Below, piece after piece: positions 1 through 64,000 of a stretch of 64,000 nt of DNA; the stretch's first letter is position 1, and each line of letters starts with the position of its first letter. Source of the DNA: Thauera sp. GDN1 (GTDB lineage: Bacteria; Pseudomonadota; Gammaproteobacteria; Burkholderiales; Rhodocyclaceae). Below the pieces are notes generated by a model. The model was not told where the DNA came from. It saw only the letters and a list, made by a program, of their open reading frames with translations, and made no database searches. The stretch is from contig NZ_CP097870.1 in assembly GCF_029223545.1 (NCBI RefSeq), forward strand, positions 806,001-870,000, read 5' to 3'. A program made the position numbers and the translations under genes.

Positions 1-2645
1 TTCTCGTCCATCGCCGCGCGCACCGTCTCGTAGAGGTCGCGCTGGCCGCCCTCGAGGCCGACGCTGCGCACGATGATGGTCTTGGGCGGCAGCTCGGTGG
101 CGACGTCCTCCTTGCGGCGGCGCAGGATGAAGGGGCGCAGGCGGGCGGCGAGCAGGTCGCGGCGCACCGTGTCGCCATGCCTTTCGATCGGCGTGCGCCA
201 GGTCTGGGTGAAGTGCTTGTGCGTGCCGAGGAAACCCGGCAGCAGGAAGTCGAACTGCGCCCACAGCTCGCCGAGGTGGTTCTCCAGCGGCGTACCGGTG
301 AGGCCCAGGCGGTGGCGGGCCTTGAGCTGGCGGATCACCTGCGCGCCCTTGCTTGCGGCGTTCTTGACCGTCTGCGCCTCGTCCAGGATCAGCAGGCTCC
401 ACTCGCGCGCCTGCAGTTGCTCAGCGTCGCGCCACAGCAGCGGGTAGGTGGTGAGCGCGATATCGATCTTCTCGCCCCCGGCGTCGCCTGCGTGCAGCTC
501 GTCGAAGCGGGCGTGGCGGTCGGAGCCGTGCAGGTTCAGCACCTTCAGGTCGGGCGCGAACCGCTCGGCCTCGGCCTGCCAGTTGAACACCAGCGAGGTG
601 GGCAGGATCACCAGCGCGGGCTGGTCGAGCCGGCCGGCCTGCTTCTCGGCGAGCAGGTGGGCCAGCGTCTGCGCGGTCTTGCCCAGGCCCATGTCGTCGG
701 CGAGGATGCCGGCGAGGTCGTGGCGCACCAGATGCTGCAGCCAGGCCAGGCCTTCGAGCTGGTAGGGGCGCAGTTCGGCGCGGAAGCCGGGCGGCGTGGC
801 GACCGCCTCGATGCCTTCCGCATTGCGCAGGCGGGCGGCGATCTCGGCGACGCGCTCGACGCCGCGGCCGGGCAGGTCGAGATCGGCCAGGCGGGTGGCG
901 TCGAGCCTCGACAGCCGCCAGTCGTGGTCGGGGCGGTCGAACAGGTCCACGAGCGCGCGCACCAGGGGTTTGATGCGCGCCGCGCCGATGCGCAGGCGGC
1001 CGAGGGTCTCGTCCTCCAGGATCACCGCCTCGTTGTCGGCGATGTCGTCGAGCCGGCCGGAGAGCCAGCGCGGATCGTGCGCGAACAGGCCGGCCAGCAG
1101 CGGGGCCAGCGGCAAGGCCCTGCCGTCGACCTCGATGCCGGGCGACAGGCCCAGCCAGCCGTCCTCGTGCTCGTCGATGTCGAGCATCAGGTGGTCGATG
1201 TCGATCGCGTGGTGGCGGAAATCGGCGGGAAACTCCACCACCCAGTCCTCCGCACGCAGCGCCGGCAGGGTGTCGGCCATGAAGGCGGGCCAGGCTGCCT
1301 CGCTCGCCAATCCCATGGCGCCCTGGGGCAGGGGGCCAAAGGCGGTCTGCACCGCCCCCGGCGGCACGCGACCGAAGCCGGCGGCGGCCAGGCGCTGCGC
1401 GGCGGCACGTTCGGCAGCCTCGTCGCGGCCGACCCGGGCGCTGCGGCCGTCGGGTAGCGGATGGAACAGACGCCCGTCCTCGGCATCCACGGTGACCGGG
1501 CCGTAGCGGAAGGCGAGCACGGCGAAGTCGAATTCGTAGGTGCCGTAGGCGGCGTAGCCGCGAAAACGCGCCTGATGGACCGGCCGGGTATCCAGGCGCA
1601 GCACCGGTACCGGCGAGCCGCCGATCTCCACCGGCGGCTCGCCGCGCTGGGTGGGCTGCGGCAAGGCAGGGGCGACCTCGGCCAGGGTTTCGGAGACCAG
1701 TTCGGATTCGGCCTGGGTCAGCGGCGGCAGCCACAGCAGGCGCTGCACCAGTTCTGCGGGGACTTCGAGCGTGATCGGGCCGGCCTCGGCGCGTGCGCTG
1801 TCCACGTACCAGGGGGGCAGCAGGGGCAGGATGCGCTCGGCGGGGGGCTCGAGCTTCAGCACCGGTGCGCGCAGGCCGTCGGCGGTCAGCGTCCAGTCGG
1901 GGGCGCCCGGACGCGGGTTGCCCGCGTGCAGCGGCGGGCCGGCGAGGTCGTCGACATGCAGCCGCTCGCTGGCGAGCAGTGCGTTCATCAGTTCGACGCT
2001 GTTCTTGCCGTCCAGCGGCAGGGGCGCATCGGCGATGGCCCGGCCGCGCGGACGATGGGCCCACAGCAGGCGCAGGATGTCGAGGTCGGTTTCGTCGACG
2101 AAGGCGGGGGGTACCTGCAGCGCACGCTCGATGTTGCTCCAGCGTTCCTTCTGGCGGACCTCGCCCTGCTGGTCGAGCCGCACCTTGTAGCAGGCGACAT
2201 GGTAGTCGCCGCCGTAGGCATCGGCCTCGATCACGTAGCGCAGGGCGTGGACATTCGTGCTGGTCCTGCGCTTCGGGCCGCCCTCCGCGGACAGCGCGCT
2301 GACGGTGTCGCGGAACCCCGCGACCCAGGCCAGCACCTGCTCGCGCGGGCGATCCGGGCGCAGGCGGCGCTGCAGCCACGACAGCATCATCGCCGCGACA
2401 TGCTTGCAGTCGTAGCCCATCGGGCAGGTGCAGGTGTTGACCAGGGCCGCTCGCCCGCCCTTCTCGATCACCTCGGCAGAGACGTCGTACGGCGTTCTCT
2501 GCCGTCCCTTGACCAGCGCGGACACCGCACCGCCATCGCTCGACAGCGCACTCACCCGGCTCAGATAGCCCAGCCCCTTGGCCACGGTCTCCATGCCGAG
2601 CTGGGCGATCAGGTCATCCTGGGTGAAGCGGTCGAGCGGGGTCAT
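1..2645 (-). CDS. SNF2-family DEAD/DEAH-box helicase with SWIM zinc finger (3' end outside window)
   Basis: About 881 codons are visible; the C-terminus lies beyond base 1. The ATG at 2645 is followed by a SWIM zinc finger of pattern CxC...CxH (C72, C74, C80, H82). A long middle region follows, then the first RecA-like helicase lobe: Walker A with GLGKT (K656) in a DDMGLGKT context, and a DEAQ box near residue 752. The C-terminal helicase lobe begins near the window edge. Proteins of this architecture are ATP-driven DNA translocases of the HepA/SNF2 type; the SWIM finger probably binds nucleic acid or protein. The substrate is unknown. It stands alone, with no linked nuclease or methylase, so a role in transcription or repair is more likely than restriction, but this is inference. 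Confidence 0.85.
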   Translation of the reverse strand, partial: MTPLDRFTQDDLIAQLGMETVAKGLGYLSRVSALSSDGGAVSALVKGRQRTPYDVSAEVIEKGGRAALVNTCTCPMGYDCKHVAAMMLSWLQRRLRPDRPREQVLAWVAGFRDTVSALSAEGGPKRRTSTNVHALRYVIEADAYGGDYHVACYKVRLDQQGEVRQKERWSNIERALQVPPAFVDETDLDILRLLWAHRPRGRAIADAPLPLDGKNSVELMNALLASERLHVDDLAGPPLHAGNPRPGAPDWTLTADGLRAPVLKLEPPAERILPLLPPWYVDSARAEAGPITLEVPAELVQRLLWLPPLTQAESELVSETLAEVAPALPQPTQRGEPPVEIGGSPVPVLRLDTRPVHQARFRGYAAYGTYEFDFAVLAFRYGPVTVDAEDGRLFHPLPDGRSARVGRDEAAERAAAQRLAAAGFGRVPPGAVQTAFGPLPQGAMGLASEAAWPAFMADTLPALRAEDWVVEFPADFRHHAIDIDHLMLDIDEHEDGWLGLSPGIEVDGRALPLAPLLAGLFAHDPRWLSGRLDDIADNEAVILEDETLGRLRIGAARIKPLVRALVDLFDRPDHDWRLSRLDATRLADLDLPGRGVERVAEIAARLRNAEGIEAVATPPGFRAELRPYQLEGLAWLQHLVRHDLAGILADDMGLGKTAQTLAHLLAEKQAGRLDQPALVILPTSLVFNWQAEAERFAPDLKVLNLHGSDRHARFDELHAGDAGGEKIDIALTTYPLLWRDAEQLQAREWSLLILDEAQTVKNAASKGAQVIRQLKARHRLGLTGTPLENHLGELWAQFDFLLPGFLGTHKHFTQTWRTPIERHGDTVRRDLLAARLRPFILRRRKEDVATELPPKTIIVRSVGLEGGQRDLYETVRAAMDE

Positions 2646-2753
2646 GGGCATTGGCAGGCCATCGCAGCGCGGACGGCCGGGAAGCGAAACCCAGTAGTGT
2701 AGACGCTGTACGGCCGGCTTCGCGACAGGATCGGCGTCGAAGGGCGCCGCACA

Positions 2754-2782
2754 CAAAAAAGGGCGCCCGTGAAGGCGCCCTC
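2754..2782 (-). terminator. Rho-independent terminator of the alcohol dehydrogenase gene
   Basis: Read on the minus strand, a GC-rich perfect stem (AGGGCGCC / GGGCGCCC with a TTCAC loop) is followed directly by six T residues. It lies 30 bases past the stop codon of the dehydrogenase, so it ends that transcript before the helicase gene. Confidence 0.85.
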
Positions 2783-2811
2783 TTCGTGCAGGCGGGTGCT
2801 CGCCGGCCCGC

Positions 2812-3912
2812 TCAGTTCGGCTTGATCGCCACCTTCAGCACGCCGTCGCGCTGGTTGGCGAACAGCTCGTAGGCGGCGACGATGTCGTCGAGCTTGTAGG
2901 TGTGGGTCACCAGCACGCCCAGGTCGACGCGGTTGGACGCGACCACGTTCATCAGCCGGCGCATGCGTTCCTTGCCGCCGGGGCACAGCGCGGTGTTGAT
3001 GCGGTGGTCGCCGAGGCCGGCGGCGAAGGCCGACAGCGGGATCGTCAGGTCGCTCGAATACACCCCGAGGCTGGACAGCGTGCCGCCGGGCTTGAGCACG
3101 CGCAGCGCCTGTTCGAAGGTGGCCTGGGTGCCCAGGGCCTCGATCGCGGAGTCGGCGCCGCGCCCGCCGGTGAGCTTCATGACCTCGCTCACCACGTCGC
3201 AGTTGCGGAAGTTCAGCGTCACGTCGGCGCCCATCACCTTCGAGATGCCGAGGCGGTGGTCGTTGCCGTCGACCGCGATCACCATGGTCGCGCCCATCAG
3301 CCGCGCGCCGGCGGTGGCGCACAGGCCGATCGGCCCCTGGGCGAACACCACCACCGTGTCGCCGAGCCTGATGTTGGCGTTCTCGGCGCCCTTGAAGCCG
3401 GTGGACATGATGTCCGGGCACATCAGCACCTGCTCGTCGGTGAGGCCGTCGGGAATCGGCGCGAGGTTGGCTTGCGCGTCGGGCACCAGCACGTATTCGG
3501 CCTGGGTGCCGTCGATCAGGTTGCCGAAGCGCCAGCCGGCGGTGGCCTTGTAGCCGTGGCCGCCGCACTGTCCGGACGGGATCAGGTAGCTGCCGTCCTG
3601 CGAGGCGGCGCCGTCCTGCGCGGCATAGGAGTTGAAGTTGGGGCAGATCGCGCCGGCGACGACGCGCTGACCTTCGCGGTAGCCCTGCACCGCGCTGCCG
3701 AGCTTCTCGATCACGCCGACCGGCTCGTGGCCGATGGTGAGGCCCGGCACGACCGGGTATTCGCCCTTCAGGATGTGGACGTCGGTGCCGCAGATCGTGG
3801 TCGTGGTGATGCGGATCAGGGCGTCGTTGGGGCCGACTTGGGGAATCGGCTTGTCGACCAGTTCGATACGGCCGGGGGCGACGAAGACGGTCGCTTTCAT
3901 CATGGCGGTCAT
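2812..3912 (-). CDS. Zinc-dependent NAD(P) alcohol dehydrogenase (MDR family)
   Basis: The 366-residue product is a medium-chain dehydrogenase/reductase that would oxidise an alcohol or reduce a ketone or aldehyde with NAD(P) in the cytoplasm. Catalytic-zinc ligands are visible at C41 (CGTDVH) and H62-E63 (GHEP), and a Rossmann fold follows around residues 185-215. The stretch after GAICP lacks the four-cysteine structural-zinc cluster of horse-liver-type enzymes. Overall resemblance is to the bacterial secondary-alcohol dehydrogenase subgroup; the substrate cannot be deduced. The ATG at 3912 is preferred because AGGAGA sits 6 to 8 bases upstream; in-frame ATGs at 3903 and 3900 lack this. It is monocistronic, with its own terminator. 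Confidence 0.88.
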   Translation of the reverse strand: MTAMMKATVFVAPGRIELVDKPIPQVGPNDALIRITTTTICGTDVHILKGEYPVVPGLTIGHEPVGVIEKLGSAVQGYREGQRVVAGAICPNFNSYAAQDGAASQDGSYLIPSGQCGGHGYKATAGWRFGNLIDGTQAEYVLVPDAQANLAPIPDGLTDEQVLMCPDIMSTGFKGAENANIRLGDTVVVFAQGPIGLCATAGARLMGATMVIAVDGNDHRLGISKVMGADVTLNFRNCDVVSEVMKLTGGRGADSAIEALGTQATFEQALRVLKPGGTLSSLGVYSSDLTIPLSAFAAGLGDHRINTALCPGGKERMRRLMNVVASNRVDLGVLVTHTYKLDDIVAAYELFANQRDGVLKVAIKPN

Positions 3913-4024
3913 GAGGCATCTCCTGGTAGGGAAGGGTGGATTCGCGCGATCGGGCGCGAACGACCAGGGACACTATGGACCACCATGACGATGGCGGACT
4001 TGATCTGGGTCGAACCTCGAGCAC

Positions 4025-4057
4025 GGGAGGGACCGTGCGCCGGGCACGGACCCTCCC
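4025..4057. other. Strong GC hairpin downstream of thiC
   Basis: Two 14-base arms (GGGAGGGACCGTGC / GCACGGACCCTCCC) pair with a single A-A mismatch around a 5-base loop, 10 bases past the thiC stop codon. No T-tract follows on either strand, so it may be a 3'-end stabilising or Rho-assisted structure rather than an intrinsic terminator. Confidence 0.55.
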
Positions 4058-4067
4058 GCAGCGCGGG

Positions 4068-6963
<2,896 letters not shown>

Positions 6964-6966
6964 GAA

Positions 6967-7052
6967 GTACGTTTCCCTACGCCGGTGCGAGCCGGATCAG
7001 GTTCCAAGGGTGTTTCTCAGCCCGTGCGCGGCGGGCACCCCCAACGAGAGTC
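6967..7052 (-). promoter_or_regulatory. TPP riboswitch (THI element) controlling thiD-thiC
   Basis: Read on the minus strand, the segment carries the conserved TPP-aptamer blocks in order: GGGGTGCCC, a variable P3 arm, GGCTGAGA, then CCTTGGAACCTGATCCGG, and a closing GTAGGGAA. The last block ends only a few bases before the thiD start at 6963. That proximity suggests ligand binding hides the ribosome site (translational control), because there is no room for a separate terminator. High TPP would switch off thiD and thiC. Confidence 0.95.
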
Positions 7053-7233
7053 GGGACGATACTGGATGCCCTCCGGCGTGGCAAGACGCCCGGGATCCAA
7101 CAGCCGCCCGGGGGCCGCAGGTGGCGCGGCGCTCGGGCGGCTCCGCTTTCCCGCCGCCCGAAGCGGAGGACGGTCCGCGCGCGGGCGCTCCCGCGCCGTT
7201 TCCGTCCGCGTTCGCCCCGGTCCGGGCCCTTCG

Positions 7234-7266
7234 GTGACCGTGGTCACGGAGCCGAGGCGCTACACT
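7234..7266 (+). promoter_or_regulatory. Putative promoter and palindromic operator of the efflux operon
   Basis: A perfect inverted repeat GTGACC-GT-GGTCAC (7234-7247) lies just upstream of a TACACT hexamer (7261-7266) that would serve as the -10 element, about 70 bases before the adaptor gene. The palindrome covers the region where a -35 would sit, as expected for a repressor site. No regulator gene is adjacent, so any repressor is encoded elsewhere. This reading is inference. Confidence 0.35.
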
Positions 7267-7334
7267 TGGGCCCTCGTTTCGCGACACCAGACCCTGGCCC
7301 GAACCGGCGCGTCCGCGCCCTGCAGAGAATCCCG

Positions 7335-8441
7335 ATGCGCATCCGTACCGTCCTGATCGCGCTGGCTGGCGCCAGCCTGCTCGCATCCTGTTCGCCGCCC
7401 CCGTCGGGGGCCGCGCCGCCGCGCGCGGTGCTGGTGCGGACCGTCGACGGGGCGGCGGCGCCGCCGGCGGTGCAGCTGTACTCGGGCGAGGTGCGTGCGC
7501 GCATCGAGACCGACCTCGGCTTCCGGGTCGGCGGCAAGCTGGTCGAGCGCAGGGTCGATGTCGGCACCGAGGTCGCCGCGGGCGCGCTGCTGGCGCTGCT
7601 CGACCCCGCCGATGCGCACCTGGCCGCCAGCGCGGCGCAGGCGGCGCTGACCGCCGCCGAGGCCGACCTGGCGCTGGCGCGCACGGAACACGCCCGCGCG
7701 CAGGAGCTGGCCGCGCGCCAGTTCGTGTCGTCCTCGGTGCTCGACGCCCGCCGCACCGCGCTGCAGGCCGCCGAGGCGCGCTTGCGCCAGGCGCGCGCGC
7801 AGGCCGACGCCGCGGCCAACCAGACCGGCTACACGCGGCTGGAAGCACCGGCCGCCGGCGTCGTCACCGCGGTGTTCGCCGAGCCGGGGCAGGTGGTGGG
7901 CGCCGGGCAGCCGGTGTTCCGCCTCGCCCGTCCCGACGAGCGCGAGGTCCTGATCCACGTTCCCGAGGGCCGCGCGGCGGCGCTGCGTCCCGGCACGCCG
8001 GCGCGGGTGCGGACCTGGGCGGCGCCGGACCGCGAGTACGCCGCCAGCGTGCGCGAGGTGGCGCCGGCCGCCGATCCGGCCACCCGCACCTACGCGCTGC
8101 GGGTGGCGGTGGCGCAGGCCGACGCCGGTCTGGCGCTGGGGGCCACCGCGAGCGTGGCCTTCGCCGCCTCCGCCGACGGCGGCGTGCTGCTGCCGCTGGC
8201 CGCGGTCACGCGCGCGCCGGGCAGGCCCGATGGCGGCACGGTGTGGGTGGTCGGCGACGACGACACGGTCCGCCCGCTCGCGGTCGAGGTGCTCGCCTGG
8301 CGCGAGGACGGCGCCCTGCTGCGAGCCGAGCTGCCGGCCCGGACACGGCTGGTGGTGGCGGGCGTGCAGACCCTGGTCGAGGGCGAGACGGTGCGCGCGG
8401 TCGAGGAAGGCGCGCCGGTGCGGCTGGATGTCGCGCGATGA
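7335..8441 (+). CDS. RND efflux periplasmic adaptor lipoprotein (MFP/HlyD family)
   Basis: This is the membrane-fusion subunit of a tripartite efflux pump, linking the inner-membrane RND transporter to an outer-membrane channel. The 368-residue product begins with a lipoprotein signal ending in LLASC (C19), then a biotinyl-lipoyl-like half (GFRVGGKLVERRVDVG), an Ala-rich alpha-hairpin coiled coil around residues 90-150, the second lipoyl half (TRLEAPAAGVV), and beta-barrel and membrane-proximal domains. The ATG at 7335 is chosen because it begins the signal peptide; a longer frame upstream would mask it. Its stop codon overlaps the start of the pump gene. The substrate is not evident. Confidence 0.92.
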   Translation: MRIRTVLIALAGASLLASCSPPPSGAAPPRAVLVRTVDGAAAPPAVQLYSGEVRARIETDLGFRVGGKLVERRVDVGTEVAAGALLALLDPADAHLAASAAQAALTAAEADLALARTEHARAQELAARQFVSSSVLDARRTALQAAEARLRQARAQADAAANQTGYTRLEAPAAGVVTAVFAEPGQVVGAGQPVFRLARPDEREVLIHVPEGRAAALRPGTPARVRTWAAPDREYAASVREVAPAADPATRTYALRVAVAQADAGLALGATASVAFAASADGGVLLPLAAVTRAPGRPDGGTVWVVGDDDTVRPLAVEVLAWREDGALLRAELPARTRLVVAGVQTLVEGETVRAVEEGAPVRLDVAR

Positions 8442-11400
8442 AGCACCCCGACGAGAACCCGATCGGCCGCGGCCCCTTCAACCTGTCGGAGTGGGGGCTG
8501 ACCCACCGCTCGCTGGTGCTGTACTTCCTGATCGTCAGCACCCTGATCGGCATCTTCTCCTACACCCGCCTCGGCCAGTCCGAGGATCCGCCCTTCACCT
8601 TCAAGGTCATGGTGGTGCGCGCCGAATGGCCGGGAGCGAGCGCGCGCGAGATGGAGCAGCAGGTCACCGACAAGATCGAGAGGAAGCTGCAGGAGATCGC
8701 CCAGGCCGACGTGATCCGCAGCTACTCCAAGCCGGGCGAGACCATGGTGTTCTTCCTGGTCAAGGACAGCACCCGCTCGCGCGACATCCCCGAGATCTGG
8801 TACCAGGTGCGCAAGAAGATCGGCGACATCGCCCACACCTTCCCGACCGGGGTGCGCGGGCCGTACTTCAACGACGAGTTCGGCGACACCTACGGCAACC
8901 TGTTCGCGCTGGTGGGCGAGGGCGTCGGCCACGCCGAGCTCAAGCGCCACGCCGAGGCGATCCGCAGCGAGCTGCTGCGGGTGAAGGACGTGGCCAAGGT
9001 CAGCTTCTTCGCCGAGCAGCCGCAGCGCGTGTTCATCGAACTCTCCAATACCAAGCTCGCCACCTTCGGCCTGCGCCTGGACGACATCGTCGGTGCGCTG
9101 GCGAAGCAGAACGCCGAGACCGGCGCCGGCTTCTTCGAGACCGCGGAGGATCGCATCTGGCTGCGTCCGAGCGGCCAGTTCGAGGACCTCGACGCCATCC
9201 GCGCTACCGTGATCCGTGCCGGCGGACGCAGCTTCCGCCTGGGCGACGTGGCCGAGGTGCGCCGCGGCTACGCCGATCCGCCCGCCGAGCGCCTGCGCTA
9301 CATGGGGCAGGAGGCGCTCGGCATCGGTGTGTCGATGCGCGCCGGCGGCGACATCGTCGCCCTCGGCCGCCAGCTGGATCAGGCGGTGGACAAGATCGTG
9401 TCCCAGCTGCCGGCCGGCATCCGGCTGGAGCGCGTGGCCGACCAGCCGCGCGCGGTCACGCGGGCGGTCGACGAGTTCGTCAAGGTGCTGGCCGAGGCGG
9501 TGATCATCGTGATGGCGGTGAGCCTGCTGTCGCTGGGCCTGCGCACCGGCATCGTGGTGCTGGTGATCATCCCGGTGGTGCTGGCGATCACCTTCATGTT
9601 CATGCACCTGCTCGACATCGGCCTGCACAAGATCTCGCTGGGTGCGCTGATCATCGCCCTCGGCCTGCTGGTGGACGACGCGATCATCGCGGTCGAGATG
9701 ATGGCGAGCAAGATGGAGCAGGGCTGGGGCCGGGTGCGCGCCGCCAGCTACGCGTGGACCTCGACCGCGATGCCGATGCTGTCCGGCACCCTGGTGACCG
9801 CGGCGGGCTTCCTGCCGGTGGCGCTGGCGGCGTCCTCGGTGGGCGAATTCACGCGCTCGATCTTCCAGGTCACGGTGACCGCGCTGCTGGTGTCGTGGAT
9901 CGCGGCGGTGCTGTTCGTGCCCTACCTCGGTTACCACCTGCTGCCCGACTTCAGCAAGCGCGCGGGCCAGCCCTCGGCGCTGGCACGCCTGGTCGGGCGG
10001 GTGTGGCCGGCGCTCGGGCGGCGGCTGGCGGAACGCGACATCCACGCCAATGAGCAGCACGACGAGTTCGCGATCTACCACACGCCCTTCTACAGGCGCC
10101 TGCGCGCGCTGGTGAATGCCTGCGTCGAGTTCCGGTGGACGGTGATCGTGCTCACGGTGGCGATCTTCGCCGCCTCGCTGTTCGTGTTCGCGCGCTTCGT
10201 CCCGCAGCAGTTCTTCCCCGATTCGACGCGGCCCGAGCTGCTGGTCGACCTGCGCCTGGCCGAAGGCGTCTCGCACCAGGCCACCGAGGTCGCGGTGAAG
10301 CGGCTGGAGGCCTTCCTCGACGATCAGGACGGCATCGACAATTTCGTGGCCTGGGTCGGCAGCGGCAGCCCGCGCTTCTACCTGCCGCTCGACCAGCAAC
10401 TGCCGCAGACCAATTTCGCCCAGTTCGTGATCCTGACCAACGGCCTGGCCGAGCGCGAGGCCTTGCGCGCGAAGCTGATCCGGCTGTTCGAGGACGAGGC
10501 CTGGCCCTTGCGCGGCATCGTCGTGCGGCTCGAGAACGGCCCGCCGGTGGGCTTCCCGGTGCAATACCGGGTGAGCGGGCCGGACTTCGACGCGCTGCGC
10601 CGCCAGGCGCACGCGGTGGCCGCGGCGATGCGCGGCAATGCGCACCTGTCCAACGTGCATCTGGACTGGGAGGAGCCGTCCAAGGTGGTGCGCCTGGCCA
10701 TCGACCAGGACAAGGCGCGCCTGCTCGGCGTGTCCACCCAGGACATCTCCAGCCTGCTCGCGACCTCGCTGCAGGGCATGACGGTGACCCAGTTCCGCGA
10801 GGGCACCGAGACCATCGCCGTGGTGCTGCGCGGCGCGGAATCCGAGCGCACCCACCTGTCCCTGCTCGCCGACCTCGCCCTGCCGGTGGCGGGCGGGCGC
10901 AGCGTGCCGCTGGCGCAGGTGGTGCGCGTCGAGCACGATTTCGAGACGGGCGTGATCTGGCGGCGCAACCGCATCCCCACCGTGACCGTGCGCGCCTCGC
11001 TGTACGACGGCACCCAGCCCGCGGTGGTGGTCGGCCAGCTCGCCGCCGAGATGGCGCGCATCCGCGCCGACCTGCCGCTCGGTTACCGGCTCGAGGTCGG
11101 CGGTGCGGTGGAGGAGAGCGCCAAGGGCAGCGGCTCGGTGGGCGCGGGGATGCCGGTCTTCATCCTCACCGTGCTGACCGTGCTGATGCTGCAGCTCAAG
11201 AGCTTCTCGCGCACGATCATGGTGGTGCTGACCGCGCCGCTGGGCATGATCGGGGTGACCGCCTTCCTGCTCGCCTTCGGCAAGCCCTTCGGCTTCGTCG
11301 CCCTGCTCGGCACGATCGCGCTGTCGGGCATGATCATGCGCAACTCGGTAATCCTGGTGGATCAGATCCGCCAGGACGTCGAGGCCGGGCGCACGCAGTG

Positions 11401-11617
11401 GGAGGCGATCGTCGAGTCCGCGGTGCGCCGCTTCCGCCCGATCATGCTCACCGCCGCGGCGGCCATCCTCGCCATGGTGCCGCTGTCGCGCAGCACCTTC
11501 TTCGGGCCGATGGCGGTGGCGATCATGGGTGGGCTGACGGTGGCGACCGTGCTCACCATCCTGTTCCTGCCCGCGCTGTACGCCGCGTGGTATCGGGTGA
11601 AGCCGGGCGCGGCCTGA
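8438..11617 (+). CDS. RND-family efflux transporter, inner-membrane pump
   Basis: The 1059-residue protein has the length and duplicated layout of AcrB/MexB-like pumps: an N-terminal membrane helix (LVLYFLIVSTLIGIFSY), a large periplasmic loop, a bundle with the proton-relay helix LGLLVDDAIIAVEMM, then a second periplasmic loop and membrane bundle. The ATG at 8438 overlaps the adaptor stop as ATGA, so the two are translationally coupled. The sequence style (LxQSEDPPFTFK near the N-terminus) resembles uncharacterised RND pumps rather than the CzcA metal group. No linked outer-membrane factor exists here; TolC, 5.7 kb downstream, could serve, but that is inference. Confidence 0.93.
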   Translation: MKHPDENPIGRGPFNLSEWGLTHRSLVLYFLIVSTLIGIFSYTRLGQSEDPPFTFKVMVVRAEWPGASAREMEQQVTDKIERKLQEIAQADVIRSYSKPGETMVFFLVKDSTRSRDIPEIWYQVRKKIGDIAHTFPTGVRGPYFNDEFGDTYGNLFALVGEGVGHAELKRHAEAIRSELLRVKDVAKVSFFAEQPQRVFIELSNTKLATFGLRLDDIVGALAKQNAETGAGFFETAEDRIWLRPSGQFEDLDAIRATVIRAGGRSFRLGDVAEVRRGYADPPAERLRYMGQEALGIGVSMRAGGDIVALGRQLDQAVDKIVSQLPAGIRLERVADQPRAVTRAVDEFVKVLAEAVIIVMAVSLLSLGLRTGIVVLVIIPVVLAITFMFMHLLDIGLHKISLGALIIALGLLVDDAIIAVEMMASKMEQGWGRVRAASYAWTSTAMPMLSGTLVTAAGFLPVALAASSVGEFTRSIFQVTVTALLVSWIAAVLFVPYLGYHLLPDFSKRAGQPSALARLVGRVWPALGRRLAERDIHANEQHDEFAIYHTPFYRRLRALVNACVEFRWTVIVLTVAIFAASLFVFARFVPQQFFPDSTRPELLVDLRLAEGVSHQATEVAVKRLEAFLDDQDGIDNFVAWVGSGSPRFYLPLDQQLPQTNFAQFVILTNGLAEREALRAKLIRLFEDEAWPLRGIVVRLENGPPVGFPVQYRVSGPDFDALRRQAHAVAAAMRGNAHLSNVHLDWEEPSKVVRLAIDQDKARLLGVSTQDISSLLATSLQGMTVTQFREGTETIAVVLRGAESERTHLSLLADLALPVAGGRSVPLAQVVRVEHDFETGVIWRRNRIPTVTVRASLYDGTQPAVVVGQLAAEMARIRADLPLGYRLEVGGAVEESAKGSGSVGAGMPVFILTVLTVLMLQLKSFSRTIMVVLTAPLGMIGVTAFLLAFGKPFGFVALLGTIALSGMIMRNSVILVDQIRQDVEAGRTQWEAIVESAVRRFRPIMLTAAAAILAMVPLSRSTFFGPMAVAIMGGLTVATVLTILFLPALYAAWYRVKPGAA

Positions 11618-11726
11618 GCCGGATCGGGCGCGCGGTGCCGGGCGGGCCGACGCGAGCCCCCGCTTTGGTGTAGCCTTCGCCCTTTTTCGCCCCGTCCGCG
11701 CCGACGGTCGGGGCCGGGTTGCGAGG

Positions 11727-12455
11727 ATGACGCAGGGCTTGCCGCGAACGCGTTTCAACAGTGCCGGGCTGGTGAGGCTGCTCGCCGAACTCGCGGTGGC
11801 CGAGGTCGCGGACACGAAGCAGGATTTCGCCGCGCGCCTGAGCGAGTGGCTGGACCTGAAGGACGCCCTGGCCCTGTACTCGGCGCTGAACTCGGCCGCA
11901 GCGCGACCGGCTGCGCGCGCCATGCCGGCGGCGTTGCTGCGCGCGGAGCTGGCACGGGTGCGCGCGACGCTCGGCGCAGCCGTCACCGCCGGCGCGGACC
12001 TGCCGACGCCGCTGGCGAACGCCACGCCCGCGGAGGCGGCCGATTTCGCGCCCTTCCATCGCCACTACCTCGCACATCAGCGCGCGATGGCAGCGGGCAT
12101 CGCGCCGCTGCGGGCCGCGGTCCGCACCGCGCTGGGGCGGCATTCGGCTGCGCTCGGGCAGCTCGCCGCGCTCGACGCGGTGATGGAGCAGGCGCTGGCG
12201 GCGCGCGAGGCGAATCTGCTGGCCACGGTGCCGGTGCTGCTCGGCAAGCGCTTCGCGCAGCTTCTCGAAGCGCATCGACAGGCACGCGAGGCCGCGCAGC
12301 CCGACGACCCCGCGCAATGGATGCAGGCGGGTGGCTGGCTCGCGCGCTTCTGCGCCGACATGCAGCGTGTGCTGCTCGCCGAGCTGGAGCTGCGCCTGCT
12401 GCCGGTCGCGGGGCTGCTCGCGGCACTGGACAAGGAATCGACGGAACTCCAATGA
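11727..12455 (+). CDS. DUF3348-family protein, first gene of a stator-like cluster
   Basis: I recognise this as a DUF3348-type protein; no function is known to me. The 242-residue product is soluble, Ala/Leu-rich and nearly all helical, with no signal peptide or membrane segment. It opens with a conserved-looking block (RTRFNSAGLVRLLAELA). The ATG at 11727 is used because conserved sequence starts a few residues later; its ribosome site is poor, with GAGG directly abutting the start. The TGA overlaps the start of the next gene by four bases, so it is coupled to the MotA/ZorA-like gene. It is probably a cytoplasmic partner of that membrane complex; the role is inference. Confidence 0.8.
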   Translation: MTQGLPRTRFNSAGLVRLLAELAVAEVADTKQDFAARLSEWLDLKDALALYSALNSAAARPAARAMPAALLRAELARVRATLGAAVTAGADLPTPLANATPAEAADFAPFHRHYLAHQRAMAAGIAPLRAAVRTALGRHSAALGQLAALDAVMEQALAAREANLLATVPVLLGKRFAQLLEAHRQAREAAQPDDPAQWMQAGGWLARFCADMQRVLLAELELRLLPVAGLLAALDKESTELQ

Positions 12456-14758
12456 ACAGAAGCTTGAGCGTGGCCGCCTTCCTGGTGGGGGCGGCCGTGG
12501 TGGGGTGGGTGGGAGCCGGCTACGTCGGACTCGGTCCGCTGGCCCTGGGCATGACGGCGCTGATCGGTGTCGTGTATCTGAGCGGCGCGCTGGAACTGCT
12601 GCGTTTCGATCGCGAGACCGCGGCGCTGCAGCGCGCGCTGGACACGATCCCGGCAGAACTCACGGATGCCGCCGCGTGGGTGCGCGCGCTGCCGCCCTCG
12701 CTGCAGAACGCGGTGCGCCTGCGCCTGGAGGGCGAGCGCGTCGGCCTGCCCGGTCCGGCGCTGACGCCCTACCTGGTCGGCCTGCTGGTGCTGCTGGGCA
12801 TGCTCGGCACCTTCCTCGGCATGGTGATGACGCTGAACGGCGCGGTGATCGCGCTCGAGACCACCACCGACCTGCACACCATCCGCTCCTCGCTGGCGGC
12901 GCCGGTCAAGGGCCTGGGCGTGGCCTTCGGGACCTCGGTCGCCGGCGTGGCGGCGTCGGCCATGCTGGGGCTGATCTCCGCGCTGTGCCGCCGCGCCCGG
13001 CTGCAGGCTTCGCAGGTGCTGGACGGCCGCATCGCGCGCGAGCTGCGCGGCTTCTCGCTCGCGCAGCAGCGCCAGGAGGCCTTCCAGGCGGTGCAGGAGC
13101 AGGCGCGCACGCTGCCGGTGCTGATCGAGACCCTGCAGGCGATGATGGCGCAAAGCGAGCGCCAGAGCCGCGAACTGCACGAGCGCATGGCGAGCGAGCA
13201 GCAGCGCTTCTACGCGGATGCGCGCGGCAGCTACGCGGAACTCGCCGCGTCGGTCGATGCGTCCCTGAAGGCGAGCCTGACCGAGAGCGCGCGCCTGGCC
13301 GGGCAGACGATCCAGCCCCTGGTGGCGGACACCATGGCCGGCATCGCCCGCGAGACGACGGCGCTGCAGCAGCGCGTGGCCGATGGCGTGCAGGCCCAGC
13401 TCGATGGCGTGTCGCAGCGCCTGGATGCGGCGGTGACGACCGTGGCCGAGACCTGGACGACGGCGCTCGCCCGCCAGGAACGCAGCAGCACGGTGCTCGG
13501 CGACAAGCTCGACGCCTCCTTCGCCGCCTGGAACAGCGGTTTCGAGCAGCGCGCCACGGCCCTGCTGGCCTCGGTCGGCGAGGCGCATGGCGAACTGCGG
13601 GCCGAGCTGGCCGCCACCGCCGCCGCGCTCGCCGAACAGACCGCCGCGCTGCACGGCCGCGTCGCCGGGTCGGTGCAGGCCCAGCTCGACGGCCTGATCG
13701 CCCGCTTCGGCGGCGCCGCCGACGGCGTGACCGAGACCTGGACGCAGGCGCTGGCCAGCCACGAACGCAGCAACCAGGCGGTCGCGGCCGAGTTGCAGCG
13801 TGCGCTGCAGTCCTTCGCCGAAACCTTCGCCCAGCGCTCGGCCGCCCTCGTCGACCAGGTCGGCGCCTCGCTCACCGCGCTGCAGGCCGAACTGGCCACG
13901 CGCGAGGCCGCCCGCCAGCGTGCGCAGACCGAGGCGCTGCAGGCGATGGCCGCGTCGCTGCATGGCGAGTGGCAGCAGATGAGCGAGCAGGCCGGCAGTC
14001 GTCAGCAGCGGGTCGTCGATGCGCTGGAACGGACCGCGCAGCGCCTCGCCGCCACCACCGAGGCGCACGCCAGCCGCACGATCGAGCACATCGCCGGCCG
14101 CCAGCAGGCGATCGTCGACCGCCTCGACGAAACCGCGCGCACGCTCGCTGCCAGCACGCAGGAGCAGGCCAACCGCAGCATCGAGCAGGTCACTGCGCTG
14201 ATGCAGACCGCCGCCGAGGCCCCGCGCGCCGCGGCCGAGGTGATCGGCCAGCTGCGCCAGGAGCTGTCGGCCAGCATCGCTCGCGACAACGCCGCGCTCG
14301 ACGAGCGCAACCGCATCATGGAAACCCTGCGCGAGCTGCTGGACGCGATCAACCACGCCTCCGGCGAACAGCGCCAGGCCATCGACGCCCTGGTGGCGTC
14401 CTCGGCCGCAGCGCTGGAGCGCGCCAGCGCGGGTTTCGTCGCGCGCATCGAATCCGAGTCCGGCCGCCTGGCCGACACCGCCGGCGAGGTCGCCGGCGGC
14501 GCGGTCGAGGTCGCCAGCCTGGCCGAGGGCTTCGGGCTGGCGGTGCAGCTGTTCAGCGACTCGAACGACAAGCTCATGGCCGGCCTGCAGCGCATCGAAG
14601 GCGCGCTGGAGAAGGCGATGACGCGCAGCGACGAGCAGCTCGCCTATTACGTCGCCCAGGCGCGCGAGCTGATCGACCTCAGCCTGATGTCGCAGAAGCG
14701 GATCGTCGACGACCTGCAGCAGCTGCCCGGCCGTTCCGCCGCGGCGGGTGAGGCGTGA
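12452..14758 (+). CDS. DUF802 protein: MotA/ZorA-like channel subunit with very long coiled-coil tail
   Basis: The 768-residue protein has four predicted membrane helices (about 6-23, 25-48, 104-130 and 150-178). Helices 3 and 4 carry the MotA/TolQ/ExbB/ZorA-type patterns LGMLGTFLGMVMTL (T120) and GLGVAFGTSVAGVAASA (T161), where small and Thr residues line the proton path. From about residue 180 to the end is an uninterrupted Ala/Gln/Glu/Arg helical tail with internal repeats: RVAxxVQAQLDG at 308 and 403 (period 95) and RQQ-type 33-residue repeats at 517 and 550. This layout matches ZorA of Zorya rather than MotA. It overlaps both neighbours by four bases. It would form the pentameric part of a 5:2 motor; that assembly is inference. 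Confidence 0.85.
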   Translation: MNRSLSVAAFLVGAAVVGWVGAGYVGLGPLALGMTALIGVVYLSGALELLRFDRETAALQRALDTIPAELTDAAAWVRALPPSLQNAVRLRLEGERVGLPGPALTPYLVGLLVLLGMLGTFLGMVMTLNGAVIALETTTDLHTIRSSLAAPVKGLGVAFGTSVAGVAASAMLGLISALCRRARLQASQVLDGRIARELRGFSLAQQRQEAFQAVQEQARTLPVLIETLQAMMAQSERQSRELHERMASEQQRFYADARGSYAELAASVDASLKASLTESARLAGQTIQPLVADTMAGIARETTALQQRVADGVQAQLDGVSQRLDAAVTTVAETWTTALARQERSSTVLGDKLDASFAAWNSGFEQRATALLASVGEAHGELRAELAATAAALAEQTAALHGRVAGSVQAQLDGLIARFGGAADGVTETWTQALASHERSNQAVAAELQRALQSFAETFAQRSAALVDQVGASLTALQAELATREAARQRAQTEALQAMAASLHGEWQQMSEQAGSRQQRVVDALERTAQRLAATTEAHASRTIEHIAGRQQAIVDRLDETARTLAASTQEQANRSIEQVTALMQTAAEAPRAAAEVIGQLRQELSASIARDNAALDERNRIMETLRELLDAINHASGEQRQAIDALVASSAAALERASAGFVARIESESGRLADTAGEVAGGAVEVASLAEGFGLAVQLFSDSNDKLMAGLQRIEGALEKAMTRSDEQLAYYVAQARELIDLSLMSQKRIVDDLQQLPGRSAAAGEA

Positions 14759-15423
14759 GCATGGACGACGTGCACGGCGGCGACGGCGCCATCGAGCAGT
14801 CCGCACCGGCCTGGGGCGTGTTCGGTGACCTGATGTCGGGCCTGCTGGGTGCCTTCGTGCTGATCCTGGTCGGCGTGCTCGGCGTGCAGCTCGAACTGGC
14901 GACCACGCTCGAGGCCGAGGTGCAGAAACGCCGCGTCGAGGAGCAGCGCCGCGAGGCGCTGGAGAAGGCGCTCGCGGTGCCGCTGGCGAGCGGACGGGTG
15001 ACCCTGAACGACGGCCGCATCGGCATCAGCGGCAGCGTGCTGTTCGCGCTCAACTCGGCCGAGCTGCAGCCCGAGGGGCGCCAGGTGCTGCAGAGCCTGG
15101 CGCCGCCGCTGGCCGCCTACCTCGCCACTCGCGAGGAGCTGCTGATGGTGAGCGGCTTCACCGACGACCGTCCGGTGCTCGACAGCAACCGCCGCTTCAC
15201 CGACAACTGGGACCTGTCCGCGCAGCGCGCGCTGACCGTGACCCGGGCGCTGATCGAGGAGGGCGTGCCCTCGTCGGCGGTGTTCGCCGCCGCCTTCGGT
15301 TCGGAGCAGCCTGTGGCGTCGAATCTCGATGAGGAAGGCCGCGCGCGCAACCGTCGGGTGGAGATGGCGCCGGTGCCGCGGAGCGCGCAGCAGGCGGCGG
15401 CCATGGACGCGACCGGCGGATGA
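14755..15423 (+). CDS. MotB/ZorB-like OmpA-domain protein with membrane-embedded aspartate
   Basis: The 222-residue protein has a short N-terminus, one membrane helix beginning WGVFGDLMSGLLGAFVL, a helical linker, and a C-terminal OmpA/MotB peptidoglycan-binding domain (about 75-205) with NWDLSAQRA and RARNRRVEM. The Asp at residue 25 in the FGDLMS motif occupies the place of the proton-binding Asp of MotB and ZorB. The GTG at 14755 overlaps the previous TGA; an ATG at 14761 with GGTGAGG upstream is an equally good start and would make this Asp residue 23. It pairs naturally with the preceding MotA/ZorA-like protein to form an ion-driven, wall-anchored complex. Confidence 0.88.
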   Translation: MSMDDVHGGDGAIEQSAPAWGVFGDLMSGLLGAFVLILVGVLGVQLELATTLEAEVQKRRVEEQRREALEKALAVPLASGRVTLNDGRIGISGSVLFALNSAELQPEGRQVLQSLAPPLAAYLATREELLMVSGFTDDRPVLDSNRRFTDNWDLSAQRALTVTRALIEEGVPSSAVFAAAFGSEQPVASNLDEEGRARNRRVEMAPVPRSAQQAAAMDATGG

Positions 15424-16157
15424 GCGCGACGCAGGGGCACGATCGGCCGGTGGCCGGCGTGGAGCCGGGTGGCGAGCTGGCGGCCCGGCTCGAGGCCCTG
15501 CACACCTGCGGTGCAGCGCGCTTCGATGCGGTCGGCGTGCGCGTCATCGAGGCCATGCTGCGCCGGCTCGACGCCTTCGACGGCGCCGCGCGCACGGCCC
15601 TGGTGCGCAAGATCGAGCGCCGCCTGGCCGCCGTGCGCGACCGCTTCGAACGCGCCGGCGGCGAGGCGGTGTTCGCGGCCGGGCGTGGACGGGAGCGGGG
15701 AGGACCGGCGCAGCGCGAGGGCACAGGCGGACCACTGGCCGAGCTGCTCGCCCATGTGGCGCGGCAGGCGGGCACGCCGCTTGCGCCCGAGCTGGCGGGT
15801 GGCGGCGCTCCGGCGCCGCTCGCCGAGCTGAAGGTGCTGCGCCATTTCCGCGGTAGCTGGTCGCGGCTCAGCCTGGAGCAGCAGCTGGCGCGCGCCCTGG
15901 CCCAGGCCCCGGACAACGCCGGGCCGCTCAATTCGCATTACCTGGCGCTGCAGGCGCTGATACGCATGCGCGAGCTCGCGCCGCAGTATCTGGAGGCCTT
16001 CGTGACCCATGTCGACGCCTTGCTGTGGCTGGAGCGGGCCGACCCCGGACGCGGCACGGCGCAACGCGGGGCGGGACAGAAGGGGGCCGCGCGCAAGGCC
16101 GACGCCCGGAGCCCGCGGGGGCGGACACGGAAGGCGGACAGCGGCAAGGCCGGCTGA
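15420..16157 (+). CDS. DUF2894-family protein, last gene of the stator-like cluster
   Basis: I recognise the product as DUF2894-like; no biochemical role is known to me. It has 245 residues, no signal or membrane helix, a conserved helical N-terminal part (about 20-75, rich in charged helix), a conserved centre (LKVLRHFRGSWSRLSLEQQL, about 140-160, and LNSHYLALQALIRMREL near 180) and a Lys/Arg/Gly-rich disordered tail of about 40 residues that could touch nucleic acid. The ATG overlaps the OmpA gene stop by four bases. Being the last gene of a tightly coupled quartet, it is probably a cytoplasmic partner or effector of the membrane motor; this is inference. Confidence 0.78.
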   Translation: MSATQGHDRPVAGVEPGGELAARLEALHTCGAARFDAVGVRVIEAMLRRLDAFDGAARTALVRKIERRLAAVRDRFERAGGEAVFAAGRGRERGGPAQREGTGGPLAELLAHVARQAGTPLAPELAGGGAPAPLAELKVLRHFRGSWSRLSLEQQLARALAQAPDNAGPLNSHYLALQALIRMRELAPQYLEAFVTHVDALLWLERADPGRGTAQRGAGQKGAARKADARSPRGRTRKADSGKAG

Positions 16158-16300
16158 GGCCGCGGCGACGCTCCTTGCGACGTGCGCGCCCCGACCGCAA
16201 GGTCCGCGGATGGGGCCTCACCGGCCCTGCTATTGTCTTGCGGCTGCGGATCGCGGCGCAGCATCTGCGCTAGAATGACGCGGTTTTGCCTCTATGGACA

Positions 16301-16327
16301 ACGCTATCAATTAGCGTGTGCTAATAT
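16301..16327 (+). promoter_or_regulatory. Extended -10 promoter and adjacent inverted repeat before the pcm-like gene
   Basis: A perfect inverted repeat ACGCTA-TCAAT-TAGCGT (16301-16317) is followed by TGC-TAATAT (16319-16327), a good extended -10 element, 17 bases before the methyltransferase start. The local sequence is AT-rich against a very GC-rich background. The repeat is placed where a repressor or activator could act. A second -10-like TAGAAT lies at 16271-16276. Confidence 0.45.
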
Positions 16328-16344
16328 TTCGCCGGGAGTCCCTG

Positions 16345-16998
16345 ATGAACTTCGAGAAAGCGCGCTTCAACATGGTCGAGCAGCAGATCCGCCCCTGGGA
16401 GGTGCTGGATCAGGACGTGCTCGACCTCCTGATGACGGTCAAGCGCGAGGAATTCGTTCCCGCCGCGTATCGCGAGCTGGCCTTCACCGAGGTGGAGATC
16501 CCGATCGGCTGCGGTCAGGTCATGCTGAAGCCGGTGATCGAGGGCAAGGTGCTGCAGGCGCTGCGCCTGGCGAAATCGGACTCGGTGCTCGAGGTCGGCA
16601 CCGGTTCGGGCTACTTCGCCGCGCTGCTGGCGGCGCGTACCGAGTGGGTGCGCACGATCGAGATCGAGCCCGAGCTGGTGAAGCTGGCAGGCACCAACCT
16701 GGCGCGCAACGGGGTGGAGAACGTCGTCGTGGTGCAGGGTGACGGCATCGGCGGCTGGGCCGAGCGCGCGCCCTACGACGTCATCGTCGTTTCCGGCGGC
16801 CTGCCCTTCGTGCCGCAGGCGCTGCTCGAGCAGCTCAAGGTCGGCGGTCGCCTGTTCGCCTTCGTCGGCGAGGCGCCGGTCATGAAGGCGCGCCTGGTCA
16901 CCTGCGAGGGCGAAGGCCGCTTCCGCACCGAAGACATCTTCGAGACCGTGGTGCCGATGCTGAAGAACGCACCGCAGCGCGACGGTTTCAGCTTCTGA
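16345..16998 (+). CDS. PCMT-like (protein-L-isoaspartate O-methyltransferase family) methyltransferase
   Basis: The 217-residue protein has a Rossmann methyltransferase fold with the SAM motif VLEVGTGSGYFAALL (about residues 81-95) and the N-terminal PCMT signature MVEQQIRPW. However, the loop that in classical Pcm reads GQTISQP is GQVMLKP here, so repair of isoaspartate is uncertain and another substrate is possible. The ATG at 16345 is chosen for its GGGAG site; an earlier in-frame start adds nine unconserved residues. A rhodanese and tolC follow closely on the same strand, an arrangement I recall from other betaproteobacteria. All three may share the promoter at 16319. Confidence 0.85.
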   Translation: MNFEKARFNMVEQQIRPWEVLDQDVLDLLMTVKREEFVPAAYRELAFTEVEIPIGCGQVMLKPVIEGKVLQALRLAKSDSVLEVGTGSGYFAALLAARTEWVRTIEIEPELVKLAGTNLARNGVENVVVVQGDGIGGWAERAPYDVIVVSGGLPFVPQALLEQLKVGGRLFAFVGEAPVMKARLVTCEGEGRFRTEDIFETVVPMLKNAPQRDGFSF

Positions 16999-17006
16999 GT
17001 CCGCCC

Positions 17007-17330
17007 ATGCGCCAGATCAGTCCCGCCCAGCTCGCCCAGCGCCTCGACGACCCGCAGCAGCCGGCACCCTTGCTGCTCGACGTGCGCGAACCCTGGGAGC
17101 TCGAGATCTGCCGGATCGAGGGCTCCGTGGCGATGCCCATGGGCAGCGTGCCGGCGCGTTTTCCCGAGCTCGATCGCGAGCGCGAGACGGTGGTGATCTG
17201 CCACCACGGCGGGCGCAGCGCGCAGGTGTGCATGTTCCTCGAGCGCCAGGGCTTCGCCAATGTCATCAACCTGGCGGGAGGCGTGGCCGGCTGGGCGGCG
17301 CAGGTCGACCCGAGGATGGCGCAGTACTGA
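17007..17330 (+). CDS. Single-domain rhodanese-like protein
   Basis: The 107-residue protein is one rhodanese domain with the DVREPWE motif near residue 25 and the active-site loop CHHGGRS, whose C65 would carry the persulfide. It ends with the usual NLAGGVAGWAAQVD strand. It could transfer sulfur or act as a sulfur sensor in the cytoplasm; no specific acceptor can be named. It starts 9 bases after the methyltransferase gene and ends 30 bases before tolC, so it belongs to that operon. Confidence 0.92.
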   Translation: MRQISPAQLAQRLDDPQQPAPLLLDVREPWELEICRIEGSVAMPMGSVPARFPELDRERETVVICHHGGRSAQVCMFLERQGFANVINLAGGVAGWAAQVDPRMAQY

Positions 17331-17360
17331 GTGCGGCGCACCTCAATAGCGGAGAACACG

Positions 17361-18665
17361 ATGAAGCGAATCCTGGCGGTCTGCATCGCAGGCATTTTTT
17401 CCGGTGGTGCACTCGCCGCCGACCTGATGCAGGTGTATCGCGATGCGCTCGCCAACGACGCGAAGTTCTCCGCTGCGCGTGCGCAGTACGAGGCCGGGCA
17501 GGAGAAGGTGGTTCAGGGGCGCGCGGGGCTGTTGCCGCAGATCGGGCTGGGCGCGGATACGACCTGGAACGACGCCGACCTCAAACCGAAGGGTGGTGTC
17601 AGTAACGATTACACCTACAACAGCAACGGCTACGGCGTCCAGTTGACCCAGCCGCTGTTCCGCTGGCAGAACTGGGTGCAGTTCAAGCAGGGCGAGCTGC
17701 AGACCGCGCTGGCCGCGACCCAGTTCGGCATTGCCCGCCAGGACCTGGTGTTGCGCGTGGCCGAGGCCTACTTCAACGTGCTCAACGCGCAGGATGCGCT
17801 CGACGCGGTGACGCAGTTGCGCATGGCCGCTGCCGAACAGCTCGAACTCGCCAAGACCAGCTTCGAGGTCGGCACCGTCACCATCACCGATGTGCATGAG
17901 GCGCAGTCGCGCTTCGATCTCGCCTCGGCGCAGGAGATCGCCGCCCAGAACCAGCTCGAGGTTGCGCGCCAGACATTGGCTCAGGTCATCGGCAAGCAGC
18001 CGGAACCGCTTGCCGGCCTGCGTGAGGGCGTGGGCTTGCAACGCCCGCAGCCCGAGAACATCGCCGACTGGGTCGCCGCGGCGGAGTCCGGCAGTTTCGG
18101 CGTGCAGGCGCAGCAACTGGCGCGCGAGATTGCCGCGCGCGAGGTCGAGCGCGCGCGCGCGGGCCACCTGCCCACGGTCGACATCGTTGCCAGCCATGGC
18201 GTTAACAATCGCCCGCAGCCGAGCACCGACCGCTCGGAGGCGACCACGATCGGCCTGCAACTGAATCTGCCTCTGTACGCCGGCGGGCGCGTGTCTTCGG
18301 TGTCGCGCGAGGCCGCCGCGCTGCGCATGAAGGCCGACGCCGACCTGGAAGATGCCCGCCGCAGCGCCGCACTGGCTGCGCGCCAGTCGTGGCTGGGGGT
18401 CACCAGTGGCATGGCGCAGGTCAAGGCGCTCGAGGCGGCGCGCGTGTCCTCGCTGTCCGCGCTCGAGGCCAACAAGCTCGGCTACGAGGTCGGCGTGCGC
18501 ATCAACATCGACGTGCTCAACGCCCAGACCCAGCTCGCCGACACCCTGCAGCAGCTGTCCCGCGCGCGCTACGACACCCTGCTCGCGCAGCTGCGCCTGA
18601 AGGCGGCGGCGGGCACGCTCGGTGAAGAGGACATGCAGGCGATCAACGCGCTGCTGACGAACTGA
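17361..18665 (+). CDS. tolC: TolC-family outer membrane channel protein
   Basis: The 434-residue product has a cleavable signal peptide (cut likely after residue 19, GALA-A) and two TolC repeats, each with the long helical stretches and strand blocks of the family (first starting MQVYRDALANDAKF, second near GSFGVQAQQLAREIA). It forms the trimeric outer-membrane duct for type I secretion and RND efflux. The ATG at 17361 has GGAGA 7 bases upstream; an upstream in-frame start would spoil the signal peptide. It could be the channel for the RND pump at 7335-11617, which lacks one. It converges with waaA; the 91-base gap shows no clear terminator. Confidence 0.93.
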   Translation: MKRILAVCIAGIFSGGALAADLMQVYRDALANDAKFSAARAQYEAGQEKVVQGRAGLLPQIGLGADTTWNDADLKPKGGVSNDYTYNSNGYGVQLTQPLFRWQNWVQFKQGELQTALAATQFGIARQDLVLRVAEAYFNVLNAQDALDAVTQLRMAAAEQLELAKTSFEVGTVTITDVHEAQSRFDLASAQEIAAQNQLEVARQTLAQVIGKQPEPLAGLREGVGLQRPQPENIADWVAAAESGSFGVQAQQLAREIAAREVERARAGHLPTVDIVASHGVNNRPQPSTDRSEATTIGLQLNLPLYAGGRVSSVSREAAALRMKADADLEDARRSAALAARQSWLGVTSGMAQVKALEAARVSSLSALEANKLGYEVGVRINIDVLNAQTQLADTLQQLSRARYDTLLAQLRLKAAAGTLGEEDMQAINALLTN

Positions 18666-18756
18666 AGCGGCCCCCCTGATCACCGGCCCCGCGATGACGG
18701 CGGCGGCCGGGCGCGCGCCAGTCGCGGCCGAGGCTGCGCCCGGTGCAGGTCCTGGC

Positions 18757-20031
18757 CTATTTCCCGCGCGTGCTGCCCTGCAGATCCTGCAGCAGCGCGA
18801 TCGTGCGCGCGGTCGCGCCCTGGTGGGTGGTGGCGAAGGCCCTGCCGGCGGCGGATACGTCTTCACGCCGTGCCGCGTCGGCGAGCAGTGCCATGGCGGC
18901 GCGCATGCCGGCCTCCGCGTCCTCGGCGCGCAGGGCGGCGCCGGCGCGCACGGCGTCGTCCGCCACCGCCTGGAAGTTGTAGGTGTGCGGCCCGATCACC
19001 ACCGGCGTACCCACCGCGCAGGCCTCGATCAGGTTCTGGCCGCCGAAGGGTAGCCAGCTGCCGCCGATCAGCGCGACCTCGGCTGCGGCGTAGTAGGCGA
19101 ACATTTCCCCCATCGAGTCCCCGAGCAGCACGCGCGTCGTGGCCGCGACCGCGGCGTCCTCGCTGCGGCGCTGCAGCCCGAGCCGGCGGGCGCGCACCAG
19201 CGCCGCGACCTCTTCGAAGCGCTGCGGGTGGCGGGGCACCAGCAGCAGCAGGGCAGCGGGCGGGGCGTGGCGCGCGAAGGCATCGAGCAGCAGGACTTCC
19301 TCGCCCTCGCGCGTGCTCGCGGCCAGCACCACCGGCCGCTCGCCGATGCGCTCGCGCAGCGTCTTGCCCAGCTCGAGCTGCGCTGCCGGCGGGGCGATGT
19401 CGAACTTGATGTTGCCGGTCACGGTGACCCGCCGGGCACCGAGCTGGCCGAGGCGTGCGGCGTCGGCGGCGGTCTGCGCGCCGATCGCGGCGAGCGCCTT
19501 CATGGTCAGCCCGGTCAGCCCCGGCAGCCGCGCGTAGCGGCGTGCGGAACGCTCCGACAGGCGGGCGTTGGCGAGCATGACCGGGATGCGCCGGCGGCGG
19601 CAGGCGGCGAGCAGGTTGGGCCACAGCTCGGTTTCCATGATGACGCCGAACATCGGCCGGAAGTGGCGCAGGAAGGCGTGGGCGAAGCAGCCGACGTCGT
19701 AGGGCAGGTAGGCACGCAGCACCCGCGGCTCGTCCTTGAACAGCATGCGGGCGGTATCGCGGCCGGTGGGCGTCATCTGGGTCAGCAGCACGCTGTGCTC
19801 CGGCCAGCGCGCGAGCAGGGCACGCACCAGCGGTTCGGCCGCACGCGTCTCGCCCACCGACACCGCATGCACCCAGATCACCGCCAGCGGGGCGCGCACC
19901 CGGTAGCGCCCGAAGCGTTCGCCCACGTGCCGCAGGTAGGCAGGCTGGCGGCGCGCGCGCCACAGCAGCCGAAGCAGCACCAGGGGCAGGGCGAGGATCC
20001 ACAACAGGGTGTAGGGCAGGCGGGTCAGCAT
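18757..20031 (-). CDS. waaA: 3-deoxy-D-manno-octulosonic acid (Kdo) transferase WaaA
   Basis: WaaA transfers Kdo from CMP-Kdo to the lipid A precursor at the cytoplasmic face of the inner membrane. The 424-residue length is normal. An N-terminal membrane anchor (PYTLLWILALPLVLLRLLW) precedes a GT-B fold with HAVSVGETRAA, the nucleotide region, and GGSWLPFGGQNLIEACAVGTPVVIGPH near residue 320. The ATG at 20031 places the anchor at the very N-terminus; a longer frame extends 87 more codons upstream but looks non-coding. It belongs functionally with lpxC at 54456. Confidence 0.93.
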   Translation of the reverse strand: MLTRLPYTLLWILALPLVLLRLLWRARRQPAYLRHVGERFGRYRVRAPLAVIWVHAVSVGETRAAEPLVRALLARWPEHSVLLTQMTPTGRDTARMLFKDEPRVLRAYLPYDVGCFAHAFLRHFRPMFGVIMETELWPNLLAACRRRRIPVMLANARLSERSARRYARLPGLTGLTMKALAAIGAQTAADAARLGQLGARRVTVTGNIKFDIAPPAAQLELGKTLRERIGERPVVLAASTREGEEVLLLDAFARHAPPAALLLLVPRHPQRFEEVAALVRARRLGLQRRSEDAAVAATTRVLLGDSMGEMFAYYAAAEVALIGGSWLPFGGQNLIEACAVGTPVVIGPHTYNFQAVADDAVRAGAALRAEDAEAGMRAAMALLADAARREDVSAAGRAFATTHQGATARTIALLQDLQGSTRGK

Positions 20032-20291
20032 CGAGGCCGGGCGAATCGCGACTGCGCAAGTATAAGCAAGGATGTGCCGGGGCCGGCGCCCTGTCGCGAT
20101 GCAGGGCCGGGAAAGGGGGTGCAGGCGCATCGACGCCGCACGGGCGGCGATACCGGAGGCGGCGGTGCTCCGCATGTAACGAGGCGCCCACCATTCCGGG
20201 CACTGCGCCCCCGCCAGAGTAAAGCCGTGACACGACTGCGACCGGCGTGCATGCCATAATTCCAGCTGATTCCCTTTCGGCCCGCCCCTCA

Positions 20292-21299
20292 ATGAAGATC
20301 CTCGTCACCGGTGCCGCCGGCTTCATCGGCATGCACACCTCGCTGCGCCTGCTCGCCCGCGGCGACGAAGTCGTCGGCCTCGACAACCTCAACGACTACT
20401 ACGACCCGACGCTGAAGGAGGCGCGCCTGGCGCGTCTCACGCCGCATGCCGGCTTTCGCTTCGTGAAGATGGACGTGGCCGATCGCGCCGGCATGGAGGC
20501 GCTGTTCGCCGCCGAGCGCTTCGATCGCGTGATCCATCTCGCCGCCCAGGCCGGGGTGCGCTATTCGCTGCAGAACCCGCATGCCTACATCGACAGCAAC
20601 CTGGTCGGCTTCATGAACGTCCTCGAGGGCTGCCGCCATGCGCAGGTGCAGCACCTGGTGTATGCGTCGAGTTCCAGCGTCTACGGTGGCAACACCAGGA
20701 TGCCGTTCTCCGAGCAGGACAGCGTCGACCACCCGGTCAGCATTTACGCCGCCACCAAGAAGGCCAATGAGCTGATGGCGCACACCTACAGCCATCTTTA
20801 CGGCCTGCCGACCACCGGCCTGCGCTTCTTCACCGTGTATGGCCCGTGGGGGCGGCCGGACATGGCGCTGTTCCTGTTCACCCGGGCCATCCTCGAGGGC
20901 CGGCCGATCGACGTCTTCAACCATGGCCGCATGAAGCGCGACTTCACCTACATCGACGACATCGTCGAGGGCGTGATCCGCACCCTGGACCGCGTCGCCG
21001 CGCCGGATCCGGTCTTCGACGCCCTGCAGCCGAACCCGGGCACCAGCAACGCTCCCTATCGCGTGTTCAACATCGGCAACCACGATCCGGTCGAGCTGAT
21101 GGATTTCGTCGCCGCCATCGAGGATGCGCTCGGCGTGCGCGCCGAGAAGAACTTCCTGCCGCTGCAGGACGGCGACGTGCCCGCGACCTATGCCGACACC
21201 GCCGCGCTCGACGCGTGGACCGGCTTCGCGCCGGCGACCGGGGTGCGCGAGGGCGTGGGGCGCTTCGTGGCCTGGTACCGCGCGTACTACAAGGTCTGA
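20292..21299 (+). CDS. NAD-dependent sugar-nucleotide epimerase, probably UDP-glucuronate 4-epimerase type
   Basis: The 335-residue protein is an extended short-chain dehydrogenase with the NAD motif TGAAGFIG (7-14) and the catalytic YxxxK as YAATKKANE near residues 161-165, preceded by ASSSSVYG. The motif DFTYIDDIV near residue 220 and the fixed length of about 335 fit the UDP-glucuronate 4-epimerase group, but UDP-galactose or related substrates are possible. It would supply sugar for LPS core or capsule, consistent with waaA next to it in divergent orientation. The ATG at 20292 begins exactly at the Rossmann strand. A CATAAT hexamer at 20256-20261 is a likely -10. Confidence 0.88.
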
Positions 21300-21321
21300 T
21301 CCCGGCCGGGCAGCAAGATCG

Positions 21322-22119
21322 ATGGCCACCTACGCGATCGGAGACATCCAGGGCTGCTGGGCGCCGCTCGAGCGGATGCTGGACAGGCTCGCGTTCGATC
21401 AGGCGGTCGACCGCCTGTGGATCGTCGGCGACCTGGTCAATCGCGGCCCGGAGTCGCTGCGCGTGCTGCGCTTCCTGCGCGACCTCGGCGATGCGGCGAG
21501 CATCGTGCTCGGCAACCACGACCTGTACCTGCTGATGGTGGCCGCGGGACTGAAGCGCCGCGACAGCGACGACACGCTCTACCAGGTGCTGGAGGCGCCC
21601 GATCGCGACGAGCTGATCGACTGGCTGGCCTGCCTGCCGCTGCTCAAGGTGCATGGCGAGCACGTGCTGGTCCATGCCGGCCTGTTGCCGGGGTGGACGG
21701 TGACGCGGGCCCAGGCGCTGGCCGCCGAGGTCGGCACCGCGCTCGGCGGCGCGCGGGCGCGCGATTTCCTGCTCAATCTGGCCGGCAACCGCCCCGAGCG
21801 CTGGTCGGACGGCCTGAAGGGCTGGGACCGCCTGCGGGTGATCGTCAATGCCCTGACCCGCCTGCGCTTCTGCACCGCCGACGGGCGCATGGACCTGCGT
21901 GCCAAGGGCGCGCCGCACAAGGCACCGCCGGGCATGATGCCGTGGTTCAGCGTGCCCGACCGTTTCAGCCGCACCCACACCGTGGTGTGCGGGCACTGGT
22001 CGGCGCTCGGCTTCTACCGCGAGCCGGGGCTGATCGCGCTCGATTCCGGCTGTGTGTGGGGGGGCAAGCTCACTGCGATCCGCATCGAGGACGACGCGGT
22101 GTTCCAGGTCCCGGGCTGA
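21322..22119 (+). CDS. apaH: Symmetrical bis(5'-nucleosyl)-tetraphosphatase ApaH
   Basis: ApaH hydrolyses Ap4A to two ADP and also removes Np4 caps from RNA in other bacteria. The 265-residue protein shows the metallophosphatase motifs in order: GDIQG (8-12), GDLVNRGP, GNHD, HAGLLPG and CGHWSALG. The ATG at 21322 puts MATYAIGDIQG at the N-terminus, as is usual. It follows the epimerase by 22 bases and may be cotranscribed. In E. coli apaH lies with apaG; here apaG is about 38 kb away (60228-60611). Confidence 0.95.
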   Translation: MATYAIGDIQGCWAPLERMLDRLAFDQAVDRLWIVGDLVNRGPESLRVLRFLRDLGDAASIVLGNHDLYLLMVAAGLKRRDSDDTLYQVLEAPDRDELIDWLACLPLLKVHGEHVLVHAGLLPGWTVTRAQALAAEVGTALGGARARDFLLNLAGNRPERWSDGLKGWDRLRVIVNALTRLRFCTADGRMDLRAKGAPHKAPPGMMPWFSVPDRFSRTHTVVCGHWSALGFYREPGLIALDSGCVWGGKLTAIRIEDDAVFQVPG

Positions 22120-22200
22120 GGGCCGTCGCAGCCCCGCGAGCCGGCCAGGACCTTCGCGCTGGCGCTTTTTGATTGCGAAACGCCGCGGGGGGCGCGGCGC

Positions 22201-23058
22201 TCACCCCTCGCCGGTGACGCCCACGCCGATCACGCCGGCAATCTGCGCTCGTGTCCGTGCCGCGAGCATGCGCCGGTCCGCGCCGTCGGCGGTGGCGATC
22301 GGTGCCGCCACGGTGAGGCGGGCGATCGTGCGCGGGGCGGCGACGATGTTGGCGATGCACTCGCCCAGGCTCATCTCGCCGACATAGGCCGGCGCGGCGC
22401 TGAAGCGGTCGTCGGGGCTGCGGTACTGCAGCGCCAGCGCCTGCACCGGATGGCCGCAGGCGATCGCCGGTTGCAGCAGCGCGCCGTGGAAGTGCAGCAG
22501 GGTGCTGCCGTCGGTGGTCGTGCCTTCGGGGAAGATCGCGACGTTGCAGCCGGCGTCGAGCAGCGCGGCGGTCTCCGCGTTGATGATGCGGGCGTGGCCG
22601 CGGCTGCCGCGGCGCAGGAAGATGGTGTCGTTGCGTGCCGCCAGCCAGCCGATCACCGGCCAGGCGCGCACCTCGGCCTTGGACACGAAGGCGGCCGGGA
22701 CGAGCGCATTGATGACGAAGATGTCCACCCACGAGATGTGGTTGGCGACCAGCATGCAGCCGGGCGCGATCGCCTCGCCGCGGGCCTCGAGCTCGATGCC
22801 GAGCACGCCCAGCAGGCGCCGCGACCAGCGCCGGCGCAGTGCCTGGTGGGTGGTGCGGGCAGTGAAGGGATAGACGAGCGCGATGGTCGCCACGCCCTGC
22901 ACGAGATGCAGCGCGAGGCGCAGGTAGCGCCAGGCGCGCACGGCACGGGAGCTGAGCGCGGGTTGCGCGTCGGCACGGGCGGTGCCGGCGTGCGCCGTGC
23001 CATGCGCCGGCGGCAGGCAGGCGGCCGCTTCGGTGCAGGCCTGGTCGCTCGTGTTCAT
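22201..23058 (-). CDS. olsA: 1-acyl-glycerol-phosphate-type acyltransferase, probable OlsA
   Basis: The 285-residue PlsC-family enzyme has the acyltransferase motif HxxxxD as NHISWVD and the second motif FPEGTTTDG. A hydrophobic segment (LRLALHLVQGVATIALVYPF) anchors it to the membrane. It lies directly downstream of an OlsB-type N-acyltransferase on the same strand, so the best reading is O-acylation of lyso-ornithine lipid (OlsA), although a bifunctional or purely phosphatidate-making role is possible. The start at 23058 is the first ATG after the olsB stop; the N-terminal 40 residues look poorly conserved. A GC hairpin right after the stop (22181-22199) may terminate the pair. Confidence 0.8.
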   Translation of the reverse strand: MNTSDQACTEAAACLPPAHGTAHAGTARADAQPALSSRAVRAWRYLRLALHLVQGVATIALVYPFTARTTHQALRRRWSRRLLGVLGIELEARGEAIAPGCMLVANHISWVDIFVINALVPAAFVSKAEVRAWPVIGWLAARNDTIFLRRGSRGHARIINAETAALLDAGCNVAIFPEGTTTDGSTLLHFHGALLQPAIACGHPVQALALQYRSPDDRFSAAPAYVGEMSLGECIANIVAAPRTIARLTVAAPIATADGADRRMLAARTRAQIAGVIGVGVTGEG

Positions 23059-23096
23059 GTCGGTGTCGTGCGCGGGGGCGGGGCGGGCAGCGTGAT

Positions 23097-23864
23097 TCAG
23101 TCCTGGCGTCCCATGAAGTGGCGGGCGTAGCGCGCATCCACCTTGTTGATCGGCATCAGGATGGGCAGGTCCGCGGTGTTGAAGTCGGGATCCCAGGCGG
23201 GTTCGCCGCAGATCCACGCGCCGGCGCGAAGATAGCCCTTGATCAGCGGCGGCGCCTCGGCCTCGAGGTCGCCGCGCAGGCTGCCGATCGGCAGCGCATG
23301 GCGCGGGAAGACGTGGTATTCCAGCGGCGCAAGGTGCTGTTCGCGCAGGCGATTATACAGGCTGGCCGCGTTGTGCCCGCCGTCGGCCATGCTCACCGAG
23401 GCGCAGCCGATCAGGTAGTCGTAGCCGTTTTCCTGCATGTAGCGCGCCAGGCCCGACCACAGCAGTGCGATCACCGCGCCGCTGCGGTAGTCGGCGTCGA
23501 TGCAGGAGCGGCCGATCTCGACCAGGCGGCTGCGCAGGTGCTGCAGGCGGGTGAGGTCGAACTCGTTCTCGGAGTAGTAGCCGCCGACCCTGCGCGCGGC
23601 GGCAGGCGAGAGGATGCGGTAGGTGCCGACGATGCGCCCGGCGGCCTCGTCGCGCACGATCAGGTGCTCGCAGAAGGGGTCGTAGATGTCGCGATCGACG
23701 CCCGGCGTGCGGGTGGGGAGGCGGGCGCCCATCTCCTCGGCGAAGACGCGGTAGCGCAGTTTCTGGGCTTCGAGGATCTCGGTCTCGCAGGTCGCGAGTC
23801 CGACGTGCAGGTGGCGCGACTTGCGCGCGGCGCCGTCCTGGCGCGCCTGGATGTGCTGGAGCAT
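23097..23864 (-). CDS. olsB: L-ornithine N(alpha)-acyltransferase-like GNAT protein, probable OlsB
   Basis: The 255-residue protein belongs to the OlsB/hemolysin-like acyltransferase group: EAQKLRYRVFAEEMG near residues 32-46, a GRIVGTYRIL strand, VEIGRSCIDADYR and the SMADGG block are typical. OlsB joins a 3-hydroxyacyl group from ACP to ornithine, the first step of ornithine lipid synthesis, a phosphorus-free membrane lipid. The gene for the second step (olsA-like) starts 38 bases after its stop. No regulatory site such as a Pho box was recognised upstream, though I could not search exhaustively. Confidence 0.85.
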   Translation of the reverse strand: MLQHIQARQDGAARKSRHLHVGLATCETEILEAQKLRYRVFAEEMGARLPTRTPGVDRDIYDPFCEHLIVRDEAAGRIVGTYRILSPAAARRVGGYYSENEFDLTRLQHLRSRLVEIGRSCIDADYRSGAVIALLWSGLARYMQENGYDYLIGCASVSMADGGHNAASLYNRLREQHLAPLEYHVFPRHALPIGSLRGDLEAEAPPLIKGYLRAGAWICGEPAWDPDFNTADLPILMPINKVDARYARHFMGRQD

Positions 23865-24001
23865 GGCCTTCTTCCGTCCTGTTCGGGTCGGGCCATTCTC
23901 GAAACCCAGCGTTGCGACGCGGTGACGTGCTGGTTACGATGCGATGACGGATGGCTGGTGGACAGCCACGAACGATCGACACCCCGAGGAGGATGACACG
24001 C

Positions 24002-24442
24002 ATGACCGATACCCACGCCGCCGATACCTGCGTCTTCTGCCGCATCGCCCGCGGCGAGCTGCCCGCGTCCAGGGTCTACGAGGACGAGCACACGCTGGCG
24101 ATCATGGACATCCAGTCGGTGAATCCCGGCCACATGCTGGTGCTGGTCAAGCCGCACCGCGCCAACGTCTATGCGCTCGAGGACGAGCTCGCCGGCGCGG
24201 TGTTCCGCACCGCAGCGCGCATGGCCCGCGCCGCCAAGAAGGCATTCGGCTGCGAGGGCGTGACGCTGTTCCAGGCCAACGAGAAGGCCGGCGCGCAGAC
24301 CGTGTTCCACTTCCACATCCACGTTCTGCCGCGCTGGGAAGGCGACGGCATGGAGCTGGCCTGGCCGGTGAAGAACCCGCCGCGCGAGGCGCTGGAGGGG
24401 ATGGCGGCGAAGCTGCGCGGGGCGCTCGATACGCAGGGCTGA
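24002..24442 (+). CDS. HIT-family nucleotide hydrolase
   Basis: The 146-residue protein starts with the CVFCRIARGELPAS block and has the histidine triad near the C-terminus as HFHIHVLPRW. Such proteins cleave nucleoside phosphoramidates or dinucleotide substrates; the precise substrate is unknown. The ATG at 24002 is preferred over 23993 because GAGGAGG ends 9 bases before it, whereas the earlier ATG abuts the ribosome site. It is divergent from olsB and followed by a PfkB kinase with its own promoter. Confidence 0.92.
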   Translation: MTDTHAADTCVFCRIARGELPASRVYEDEHTLAIMDIQSVNPGHMLVLVKPHRANVYALEDELAGAVFRTAARMARAAKKAFGCEGVTLFQANEKAGAQTVFHFHIHVLPRWEGDGMELAWPVKNPPREALEGMAAKLRGALDTQG

Positions 24443-24491
24443 GTGCCAAGGGCAGGCGAGGTGGTGGAGCGGGCGCGAGCGCCGGGCTGCG

Positions 24492-24497
24492 TATAAT
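24492..24497 (+). promoter_or_regulatory. -10 element upstream of the PfkB kinase
   Basis: A perfect TATAAT stands in a GC-rich gap 35 bases before the kinase start. No convincing -35 lies 16-18 bases upstream, so this is a partial promoter call. Confidence 0.5.
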
Positions 24498-24532
24498 CGC
24501 GGCCTCGGCCTCTTTCCGGTAACCCGCCAGCC

Positions 24533-25468
24533 ATGTCCATCCTCGTCTGCGGATCGGTCGCCTACGACTCGATCATGGTCTTCCACGACCGCTTCAAGAA
24601 TCACATCCTGCCCGAGCAGATCCACATCCTGAACGTCTCCTTCCTGGTGCCGGACCTGCGCCGGGAATTCGGCGGCTGCGCCGGCAACATCGCCTACAGC
24701 CTCAAGCTGCTCGGCAGCGACCCGCTGATCGTGGCGACCGTGGGCGAGGACGCCGGCCCCTATCGCGCGCGCCTGCGCGAACTCGGGCTGCGCGAGGATT
24801 TCGTGCGCGAGATCGCGGGCACCTTCACCGCCCAGGCCTTCATCACCACCGACCTCGACGACAACCAGATCACCGCCTTCCATCCGGGGGCGATGTTCCA
24901 CTCCCACCTCAACGATGTGCGTGCGGCGAAGGACGCGAAGCTCGGCATCGTCTCGCCCGACGGCGCCGACGGCATGCTGCGCCACGCCGCGGGCTTCGCC
25001 GAGGCGGGCGTGCCCTTCGTGTTCGATCCGGGCCAGGCGCTGCCCATCCTCGGTAGCGAAGCGTTACTGAATTGCCTGCAACAGGCGCGCTACTGCACGG
25101 TCAATGACTACGAGGCCCGCCTGATGTGCGACAAGACCGGGCGCAGCGAGGCTGAACTCGCGCGCGAGGTGGAGGCGCTGGTGGTCACGCTGGGTGCGGA
25201 AGGCTCTCGCGTGCACTGGCGGGGCGAGGTGTTCGCGGTGCCGGCGGTGAAGGCGGATGCGATCGTCGATCCCACCGGCTGCGGCGACGCCTACCGTGCG
25301 GGGTTGCTGCACGGCATCGTCAATGGCTGGGACATGCGCAGGAGCGCGCAGCTGGCGGCGGTGATGGGCGCGATCAAGATTGCCCATCGCGGCGGCCAGA
25401 ACCATCAACCCTCGCGGTCGGACATCGCGTCCCGCTACCGCGAAGCCTTCGGGGAGGAATTGTGGTGA
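24533..25468 (+). CDS. PfkB-family carbohydrate/nucleoside kinase (adenosine kinase-like)
   Basis: The 311-residue ribokinase-fold protein opens with ILVCGSVAYDSIM, has FGGCAGNIAYSLKLLG near residue 45-60 (substrate lid region) and the catalytic DPTGCGDAYRAGL motif near residue 245. The insertion pattern and the N-terminal GSVAYD resemble bacterial adenosine/ribokinase-like members, but the sugar or nucleoside acceptor cannot be assigned. It may share a transcript with the lipoprotein gene, whose GTG start overlaps its TGA. Confidence 0.88.
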   Translation: MSILVCGSVAYDSIMVFHDRFKNHILPEQIHILNVSFLVPDLRREFGGCAGNIAYSLKLLGSDPLIVATVGEDAGPYRARLRELGLREDFVREIAGTFTAQAFITTDLDDNQITAFHPGAMFHSHLNDVRAAKDAKLGIVSPDGADGMLRHAAGFAEAGVPFVFDPGQALPILGSEALLNCLQQARYCTVNDYEARLMCDKTGRSEAELAREVEALVVTLGAEGSRVHWRGEVFAVPAVKADAIVDPTGCGDAYRAGLLHGIVNGWDMRRSAQLAAVMGAIKIAHRGGQNHQPSRSDIASRYREAFGEELW

Positions 25469-25950
25469 TCGACAAGGGGATGAGGAAGCGGGGCTGGAAT
25501 CTGCGCGCGCTGGCGGCTGCGGCCGTCGCCGTGCTGGTGCTCGGCGGCTGCGCCCAGGGCCTGGGTGGCGGCACGTATTCGCGCACCGAGGCGCGGCGCG
25601 CGATGACGGTGCAGTTCGGCACCGTGGAATCGGTGCGCGGCGTGCTGCTCGAAGGCACCAAGACGCCGGTCGGCACGGTCGCCGGCGCCGCGGTGGGCGG
25701 CATCGCCGGCAGCACGATCGGCGGCGGGCGCGGCCAGGCCGTGGCCACGGTGATCGGTGCGGTGGCGGGCGGTCTGGCGGGCTCGGCGGTGGAAGAGGGC
25801 GCGACCCGCACCCAGGGCGTCGAGGTCACGGTGCGCCTGGACAACGGCCAGTTCCTCGCCGTGGTGCAGGCGGACGAGGGCGAGGGCTTCCGCCCCGGCG
25901 AGCGGGTCAGGGTGCTGCGCGACGGTGGCACGACGCGCGTGTCGCGCTGA
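25465..25950 (+). CDS. Glycine-zipper outer membrane lipoprotein (SlyB/Pcp-like)
   Basis: The product of about 161 residues has a lipoprotein signal ending LGGC, then a glycine-zipper domain of alternating Gly/Ala blocks (VAGAAVGGIAGSTIGGG and VIGAVAGGLAGSAVEEG) and a C-terminal beta part (VTVRLDNGQFLAVVQ...GERVRVL), the SlyB/Pcp layout. It probably stabilises the outer membrane. The GTG at 25465 overlaps the kinase TGA and has GGGGAGGAA 5 bases upstream; GTG 25462 and ATG 25480 are alternatives. Confidence 0.88.
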   Translation: MIDKGMRKRGWNLRALAAAAVAVLVLGGCAQGLGGGTYSRTEARRAMTVQFGTVESVRGVLLEGTKTPVGTVAGAAVGGIAGSTIGGGRGQAVATVIGAVAGGLAGSAVEEGATRTQGVEVTVRLDNGQFLAVVQADEGEGFRPGERVRVLRDGGTTRVSR

Positions 25951-26006
25951 GACGATTCGCTTTCTCCGGCGCTTGACGGCGGGGCCCATGCGGGCCCCGC
26001 CCGCGT

Positions 26007-26933
26007 TCACGGGTAGAAGGCGTAGATGCGATAGCCGGTCGGCGCCAGGCCGGGCACCTGGAAGGGCAGGCGCAGCTCGATGGCGGTCCGCGCCGGGAAG
26101 GCTTCCCGGGTCTCGCCGGGGTTCTGCCACTCGGCAGGGGCGAGCACCCGCCGGGAGATCGGCTTGTCGCCGGCATCGGTCAGGGTCAGTTCCAGGTGCG
26201 GCCAGCGTTGCGGGTATTCTGCACGGTTGTTGAGCGTGGCGTGCAGCAGGTAGTGGCCGCGCTTGCCCGGTTCCGACTGGAGGTCCGAGGCTTCGATCGC
26301 GATGCGTTCGGCGTCCTGCGGATAGGGGATGCTGCATCCGAAGTGCGCGCAGGCCTCGGCGAGCAGCGGGCGCAGGCCGGGCAGCTCGCGTGCGATCTCC
26401 ATCCGGTAGAGGTAGGCGCTCTGTGCGCCGAGGAGCGCGGTGAGCACGAGCACGAGCAGCCCGCCCACGGCCTTCAGCACCGGATGGGTCGTGCGCTGCG
26501 GCCGGCCGTAGGCGGCGTCCAGGCGCGCGAGGTCGGGCTCGTGATGTACGGCGTCGAGGGTGTCCGCCGGGTCGTGCCGGATTGCTGCGGGCGGCGTTTC
26601 CTCTGCTTCCGCCTCGGGGGGGGGAGGCGTGCTGCTCGTGGCGGCAGTCGTCACCGCCAGCGTATCCGCGTCCGCCAGCGGCCCGGGCGGTGGCGGGCGG
26701 CGCCCGCTACGCAGCACGCCGGGAAACACGCGGGGCGGCGGAGTGTCGGCAGCCTGCGCAGCAGGGGGCGGAGTGGGCGGCGTCTCCTCGGTCGCCGGCA
26801 TCTCGAGCGCATGCTCGAGCGCATTGAACGGGCGGTAGCAATGCCCGCAGCGGACTTCGCCGCCGCGGGCCTGGAGCTGCTCGGGCCGCAGCCGGAAGAC
26901 CGTCTGGCAGGCGGGGCAGCGCGTGAGCATCAT
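26007..26933 (-). CDS. MJ0042-type zinc-ribbon protein with DUF3426 domain and one membrane helix
   Basis: The 308-residue protein begins with a zinc ribbon (CPACQTVF...CGHC), continues with a Pro/Ala/Glu-rich low-complexity linker (about 45-130), one transmembrane helix (LLVLVLTALLGAQSAYLY) and a C-terminal DUF3426 domain in the periplasm. The function is unknown. Its ATG overlaps the prmA stop as ATGA, so it is coupled to prmA, an arrangement I recall from other betaproteobacteria. The membrane and zinc-ribbon layout resembles a transmembrane sensor, which is inference. Confidence 0.88.
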   Translation of the reverse strand: MMLTRCPACQTVFRLRPEQLQARGGEVRCGHCYRPFNALEHALEMPATEETPPTPPPAAQAADTPPPRVFPGVLRSGRRPPPPGPLADADTLAVTTAATSSTPPPPEAEAEETPPAAIRHDPADTLDAVHHEPDLARLDAAYGRPQRTTHPVLKAVGGLLVLVLTALLGAQSAYLYRMEIARELPGLRPLLAEACAHFGCSIPYPQDAERIAIEASDLQSEPGKRGHYLLHATLNNRAEYPQRWPHLELTLTDAGDKPISRRVLAPAEWQNPGETREAFPARTAIELRLPFQVPGLAPTGYRIYAFYP

Positions 26934-27832
26934 GCTGCGGGGCGGCGGCCTTCCAGGCGGATCCAGCCGTCGAGGCAGGCGCCGACTTCGAGCGCGAGGT
27001 AGGGCGCCCAGGCCTCGATGACCTGTCCGGCCTGGGTTTCGAGCACGCCGGACAGGGCCACCCGGCCGCCCGGAGCGACGCGCGCGGCGATCGCCGGTGC
27101 CAGCACGCACAGCGGATTGGTGAGGATGTTGGCGACGACCACCGCGAAGGTGTCGCCCACCGGCACCGCCGAGTGCTGCAGGCGCAGGCTCACCTGGTTG
27201 CGCGCGGCGTTGTCGCGCGCCGCCTCCACCGCCTTCTCGTCGATGTCGATGCCGAGCACGTCGCCGGCGCCGAGCTTGGCCGCGGCGATGCCGAGGATGC
27301 CCGAGCCGCAGCCGTAGTCGAGCACGCTGCAGCCGGGCGTCACCGCCTCGCACAGCCACTCCAGGCACAGGCGGGTGGTCGGGTGCGAGCCGGTGCCGAA
27401 GGCCATGCCCGGATCGAGCTCGATGTTGATCGCGCCGGCATCGGGCGCCTGGTGCCAGGACGGCACGATCCACAGCCGGTCGGTGATGCGGATCGGATCG
27501 AACTGGCTCTGCGTGAGCTGCACCCAGTTCTGCTCGGCCACTTCGGTGGTGGAGAAGGCAGGCACCGCGTCCAGGCCCGCGGCGCGGCTGGCTTCGGCGA
27601 GCGCGGCCTCGAGCTCCGGAGTGCCGGTCCCGCCGTCGAACAGCGCGATCACCCGGCTGTGGTCCCACAGGCTGGTGGGCAGGTGGCCGGGCTCGCCGAA
27701 CTGCGGTTTTTCGGCGTCGGTGCCGGCATCCGCATCCTCGATGGAAACCGACAGCGCACCGGCTTCCATCAGCGCGTCGGACAGTGCCTCGGCCTTGTCG
27801 GCGTCGGCGTGGAGGGTCACCGAGATCCACAT
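26930..27832 (-). CDS. prmA: Ribosomal protein L11 methyltransferase PrmA
   Basis: PrmA trimethylates lysines and the N-terminus of ribosomal protein L11. The 300-residue protein has an N-terminal substrate-binding domain (MWISVTLHADADKAEALSDAL), a linker, and a methyltransferase domain with LDYGCGSGILGIAAAKLGA, and the family motif DPGMAFGTGSHPTTRLC. It starts 6 bases after the accC stop and runs into the zinc-ribbon gene, so all belong to the accB operon. Confidence 0.96.
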   Translation of the reverse strand: MWISVTLHADADKAEALSDALMEAGALSVSIEDADAGTDAEKPQFGEPGHLPTSLWDHSRVIALFDGGTGTPELEAALAEASRAAGLDAVPAFSTTEVAEQNWVQLTQSQFDPIRITDRLWIVPSWHQAPDAGAINIELDPGMAFGTGSHPTTRLCLEWLCEAVTPGCSVLDYGCGSGILGIAAAKLGAGDVLGIDIDEKAVEAARDNAARNQVSLRLQHSAVPVGDTFAVVVANILTNPLCVLAPAIAARVAPGGRVALSGVLETQAGQVIEAWAPYLALEVGACLDGWIRLEGRRPAA

Positions 27833-27838
27833 GGCCTG

Positions 27839-29197
27839 TCAGCCCTGCACTTCGTTGCGGTCGGCCAGCTTGTGCTCCAGATAGTGGATGCTGGTGCCGC
27901 CTTCCATGAAGCGCGGGTCGAGCATCAGGGTCTGGTGCAGCGGGATGTTGGTCTTGATACCTTCGACCATCATCTCGGACAGCGCGATGCGCATGCGGCG
28001 GATCGCCTGGTCGCGGGTATCGCCGTAGGTGATCAGCTTGCCGATCATCGAGTCGTAGTGCGGCGGGACGGTGTAGCCGTTGTACACATGCGAATCGACC
28101 CGCACGCCGGGGCCGCCCGGGGTGTGCCAGTTGGTGATGCGGCCCGGCGACGGGGTGAACTTGAACGGATCCTCGGCGTTGATGCGGCATTCCACCGCGT
28201 GCCCGCGGAAGACGATGTCGCGCTGGCGGAACCACAGCTTCTCGCCGGCTGCGACGCGGATCTGCGCCTGGACGAGGTCGATGCCGGTGATGAATTCGGT
28301 GACCGGGTGCTCGACCTGGAGGCGGGTGTTCATCTCGATGAAGTAGAACTCGCCGTTCTCGAACAGGAACTCGAAGGTGCCCGCGCCGCGGTAGCCGATC
28401 TTGCGGCAGGCCTCGGCGCAGCGCTCGCCGACCTTGGCGATGAGCTTGCGGTCGATGCCCGGCGCGGGGGCTTCCTCGATCACCTTCTGGTGGCGGCGCT
28501 GCATCGAGCAGTCGCGCTCGCCCAGGTAGACCGCGTTGCCGTGCTGGTCGGCCAGGACCTGGATCTCGACGTGGCGCGGGTTCTCGAGGAACTTCTCCAT
28601 GTACACCACCGGGTTGCCGAAGGCGGCCTGGGCCTCGGCGCGGGTGGTGGTCACCGCGTTGAGCAGCGCGGCCTCGGTGTGCACCACGCGCATGCCGCGC
28701 CCGCCGCCGCCGCCGGCGGCCTTGATGATCACCGGGTAGCCGACGGCGCGTGCGATCTTGACGATCTCCTTCGGGTCGTCGGGCAGGGCGCCGTCCGAGC
28801 CGGGCACGCAGGGCACGCCGGCGGCCTTCATCGCGTCCTTGGCCGACACCTTGTCGCCCATCAGGCGGATGGTGTCCGGGCGGGGGCCGATGAAGACGAA
28901 GCCGGACTGCTCGACGCGCTCGCCGAAGTCGGCGTTCTCCGACAGAAAGCCGTAGCCGGGATGGATGGCCTCGGCGTCGGTGACCTCGGCGGCGGAGATG
29001 ATGGCCGGCACGTTCAGGTAGCTGAGCGTGGACGAAGCCGGACCGATGCACACCGACTCGTCGGCCAGGCGCACGTACTTGGCCTCGGTGTCGGCCTCGG
29101 AATGCACCGCCACGGTCTTGATGCCGAGTTCCCGGCAGGCGCGCAGGATGCGCAGGGCGATTTCCCCGCGGTTCGCGATCAGGATCTTCTCGAACAT
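27839..29197 (-). CDS. accC: Acetyl-CoA carboxylase biotin carboxylase subunit AccC
   Basis: AccC carboxylates the biotin carried on AccB with ATP and bicarbonate, the first half of malonyl-CoA formation. The 452-residue length is standard. Visible are the N-terminal [13 protein letters not shown], the ATP-grasp glycine loop [10 protein letters not shown] near residue 165, and the catalytic region [13 protein letters not shown] near 290. The ATG at 29197 begins the conserved [11 protein letters not shown]; a longer frame overlaps accB and is spurious. It starts 8 bases after the accB stop. Confidence 0.97.
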
Positions 29198-29205
29198 GGG
29201 CACGC

Positions 29206-29655
<450 letters not shown>

Positions 29656-30196
29656 GTCTTTCTCCGGAAGTGACCGCGGCATCGTGCCGATGTGGGCGGT
29701 CGGGGGTGATCAGTAAGCGATGCCTTCCCCGTGACGCACGGGGCGCCGTTGCAGGCCGCGCTCGCAGGCGCCCGTCGAGCGCGCCGGCTTGTCGCCGCTG
29801 CGAGTCGTCGTGAAGGTGTGTGGCGAAGAGGGTTGGGTGCCGGCGCGAGCGTTCCGGGGCGCCGGGCAAGGGCGTGTGGTAAGCCCCCGAATCGCGCTCA
29901 CGAGGCCCGGGCAAAGCGCGATCCCGTGCCGCGCGTGCGTGGCTCGTTCGCGTTCATGCAGGCCTTTTGAGCGCTTCATGTCGGCAAGTTTGCCGCACTT
30001 GACTGCATTTTGTCCACTTTTGGCCGGCGCGAGCGATGGTCGCCGGCAGTGTCGCCGAAGCTGCGATGCGCGGATTCTGCGCCCGACGCGCACATGCTGC
30101 AAGCGTCGAAACGGTGTCGCTCGGGGTTCCGCTGCGTGCCGGTCGGCCTGGTGGATCGGGGGCGCGTCGCCGGCGCCGGCTCGCGTGCGTGCAGGC
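29656..30196. other. 541-base region upstream of accB without a convincing gene
   Basis: No frame here has coding character. It should hold the accB promoter. The stretch 29960-30025 is less GC-rich and contains a perfect palindrome CGGCAA-GT-TTGCCG (29982-29995), a candidate operator. A small minus-strand frame inside (about 29710-29980) has Arg/Thr/Pro-rich composition and looks spurious. Confidence 0.5.
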
Positions 30197-30805
30197 TCAG
30201 GCGCGGTCGTCCGCCGTGGGCGGAGATGCCAGCAGGGCTTCGACCTGCGCCAGCCGGGCGCGCTCCTGGCCACGACGCAGCGTCCGCTCCGCCGATGAAG
30301 GATAGATCGAGACCTTCACCGGCACCTCGTCCCAGTCGAAGCTCAGGATCGCCTCGGGCGTGTGCGGCGCCGGGCGGCGCGGTTCGCGGTGCTCGTAGGG
30401 GAAGTCCTGGTTGAGGAAGAAGATCTCCACGTCCTTGGCGCTGTCGGGAAAGATCTCGATCTCGAGTTCGGAATAGCGCCCGGCGGTGCCGTCGAGCGCG
30501 CCGCCGGTGAGGTAGGGGCGGAACTCGGCGAGCAGGCGCATGACCTCGACCGCGGCGCTGCGCATCTCGTGCAGGCGCTCGGGCTGCTCCTCGTCCTGGT
30601 AGAGCGCCTGCCAGGCGCGCAGCTCGGCTTCGATCTCGGTGTTGTTGGGCAGCGAGTCGGCGTCGGTGGCGCCCAGCTGTTTGGCTGCCTTGCGCTTGGC
30701 GAAGCCGAAGTCGCTGATGCCGTCTTCGGCCATCATGCGTGCCGCCAGTGCGGCGATCTCGCGCCGGAGGCTGCCGCTGCGGGAAACGTGAGCGTGTGAG
30801 GGCAT
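30197..30805 (-). CDS. Conserved hypothetical protein of unknown function
   Basis: I do not recognise a named family with certainty. The 202-residue product is soluble, with an N-terminal helical part (LRREIAALAARMMAEDGISDFGFAKRKAA, about 10-40) that looks like a conserved signature. The middle is acidic, and the C-terminal part contains FDWDEVPVKVSIYPS. Codon use matches its neighbours. The ATG at 30805 is preferred over an upstream in-frame ATG at 30841, because the latter would run into the mpl promoter. It is divergent from mpl and separated from accB by the empty region. Confidence 0.75.
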   Translation of the reverse strand: MPSHAHVSRSGSLRREIAALAARMMAEDGISDFGFAKRKAAKQLGATDADSLPNNTEIEAELRAWQALYQDEEQPERLHEMRSAAVEVMRLLAEFRPYLTGGALDGTAGRYSELEIEIFPDSAKDVEIFFLNQDFPYEHREPRRPAPHTPEAILSFDWDEVPVKVSIYPSSAERTLRRGQERARLAQVEALLASPPTADDRA

Positions 30806-30818
30806 GATGAGGCTCGGG

Positions 30819-30824
30819 TAGAAT
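30819..30824 (+). promoter_or_regulatory. -10 element of mpl
   Basis: A TAGAAT hexamer lies 64 bases before the mpl start in the divergent gap. No clear -35 is visible at the right distance. Confidence 0.4.
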
Positions 30825-30887
30825 GCCGGGCCATTGTACACGGGCCGGTTTCATGCGGATGACGGCCCTCCGGAGTTCGAGTTCGTC

Positions 30888-32237
30888 ATGCACATTCACA
30901 TCCTCGGTATCTGCGGCACCTTCATGGGCGGCGTCGCGCTGCTGGCGCGCGCGGCCGGCCACAAGGTCACCGGCTGCGATGCCAACGTCTATCCGCCGAT
31001 GAGCACCCAGCTCGAGGAACAGGGCATCGGCCTGATCGAGGGCTACGAAGCCTCGCAGCTCGACCTGGCGCCGGACGTGTTCGTGGTCGGCAACGCGGTG
31101 TCGCGCGGCAATCCGCTGCTCGAGGCCATCCTCGATCGCGGGCTGCCCTATGTCTCCGGACCGCAGTGGCTGGCCGAGCATGTGCTGGCCGGGCGCTGGG
31201 TGCTGGCGGTGGCCGGCACCCACGGCAAGACGACGACCACCTCGCTGCTGGCCTGGATGCTGGAGGATGCCGGACTCAACCCGGGCTTCCTGGTCGGCGG
31301 CGTGCCGCAGAACTTCGGCGTGTCGGCGCGTCTCACCGAGTCGCCCTTCTTCGTCATCGAGGCCGACGAGTACGACACCGCGTTCTGCGACAAGCGCTCG
31401 AAGTTCGTGCATTACCGCCCGCGCACCGCGATCCTCAACAACCTCGAGTTCGATCACGCCGACATCTTTGCCGACCTGACGGCGATCGAGACCCAGTTCC
31501 ATCATCTGGTGCGCACGGTGCCGGCGAGCGGGCGCATCGTCGCCAATGGCCGCGAGGACAGCCTGAAGCGCGTCGTCGCGCGCGGCTGCTGGTCGGAGCT
31601 GGAGTGGTTCAACGATGCGGCGCAGTGGTCGGCGGCAGCGGGCGTCTCGGAAGCCGAGGCGGTGTTCAGCCTGAAGGGCGTGGAGCAAGGCCGGGTTGCG
31701 ATGCCGCTCGCCGGCAGCCACAACCGCGAGAACGCGCTCGCAGCGATCGCCGCCGCGCGCCATGTCGGGGTCACGCCGGCGCAGGCGATCGCCAGCCTGG
31801 CGAGCTTCGAAGGCATCAAGCGCCGGCTCGAGCTGCGTGGCGTGGTCGATGGCGTCAGCGTCTACGACGACTTCGCCCATCATCCGACCGCGATCGCGCT
31901 CACCGTCGGCGGCCTGCGCCGGCGCCAACCTGCGGGGCGGATCCTGGCCGTGCTCGAGCCGCGTTCGAACACCATGAAGCTCGGGGTCATGAAGGCGCAG
32001 CTGCCCGCCAGTCTCGCCGAGGCGGACGCGGTGTTCTGCTACGGGGCCGGGCTGGGCTGGGACGCGGCCGAGGCGCTGGCGCCGCTCGGTGAGCGCGCGC
32101 GCGCCTACGAGGCCCTAGATGCGCTGGTGGCGGACGTCGTCGCGACCGCCCGGGCGGGCGACCACATCCTGGTGATGAGCAATGGCGGCTTCGGCGGCGT
32201 GCATCAGAAGCTGCTGGACGCGCTCGCCGGGCGCTGA
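30888..32237 (+). CDS. mpl: UDP-N-acetylmuramate:L-alanyl-gamma-D-glutamyl-meso-diaminopimelate ligase Mpl
   Basis: Mpl attaches the recycled tripeptide to UDP-MurNAc and so returns wall fragments to peptidoglycan synthesis. The 449-residue Mur ligase begins MHIHILGICGTFMGG (Mpl-specific, in contrast with the GIGGSGMSG of MurC), has the ATP motif [10 protein letters not shown] near residue 110 and the family motifs HADIFADL and SHNRENALAAIAAA. The ATG at 30888 is the one next to conserved sequence. It complements the de novo Mur enzymes of the dcw cluster. Confidence 0.95.
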   Translation: MHIHILGICGTFMGGVALLARAAGHKVTGCDANVYPPMSTQLEEQGIGLIEGYEASQLDLAPDVFVVGNAVSRGNPLLEAILDRGLPYVSGPQWLAEHVLAGRWVLAVAGTHGKTTTTSLLAWMLEDAGLNPGFLVGGVPQNFGVSARLTESPFFVIEADEYDTAFCDKRSKFVHYRPRTAILNNLEFDHADIFADLTAIETQFHHLVRTVPASGRIVANGREDSLKRVVARGCWSELEWFNDAAQWSAAAGVSEAEAVFSLKGVEQGRVAMPLAGSHNRENALAAIAAARHVGVTPAQAIASLASFEGIKRRLELRGVVDGVSVYDDFAHHPTAIALTVGGLRRRQPAGRILAVLEPRSNTMKLGVMKAQLPASLAEADAVFCYGAGLGWDAAEALAPLGERARAYEALDALVADVVATARAGDHILVMSNGGFGGVHQKLLDALAGR

Positions 32238-32332
32238 GGCGCCGCGTATTCGTCAGGGGCCCGCGTTGCCGCGGGGTGGGCGGCCGCGCAGAGGCTGCGC
32301 GGCCGTGGTTTCCGTCCGTGGCGGCGAGCCTG

Positions 32333-33007
32333 TCAGCGTCGTGCGCCGGTCGGGTTGTCGAGCCGGCGCGCTTCCTCGTCGCTGATGTATTCGAACACGC
32401 GCACGACCTTGCGCACGCCCTGGCTGGTGCGGGCGACCTCGGCGGCGGCGTCCGCCTCGGCGCGGGTGACGATGCCCATCAGGAACACCACGTTGGCCTC
32501 GGTGACGACCTTGACGTTGTGCGCCGAGAAGCGCTGGGCGTCGACGAAGCGGGCCTTCACGTTGGAGGTGATCAGCGCGTCGTTGCCGCGCGCGGTCAGG
32601 CTGGAGTTGGGGCCGACCACCACTTCGTTGATCACGCCGCGCACGTGCTCGACGCCGCCCACGATGCGCTCGAGCTCGCCGCGTACGGTTTCGTTGGGGG
32701 CTTCGCCGGTCAGCAGCACGTTGCGGTTGTAGGAGGTGACGTTCACATGCGCGCTGCTGCCGAAGCGCTCACGGATGCGGCTCGACACCTTCCATTCGAT
32801 GCCTTCGTCCTCGACGTAGGTGCCGCTCGTGCGGCGGTCGGAGACCAGGGCGGCGCCTGCGCCGACCCCGGTGGCGACGACCGGGAAACAGCCCTGCAGC
32901 AGCGGCAGCAGCGCGGCCGCGCCCAGGCCGAGCACCAGCGCACGGCGGGATTGGCGGGTCGGTTCCTGGGTGTTTGCGGTGTTCGGGGAATGTCGCAGCG
33001 TCTTCAT
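32333..33007 (-). CDS. dolP: BON-domain outer membrane lipoprotein DolP (YraP-like)
   Basis: The 224-residue product has a signal region ending LLQGC (lipoprotein), then two BON domains: about 65-135 (WKVSSRIRERFG...VLLTGEAPNE) and 145-215 (ITSNVKARFVDAQRFSAHNVKVVTEANVVFLMG). DolP supports outer-membrane integrity and the BAM machinery in E. coli. The ATG overlaps the diaA stop by four bases. The gene order rsmI/yraN/diaA/dolP matches E. coli yraL-yraN-diaA-yraP, which strengthens the call; only lpoA is missing. Confidence 0.92.
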   Translation of the reverse strand: MKTLRHSPNTANTQEPTRQSRRALVLGLGAAALLPLLQGCFPVVATGVGAGAALVSDRRTSGTYVEDEGIEWKVSSRIRERFGSSAHVNVTSYNRNVLLTGEAPNETVRGELERIVGGVEHVRGVINEVVVGPNSSLTARGNDALITSNVKARFVDAQRFSAHNVKVVTEANVVFLMGIVTRAEADAAAEVARTSQGVRKVVRVFEYISDEEARRLDNPTGARR

Positions 33008-33600
33008 CAGTCTTCCACTCCGAGTAACAGACAGTCGATACCGTCGCACAGGCAATGCAGGATGAGCAAGTGCAATTCCTGGATGCGCGCGGTGCGCTCG
33101 GCGGGGGCGGACAGCAGGATGTCGGCCGGACCGAGGGCTTCGGCGATGCGTCCGCCGTCGGCGCCGGTGAGGGCGATCACCCGCATGTCGCGTTCGTGGG
33201 CGGCGCCGATCGCGCCCAGCACGCGCGCCGAAGCGGGGTTGGTGGACAGCGTGACGAGGATGTCGCCCGGCTGGCCGAAGGCGGCGATCTGGCGGGCGAA
33301 CAGGGCCTGCGGGTCGAGCTCCGCGGCGACCGGCGCCAGCGTCGAGGTGTCGGCGCTGAGCGCCATCGCGGCCAGCGCCGGGCGTTCGAGTTCGAAGCCG
33401 TTAACCAGTTGCGCGGCGAAGCGGCGGGCGTCGCCTGCCGAGCCGCTGCCGCCGCACACCAGCACCCTGCCGTTGTCGAGCAGGCTGGCGGTGATGAGTT
33501 CGACGGCGCCGGCGATCGGCGCGGCGAGCAGTTCGAGCGCCTCGAGCGAGGCGCGCATGTTGTCTTCGAACTGGTGCGAGATGCGGTCGATGAGGTTCAT
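33007..33600 (-). CDS. diaA: SIS-domain protein DiaA (DnaA initiator-associating; GmhA-related)
   Basis: The 197-residue single SIS domain protein has MNLIDRISHQFEDNM at the start, the phosphosugar-loop GGSGSAGDARRFAAQ near residue 51, and TLSTNPASARVLGA near 117. In E. coli DiaA binds DnaA and promotes timely replication initiation; the related GmhA makes heptose for LPS. Synteny with yraN and dolP favours DiaA. The ATG at 33600 is chosen because conserved sequence begins there. Confidence 0.88.
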   Translation of the reverse strand: MNLIDRISHQFEDNMRASLEALELLAAPIAGAVELITASLLDNGRVLVCGGSGSAGDARRFAAQLVNGFELERPALAAMALSADTSTLAPVAAELDPQALFARQIAAFGQPGDILVTLSTNPASARVLGAIGAAHERDMRVIALTGADGGRIAEALGPADILLSAPAERTARIQELHLLILHCLCDGIDCLLLGVED

Positions 33601-33644
33601 GCGGGCTGGGCCGGCTGCAGGGCGGGAGAGTCTAGCATGGGGCC

Positions 33645-34133
33645 TCAGCCCGCATCGAAGGCGCCCGGTAACCAGGTGATTCGGGCCGGATCGAGCGCGT
33701 CGAGCAGCACGGCGTCGAAGCGGCAGGCCGCGCCCGCGTAACGCCGTCCGACACCACCGAGCCACCACTGTGCGGCGATCAGCACGCGCCGGCGCTTGGC
33801 CGCGGTGATGCTCTCGGCCGCGCCGCCGAAGCGGGCATTGCTGCGCAGACGGACCTCCACGAAGACCACGTGGCTGCGGTCGAGGCAGATCAGGTCCACC
33901 TCGCCGCCGCGGCAGCGCACGTTGCGCGCGAGGAGGCGCAGCCCGCGGGCGGCGAGATGCGCGGCGGCGAGCGCCTCCGCCGCCGCGCCGCGCGCTTGCG
34001 CCGGCGTCCGGCGTGCGTCGATACTGTCGCCTTCCTTGCCGGAGCGCCTGCCTGCGGCCCGCGCTCCGCTCGTCCGTCCGCCGCCGGTGTCCTGCGCGGG
34101 ACGGCGCCGTGCCGCCGAGTCGAATTCATCCAT
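33645..34133 (-). CDS. yraN: UPF0102 / YraN-family predicted endonuclease-fold protein
   Basis: The 162-residue product contains the YraN core: [21 protein letters not shown], then [10 protein letters not shown] and VFVEVRLR, the D...ExR motif of this PD-(D/E)XK-like fold. About 40 N-terminal residues are low-complexity and absent from short homologues. The only good start, ATG 34133, shares a CATG with the rsmI start on the other strand. Function is not established. Confidence 0.88.
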
Positions 34134-35007
34134 GCCCGTCACCGTCTCCCTGCCCGATCGTCCGCTTTCAAGTACGCCGTCATTGTATGTGGTGGCGACC
34201 CCGCTCGGGAATCTGCATGACATGACGCTGCGGGCGCTCGCCGTGCTCGGCGCGGTCGATGTGGTCGCGGCCGAGGACACCCGCCACAGCCAGCGCCTGC
34301 TCGATGCCTATGGGCTGAAGCCGCGCATGATGGCGGTACACCAGCACAACGAGCAGGCGGCGGCGGGGCAGCTGATCGAGCATCTGGCCGCTGGTCGCCA
34401 TGTGGCGCTGATCACCGATGCGGGCACGCCCGCGGTGTCCGATCCGGGCGCGCGCCTGGTCGCCCGCGTGCGCGAGGCGGGCCACCCGGTCGTGCCGCTG
34501 CCCGGGCCCTGCGCGGCGGTGGCGGCGCTGTCGGTGTCGGGCTTCGCCGAGGGCGGCTTCCGCTTCGTCGGCTTCCTGCCCGCCAAGGGTGGGGCGCGGC
34601 GGACGGCGCTGTCCGCGCTGCGCGACGAGCGCGATGCGATGGTGTTCTACGAGGCGCCGCACCGCATCCTCGAATGCGTGGCCGACATGGCCGAGGTCTT
34701 CGGCGGCGAGCGCGAGCTCCTGATCGCACGCGAGATGACCAAGCTCCACGAGCAGATCGTGCGCATGCCGCTCGCGGACACCGCGGCCTGGTTCTCCGCC
34801 GACGCCAACCGGGTGCGTGGCGAGTTCGTGCTGGTGCTGGCCGGCGCGCCCGCGGGCGAAGGGCTCGATGCTGAGGCGGTGCGCGTGCTCGAGCTGCTGC
34901 TCGGCGAACTGCCGGTCAAGACTGCGGCCGGCCTGGCGGCCGAGATCACCGGCGCGCCGCGCAAGGCGTTGTACGCCGCGGCGCTGGCGCGTCGCAAAGA
35001 GGATTGA
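34132..35007 (+). CDS. rsmI: 16S rRNA (cytidine1402-2'-O)-methyltransferase RsmI
   Basis: RsmI 2'-O-methylates C1402 in the 16S rRNA decoding centre. The 291-residue tetrapyrrole-methylase-fold protein has [48 protein letters not shown] and the C-terminal region, close to the 286-residue E. coli protein. The ATG at 34132 overlaps the divergent yraN ATG in one CATG, so its promoter must lie inside yraN. Confidence 0.95.
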
Positions 35008-35060
35008 GTCGAGCCTGGCCCAGACCTCGCGCAGCGGCGCGCGATGCAGGCGTAAGCGCC

Positions 35061-35066
35061 TATAAT
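35061..35066 (+). promoter_or_regulatory. -10 element of pyrC
   Basis: A perfect TATAAT is placed 27 bases before the pyrC start; the -35 region shows no good match. Confidence 0.5.
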
Positions 35067-35092
35067 CCGGGGCTCCAAAGAGGACCCGCTCC

Positions 35093-36142
35093 ATGCAAAC
35101 GATCACCCTTGTCCGCCCGGACGACTGGCATCTGCACGTGCGCGACGATGCCGCCCTCGATGCCGTGGTGCCGCACACCGCCGCACGTTTCGGCCGCGCG
35201 CTGATCATGCCCAACCTGAAGCCGCCGGTCACCACGACCGCGCAGGCGCTGGCCTATCGCGAGCGGATCCTCTCCGCCGCGCGGGGCACCGGCTTCCAGC
35301 CGCTGATGAGCCTGTACCTGACCGACAACCTGCCGGCGGACGAGATCGACCGTGCCAGCGCGAGCGGCCACGTCGTCGCCTGCAAGCTCTACCCCGCCGG
35401 CGCGACGACCAACTCCGACGCCGGCGTGACCGCGATCGACAAGGTCTATCCGGTGCTCGAGCGCATGGAAAAGCTCGGCATGGTGCTGTGCGTGCATGGC
35501 GAGGCGACCGGCGCCGACGTCGATGTCTTCGACCGCGAGCGCGTGTTCATCGAGCGCACCCTGTCGCCGCTGGTACGGCGCTTTCCCGGGCTGAAGGTGG
35601 TGTTCGAGCACATCACCACCGCCGAGGCGGCGCAGTTCGTGCGTGCGGCCGGCGCCAACGTCGCCGCCACCGTGACCGCCCACCATCTGCTGCTCAACCG
35701 CAACGCCATCTTCGCCGGCGGCATCCGTCCGCACCATTACTGCCTGCCGGTGCTCAAGCGCGAGATCCATCGCGAGGCGCTGGTCGCGGCCGTCACCTCG
35801 GGCAGCCCGCGCTTCTTCCTCGGCACCGACTCGGCCCCCCATGCGCGCAGCACCAAGGAGAACGCCTGTGGCTGCGCCGGCTGCTACACCGCGCATGCCG
35901 GCATCGAGCTCTATGCCGAGGTGTTCGACGCGGCGGGGGCGCTCGATCGGCTGGAGGCCTTCGCCAGCCTGAACGGCCCGGCCTTCTACGGCCTGGCGCC
36001 GAACGCCGACACCATCACGCTGCGGCGCGAGGCCTGGAGCGTGCCGGCGAGCTACCCCTATCTCGGCGACGATCCGCTGGTGCCCCTGCGTGCCGGCGAG
36101 CCGGTGGGCTGGAGGCTGGTCGGCGCCGGAGAGTCGGCGTGA
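35093..36142 (+). CDS. pyrC: Dihydroorotase PyrC
   Basis: PyrC closes carbamoyl-aspartate to dihydroorotate in pyrimidine synthesis. The 349-residue class II enzyme has the metal motif DWHLHVRD near residue 11, the carboxylated-lysine region [15 protein letters not shown] (K about 103), [20 protein letters not shown] and GTDSAPH near 250. It is followed with a one-base overlap by a lipoprotein gene. Confidence 0.97.
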
Positions 36143-36570
36143 TGCTGCGTGCCCGTGCGCTGCGCCTGCTCGCGGCCTGCGGCCTGCTGGCCGTGCTGGC
36201 GGGCTGCGAGAACAGCGCGACCGCGTACCGGATCGATGGCGGCGAGCACGCGCTGGTCCTGGTGCGGGAGCAGAAATTCTTCTGGGACGACGAACTGCGG
36301 CAGGCGGTGCTCGTATCCCGCCTGCCTGCATGCCAGAAGCGCATCCGCATCCATCCGAGTTCGACCGTACTGGTCGAGATGAAGGTTTACGCCGCCGGCG
36401 ACGGCCTGTGGGCGCTGCATCAGGGCGAGCGCTGGTATCTCGCCGGCACCGCCGAATGCCGCCTGCAGGACTGGGACAACCCCGGCGACCAGGTTCCCGG
36501 GGCCTTGCTCGGCAGTTTCGTGCTCAAGGACGGTGCTCCCGCCTTCGTGCCCGCAGCCGCGGCAAACTGA
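36142..36570 (+). CDS. Hypothetical lipoprotein
   Basis: The 142-residue product begins with a signal peptide and lipobox LAGC (Cys near residue 22). The mature part has no domain I recognise; it contains several Trp residues and three Cys (ACQKR, ECRL and the lipobox). The ATG at 36142 overlaps the last base of the pyrC stop codon; a GTG three bases earlier is possible. It is probably cotranscribed with pyrC by position only, with no functional link implied. Codon use is typical of the window. Confidence 0.75.
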   Translation: MLRARALRLLAACGLLAVLAGCENSATAYRIDGGEHALVLVREQKFFWDDELRQAVLVSRLPACQKRIRIHPSSTVLVEMKVYAAGDGLWALHQGERWYLAGTAECRLQDWDNPGDQVPGALLGSFVLKDGAPAFVPAAAAN

Positions 36571-36596
36571 GCCGGGCGGCGGGGCCGCGACGCGCG

Positions 36597-36602
36597 TATA
36601 AT
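36597..36602 (+). promoter_or_regulatory. -10 element of rnpB
   Basis: A perfect TATAAT lies 8 bases before the first base of the RNase P RNA, the expected distance for a transcript start at about 36609. Confidence 0.6.
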
Positions 36603-36609
36603 CCGCGGC

Positions 36610-36991
36610 GGGAAGTTCGCCAGGCAGTCGCTGCGCACCATGTCGTGCGTGGAGGAAAGTCCGGGCCCCGCAGAGCAGGATGCCGGCTAACGGCCGGGCG
36701 CCGTGAGGCGACGGAAAGTGCAACAGAGAGCAGACCGCCGATGGCCTTCGCAAGAAGGATCAGGTAAGGGTGAAACGGTGAGGTAAGAGCTCACCGCAGG
36801 ACTGGCGACAGGACTGGCACGGTAAACCCCATCCGGGGCAAGGCCAAATAGGGGAGCATCGACGTGGCTCGCGTCGCTCCCGGGTAGGCTGCTAGAGCGC
36901 CGCGGCAACGTGGCGCCCAGAGGAATGACTGCCCGATGTCGCCGGTTCGCCGGCGGCGTTCGACAGAACCCGGCTTATCGGCGAACTTCCC
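36610..36991 (+). ncRNA. rnpB: RNase P RNA (class A)
   Basis: The catalytic RNA that trims tRNA 5' ends. The ends pair as the P1 helix (GGGAAGTTCGCC at 36610-36621 with GGCGAACTTCCC at 36980-36991). Conserved blocks are in order: GAGGAAAGTCCGGGC, AACAGAGAGCAGACCGCC, GGTAAGGGTGAAACGGTG, AGAGGAATGACTG and ACAGAACCCGGCTTA. Its length of about 382 is normal for bacterial class A. No terminator is evident after it. Confidence 0.97.
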
Positions 36992-37094
36992 CACCATCCC
37001 CGTATTCATGACCCCGTCGACGCGCGTCCGCGAGCGGCTGCGGTCATTTCTTCATGCCGCCGGCGTGATTTTCGTCCCATATCGGGCGAATTTT

Positions 37095-37109
37095 CCCACT
37101 CTCTCCCAC
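37095..37109 (-). promoter_or_regulatory. Two distal MraZ-box-like repeats in inverted orientation
   Basis: On the minus strand two GTGGG units with exact 10-base period (AGTGGGAGAG then AGTGGGAAAA) lie about 160 bases upstream of the main MraZ operator and facing it. Whether MraZ binds them is inference from the matching unit and spacing. Confidence 0.45.
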
Positions 37110-37245
37110 TTCGGCTTCGATCGTGCCCGAGCTCGTGCGCTGCATGAGCTTCAATTCCTATTGTCCTTGATTTTTCAGGGTTTATTGGTTTGTGCGGGTT
37201 GTGACATAAGTCATTGTGTAACAACGGGATTCCGCCCGGGCTGCC

Positions 37246-37274
37246 TTGACCACCCCTGGCCTTTCCACTAAAGT
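37246..37274 (+). promoter_or_regulatory. mraZ (dcw cluster) promoter
   Basis: TTGACC (37246-37251), a 17-base spacer and TAAAGT (37269-37274) form a good sigma-70 promoter 69 bases before the mraZ start. The -10 overlaps the first MraZ box, as expected for autoregulation of the division cluster. Confidence 0.75.
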
Positions 37275-37307
37275 GGGTTCAAGTGGAAAAAAGTGGGGAA
37301 AAGTGTC
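37271..37307 (+). promoter_or_regulatory. MraZ operator: four direct repeats of period 10
   Basis: Four AAGTG units start at 37271, 37281, 37291 and 37301. Three continue as GG or GA; the fourth is degenerate. The known MraZ site is TGGGN repeats separated by 5 bases, which fits. Binding here would block the promoter it overlaps. Confidence 0.88.
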
Positions 37308-37342
37308 ATTCCGATGCTTTCCCGGTGCCGTCAGGGGGGACG

Positions 37343-37786
37343 ATGTTCCAGGGAGCCGCAGCGCTCAATCTCGATGCCAAGGGTCGCCTCGCGATCCCCG
37401 CACGGCATCGTGACGCCCTGGCCGTCGATAACGGGCAGATCGTGCTGACCGCCCACCCCCACGGCTGCTGCCTCGTCTATCCCGTTCCCGCCTGGATTCC
37501 CATCCGCGATCAGGTGCTCGCCGCGCCCGGTCTCGATCCGCAATCGGCCATGCTCAAGCGCCTGCTGGTCGGCTTCGCCCAGGACGAGACGCTCGATGCC
37601 GCCGGTCGCGTGCTGGTGGCGCCGTCGCTGCGCAAGTTCGCCAAGCTCGACAAGCAGGTCTGGCTGGTGGGGCAGGGCACGCATTTCGAGCTGTGGTCCG
37701 ACGAGGGCTGGGAGAAGCAGCAGGAGGCGATGCTCAACCTGGCCGCCACCGGGTTGCCGCCCGGCTTCGAGAGCCTGGCGCTGTGA
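37343..37786 (+). CDS. mraZ: Transcriptional regulator MraZ
   Basis: MraZ is the DNA-binding autoregulator at the head of the division and cell-wall cluster. The 147-residue product has two AbrB-like SpoVT repeats ([19 protein letters not shown] at 8-26 and [16 protein letters not shown] near 85), normal for the family. The ATG at 37343 has an AGGGGGGA ribosome site 3 bases upstream; an upstream in-frame ATG at 37283 lies inside the operator and is rejected. The next gene overlaps by four bases. Confidence 0.96.
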
Positions 37787-38721
37787 GCGCGGTGCAGTCT
37801 CACGTCAGCGTCCTGCTCGCCGAAGCGGTCGACGCGCTCGCGATCCGTGCCGACGGCATCTATGTCGATGGCACCTTCGGGCGCGGCGGCCACAGCCGGG
37901 CGGTGCTCGAGCGGCTTGGACCGACGGGGCGGCTGATCGCCTTCGATCGCGACCCGGCGGCGATCGCGGCGGGCCAGGCGCTGAACGACCCGCGGCTGAC
38001 GCTGGTGCACTCGGCGTTCAGCGCGCTCGACGAGGAACTCGGGCGCCTGGATGTGGCGATGGTGGATGGTGTTTTGCTGGACCTGGGGGTGTCTTCACCC
38101 CAACTGGACGATGCGGCGCGGGGCATGAGCTTTCGCTTCGACGCGCCGCTCGACATGCGCATGGATACGAGCCGCGGGCAGACCGTGGCGGATTGGCTGG
38201 CGGATGCCTCCGTCGGCCAGATCACGGAGGTACTCAGGGATTATGGAGAGGAACGGTTTGCTCATGCGATTGCAAAGGCGATTGCAGCTGCTCGGACAGG
38301 GGGGCTTGTCGCAACCACTGGACAACTTGCCGCGATCGTGGAGAAAGCGGTCCGCACACGCGAGCCGGGGCAGCACCCGGCGACACGCTCCTTCCAGGCT
38401 CTTCGGATTTTCATCAATCAGGAGCTCGAGGAGCTGAGCAACGTGCTGCCGGCCTGCGTGTCCCGTCTGCGCACGGGTGGGCGGCTGGCGGTGATCAGCT
38501 TCCATTCGCTCGAGGATCGCATCGTGAAGCGCTTCATGCGTGACGAGTCGCGTCCGCCGGTGCTGCCGCGCCGGCTGCCGATCAGGGCGGCGGATCTGCC
38601 CGCGCCGCGCCTGAGGCTCGTCGGCAAGGCGGTGCGCCCGGGTGAGGTCGAGGTCGCGGCCAATCCGCGCGCGCGCAGCGCGGTGATGCGGGTCGCCGAG
38701 CGCACGGAGGCGCCGGCATGA
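37783..38721 (+). CDS. rsmH: 16S rRNA (cytosine1402-N4)-methyltransferase RsmH
   Basis: RsmH methylates N4 of C1402 of 16S rRNA, the same base as RsmI (34132). The 312-residue protein has [13 protein letters not shown] near the start, [24 protein letters not shown] and the C-terminal [11 protein letters not shown] block. The GTG at 37783 overlaps the mraZ TGA as GTGA; the longer frame upstream lies inside mraZ. Confidence 0.96.
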
Positions 38722-38984
38722 TCCGCGGAGATGCCGTCCTCGTGGCGCTGGTGGTGGCGAGTGCGCTCGGCGTCGTCGCCGCGCAGCACCAGTCGCGCCG
38801 GCTGTACGCCGAATACGAGCGCGAGCAGGCGCGGGCGCAGGCGCTCGAGGTCGAGTGGGGCCAGCTGCAGCTCGAACAGAGCACCTGGGCGACCCACGGT
38901 CGGGTCGAAAAACTGGCACGGGAAAAACTCGACATGCGGGTGCCGCCTGCGGGTCAGGTGCTCGTGGTGGAGCCGCAATCATGA
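38718..38984 (+). CDS. ftsL: Cell division protein FtsL
   Basis: The 88-residue bitopic protein has an N-terminal membrane helix ([16 protein letters not shown]) and a periplasmic coiled-coil of Gln, Glu and Arg ([15 protein letters not shown] and following) typical of FtsL, which joins FtsB and FtsQ at the septum. Identification rests on position between rsmH and ftsI, size and layout, since FtsL is poorly conserved. It overlaps both neighbours by four bases. Confidence 0.92.
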
Positions 38985-40747
38985 AGACACAGCGTACCGT
39001 CACGTTCAATCACAATCCCCTGCTGAAGCGCGAGCTGCCTGCGTGGCGTGCGCGCCTGGTCATGCTCGGCCTGATGGGCTGCTCGCTGGCGCTGGCGGGT
39101 CGCGCACTCTATCTGCAGGGGGTCAATCACGATTTCCTGCAGGCCAAGGGCGAGTCGCGCTACGCCCGCACGCTGGAGGTGCCGGCTACCCGCGGACGCA
39201 TCACCGACCGCCACGGCGACATCCTCGCGGTCAGCACGCCGGTGCGCTCGGTGTGGGCGATTCCGTCCGACGCCCGGCTCGAGCCCGCGCAGGCGCGCGA
39301 ACTCGCCCGCCTGCTCGAGATCGACGTCAATGAGCTCAACAGCCGGCTGGCGAACGGGCGCGACTTCGCCTATCTGAAGCGCCAGGTGCCGCCGGAAGTC
39401 GCCCAGCAGGTCGCCGACCTGCGCCTGCCGGGCATCCATCAGCAGCAGGAGTACCGCCGCTATTACCCGGGCGGCGAGGTGATGGCGCACATCCTCGGTT
39501 TCACCGACGTCGAGGACAAGGGCCAGGAGGGTATCGAGCTCGCCTTCGACAAGCGCCTGGCGGGGCGCCCCGGCGCGCGCCGCGTGATCAAGGATCGGCG
39601 CGGCCAGATCGTCGAGGACGTCGAGGCCATCCGGCCGCCGCGCGACGGCGAGGACGTGGCGCTGTCGATCGACGGCAAGATCCAGTACCTGGCGTGGTCG
39701 GCGCTGCGCGATGCGATGCATCAGCACAAGGCCCAGGCCGGCGCGGTGGTGGTGCTCGACGCGCGCAGCGGCGAGATTCTGGCGCTCGCCAATGCGCCGA
39801 CCTTCAATCCCAACAACCGCACCAACCTCAGCGGTGCGCAGTTGCGCAACCGGGTGTTCACCGACGCCTTCGAGCCCGGCTCGGTGATGAAGCCGTTCAT
39901 CGCGGCGCTGGCGCTCGATCGTGGCAAGCTCCGCGTCGACAGCCAGATCGACACCGGCAACGGGCGGATGACGATCGGCACGGCGACGATCTCGGACACC
40001 AAGCGCCACGGCATGATGAGCGTCGCCCAGATCGTGCAGAAGTCGTCCAACATCGGCACGGTCAAGATGGCGCAGCAGTTCAGCCCCGACGAGATGTGGC
40101 ACCTGTTCGATCAGCTCGGTTTCGGCACGCCGCTCAACCTCGGCTTTCCGGGCGAGACCTCGGGTCGCCTGCGTCCGGCGAAGAGCTGGCGGCCGATCGA
40201 GCAGGCGACCATGTCCTACGGCCACGGCATCTCGACCAGCCTGATCCAGATGGCGCGTGCCTACATGGTGTTCGCGCGCCATGGCGAACTGGTGCCGCTG
40301 TCGCTGACCCGGGTGGATGGCGTGCCTTCGTCCGGTCGCCGCGTCTTCTCCGAGACCACCGCGCAGAACATGCGCACCATCCTGGCGATGGCGGCAGGTC
40401 CGGGCGGCACCGCGCCGCGTGCGCAGGTCCCCGGCTACACGGTGGCGGGCAAGACCGGCACCGCGCACAAGCTCGAGGGCGGGCGCTACGCACGCAAGTA
40501 CGTGTCGTCCTTCGTCGGCTTCGCACCGGCCACCAATCCGCGCATCGTCGTCGCCGTGATGATCGACGAACCCAGCGCCGGCCAGTATTTCGGCGGCACC
40601 GTCGCCGCGCCGGTGTTCTCGCGCATCACCGAAGGCACGCTGCGCACCCTCGGCGTGGCGCCGGACGTGCCGCTGACGCCGCTCCAGCTTGCCCGCCGCA
40701 CCGCCGACGAGGCCGCTCCCGGCGTGGCCGGCAGGGAGAACATGTGA
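38981..40747 (+). CDS. ftsI: Septal peptidoglycan transpeptidase FtsI (PBP3)
   Basis: The 588-residue class B penicillin-binding protein crosslinks septal wall. After an N-terminal membrane helix (LVMLGLMGCSLALAGRALYL) come the non-penicillin-binding domain (RGRITDRHGDILAVS) and the transpeptidase with SxxK as EPGSVMKPF, SxN as KSSNIGT and KTG as AGKTGTAH. The ATG at 38981 overlaps the ftsL stop. No second class B gene is adjacent. Confidence 0.97.
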   Translation: MKTQRTVTFNHNPLLKRELPAWRARLVMLGLMGCSLALAGRALYLQGVNHDFLQAKGESRYARTLEVPATRGRITDRHGDILAVSTPVRSVWAIPSDARLEPAQARELARLLEIDVNELNSRLANGRDFAYLKRQVPPEVAQQVADLRLPGIHQQQEYRRYYPGGEVMAHILGFTDVEDKGQEGIELAFDKRLAGRPGARRVIKDRRGQIVEDVEAIRPPRDGEDVALSIDGKIQYLAWSALRDAMHQHKAQAGAVVVLDARSGEILALANAPTFNPNNRTNLSGAQLRNRVFTDAFEPGSVMKPFIAALALDRGKLRVDSQIDTGNGRMTIGTATISDTKRHGMMSVAQIVQKSSNIGTVKMAQQFSPDEMWHLFDQLGFGTPLNLGFPGETSGRLRPAKSWRPIEQATMSYGHGISTSLIQMARAYMVFARHGELVPLSLTRVDGVPSSGRRVFSETTAQNMRTILAMAAGPGGTAPRAQVPGYTVAGKTGTAHKLEGGRYARKYVSSFVGFAPATNPRIVVAVMIDEPSAGQYFGGTVAAPVFSRITEGTLRTLGVAPDVPLTPLQLARRTADEAAPGVAGRENM

Positions 40748-42249
40748 GCGCGGAGCAGGCCCTGTCGATCCTCGCGCACCTGCGCGCCGAAGGCGCGACG
40801 GTGCAGGACATCACCGCGGATTCGCGCAAGGCCGGCCCGGGTTGTGCATTCGCCGCCTGGCCCGGGCAGCGTACCGACGGGCGGCGCTATCTCGCCGACG
40901 CTGCGGCACGCGGCGCAGCGGCGCTGATCTGGGAGGATGGCGACGGCTTCGTGCCCGCCGCCGGGGCCGTCCCGGGACTGGGCGTGACCGGACTGCGCGA
41001 GCTCGCCGGTCACCTGGCGCACGAAGTCCATGGCCGCCCGTCCGAATCGCTGTGGCTGGCCGGCGTCACCGGCACCAACGGCAAGACCACGGTCACGCAG
41101 ATGCTGGCGCGCGCCTTCGCCGAGCTGGGCGAGCGCTGCGGCATCGTCGGCACCCTGGGCTGCGGCTTCCCGGATGAGCTCGAGGAAGGCATCAACACCA
41201 CCCCGGATGCGCTCGACCTGCACCGCTGGTTCGCGCGTTTCCGTGCTGCCGGTGCGAGCGGCGCGGCGATGGAGGTGTCGTCGATCGGCCTCGACCAGGG
41301 GCGGGTGAATGGCGTGCAGTTCGATGTCGCGGTGTTCACCAATCTCACTCGCGACCACCTCGACTACCACGGCACCATGGACGCCTACGCCGAGGCCAAG
41401 GCGCGCCTGTTCGCGCGCCCGGAGCTGCGCACCAGCGTCATCAACGTCGACGACGCTTACGGGCTGGTGCTCGCCCGCCGGCTCGTCGCCGAAGGGCGCG
41501 ACGTGATCGCGTGCACCCTGCATGGTGCCAACCGCGGCGCGGTGCCCGGTGCGCGCGTGCTGTTCGCCGACCGCCTGCAGGCTGCGCCTGCCGGCCTGCG
41601 CTTCAATCTCGTGTGGGACGGGCGCGAGGCGGACGTCAATGTGCGCATGGTCGCGCCGTTCAACGTCTCGAACCTCGTCGCCGTGGCTGCGGCCATGCTC
41701 GCCCGTGGCGTCGCCTTCGATGGCCTGGCGCCGGTGCTCTCGCGTCTGGTGCCGCCGCAAGGGCGGATGCAGCTAGTGGGCGGGGTGTGCGAGCCGCTGG
41801 TGGTCGTCGATTACGCCCACTCGCCGGATGCGCTCGCCAAGGTGCTCGAGGCCCTGCGCGCAACCGTGCAGACCCGGCGCGGCCGCCTGATCTGCGTCTT
41901 CGGCTGCGGCGGCGATCGCGATCCCGGCAAGCGGCCGATGATGGGCGAGATCGCCCGTTCGCTCGCCGACCGCGTGGTCGTCACCAGCGACAATCCGCGC
42001 TCCGAGGATCCCCTGCGCATCATCGAGGCGGTCGCCGCGGGTGCCGGTCCCGAGGCCGAGCAGGTGGTGGACCGGGCGCAGGCGATCGCGCGCGCCATCG
42101 GTGAAGCGGGGCCCGACGACGTGGTGCTGATCGCCGGCAAGGGTCACGAGCCCTACCAGGAAATCCTCGGCCAGCGCCTGCCGTTCTCCGACCTTGAACA
42201 GGCCCGACTGGCCCTGCATGGCTGGCAGGCGCGGGGGAAAGCACAATGA
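40744..42249 (+). CDS. murE: UDP-MurNAc-L-Ala-D-Glu:meso-diaminopimelate ligase MurE
   Basis: The 501-residue Mur ligase adds the third stem residue. It has the ATP motif GTNGKTTVTQ near residue 117 and, near the C-terminus, TSDNPRSEDP: the DNPR motif indicates meso-diaminopimelate rather than lysine. The GTG at 40744 overlaps the ftsI TGA. A large upstream extension of this frame lies inside ftsI and is spurious. Confidence 0.97.
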   Translation: MSAEQALSILAHLRAEGATVQDITADSRKAGPGCAFAAWPGQRTDGRRYLADAAARGAAALIWEDGDGFVPAAGAVPGLGVTGLRELAGHLAHEVHGRPSESLWLAGVTGTNGKTTVTQMLARAFAELGERCGIVGTLGCGFPDELEEGINTTPDALDLHRWFARFRAAGASGAAMEVSSIGLDQGRVNGVQFDVAVFTNLTRDHLDYHGTMDAYAEAKARLFARPELRTSVINVDDAYGLVLARRLVAEGRDVIACTLHGANRGAVPGARVLFADRLQAAPAGLRFNLVWDGREADVNVRMVAPFNVSNLVAVAAAMLARGVAFDGLAPVLSRLVPPQGRMQLVGGVCEPLVVVDYAHSPDALAKVLEALRATVQTRRGRLICVFGCGGDRDPGKRPMMGEIARSLADRVVVTSDNPRSEDPLRIIEAVAAGAGPEAEQVVDRAQAIARAIGEAGPDDVVLIAGKGHEPYQEILGQRLPFSDLEQARLALHGWQARGKAQ

Positions 42250-43658
42250 TGACGCTGCACGATGCCGCGCACGCGCTGTCGGCGCATGGGGCGCACTTCA
42301 CCGCGCTGGCCCGCTTCGAGAGCGTGGGCACCGACAGCCGCGCGCTGGCGCCCGGACAGCTTTTCGTCGCGCTGCGTGGCGAACGCTTCGACGGCCACGA
42401 TTTCGTCGCTGCGGCCGGCCACGCCGGCGCCGCGGCGGCGATGGTCGATGCGGCCTGGGCTGCGGCGCATGCCGACGCACCGCTGCCGCTGCTGGTCGTG
42501 GACGACACCCGCCTGGCGCTCGGCACGCTGGCCGCGGCCTGGCGCGCCCGCTTCGCGTTCCCGGTGATCGGCGTCACCGGCAGCAACGGCAAGACCACGG
42601 TCAAGGAGATGTGCGCCGCGATCCTGCGCACGCAGGCGCGTCGCGACGGCTTCGGCGAGGAGTCGGTGCTGGCCACCCGCGGCAACCTGAACAACGACAT
42701 CGGCCTGCCGCTGACCCTGCTCGAGCTGCGCGACTTCCACCGCGCCGCGGTGATCGAGATGGGGATGAACCACCCGGGCGAGATCGCCTACCTGACCGGT
42801 CTGGCGCAGCCCACGGTCGCGGTCGTGAATAACGCCCAGCGTGCGCACCTGCAGGGCATGGGCAGCGTGGAAGAGGTCGCCCAGGAGAAGGGCGCGATCT
42901 ACCAGGGCCTGGGCAGCGCGGGCGTGGCGGTGGTCAATGCCGACGATCCGCATGCCGGCTACTGGTGCGAACTCAACGCGGCGCGCCGGATTGTGACATT
43001 CGGTATCGACAGCGAGGCGGACGTGCGCGCCCGGTGTACCCTGCGCGGCCTCGGCTCGCGGCTCGAACTCGACACCCCCAAGGGGGCGGTGGAGTTCGCC
43101 CTGCAGGTGCCGGGTCTGCACAATGCGCGCAACGCGGTGGCCGCGGCGGCGGCCTGCCAGGCGGCGGGCGCGACGCTGGAGGCCGTGGCCGAAGGACTCG
43201 CCGGCTTTGCCGGCACCCGAGGCCGCCTGCAGCGGCGCGAAGGGCCGGCGGGGGCGTTGATCCTCGACGACTCCTACAACGCCAATCCGGATTCGGTGCG
43301 AGCCGGGATCGACGTGCTGGCGGCCATGCCGGGCCACACCTGGCTGGTGCTGGGCGACATGGGTGAGGTCGGCGAGACCAGTGCCCAGGTCCATGACGAG
43401 ATCGGCGGCTACGCCAAGAGCAAGGGCATCGACGGCCTGTTCGCGCTCGGCGAGATGAGCGCGGTGGCGGTGCACAACTTCGGCGAGGGCGGGCGCCATT
43501 TCGCCTCGCCCGAGGCGCTGGTGAGGGCGCTCGCGCCGCGCCTGGATGCAGACTCGGTCGTGCTGGTGAAAGGCTCGCGTTTCATGCGCATGGAAAGGGT
43601 GGCGGACGCGCTTGCGGCAATGCACAATTCCGCCCCTTCGAACGGAACCGGCTCCTGA
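42246..43658 (+). CDS. murF: UDP-MurNAc-tripeptide:D-Ala-D-Ala ligase MurF
   Basis: The 470-residue ligase finishes the pentapeptide with D-Ala-D-Ala made by DdlB (49850). Motifs include [13 protein letters not shown] near residue 113, the long [14 protein letters not shown] block and [16 protein letters not shown] near 340. The first of two adjacent ATGs overlaps the murE stop codon. A single base lies between its stop and the mraY start. Confidence 0.97.
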
Positions 43659-43659
43659 C

Positions 43660-44748
43660 ATGCTGTTGGAACTCGCTCTCTGGCTCGGCCAGGACATTCG
43701 TGGCTTCAACGTCTTCGGCTACATCACGCTGCGGACGGTGCTCGCTGCCCTCACCGCGCTGGCGATCTCGCTGATCGCCGGCCCCGGCGTCATCCGCTGG
43801 CTGGCCGCCAAGAAGATCGGCCAGGCGGTGCGCGACGACGGCCCCAAGTCGCACCTCACCAAGGCCGGCACGCCGACCATGGGTGGCGCGCTGATCCTGA
43901 TCGCGATCGGCATCACCATCCTGCTGTGGGGCGACCTGAAGAACGACTACGTTTGGGTGACCCTGTTCGTCACCCTCGGCTTCGGCGCAGTGGGCTGGGT
44001 CGATGACTGGCGCAAGGTGGTGCATCGCGATCCCAAGGGGCTGGCGAGCCGGTGGAAATACCTGTGGACCTCGGCGATCGCGCTCGCCGCGGCGATCTAT
44101 CTCGGCCTCACCGCGAGCACGCCGGCCGAGACCGAGCTGATCGTGCCCTTCTTCAAGGCGGTCACCTATCCGCTGGGCATCTTCGGCTTCATCGCGCTGA
44201 CCTATTTCGTGATCAACGGCACCAGCCACGCGGTGAACCTCACCGACGGCCTGGACGGCCTGGCGATCATGCCCACGGTGATGGTCGCGGGCGCGCTGGC
44301 GATCTTCGCCTATGTCGCCGGTCACGTCGGCTTCTCGAACTACCTCGGCGTGCCCTATGTGGCGGGGGCGGGCGAACTCGCGGTGTTCTGCGGCGCGATC
44401 TGCGGCGCCGGCCTCGGCTTCCTGTGGTTCAACGCCTATCCCGCGGAAGTCTTCATGGGCGATGTGGGCGCGCTTGCGCTCGGTGCCGCGCTCGGCACCA
44501 TCGCGGTGATCGTGCGCCAGGAGATCGTGCTCTTCATCATGGGCGGCCTGTTCGTCGCCGAGACCCTGTCGGTGATGGTGCAGGTGCTGTACTTCAAGGC
44601 CACCGGCGGCAAGCGCATCTTCCGCATGGCGCCGCTGCACCACCACTACGAGCTGGGCGGCTGGAAGGAAACCCAGGTCGTGGTCCGCTTCTGGATCATC
44701 ACCATCATGCTGGTGCTGTTCGGGCTGTCGACGCTGAAACTGCGATGA
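43660..44748 (+). CDS. mraY: Phospho-N-acetylmuramoyl-pentapeptide transferase MraY
   Basis: The 362-residue integral membrane enzyme moves phospho-MurNAc-pentapeptide to undecaprenyl phosphate, giving lipid I. About ten membrane helices are visible, with the Asp motifs [10 protein letters not shown] (catalytic DD) and [10 protein letters not shown], and the HHHYELGGW cytoplasmic loop near the end. The ATG at 43660 one base after the murF stop is used; an upstream in-frame ATG inside murF is rejected. Confidence 0.97.
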
Positions 44749-46151
44749 GCGAACTTACGGGCAAACACGTTCTCGTCCTCGGCCTCGGCGAATCGGGCCT
44801 CGCGATGGCGCGCTGGTGCGCGCTGCGCGGTGCACGCGTGCGCGTGGTCGACAGCCGCGCCACCCCGCCCGGGCTGGATGCCCTGCGCGCGGACGCACCG
44901 CTGGCCGAGATCGTCGTCGGCGAGTTCGGTGCCGAGGTGCTCGACGGCATAGAGCTGGTGGCGCTGAGCCCCGGGCTCGACCCGCGCCTGGGCGTCGCAG
45001 CCGAGGCGCGTCGGCGCGGCCTGCCGGTCACCGGCGAGATGAGCCTGCTCGCGCAGGCGCTGGACGAACTCGGCGTGCGCGCGCAGACCCGCATCCTCGC
45101 CATCACCGGTACCAACGGCAAGACCACCACCACCGCGCTCACGGCGGCGCTGGCGCAGTCGGCGGGGATCGACGCGGTGGCGGCCGGCAACATCAGCCCG
45201 GCAGCGCTCGACGTGCTGATGGAGCGGCTGGAGATCGGTGCCGCGCTGCCCGCATGCTGGGTGCTGGAGCTCTCCAGCTTCCAGATCGAGACCATGCATG
45301 GCCTCGATCCCGATGCGGCCACGGTGCTCAACGTGACCGACGACCATCTCGACCGCTACGCCGGTCTCGACGAGTACGCCGCGACCAAGGCGGCGATCTT
45401 CCAGGGCCAGGGCGTGCAGGTGCTGAACCGCGACGATGCGCGCGTCGACGCGATGGCCAGCGCCGGCTGCCGCGCGATCCGCTTCGGTACTTCGGCGCCG
45501 ACCGCCGCGCAAGATTACGGGCTCGCCGACGCCGACGCCGACGGCCGGACCTGGCTGGTGCGTGGCGCGGTGCGCCTGCTCGCGCTCGCCGACCTCCCGC
45601 TCGCCGGTCGCCACAACGCGGCCAATGCGCTGGCAGCGCTCGCCCTGTGCGAGGGCGGGCTCGACATCGCCCCGCAGCGCCTGATCAACGGTCTGCTCGC
45701 CTTCCGTGGCCTGCCACACCGGGTCGAGCTGGTGGCCGAACGCGCCGACGGCGTGCGCTTCTACGACGATTCGAAGGGTACCAACGTCGGTGCCACGGTG
45801 GCGGCGCTGGCGGGCATGGACTGCCCGGTGGTGCTGATCGCGGGCGGCGACGGCAAGGGCCAGGACTTCTCGCCGCTGGCCGAGGTGTTCGCCAGCAAGG
45901 CGCGCGCGGTGGTGCTGATCGGCCGCGACGCCGGACGCATCGAGGCCGCGGTTGCCGGCTGCGGGGTGGCGCTCGAGCACGCCGCCGACCTCGACGCCGC
46001 GGTGCTGCGCGCCAACGCGCTCGCCCGCCCGGGCGACGCCGTGCTGCTGTCGCCGGCCTGCGCCAGCCTCGACATGTTCCGCAACTACGCGCACCGCGCC
46101 GAGGTGTTCATCGCCGCGGCGCGCCGGCTGCCCGAGGTGACCCCGCGATGA
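44745..46151 (+). CDS. murD: UDP-MurNAc-L-alanine:D-glutamate ligase MurD
   Basis: MurD adds D-Glu, the second stem residue. The 468-residue protein has the N-terminal [19 protein letters not shown] motif [13 protein letters not shown] near residue 121, LELSSFQIE, and FYDDSKGTN near 340. It overlaps mraY and ftsW by four bases each. Confidence 0.97.
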
Positions 46152-47374
46152 AGTTCGCCAGCGCCCTGTCCGGACTGCTCCATCGCGCCGAGCGCAAGGC
46201 CGATCCGGCCCGCGCTGCGGAGCGCCTCGCGCGCCAGTCGGCGCCCGCGCGCGAACTCGATCTGGTGCTGATCTGGTCGGCGGTCGGGCTGCTGCTGCTC
46301 GGTCTGGTCATGGTCTATTCGGCCTCGATCGCGATCGCCGAAGGCAGCCGCTTCACCGGCTACCAGTCGCATTATTTCCTGATGCGGCACGCGGTGTTCC
46401 TGGCGGTGGGCATCGGCCTCGGCCTGGCCAGCTTCCAGCTCTCGATGGCGCGCTGGCAGCAACTGGCGCCGGTGCTGTTCGTCGCCGGCGTGGTGCTGCT
46501 GGTGGTGGTGCTGATCCCGGGCGTCGGGCGCGAGGTCAATGGCGCGCAGCGCTGGCTCTCGCTGGGGCCGATCAACCTCCAGCCCTCCGAGTTGATGAAG
46601 ATCTTCGCCGCCCTGTACGCCGCCGACTACACCGTGCGCAAGCTCGACGTCATGGGCAGCTTCGTGAAGGGCTTCGTGCCGATGATGGCGGTGATCCTGC
46701 TGGTCGGCTTCCTGCTGCTGCGCGAGCCGGACTTCGGCGCCTTCGTCGTCATCACCACGATCGCGTTCGGCGTGCTCTTCCTCGGCGGCGTGAACGTGCG
46801 CGTGTTCATCCTGCTTGCGGTCGTCGCGCTGATCGGCTTCGTGCTGCTGATCTGGACCTCGCCCTACCGTCGCGACCGCATCTTCGGCTTCATGGACCCG
46901 TGGCAGGACGCCTTCGGCAAGGGCTACCAGCTTTCGCACTCGCTGATCGCCTTCGGTCGCGGCGAATGGTTCGGCGTGGGCCTGGGTGGCAGCGTGGAAA
47001 AACTCTTCTACCTGCCCGAGGCGCACACCGACTTCCTGCTCGCGGTGATCGCCGAGGAGCTCGGCTTCGTCGGCGTGATCGCGGTGGTGGTGCTGTTCGC
47101 GCTCGTCGTCCATCGCGCCTTCATCATCGGCCGCGAGGCGATCAAGCTCGAGCGCTACTTCTCCGGCCTCGTCGCCCAGGGCATCGGCCTGTGGTTCGGC
47201 GTGCAGTCCTTCATCAACATGGGCGTCAACATGGGCCTGCTGCCGACCAAGGGCCTGACCCTGCCGCTGATGAGCTTCGGCGGCTCCGGCATCGTCGCCA
47301 ACTGCATCGCGCTCGGCATCCTGCTCCGTGTGGACTGGGAAAGCCGTCAGCTCATGCGCGGGGGCCGCGCATGA
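46148..47374 (+). CDS. ftsW: Septal peptidoglycan glycosyltransferase / SEDS protein FtsW
   Basis: The 408-residue SEDS protein polymerises glycan strands at the septum together with FtsI. A cytoplasmic N-terminus rich in Arg/Ala precedes about ten membrane helices; conserved loops include [28 protein letters not shown] (the Asp of the catalytic region) and the C-terminal [10 protein letters not shown]. It overlaps murD and murG by four bases. Confidence 0.97.
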
Positions 47375-48441
47375 AGACGCTGATGGTCATGGCCGGCGGC
47401 ACCGGCGGACACATCTTCCCCGGCATCGCGGTCGCCGAGGAACTGCGCGCGCAGGGCTGGCGCATCGTGTGGATGGGCAATCCGGACGGCATGGAGGCGC
47501 GCATCGTGCCGCAGCGCGGCTACGAGACCGCGTGGGTGCGCTTCGGTGCGCTGCGCGGCAAGGGTCTGGTGCGCAAGCTGCTGCTGCCGGTGAATCTGCT
47601 CTCCGGCTTCTGGCAGGCCTTGCGCGCGCTGCGCCGGATCAGGCCCGACGTGGTGCTCGGCATGGGCGGCTACATCACCTTCCCCGGCGGCATGATGGCG
47701 GCGCTGCTCGGGCGGCCGCTGGTGCTGCACGAGCAGAACTCGGTCGCCGGGCTGGCCAACCGCGTGCTCGCGCGGGTCGCCGACCGCGTGCTCAGCGGCT
47801 TCCCCGAGGTGCTGGAGAAGGCCGAATGGCTGGGCAATCCGGTCCGTGCCGACATCACCGCCGTGCTGCCGCCCGCCGAGCGTTACCCGGGCCGCAGCGG
47901 CCCGCTGCGGGTGCTGGTCGTCGGCGGCAGCCTGGGCGCCGCGGTGCTCAACGAGACCGTGCCGCAGGCGCTCGCCCGCCTCGCACCGGAGGCGCGCCCG
48001 ATCGTGGTGCACCAGGCCGGCGAACGCCAGATCGAGGGCTTGCGTGCCGCCTACGCGCGCGTGCAGGTCGAGGGCGAACTGCGGCCCTTCATCGACGACA
48101 TGGCCGCCGCCTACGCGGATGCGGACCTGGTGATCTGCCGCGCCGGCGCGCTGACGGTGGCCGAGCTGGCGGCGGCGGGCGTGGCCAGCCTGCTGGTGCC
48201 TTTCCCGTATGCGGTGGATGACCACCAGACCGGCAATGCCCGCTTCCTCGCCGATCGCGGCGCGGCCTACCTGCTGCCGCAAACCGAACTCTCGCCCGAC
48301 CGTCTGGCGGGCATCCTTTCCAGCCTGGATCGCGGCCGACTGCTGAACATGGCCGAGCACGCGCGCGCGCTCGCCAAGCCGCTCGCTGCGGTCGCGGTGG
48401 CGCACGTGTGCGCCGAACTGGCCGGCGGAGACGCGAAATGA
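47371..48441 (+). CDS. murG: UDP-GlcNAc:undecaprenyl-PP-MurNAc-pentapeptide GlcNAc transferase MurG
   Basis: MurG converts lipid I to lipid II on the inner face of the membrane. The 356-residue GT-B protein has [18 protein letters not shown] (8-25), the [12 protein letters not shown] loop near 125, and the UDP-GlcNAc-binding [15 protein letters not shown] near 260. Starts and stops overlap neighbours by four bases. Confidence 0.97.
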
Positions 48442-49853
48442 AACACAAGGTCCGCAACATCCACTTCGTCGGCATCGGCGGCTCGGGCATGAGCGGCATC
48501 GCCGAGGTGCTGGTCAACCAGGGCTACCGCGTCAGCGGCTCGGACCTCGGCGAGAACGCCGCCACCCGCCGCCTGCAGAAGATGGGCGCGAAGGTGGTGC
48601 GCGGCCACGCCGCCGAGAACGCTGCGGACGCGGATGTGGTGGTCGTGTCCACCGCGGTGAAGGCGGACAATCCGGAGGTGGTCGCCGCACGCGAGCGCCA
48701 CGTGCCGGTGGTGCCGCGGGCGCAGATGCTCGCCGAGCTGATGCGCTTCAAGCACGGCATCGCGATCGCCGGCACCCACGGCAAGACCACCACCACCTCG
48801 CTGGTGGCGAGCATCCTCGCCGAGGGCGGCATCGACCCCACCTTCGTCATCGGCGGCCGGCTCAATGCCGCGGGCGCCAATGCACGCCTGGGCACGGGCG
48901 ACTACCTGGTGGCCGAGGCGGACGAGTCCGATGCCTCCTTCCTGCTGCTCAATCCGGTGATCTCGGTGGTGACCAACATCGACGCCGACCACATGGACAC
49001 CTACGGCCACGACTTCGGTCGCGTCAAGCTGGCCTTCGTCGATTTCCTCCAGCGCCTGCCGTTCTACGGCGTCGCGGTGCTGTGCGAGGACGACCCCAAC
49101 GTGCGCGAGATCATGCCGCAGGTGTCGAAGCAGATCGTGCGCTACGGCCTGTCCGCGACCGCCAACATCCGCGCCGAGAACGTGCGCGCCGATGGCGGGC
49201 GCATGCTGTTCGACTGCGTGCGGGTGAACGGCACGACCAGCCGGCTGTCGATCGAACTCAACCTGCCCGGCGTGCACAACGTGCTCAACGCGCTCGCCGC
49301 GATCGCAGTGGCGACCGAGGTGCAGGTGCCGGATGCGGCGATCGTCAAGGCGCTCGCCGAGTTCAACGGCGTCGGCCGCCGCTTCCAGCGCTACGGCGAG
49401 GTCGCGCTGCTCGACCAGGACGGCGACGAGGCCGGCAGCTTCACGCTGATCGACGACTACGGCCACCACCCGGTGGAGATGGCGGCGACCATCGCCGCGG
49501 CGCGCGGCGCCTTTCCCGGCCGTCGCTTGGTGCTGGCCTTCCAGCCGCATCGCTACACCCGCACCCGCGACTGCTTCGAGGACTTCGTCAAGGTGCTGTC
49601 GACGGTCGATGGTCTGCTGCTCGCCGAGGTCTATGCCGCGGGCGAGTCGCCGATCGTGGCCGCGGACGGGCGTTCGCTGGCGCGTGCGATCCGCGTCGCA
49701 GGCACGGTGGAGCCGGTGTTCGTCGAGGACATCGCGGACATGCCGAGGATGATTCTTTCTGCCGCGCGCGATGGCGACGTGGTGATCACCATGGGTGCGG
49801 GTAGCATCGGCGCGGTGCCGGGCAAGCTCGCCAGGATCGAGGAAGCAGTGTGA
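48438..49853 (+). CDS. murC: UDP-N-acetylmuramate:L-alanine ligase MurC
   Basis: MurC adds L-Ala, the first stem residue. The 471-residue protein has [17 protein letters not shown] near the start, [13 protein letters not shown] near residue 115, ADESDASFL and [13 protein letters not shown]. The ATG at 48438 overlaps the murG stop. It is a paralogue of mpl at 30888. Confidence 0.97.
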
Positions 49854-50764
49854 AGGCGAAGTACGGAAAGGTAGCGGTGCTGTTCGGCGGCGGGTCCGCC
49901 GAGCGCGAGGTGTCCCTGATGTCGGGCAGTGCGGTGCTCGCCGCGCTGCAGGCCGCGGGGGTTGATGCGCACGCCTTCGACCCGGCCGAACGCGACCTCC
50001 ACGTCCTCAAGGAGGAAGGCTTCGACCGCGCCTTCATCGCGCTCCACGGCCGCGGCGGCGAGGACGGCACCGTGCAGGGCGCGCTCGAGTTGATGGGGAT
50101 CCCCTACACCGGCAGCGGGGTGATGGCCTCCGCGCTGTCGATGGACAAGTGGCGCACCAAGATGGTGTGGCTGGCCGCCGGCCTGCCCACCCCGCGCTAC
50201 GCGATCCTGCAGCACGACACCGACTGGGACGCGGTGGCCGCCGAGCTCGGCCTGCCGATCTTCGTCAAGCCGGTGCATGAAGGCTCCAGCATGGGTGCGA
50301 CCAAGGTCGCCGCGGCCGACCAGCTGCAGGCGGCCTGGGAACTGGCGGCACGCTACGACAGCCTGGTGATCGCCGAGGAGTTCATCTCCGGCGACGAACT
50401 GACTGCGCCCTTCCTGGAGGACCGTGCGCTGCCGCTGGTGCGCATCGTCGCGCCGGAAGGCAACTACGACTACCAGCACAAGTACTTCACCGATGACACC
50501 CGCTACGACTGCCCCTGCGGCCTGCCCGCCGAGCAGGAGGCCGTGCTGCAGGCCCTGGTGATGAAGTCGGCGCGGGTGCTGGGCTGCCGTGGCTGGGGCC
50601 GCGCCGACCTGATCCTGACCGCCGACGGCCGTCCCTACCTGCTCGAGATGAACACCTCGCCGGGCATGACCGGCCACTCGCTGGTGCCGATGTCGGCGCG
50701 CATGGCCGGGCTGGACTTCACCGCACTGTGCCTGCGCATCCTCGACGGAGCCCGCCTTGGCTGA
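49850..50764 (+). CDS. ddlB: D-alanine:D-alanine ligase
   Basis: The 304-residue ATP-grasp enzyme makes the D-Ala-D-Ala dipeptide for MurF. Motifs include [17 protein letters not shown] near residue 9, [13 protein letters not shown], and the C-terminal [16 protein letters not shown]. The GTG at 49850 overlaps the murC TGA. The placement between murC and ftsQ matches E. coli ddlB. Confidence 0.96.
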
Positions 50765-51620
50765 AGTGACCGCGCGTCCCGCCTCGATCCGTTCCGCCCG
50801 CCCGGCGGCCGCGGGCGGGCGGGCGCGTGCCGGCGAGGAGAAGGGCCTGTGGCACCGCCCGGCGCTGCTCAACCTGCTCTCCGATCTGCTCACCCTGGCT
50901 GCCGCGGTGGCGCTGGGCTGGGCGCTGGTGGTGTGGTTCGTGTCGCGCCCGCTGTTTCCGCTGCGCGAGCTGGTGGTCGTCACCGACCCGGCGCAGGTGA
51001 CCGAGGAGCAGCTCGAATATGCCGCGCGCCTCGCGGTGCAGGGCAACTTCTTCACCGTCGATCTGGAAGCGGTGAAGGAGACGTTCGAGAAGCTGCCCTG
51101 GGTGCGCAAGGCCGAGGTGCGCCGGCGCTGGCCGGATGCGCTCGAGCTGCGCATCGAGGAGCACGACGCGGTGGCCTACTGGACGGTTTCGGAGAGCGGC
51201 GAGGCGCGCCTGGTCAATCGCCAGGGCGAGGTCTTCGTCGCCGCCTCGAACGCCGACCTGCCGCAGTTCGACGGCCCGCAGGGCTCCTCGAGCTGGCTGC
51301 TGGCGCGCTACGGCGAGTTCTCGTCGATGCTGCAGCCGCTGGGCGTGCGCCTGGTCGGCGTGGCGCTGTCGGCGCGCGAGGCCTGGCAGCTTCAGCTCGA
51401 CAATGGCATGACGATCGTGCTCGGTCGTGAGCAGGACAAATCCACGCTCGTGGACCGGCTGCAGCGCTTCATCGCGGTGTGGCCGCGCGTGCAGGACGAA
51501 ATCGATATCGAAATCAGGGTTGCGGATCTGCGCTATCCGGGCGGGTTCGCGCTGACCCCGACCGATGCCTCGGTGCTGCAGCAGCCCGTGACCCCCGCAG
51601 GCAGGAAAGGCAAGCAATGA
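50757..51620 (+). CDS. ftsQ: Cell division protein FtsQ
   Basis: The 287-residue bitopic protein has a cytoplasmic N-tail, one membrane helix ([19 protein letters not shown], about 44-62), a POTRA domain starting [16 protein letters not shown], and a beta domain. It links FtsA/FtsZ to FtsL-FtsB and the wall synthases. The start is unusual: TTG at 50757, with GGAG about 8 bases upstream and an overlap with ddlB; an in-frame GTG at 50766 is the alternative. It overlaps ftsA by four bases. Confidence 0.94.
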
Positions 51621-52846
51621 GCAAGCAATACAACGAACTGGTCGTCGGCCTCGACATCGGCACCGCCAAGGTCACCTGCATGGTGGCCGAGGTCAAACCG
51701 GACGGGCGTCTGAACGTCGTCGGCCTCGGCACCCAGCCGACCAGCGGCCTCAAGCGCGGCGTCGTGGTCAACATCGAGGCCACGGTGGACGCGATCTCGC
51801 GCGTGGTGCAGGAGGTCGAGGTCATGGCCGACTGCAAGATCCACGAGGTCTACACCGGCATCGCCGGCAGCCACATCAAGAGCTTCAACTCCAGCGGCAC
51901 GGTCGCGATCAAGGAGAAAGAGGTCTCGCCGCTCGACGTCGAGCGCGTGATCGAGGTCGCACGGGCGATGCCGATCCCGGCCGAGCAGCAGATCCTGCAC
52001 ATCCTCACCCAGGAATTCATCATCGATGGCCAGGGCGGGGTGCGCGAGCCGATCGGCATGAGCGGCGTGCGCCTGGAGGTGAAGGTGCACATCGTCACCG
52101 GCGCGGTGTCGGCGGCGCAGAACGTGATCAAGTGCGTGCGCCGCTGCGGGCTCGAGGTCATGGACCTGAGCCTGCAGCCGCTCGCCTCCAGCCACGCGGT
52201 GCTGACCGAGGACGAGAAGGAGCTGGGCGTGTGCATGGTGGACATCGGTGGCGGCACGACCGACATCGCGGTGTTCACCCAGGGCGCGATCCGCCACACC
52301 GCGGTGATCCCGGTCGCCGGCGACCAGATCACCAACGACATCGCGATGGCGCTGCGCACGCCGACCGCCGAGGCCGAGGAGATCAAGATCCGCCACGGCG
52401 TCGCCATGCACCAGATGGCCGATCCGGAAGAGATGATCGAGGTCCCCGGCGTCGGCGACCGCCCGCCGCGCAAGCTGTCGCGCCAGGCGCTGGCCGACGT
52501 CATCGAGCCGCGTGTGTCCGAGCTGTTCGAGCTGGTGCAGGCCGAACTGCGCCGCAGCGGCTACGAGGAACTGCTGTCCTCCGGCATCGTGCTCACCGGT
52601 GGTTCGTCGGTGATGCGCGGCATGGCCGAGCTGGCCGAGGATGTGTTCCACATGCCGGCACGGGTCGGTGCCCCGCAGTATGACGGCGCGCTGGCCGACG
52701 TGGTCTGCCAGCCGCGTTACGCGACCGCGATGGGTCTGGTGATGGAAGGTGCCGCGCAGCGGCGCAGGGGGCTTCAGGCGCGCGAGACGCGCACCGTGAA
52801 GCAGGTTTTCGGGCGCATGAAGGCGTGGTTCGAACGTAATTTCTGA
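51617..52846 (+). CDS. ftsA: Cell division protein FtsA
   Basis: The 409-residue actin-like protein tethers FtsZ to the membrane. Visible are LVVGLDIGTAKVTCMVAEV at the N-terminus, the 1C subdomain region, the phosphate loop VDIGGGTTDIAVF near residue 210, GIVLTGGSSVMRGM near 320 and the C-terminal amphipathic helix (VFGRMKAWFERNF). The ATG at 51617 overlaps the ftsQ stop. Confidence 0.97.
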   Translation: MSKQYNELVVGLDIGTAKVTCMVAEVKPDGRLNVVGLGTQPTSGLKRGVVVNIEATVDAISRVVQEVEVMADCKIHEVYTGIAGSHIKSFNSSGTVAIKEKEVSPLDVERVIEVARAMPIPAEQQILHILTQEFIIDGQGGVREPIGMSGVRLEVKVHIVTGAVSAAQNVIKCVRRCGLEVMDLSLQPLASSHAVLTEDEKELGVCMVDIGGGTTDIAVFTQGAIRHTAVIPVAGDQITNDIAMALRTPTAEAEEIKIRHGVAMHQMADPEEMIEVPGVGDRPPRKLSRQALADVIEPRVSELFELVQAELRRSGYEELLSSGIVLTGGSSVMRGMAELAEDVFHMPARVGAPQYDGALADVVCQPRYATAMGLVMEGAAQRRRGLQARETRTVKQVFGRMKAWFERNF

Positions 52847-52987
52847 CCGCGCCGTGCATGCGTGATCGATTTGGATGATTGCCGGTTAACCGCAGCTTAT
52901 TTAGTAGTAGACTGCTGGTCTGACACTAGATGCAGGGCGATCGGCGTTCGATGTTGAGCAGGGCCGTTTACTCAGGAGGCGAGGCAA
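52847..52987 (+). promoter_or_regulatory. ftsA-ftsZ gap with possible ftsZ promoter and strong ribosome site
   Basis: This 141-base gap is the only sizeable one inside the division cluster. It is AT-rich around 52880-52915, with a weak promoter-like pair TTGCCG-N17-TAGTAG. AGGAGG lies 8 bases before the ftsZ ATG, the strongest ribosome site in the cluster, which fits the need for high FtsZ levels. Confidence 0.45.
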
Positions 52988-54130
52988 ATGTTTGAAATCG
53001 TTGAGAAGGAACCGACCGGAACGGTCATCAAGGTGGTCGGTGTCGGCGGTGCGGGTGGCAACGCGGTCGATCACATGATCCGCGAGGGCGTGAAGGGCGT
53101 GCATTTCATCACCGCCAACACCGACGCCCAGGCGCTCAAGCGCAGCCTGGCGCCGACCAAGGTGCAGCTGGGCAACACCGGTCTGGGAGCCGGCTCCAAG
53201 CCCGAAGCCGGTCGCGCCGCCGCGCAGGAGTCGCGCGAGGACATCGCCGCTGCGCTCGAGGGCGCGCACATGGTGTTCATCACCGGCGGCATGGGTGGTG
53301 GCACCGGTACCGGCGCTGCGCCGGTGGTGGCCGAGATCGCCAAGGAGATGGGCCTGCTGACCGTCGCCGTGGTCACCAAGCCCTTCGACTTCGAGAACCG
53401 CATCCGCGTCGCCGAGAGCGGGATCGAGGAACTCACCCGTCACGTCGACTCGCTGATCGTCGTGCTCAACGACAAGCTGCTCGAGGTCTTCGGCGACGAT
53501 GCCGGCTTCGAGGAGTGCTTCCGCTCCGCCGACAACGTGCTGCGCTCGGCCGTTGGCGGCATCGCCGAGATCATCAACGTCCCCGGCCTGGTCAACGTCG
53601 ACTTCCAGGACGTGCGCACCGCGATGGCCGAGATGGGCCGCGCGATGATGGGTTCGGCCGAAGCCGCCGGCCTCGACCGCGCGCGCATCGCCGCCGAGCA
53701 GGCCGCGGTGTCGCCGCTGCTCGAGGGTACCGAGCTGTCGGGCGCGCGCTGCGTGCTGATCAACATCACCGCCAGCAAGTCGCTGAAGATGTCGGAAGTG
53801 CGCGACGCGGTGAAGACGGTGCAGGCCTTCGCCGCTCCGGAAGCCTTCGTCAAGTACGGCACCGTGTTCGAGGACACCATGGAAGACCGCATCCGCATCA
53901 CCGTGGTCGCCACCGGCCTCGGCGCGCCGCGCGCTGCACGCCAGCCGGTCATGCAGGTGGTGCAGGGTACCGGCACCTACGGTCCGGCGATCGGTGGCAG
54001 CATCGACATGAACAGCCTCGACGTGCCGGCGGTGATGCGCAGCGGTCGTCGCTCGACGGTCGAGGCGATGAGCACCAGCGGCGTCGGCACCTACGACATT
54101 CCGGCCTTCCTGCGTCGCCAGGCCGACTGA
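52988..54130 (+). CDS. ftsZ: Cell division protein FtsZ
   Basis: FtsZ is the tubulin-like GTPase that forms the Z ring. The 380-residue protein has VVGVGGAGGNAV near residue 16, the tubulin signature GGMGGGTGTGAAPVVA near 100, the T7 loop NVDFQDVRTAM and the C-terminal conserved peptide DIPAFLRRQ that binds FtsA. It is the last gene before the REPIN-like repeat and terminator. Confidence 0.98.
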   Translation: MFEIVEKEPTGTVIKVVGVGGAGGNAVDHMIREGVKGVHFITANTDAQALKRSLAPTKVQLGNTGLGAGSKPEAGRAAAQESREDIAAALEGAHMVFITGGMGGGTGTGAAPVVAEIAKEMGLLTVAVVTKPFDFENRIRVAESGIEELTRHVDSLIVVLNDKLLEVFGDDAGFEECFRSADNVLRSAVGGIAEIINVPGLVNVDFQDVRTAMAEMGRAMMGSAEAAGLDRARIAAEQAAVSPLLEGTELSGARCVLINITASKSLKMSEVRDAVKTVQAFAAPEAFVKYGTVFEDTMEDRIRITVVATGLGAPRAARQPVMQVVQGTGTYGPAIGGSIDMNSLDVPAVMRSGRRSTVEAMSTSGVGTYDIPAFLRRQAD

Positions 54131-54178
54131 TCGACGAGGGGACCGGCGGCGCGCCTGCACCGCCCGTCCCTGTCGTCG

Positions 54179-54233
54179 GTGGGAGCGGCACGCCCGCGAA
54201 GACCGCCTCCTTTGCAGGCAGGTCCGCTCCCAC
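54179..54233. repeat. REPIN-like pair of inverted REP sequences
   Basis: Both ends carry the 10-base unit GTGGGAGCGG in opposite orientation (54179-54188 and 54224-54233), enclosing 35 bases. The left half continues as CACGCCCGCG, strongly like Pseudomonas-type REP units. Two inverted REPs with a short spacer match a REPIN, a non-autonomous element mobilised by RAYT transposases; none is present here. Confidence 0.6.
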
Positions 54234-54294
54234 GAAGCGTCGCGCGTTTCGATGTCCGGGTGACACCGGGCTGCGCCGGTCGTGATGCAGTGCG

Positions 54295-54340
54295 AACCCG
54301 CGTGTGGACCGTCGCCTCCGGTCCGCGCGCGGGTTTTTTC
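54295..54340 (+). terminator. Terminator of the division cluster
   Basis: A 16-bp stem (ACCCGCGTGTGGACCG / CGGTCCGCGCGCGGGT, two G-U pairs) with a 7-base loop is followed by a run of six Ts. It lies 165 bases after ftsZ and would end the dcw transcript before lpxC. Confidence 0.9.
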
Positions 54341-54423
54341 TTGGCGGTGCTGCTTTGCAACATCCGCTTGCGCAACAGCGTGTTTCGATGGGGGCGATAG
54401 CCCGGCCGCATTCGGGTCGCGTG

Positions 54424-54429
54424 CTAAAA
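54424..54429 (+). promoter_or_regulatory. -10 element of lpxC
   Basis: TAAAAT lies 26 bases before the lpxC start and after the upstream terminator, so lpxC has its own promoter. The -35 is unclear. Confidence 0.45.
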
Positions 54430-54455
54430 TGACTGATCTAAAAAGGAAAACGAAC

Positions 54456-55382
54456 ATGATCAGGCAGCGCACCCTCAAATCCATCGTCAAGGCCACCGGT
54501 GTCGGTCTGCACGGCGGCCGCAAGGTGACCCTGACCCTGCGTCCGGCGGCGCCCGACACCGGCATCGTCTTCCATCGTGTCGATCTCGATCCGCCGCTGA
54601 CCCTGCCCGCCGACCCCTATGCCGTGTGCGACACGCGCATGTGTTCCGGGCTGGAGAAGGGCGGCGAGAAGGTCGGTACCGTCGAGCACCTGATGTCGGC
54701 GCTCGCCGGCCTGGGCATCGACAACCTGCATGTCGACGTCGATGCGCAGGAGATCCCCATCCTCGATGGGAGTTCGGCGCCCTTCGTGTTCCTGCTCCAG
54801 TCCGCCGGCATCGAGGAGCAGAAGGCCGCGAAGAAATTCCTGCGCGTGAAGAAGGCGGTCGAGTACGTCGAAGGCGACAAGTGGGTCAGGCTCGAGCCCT
54901 ACGACGGCTTCAAGCTGTCGTTCTCGATCGTGTTCAATCATCCCGCGATCGACTCCACCTCCACCCAGGTCACGATCGATTTCGCCGAGCAGTCCTACGT
55001 GCGCGACGTGGCGCGCGCGCGCACCTTCGGCTTCATGCAGGACGTCGAGTTCATGCGCGCCAATGGCCTCGCGCTCGGCGGCAGCCTGGAGAACGCGATC
55101 GTGATGGACGAGTACCGCGTGCTCAACGCCGAGGGCTTGCGCTACGCCGACGAGTTCGTCAAGCACAAGGTGCTGGACGCGATCGGCGACCTCTGCCTGT
55201 GCGGCCACCCGCTGCTGGCGGCGTATTCGGCGCACAAGGCGGGGCATGCGCTCAACAACCAGATCCTGCGCGTGCTGCTGGAGGACAAGGAGGCCTGGGA
55301 GATCGTCACCTTCGACCAGGATACTTCGACGCCGGCGGCGGTGTCGCACCAGTTCGCGCCCCTCGGCCAGGCCTTCGCCTGA
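54456..55382 (+). CDS. lpxC: UDP-3-O-acyl-N-acetylglucosamine deacetylase LpxC
   Basis: LpxC is the zinc amidase catalysing the first committed step of lipid A synthesis. The 308-residue protein has [19 protein letters not shown] at the start, the zinc and active-site motif [18 protein letters not shown] near residue 72, LDGSSAPF, and [18 protein letters not shown] near 235. The ATG at 54456 has AAGGAAAA upstream. Placement after ftsZ is standard. Confidence 0.97.
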
Positions 55383-55409
55383 GTCCGCCGCAGCCCGGAA
55401 CGCCCCCTC

Positions 55410-55598
55410 ATGCTGATCATGCGTCTGCTGTTGCTGCTCGGCGTGCTGGCCATCGGCGGCTCGATCATCCTGTGGCAGCTGACCGGCAATCCCCGCTACA
55501 AGACCTGGGCCTGGAAGTCCTTCCGCGCCGCGGTGGTCGTCGTCTTCATCTTCTTCGCCCTGTTCGCCATCGAGCGCATCCTCGCGCCGGTGGCCTGA
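55410..55598 (+). CDS. Small two-helix membrane protein of unknown function
   Basis: The 62-residue frame encodes two hydrophobic helices (MRLLLLLGVLAIGGSIILW and AAVVVVFIFFALFAIERI) separated by a short polar loop (GNPRYKTWAWKSFR). It has typical high-GC codon use and lies 27 bases after lpxC. ATG 55410 or 55419 could be the start. I do not recognise a family. The coding call rests on the membrane pattern and position. Confidence 0.7.
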   Translation: MLIMRLLLLLGVLAIGGSIILWQLTGNPRYKTWAWKSFRAAVVVVFIFFALFAIERILAPVA

Positions 55599-55613
55599 GC
55601 GGGCCGCTCGTCC

Positions 55614-56045
55614 TCAATCCTTTCCGCGCCTGACCAGGCGCTCCAGCGAAGCCCGCAGCGGCGAATCCGCCGGCAGGCTGTGCGCGAAGGTCTCCAGGCT
55701 CGCCTTGGCAGTGGGCGAAATGTGGCGCTCGGTGGGCGGGCGGCGCCACTCGACCTCTTCCGGCGTACCGACCTTGACCTTGATCGCCTGCACGGCGTGC
55801 CCGCCATGCTGCAGGCGCTCCAGGATGCTGGGCAGGAGCTGGCGCAGGCGCACCGCGGCGGCCCCGCCGCGGGCACTCACCACCAGGGTGCCGTCCTTGA
55901 GGTTGGCGACCAGGCACTGACCCTGAAGCTGCGGCGGCAGGCAGGCGTCGAGCGCCCCCTGCACGCGGCGCAGGCGGGCGGCATGGTCCTGCAGGCGGGC
56001 GAGGGCATCGCCGCTGCCGAGGAAGCGGTGGAGCAGCCGGGTCAT
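55614..56045 (-). CDS. DUF721 / DciA-like protein
   Basis: The 143-residue protein carries a DUF721 domain: helical start ([19 protein letters not shown]), [40 protein letters not shown], then VQAIKVKVG. DciA proteins help load the replicative helicase DnaB in bacteria without DnaC. Here it lies convergent to lpxC and divergent to secA, as is common in proteobacteria. The ATG at 56045 is used; longer frames overlap secA in the opposite strand. Confidence 0.85.
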
Positions 56046-56090
56046 GGGGTGGGGGCGTGAAGCGTCATCAGGCGGGCGGGTGCGCCATGA

Positions 56091-56096
56091 TAAACT
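56091..56096 (+). promoter_or_regulatory. -10 element of secA
   Basis: TAAACT lies 34 bases before the secA ATG in the divergent gap with the DciA-like gene; no good -35 is visible. Confidence 0.35.
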
Positions 56097-56130
56097 CTTG
56101 CCTTTGCCGAATCGACGTCGAACCCAAAAC

Positions 56131-58866
<2,736 letters not shown>

Positions 58867-58888
58867 TCCCTTCGCTCCGGAGAACCGC

Positions 58889-60127
58889 ATGGCCGTCAAT
58901 CTCGTCACCCCGAACCCCGCCGATCTGAAGCCCGTCGCGGGCGTGCGCCTCGGCGTCGCCGAGGCCGGCATCCGCAAGGCCAACCGCCGCGACCTCACCG
59001 TGATCGAGCTCGCCGCGGGCAGCCGCGTCGCCGGCGTGTTCACGAAGAACCGCTTCTGCGCCGCGCCGGTGCAGGTGTGCAAGGCGCATCTGGTGGGCGG
59101 GACGATCCGCGCGCTGGTGATCAACACCGGCGTGGCCAACGCCGGCACCGGCGAGCCGGGCCTGGCCAATGCGCAGGCCACCTGCGCGGCGCTGGCGCAG
59201 CAGATGGGGATCGAGGCCGGGCAGGTGCTGCCGTTCTCGACCGGGGTGATCCTCGAGCCGCTGCCGGTGGACCGCCTGGTCGCCGGCCTGCCGAAGGCGG
59301 TCGCCGACCTGCGCGCCGACGGCTGGTTCGACGCCGCGCACGCGATCATGACCACCGATACCCTGGCCAAGGCGGTGTCGAGGCAGGTGCAGATCGGCGG
59401 CAGGACGGTGACGCTGACCGGCATCAGCAAGGGCGCCGGCATGATCAAGCCCAACATGGCGACCATGCTCGGTTTCCTGGCCTGCGATGCCGCGGTGTCG
59501 CAGGCGCTGCTCGACGGCCTGGCCAGGGAGGCGGCCGATCTGTCCTTCAACAGCATCACCGTCGATGGCGACACCTCGACCAACGACTCCTTCATCGTCA
59601 TTGCCACTGGCGCCGCCGGCAACGCCGAGATCACCGACGCCGCCAGCGCCGACTACAAGGTGCTGCGCGACGCGGTGATCGAGGTATCGATCGCGCTCGC
59701 CCAGGCCATCGTGCGCGACGGCGAGGGCGCGACCAAGTTCATGACGATCGCGGTGGAAGGCGGCAAGGACCGCGACGAATGCCGCAAGGTGGCCTACGCG
59801 GTGGCGCATTCGCCGCTGGTCAAGACCGCCTTCTTCGCCTCCGACCCCAACCTCGGCCGCATCCTGGCGGCGATCGGCTACGCGGGTGTCGACGATCTCG
59901 ACGTCTCGAAGCTGCGCGTGTGGCTCGGCAACCCGGACGAATCGGTGCTGGTCGCCGAGCACGGCGGGCGCGCGGCGAGCTACGTCGAGGAAGCGGGTTC
60001 CCGGATCATGAAGCACGCCGAACTGACGGTGCGCATCGATCTCGCGCGCGGCGCGGCGGCCGCCACCGTGTGGACCTGCGACTTTTCCTACGACTACGTG
60101 AAGATCAACGCCGACTACCGCTCCTGA
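58889..60127 (+). CDS. argJ: Bifunctional glutamate N-acetyltransferase / ornithine acetyltransferase ArgJ
   Basis: ArgJ recycles the acetyl group from N-acetylornithine to glutamate in arginine synthesis. The 412-residue precursor contains the self-cleavage site in [13 protein letters not shown]192 would become the N-terminal nucleophile of the beta chain. It starts 22 bases after secA and ends at a bidirectional terminator opposite apaG. Confidence 0.96.
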
Positions 60128-60169
60128 TCTTCATGCCCTTCGCCTCGCGCTGAAGGGCTCGGGCTCGGC

Positions 60170-60215
60170 AAAAGCAGACCGGCGCACCCCTGACGGGCGG
60201 CGCCGGTCTGCTTTT
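60170..60215. terminator. Bidirectional terminator between argJ and apaG
   Basis: A-run, perfect stem (GCAGACCGGCGC / GCGCCGGTCTGC) and T-run read the same way on both strands. It ends both convergent genes. Confidence 0.93.
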
Positions 60216-60227
60216 CAGCCGGCTCGT

Positions 60228-60611
60228 TCAGTGCAGCATCCGCGGCATCGCCAGCATGAAAGGCGCGATCGGGGCGTCGAAGGCATGATCGTCGGCGGCG
60301 ACCATGTGGTAGCTGCCATGCATCGTTCCCACCGGCGTGGCCAGCACACAGCCGCTGGTGTAGCGGAAGTGCTCGCCGGGGGCGAGCAGGGGTTGCTCGC
60401 CGATCACGCCCTGGCCGTGCACTTCCTGAGCCTTGTTGTTGCCGTCCGTGATCACCCAGTGGCGCGCCACCAGGCGTGCCGCCACCGTGCCGGTGTTGCG
60501 GATGGTGATGTGATAGGCGAACACGTAGTGCTCGTCCTCCGGTCTCGACTGCTCGGCGACGTATTCGGCGATCGTCGTGACTTCGATCTGATAGCGCTCG
60601 TCGGTGTTCAC
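60228..60611 (-). CDS. apaG: ApaG family protein
   Basis: The 127-residue protein is a single fibronectin-III-like ApaG domain: YAFHITIRN-like block (FAYHITIRNTGT), ARHWVITDGNN, VHGQGVIGEQPLLAPGEHFRYTSG and TPVGTMHGSYHMV. In E. coli apaG is next to apaH but its role is unclear. GTG at 60611 gives the family length; a longer frame to 60707 would run through the purB promoter and start. Confidence 0.93.
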   Translation of the reverse strand: MNTDERYQIEVTTIAEYVAEQSRPEDEHYVFAYHITIRNTGTVAARLVARHWVITDGNNKAQEVHGQGVIGEQPLLAPGEHFRYTSGCVLATPVGTMHGSYHMVAADDHAFDAPIAPFMLAMPRMLH

Positions 60612-60624
60612 GGTTTTTTGTTCT

Positions 60625-60652
60625 CTGTCAGCGAAGGGGGAGGCGTTAAAAT
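60625..60652 (+). promoter_or_regulatory. Probable purB promoter
   Basis: CTGTCA (60625-60630), 16 bases and TAAAAT (60647-60652) lie 26 bases before purB, in the divergent gap with apaG. Confidence 0.45.
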
Positions 60653-60654
60653 AG

Positions 60655-62055
<1,401 letters not shown>

Positions 62056-62097
62056 GCCACGCCCGAACCCGCCGGCCGCATGCCGGCGCCTATCCCG

Positions 62098-62121
62098 ACG
62101 CCACCTTCGCGGTGGCGTTTT
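62098..62121 (+). terminator. Probable purB terminator or attenuator
   Basis: Stem ACGCCACC / GGTGGCGT around TTCGC, with TTTT at the 3' end. It lies between purB and the next gene, so it could also attenuate that gene. Confidence 0.65.
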
Positions 62122-62140
62122 CACGACAAGGAGTTCCCGA

Positions 62141-62458
62141 ATGGCCTTCGCCGACAACCTAAAGACCCTGCCCGGCGTGTCCCACCTCGCCGCGCTGAAC
62201 CTGACCGACGCCGCCGATGCGGTCGTCGCCACGATCGAGAACAAGCCCGGCCAGGCCGGCTCGCTGGCGGTGTACAACCATCTCGCCCAGCTCTACGGCG
62301 CGATCAGCCCCGAGGCGGCCAGGAAGGGCCTGGAGCTCTACGCCGAGCACACCGAGGACGCCCGCGCCAACCCGGGCAAGCACCCCAACATCGACCGCCT
62401 GATCGGGCTGATCGAGCGCGGGGAGACGCTCAGGGTGAAGCAGGTGTTTGCGGTCTGA
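62141..62458 (+). CDS. DUF2322-family hypothetical protein
   Basis: The 105-residue protein resembles DUF2322 members as I recall them: MAFADNLKTLPGVSHL, IENKPGQAGSLAVYNHLAQ near residues 33-51 and EHTEDARANPGKHPNIDRLI near 69-88. The function is unknown. The ATG at 62141 has AAGGAG 7 bases upstream. It is cytoplasmic, without signal or membrane segment. Confidence 0.8.
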   Translation: MAFADNLKTLPGVSHLAALNLTDAADAVVATIENKPGQAGSLAVYNHLAQLYGAISPEAARKGLELYAEHTEDARANPGKHPNIDRLIGLIERGETLRVKQVFAV

Positions 62459-62538
62459 GGTGTGGCATGTCGTGATGGCTTGTGCGGCGGCCGCAGCATT
62501 GTCCGACGGTGGGCATTTGCGCGGCGCCGGTCCGGCCA

Positions 62539-62626
62539 CGGGGCCGGGGCGGCGCTCGCCGCCTGCACTCGCGGCCCTTCGCTCCGCTTCGGGCTGCCCT
62601 CGGTGGAGGACGCCGCCCCGACCCCG
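62539..62626. repeat. Imperfect 16-base inverted repeat with nested palindrome
   Basis: CGGGGCCGGGGCGGCG (62539-62554) pairs with CGCCGCCCCGACCCCG (62611-62626) with one mismatch; between them CCCTTCGCTCCGCTTCGGG can fold on itself. No gene is seen in 62459-62690. It may be a dispersed palindromic element. Confidence 0.45.
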
Positions 62627-62690
62627 TGTCCTATCGTCTGCACGGGTCATGAGCGCGAAAGGCCGCAACGTGCGCTGTGCTGGCAGGAAA

Positions 62691-62718
62691 GACAAAGGCG
62701 CCCGCAGGCGCCTTTGTC
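62691..62718 (-). terminator. Terminator hairpin after secF
   Basis: A perfect 12-bp stem GACAAAGGCGCC / GGCGCCTTTGTC with a 4-base loop, 20 bases past the secF stop codon. On the minus strand the 3' side is only moderately T-rich. Confidence 0.7.
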
Positions 62719-62738
62719 GTTTCCGGGAGAGCGCGGCC

Positions 62739-63671
62739 TCAGACCACCGCCTCTTCCTTCTCCTTCTTCGGCTTGATGAACTGCTCGCGCGACACCCCCA
62801 GCCACATCACCAGCGGGCTCGCCACCAGCACCGAGGAATAGATGCCGAAGCAGATGCCGATCGTCAGCGCCAGCGAGAAGTAGTACAGCGTTTCGCCGCC
62901 GAAGATCAGCATCGACAGCACCATCACCTGCGTGCTGCCGTGGGTGATCACGGTGCGCGAGATCGTGCTCGTGATCGCGTGGTCCAGCACCTGCGGCGTG
63001 CTCATGTTGCGCTTCTTCTTGAAAGTCTCGCGCACGCGGTCGAACACCACCACCGACTCGTTCACCGAATAGCCCAGCACCGCCAGCACCGCGGCCAGCA
63101 CCGGGAGCGAGAACTCCCACTGGAAGAACGCGAAGAAGCCCAGGATGATGATGATGTCGTGGAGGTTGGCGATGATCGCCGACACCGCGAATCGCCACTC
63201 GAAGCGCAGCGCCAAGTAGATCATGATGCCGCCGATCACCAGCAGCAGCGCCATCGAGCCGTCGGCGGCGAGTTCCTTGCCCACCTGCGGGCCGACGAAC
63301 TCCACTCGGCGCAGTTCCGGTGCCGGACCGCCGATCTGCGCGAGCGTGTTCATCACCGTCTCGGACACGCGTGCGGTCTCCATGCCCTCGCGGTTGGGCA
63401 GGCGGATCAGCAGGTCGCGCGCGCTGCCGAAGTTCTGCACCTGCGCGTCAGGGTAGCCGCTGCTGGCCAGCGCCGTGCGGATCGGTTCGAGCTGCGGCGC
63501 CTCGGCATAGCTCACCTCGACCAGCGTGCCGCCGGTGAATTCCACCGACAGGTGCAGGCCGCGGGTGGTGAGGAAGAACACCGCGAGCACGAAGGTGAGC
63601 AACGAAATGACGTTGAACACCAGCGCGTGGCGCATGAACGGGATGTCTTTCTTGATGCGGAAGAATTCCAT
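62739..63671 (-). CDS. secF: Protein translocase subunit SecF
   Basis: SecF works with SecD to pull proteins out of SecYEG with the proton motive force. The 310-residue protein has an N-terminal membrane helix (ISLLTFVLAVFFLTT), a periplasmic domain with GLHLSVEFTGGTLVEVSY, and five more helices with SVNESVVVFDRVRE and STTI-type ...LDHAITSTISRTVITHGST. It starts 27 bases after the secD stop. Confidence 0.97.
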   Translation of the reverse strand: MEFFRIKKDIPFMRHALVFNVISLLTFVLAVFFLTTRGLHLSVEFTGGTLVEVSYAEAPQLEPIRTALASSGYPDAQVQNFGSARDLLIRLPNREGMETARVSETVMNTLAQIGGPAPELRRVEFVGPQVGKELAADGSMALLLVIGGIMIYLALRFEWRFAVSAIIANLHDIIIILGFFAFFQWEFSLPVLAAVLAVLGYSVNESVVVFDRVRETFKKKRNMSTPQVLDHAITSTISRTVITHGSTQVMVLSMLIFGGETLYYFSLALTIGICFGIYSSVLVASPLVMWLGVSREQFIKPKKEKEEAVV

Positions 63672-63698
63672 GATCGTGTTTCCTGTGCGTTCGTCCGC

Positions 63699-64000
63699 TT
63701 ACTTGCTTTCCGGCTTCCACACCTGGCCGATCGACAGGCTGTCGACCTTGCGACGGCGGCCGTAGATGAAGTTCACCAGCATCCGCGACACCAGGATCGC
63801 GCTGAACATCGAGGTCAGGATGCCCAGGCAGTGCACCACCGCGAAGCCGCGCACCGGGCCGGAGCCGAACACCAGCAGGGCGATGCCCGCGATCAGCGTG
63901 GTGATGTTGGAGTCGAGGATGGTGTCCCAGGCGCGGTCGTAACCGGCGGCGATCGCCGCCTGCGGGCTGGCGCCGTTGCGCAGTTCCTCGCGGATGCGCT
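63699..64000 (-). CDS. secD: Protein translocase subunit SecD, C-terminal part (partial)
   Basis: About 100 C-terminal codons are inside the window; the rest lies beyond base 64000. The piece includes the conserved [19 protein letters not shown] block, a helix with [21 protein letters not shown] and the tail ending VWKPESK. The TAA stop is at 63699-63701. It precedes secF as in other bacteria. Confidence 0.93.

Follow-up and report, generated by a model that had tools for sequence, protein, structure and literature searches.

Within the window, by which we mean the whole 64,000-nucleotide stretch of Thauera DNA analyzed here, four genes on the + strand fill positions 11727-16157. In the nomenclature of PADLOC-DB, the first is zorG3 (11727..12455, 242 aa), encoding a DUF3348 protein (PF11828, 4.1e-76; PDLC00658, 1e-74), and the second is zorA3 (12452..14758, 768 aa), whose product joins a MotA-like motor to a long helical tail (PDLC00650, 1.1e-281; Pfam DUF802 in the tail, 3e-25; hydropathy). 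The third gene, zorB3 (14755..15423, 222 aa), encodes a protein with an OmpA peptidoglycan-binding domain and one membrane helix, which contains Asp25 (PDLC00651, 1.3e-111; PF00691, 2.3e-18), and the last, zorF3 (15420..16157, 245 aa), a DUF2894 protein (PF11445, 1.3e-45; PDLC00652, 2.6e-57). For the partner proteins the naming is reversed from one source to the other: the available text of PMC8565338 uses ZorF for DUF3348 and ZorG for DUF2894. Reading of the open reading frames confirmed the 4-base overlaps ATGA, GTGA and ATGA that an earlier sequence-only reading had seen at the three boundaries. Its further assignments are likewise borne out by the profile, hydropathy and Pfam results: gene 2 is MotA-like with a long helical tail (~580 residues by our measure), gene 3 is MotB-like and has both Asp25 and the OmpA domain, and genes 1 and 4 encode the DUF3348 and the DUF2894 protein. 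Among relatives, with start codons chosen by script and readable boundaries only, a 4-base overlap was present at 35 of 42 zorG/zorA and 26 of 35 zorA/zorB boundaries, and at only 9 of 31 zorB/zorF boundaries.

All four proteins match the PADLOC profiles for Zorya type III (E 3e-57 to 1e-281). This type was defined in 2021, and the accessible text of that report describes a copy from Stenotrophomonas nitritireducens that lowers plaquing in E. coli (Payne et al., PMC8565338). Judged by these matches, the operon at 11727-16157 is very probably a complete and intact Zorya type III system of a Thauera host, in the order zorG-zorA-zorB-zorF. The sequence-only reading had proposed a related but distinct motor. 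What stands of this proposal is the Zorya-type ZorA/ZorB stator, its long tail, and the replacement of ZorC, ZorD and ZorE by DUF3348 and DUF2894 proteins; the distinctness does not stand, because the four genes match the published type III. We therefore dropped the novel-system reading on the PADLOC matches and what the 2021 paper makes available: the cassette is an already described type of Zorya, ordinary for its kind, and no new system. Neither the four cassette proteins nor the ten window neighbors scanned gave a match to ZorC, ZorD or ZorE.

Upstream of zorG, by-eye comparison revealed a conserved element on the + strand (11660..11693) that appears promoter-like, with TAGCCT as a putative -10 hexamer. 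Some form of it precedes zorG in 17 of 18 Rhodocyclaceae-type copies (by eye, the window included), which lie at different genomic sites; it is absent in locus L038, and L041, L066 and L081 carry looser variants. The other 25 loci compared have different sequences upstream of zorG.

The cassette lies between two genes outside the system, an RND efflux pump gene of the AcrB family (8438..11617, + strand; PF00873, 1.8e-158) and a pcm-type methyltransferase gene (16345..16998, + strand; PF01135, 8.6e-42). Downstream of pcm follow a rhodanese gene and TolC-type genes, also outside the system (Pfam rhodanese and OEP matches). In 14 relatives the gap from pump to pcm measures ~103-149 bp and holds no cassette, versus 4.3-4.7 kb with the cassette in the window and three relatives, and the inserted segment corresponds to 11618..16245, with ends that are approximate and placed by eye. 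This comparison covered 32 genomes, of which 14 empty and 4 filled sites were counted. The count omits G005 and G015 (carriers split over contigs), G033 (a 77-bp gap, and a pump match of just 25% identity) and the 11 genomes in which the stretch retrieved before pcm contained no match to the pump (the contigs of G004 and G022 end ~1 kb upstream). In other Thauera the cassette occupies at least five further neighborhoods, making at least six in the genus; six Thauera carry it at one common site, and the Acidovorax loci have flanks in common. A defence-island setting was considered and dropped. Among the ten neighbors of the window cassette the sole PADLOC match was pcm to mad2 (1e-21), which lies over the methyltransferase region and which we read as a shared fold, not as a MADS gene, and among ten neighbors of relatives' copies the sole match was a sigma-54 regulator (limit 1e-20).

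Carriage of the cassette is patchy. Of 29 genomes from the genus 16 have it, and of the other 13, which gave no strong match, 10 are at least 98% complete. Among 200 genomes of the order (limits 1e-40 for ZorB3, 1e-60 for ZorA3 and 1e-6 for the two DUFs), all four families occur in the same eight, counting the genome of the window, and none of the four in the other 192. In all eight carriers the four genes form one locus, so that genes 2 and 3, in their type III form, were not seen apart from genes 1 and 4, consistent with the tie between them that the sequence-only reading had proposed. All 16 loci fetched at length (from 18 ZorA3 carriers) contain the four genes in the order G-A-B-F.

These data bear on whether the cassette might be a housekeeping envelope machine, that is, an ion-driven stator doing mechanical work on the envelope with the DUF3348 and DUF2894 proteins as cytoplasmic parts. 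Pump, TolC-type and KDO-transferase genes are among the window neighbors, dN/dS values of 0.17-0.47 across the nine cassette gene pairs compared indicate purifying selection, in certain lineages the cassette is long-lived and keeps its synteny, and published work describes it as highly conserved in one species. Set against this are the 13 genus genomes and 192 order genomes that gave no strong match to it, the adjacency of pump and pcm in its absence in 14 relatives, the different neighbors at its other sites, and the protection of E. coli from phage by one type III system that the consulted text of PMC8565338 reports. We accordingly consider a housekeeping role very improbable, and the argument from the envelope-gene neighborhood, on which the sequence-only reading had leaned, was abandoned after the empty-site and distribution comparisons. 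Some observations do run counter to a defence reading of type III, namely the lack of a defence-gene setting, the long residence in some lineages (a shared site in Thauera, shared flanks in Acidovorax), the low NCBIfam ZorA scores, and expression in B. cenocepacia. When B. cenocepacia was infected, the expression change in its Zorya I and Zorya III operons was confined to the leading gene or the leading two genes, and the authors of that study do not count Zorya with the systems they call transcriptionally active. A type III Zorya of Ralstonia solanacearum is reported to belong to the systems that 90% or more of the genomes of a species carry, which would suit a housekeeping use too.

The 14 empty sites, the six or more neighborhoods, the carriage in 16 of 29 genomes and cassette matches on 27 plasmid records fit a movable defence cassette; no match was found in 50,697 phage records at 1e-20. 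One could instead suppose an ancient, vertically inherited Thauera locus that suffered many independent losses and rearranged flanks, with no mobile cassette involved. The five site-A copies indeed form one clade in the ZorA tree (support 100/99), as expected after one insertion. The same tree, however, unites site-A and site-B copies at 100/100 where the pcm and thiC trees do not, part of the carriage is on plasmid records, and the empty pump-pcm site also occurs in three genomes from other genera of the family (G032, G035, G036). Purely vertical descent thus appears unlikely to us. The conflict between the ZorA and host trees would point to transfer between lineages, but it is suggestive only, because the two single-gene host trees, of pcm and of thiC, have weak support.

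Turning to the proteins, hydropathy of ZorA3 shows hydrophobic stretches at residues ~3-52 (which fits two helices), ~97-136 and ~154-180, followed by a soluble tail to residue 768. The third and fourth membrane helices (12734..13096, + strand) contain T120, T161 and S162, which are invariant in 32 of 32 aligned ZorA3 sequences, the window copy included. This core weakly matches the Shewanella ZorA structure 8vvn (1.3e-6), and the Ser/Thr ring residues align to it; by homology, the ring would face the ZorB Asp. A Pfam scan of the cassette proteins gave no match of MotA_ExbB (PF01618) to gene 2, so it is the ZorA profiles and the weak 8vvn match that identify it as MotA-like. Two NCBIfam ZorA models match gene 2 at 24.5 and 22.9 bits, far under their cut-offs of 100 and 500, and no NCBIfam MotA model was matched by the cassette among the best 25 of 42 matches.

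The tail includes two tandem 95-residue modules (residues ~291-385 and ~386-480; 13322..13891, + strand), which align to each other at lag 95 with 50% identity over 60 residues and a score of 134, where 20 block shuffles reached 73 at most. It ends in a conserved tip (residues 577-768; 14180..14755, + strand), where the mean majority fraction, with gaps counted as mismatches, is 0.63-0.81 as compared with 0.16-0.52 in residues 353-576. The last 190 residues have a hydrophobic period of 3.57. Across type III copies the tail appears to lengthen or shorten largely by whole blocks (95, 84 or 113 residues) while motor and tip are kept, a behavior of which we found no description in the portions of the Zorya literature consulted. 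A profile search of the ZorA alignment against solved structures found nothing but generic helical bundles, apolipoproteins for example.

ZorB3 has a single hydrophobic stretch by hydropathy (residues 19-54), and Asp25 within it is invariant in 28 of 28 aligned ZorB3 sequences, again counting the window copy. Among the best 25 of 42 NCBIfam matches, the sole family above its cut-off for gene 3 is named 'hypothetical protein', and MotB models fall far below theirs for the cassette. The ZorB alignment matched no solved structure in a profile search with a limit of 1e-20. That ZorA/ZorB is driven by protons, as the sequence-only reading had it for Zorya motors, is an assumption.

As for the partners, hydropathy gives no hydrophobic stretch in the DUF2894 protein and one borderline stretch (residues 215-234) in the DUF3348 protein. 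Pfam scans detected no nuclease domain in 88 DUF2894 members (the window copy and 87 of 120 listed among 136 found) or in 82 DUF3348 members (the window copy, 60 of 120 listed among 798 found, and 21 loci). Besides the families themselves, weak matches appeared in single DUF2894 members only and in one to four DUF3348 members, for instance MINAR1_N in four (best 0.001) and GT-C_AftD in two (best 2e-4). Profile searches of both families against solved structures gave no credible match, the best, PscE to DUF2894 at 0.0068, being taken as chance. The idea of a hidden nuclease in either partner was dropped after these scans and searches, and the literature on type III, in the parts accessible to us, names none. 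Our guess is that the partners sit at the tip as adaptors and act on DNA, or capture it, as it enters, and that they are not enzymes belonging to a known class of nuclease.

The credible detection of no nuclease or other enzyme family in either partner would also suit a depolarizing, suicidal channel, in which ZorF and ZorG merely gate ZorAB and an ion leak through the stator kills the cell with no DNA effector. Such a role resembles the 2021 authors' own proposal that the two partner proteins regulate ZorAB (PMC8565338, available text). A plain leak would not need a long tail with a conserved tip, though, and the consulted part of Mariano et al. (2025, PMC11890865) gives the ZorE nickase as the effector of Zorya II, a system in which the motor by itself therefore does not play that part. 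We regard the channel explanation as possible yet doubtful.

In the mechanism that we favor over such a channel, ZorA and ZorB would form an inner-membrane stator, presumably as a 5:2 assembly, clamped to peptidoglycan by the OmpA domain of ZorB. When a phage damages the envelope, ions might begin to flow past Asp25 of ZorB and the Thr/Ser ring of ZorA and cause ZorA to turn, its rotating five-helix tail then carrying the signal into the cytoplasm. There the conserved tip would engage the DUF3348 and DUF2894 proteins, which may perform or direct the block on phage; we put docking of both partners at the tip at about an even chance. More tentatively still, the tail could be a ruler, a helical spacer of 11-residue repeats that several lineages have independently lengthened and shortened by whole blocks of 84, 95 or 113 residues, and whose conserved tip would hold two non-nuclease partners at a fixed reach from the membrane. 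If this were true, type III would be a motor-driven defence without a recognizable nuclease, its reach tuned by block number.

In summary, the value of the window copy lies in what it says about a poorly understood Zorya type, the system itself being known. In the genomes searched the four genes come together or not at all, relatives with an empty site mark the locus as an insertion, and the tail varies in length, largely stepwise, while motor and tip stay constant. Two questions thereby become directly testable: does tail length set the strength or range of defence, and is the tail tip where the DUF3348 and DUF2894 proteins act? The cassette resembles flagellar MotA/MotB through distant homology of its MotB/OmpA domain and MotA-like core, and differs from it in that MotB models stay below cut-off and MotA models go unmatched (best 25 of 42 NCBIfam matches); MotA, moreover, is not known to have a tail like the ~580-residue one of ZorA3. 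Unlike a housekeeping stator of the ExbB/TolQ type, its gene 2 is without a PF01618 match and its carriage (16 of 29 genus genomes) is not near-universal. With Zorya types I and II, for which ion flow, ZorB peptidoglycan binding and the ZorA tail all matter for defence (PMC11890865, accessible part), it shares the ZorA/ZorB motor, the ZorB Asp, the OmpA domain, the long ZorA tail and a core matching 8vvn, whereas DUF3348 and DUF2894 proteins stand where those types have ZorC, ZorD or ZorE. Compared with type III as described in the available text of PMC8565338, the window has the same four families in the same adjacency, with no difference in kind found. ZorA lengths of this type span 586-901 aa in 41 copies, in contrast to types I and II, in which, as stated in the part of PMC11890865 consulted, sizes are well conserved within each family.

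The + strand of the window carries four consecutive genes, which overlap in turn by ATGA, GTGA and ATGA. They encode a DUF3348 protein (gene 1, zorG3, 11727-12455), a protein with DUF802 in its tail (gene 2, zorA3, 12452-14758), an OmpA-domain protein (gene 3, zorB3, 14755-15423) and a DUF2894 protein (gene 4, zorF3, 15420-16157), the domains being those of Pfam. By hydropathy, residues 3-52 of gene 2 are hydrophobic with room for two helices, further hydrophobic stretches follow at 97-136 and 154-180, and the C-terminal remainder is a soluble tail; gene 3 has a single hydrophobic stretch, which includes Asp25. Open reading frames, Pfam and hydropathy thus bear out the features described in the sequence-only reading (overlapping genes, domains, helices and tail, Asp25). 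That reading took the cluster for a distinct motor with new partners; PADLOC profiles of Zorya type III match all four proteins (ZorG3, 1e-74; ZorA3, 1.1e-281; ZorB3, 1.3e-111; ZorF3, 2.6e-57), and on these profile matches the cluster is Zorya type III, an already described type. In NCBIfam, the scores of gene 2 against two matching ZorA models are far under the cut-offs, and gene 3 exceeds the cut-off of a family labelled only 'hypothetical protein'. Type III was defined from 6,401 gene pairs with DUF3348 and DUF2894 genes flanking, and a copy from Stenotrophomonas nitritireducens reduced plaque formation in E. coli by at least one phage (Payne et al., 2021, PMC8565338); the same type is entered as Zorya III by Mariano et al. 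(2025, PMC11890865). Two names are swapped between sources, the DUF3348 protein being ZorF in the 2021 text (PMC8565338) and ZorG in PADLOC-DB. Here we follow PADLOC-DB (ZorG = DUF3348, ZorF = DUF2894). A 1311-aa open frame (8090-12025, −) runs antisense to the RND pump gene upstream (8438..11617, +) and seems to reflect high G+C content rather than a gene.

To survey the order, each family was searched separately in 200 evenly drawn genomes, with a completeness limit of 90% and the window's own genome among them (limits 1e-40 for ZorB3, 1e-60 for ZorA3 and 1e-6 for both DUF3348 and DUF2894). Every family was found in 8 of the 200 genomes, the identical 8, spanning four taxonomic families, and none of the four was found in the other 192 at the limits used, which for ZorA3 and ZorB3 leave more distant relatives uncounted. 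Neither DUF3348 nor DUF2894 turned up outside the 8 carriers at the loose 1e-6 limit, and in 8/8 carriers the genes stood in the order G-A-B-F within a single locus. All four genes were also present in 16/16 loci fetched at length from the 18 ZorA3 carriers of a genus, family and order search, gene 4 being cut by a contig end in two and short in Thauera phenolivorans (G028). A selection by ZorG gave 31 loci, with five of them also in the 16-locus set: 27 had all four genes and the remaining 4 lacked genes only past a contig end. The refuting condition set in the sequence-only reading, genes 2 and 3 commonly occurring without genes 1 and 4, was therefore not observed: all 8 carriers had the four genes. 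The short gene 4 of T. phenolivorans (L041/L077) is 133 residues long from the start codon chosen by script and aligns only with residues 105-226 of the window protein; it is either a truncation or a wrong start.

Strong ZorA3 matches occur in 16 of 29 genomes of the genus; outside it, 2 of 8 genomes from the rest of the family and 0 of 24 from the rest of the order have one. Of the 13 genus genomes that lack such a match, 10 reach a completeness of 98% or more. A weak ZorA match in the window's own genome, a 416-residue MotA/ExbB-like protein (L004:916-2166, −, near 976,400-977,600), has a comparable match in 23/29 genus genomes regardless of Zorya III carriage and is probably a housekeeping relative. 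The cassette lies between the pump gene and pcm (16345..16998, +). In 14 relatives ~103-149 bp separate these genes and the cassette is absent from that site; 8 of the 14 have Zorya III elsewhere and 6 lack it. Where the site is filled, in the window and three relatives, the two genes are 4.3-4.7 kb apart with zorGABF in between, and two further carriers have the same arrangement divided among contigs. The empty form also occurs in three genomes from other genera of the family, which makes the insertion, on the simplest account, the derived state. For 9 genus genomes the stretch fetched upstream of pcm contains no pump match (the contig ends there in two), and the region therefore varies beyond the Zorya insertion; thiC lies within ~1-3 kb of pcm in six. 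By flank matches over 800 bp, Zorya III occupies at least six neighbourhoods in the genus. These are the window's site, one common to genomes G014, G018 and G022 (its downstream side also in G003), one common to G007, G013 and G016, and one each in G001, G023 (listed as 8% contaminated) and G028. Neighbours at the other sites include lysR with ribonucleotide reductase, a PLP-dependent enzyme, a sigma-54 activator, a short-chain dehydrogenase, a Na+/H+ exchanger and benE.

Upstream of zorG lies a T-rich element (11660-11693) containing the hexamer TAGCCT. By eye it is present in 17/18 Rhodocyclaceae-type copies, in some more loosely, and we infer it to be a promoter. Again by eye, the element persists from one genomic site to another and the sequence beyond it changes, which suggests that the operon moves together with a putative promoter of its own. 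ZorB relatives occur in 27 of 72,556 plasmid records, of which 7 are rated mobilizable and several are megaplasmid-sized, and in 0 of 50,697 phage records. Some observations speak against mobility alone: the window's site is common to six Thauera, and Acidovorax loci share flanks. A 2026 paper (PMC13064858) also places type III Zorya of Ralstonia solanacearum among the systems that 90% or more of a species' genomes contain. The picture is one of a chromosomal defence cassette that moves occasionally and is capable of long residence. In the ZorA tree, five of the six window-site copies (G015 left out) form one clade (100/99), which joins that of site B, another Zorya III site in Thauera, at 100/100. 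The single-gene pcm and thiC host trees, of modest support, do not join the hosts of the two sites, and this difference hints at transfer of Zorya III between lineages.

The terms 'proton-driven' and '5:2' in the sequence-only reading come from the known Zorya types and are predictions for this motor. Asp25 of ZorB is invariant in 28/28 aligned sequences, as are T120 and the T161-S162 pair of ZorA in 32/32; these ZorA residues align with Shewanella type I ZorA (structure 8vvn). That type I motor holds sodium at conserved Ser/Thr residues and the type II site is more proton-like (Mariano et al., 2025, PMC11890865). Since type III retains the type I Thr-Ser pair, its ion should not be presumed to be the proton. 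Conservation of ZorA is 0.78-0.92 over motor residues 97-192, 0.16-0.52 over mid-tail residues 353-576 (low in part from missing blocks) and 0.63-0.81 over tip residues 577-768; the hydrophobic period is 3.66-3.67 residues in the mid-tail, an 11-residue pattern, and 3.57 at the tip. On our best reading, ZorAB would be a peptidoglycan-anchored rotary stator triggered upon infection, whose tail would relay motion or a signal to the conserved tip, where DUF3348 and DUF2894 would act. The motor part draws on homology to types I and II, where the tail, the flow of ions and the binding of peptidoglycan all contribute to defence (PMC11890865). Docking of the partners is suggested by the conserved tip together with the strict co-occurrence. 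In Burkholderia cenocepacia, infection altered expression of the Zorya I and III operons only at their first gene or first two genes (PMC12584637). Pfam scans and profile searches of solved structures gave no credible nuclease or other enzyme domain in either partner; a channel leak, in which DUF3348 and DUF2894 would only gate ZorAB, is a real rival to action at the tip.

ZorA length ranges from 586 to 901 residues among 41 copies, window included. A strong tandem duplication is found in the tail of 26 of them (scores 111-267 vs shuffle maxima of 44-74, 20 block shuffles per sequence), the duplicated block being 95 residues in 11 copies, the window's among them, 84 in 13 and 113 in 2. The other 15 copies score 31-62 and have 586-725 residues; 6 are slightly above their own shuffles, with mixed lags. 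Several length steps fit the blocks (641 to 736; 725 to 809 to 893), but others do not: at locus L078, ZorA carries the 95-residue block yet totals just 685 residues, and the window's ZorA (768 residues) has an extra 33-residue repeat. The commonest indels among pairs, which are non-independent, are 84 (83 pairs), 95 (39), 33 (30), 5 (15), 168 (15) and 29 (13). Block-free copies (e.g., those of L067 and L053) nest in block-bearing clades, so blocks have been both gained and lost. From these comparisons, the type III tail appears to change length largely in whole blocks of 95, 84 or 113 residues, depending on lineage; a limited search of the literature on type III Zorya returned no mention of ZorA tail blocks. 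Component sizes have been described as well conserved within each Zorya family, a statement made of types I and II (Mariano et al., 2025, PMC11890865); unlike those types as described there, type III has a ZorA whose size (586-901) is not well conserved.
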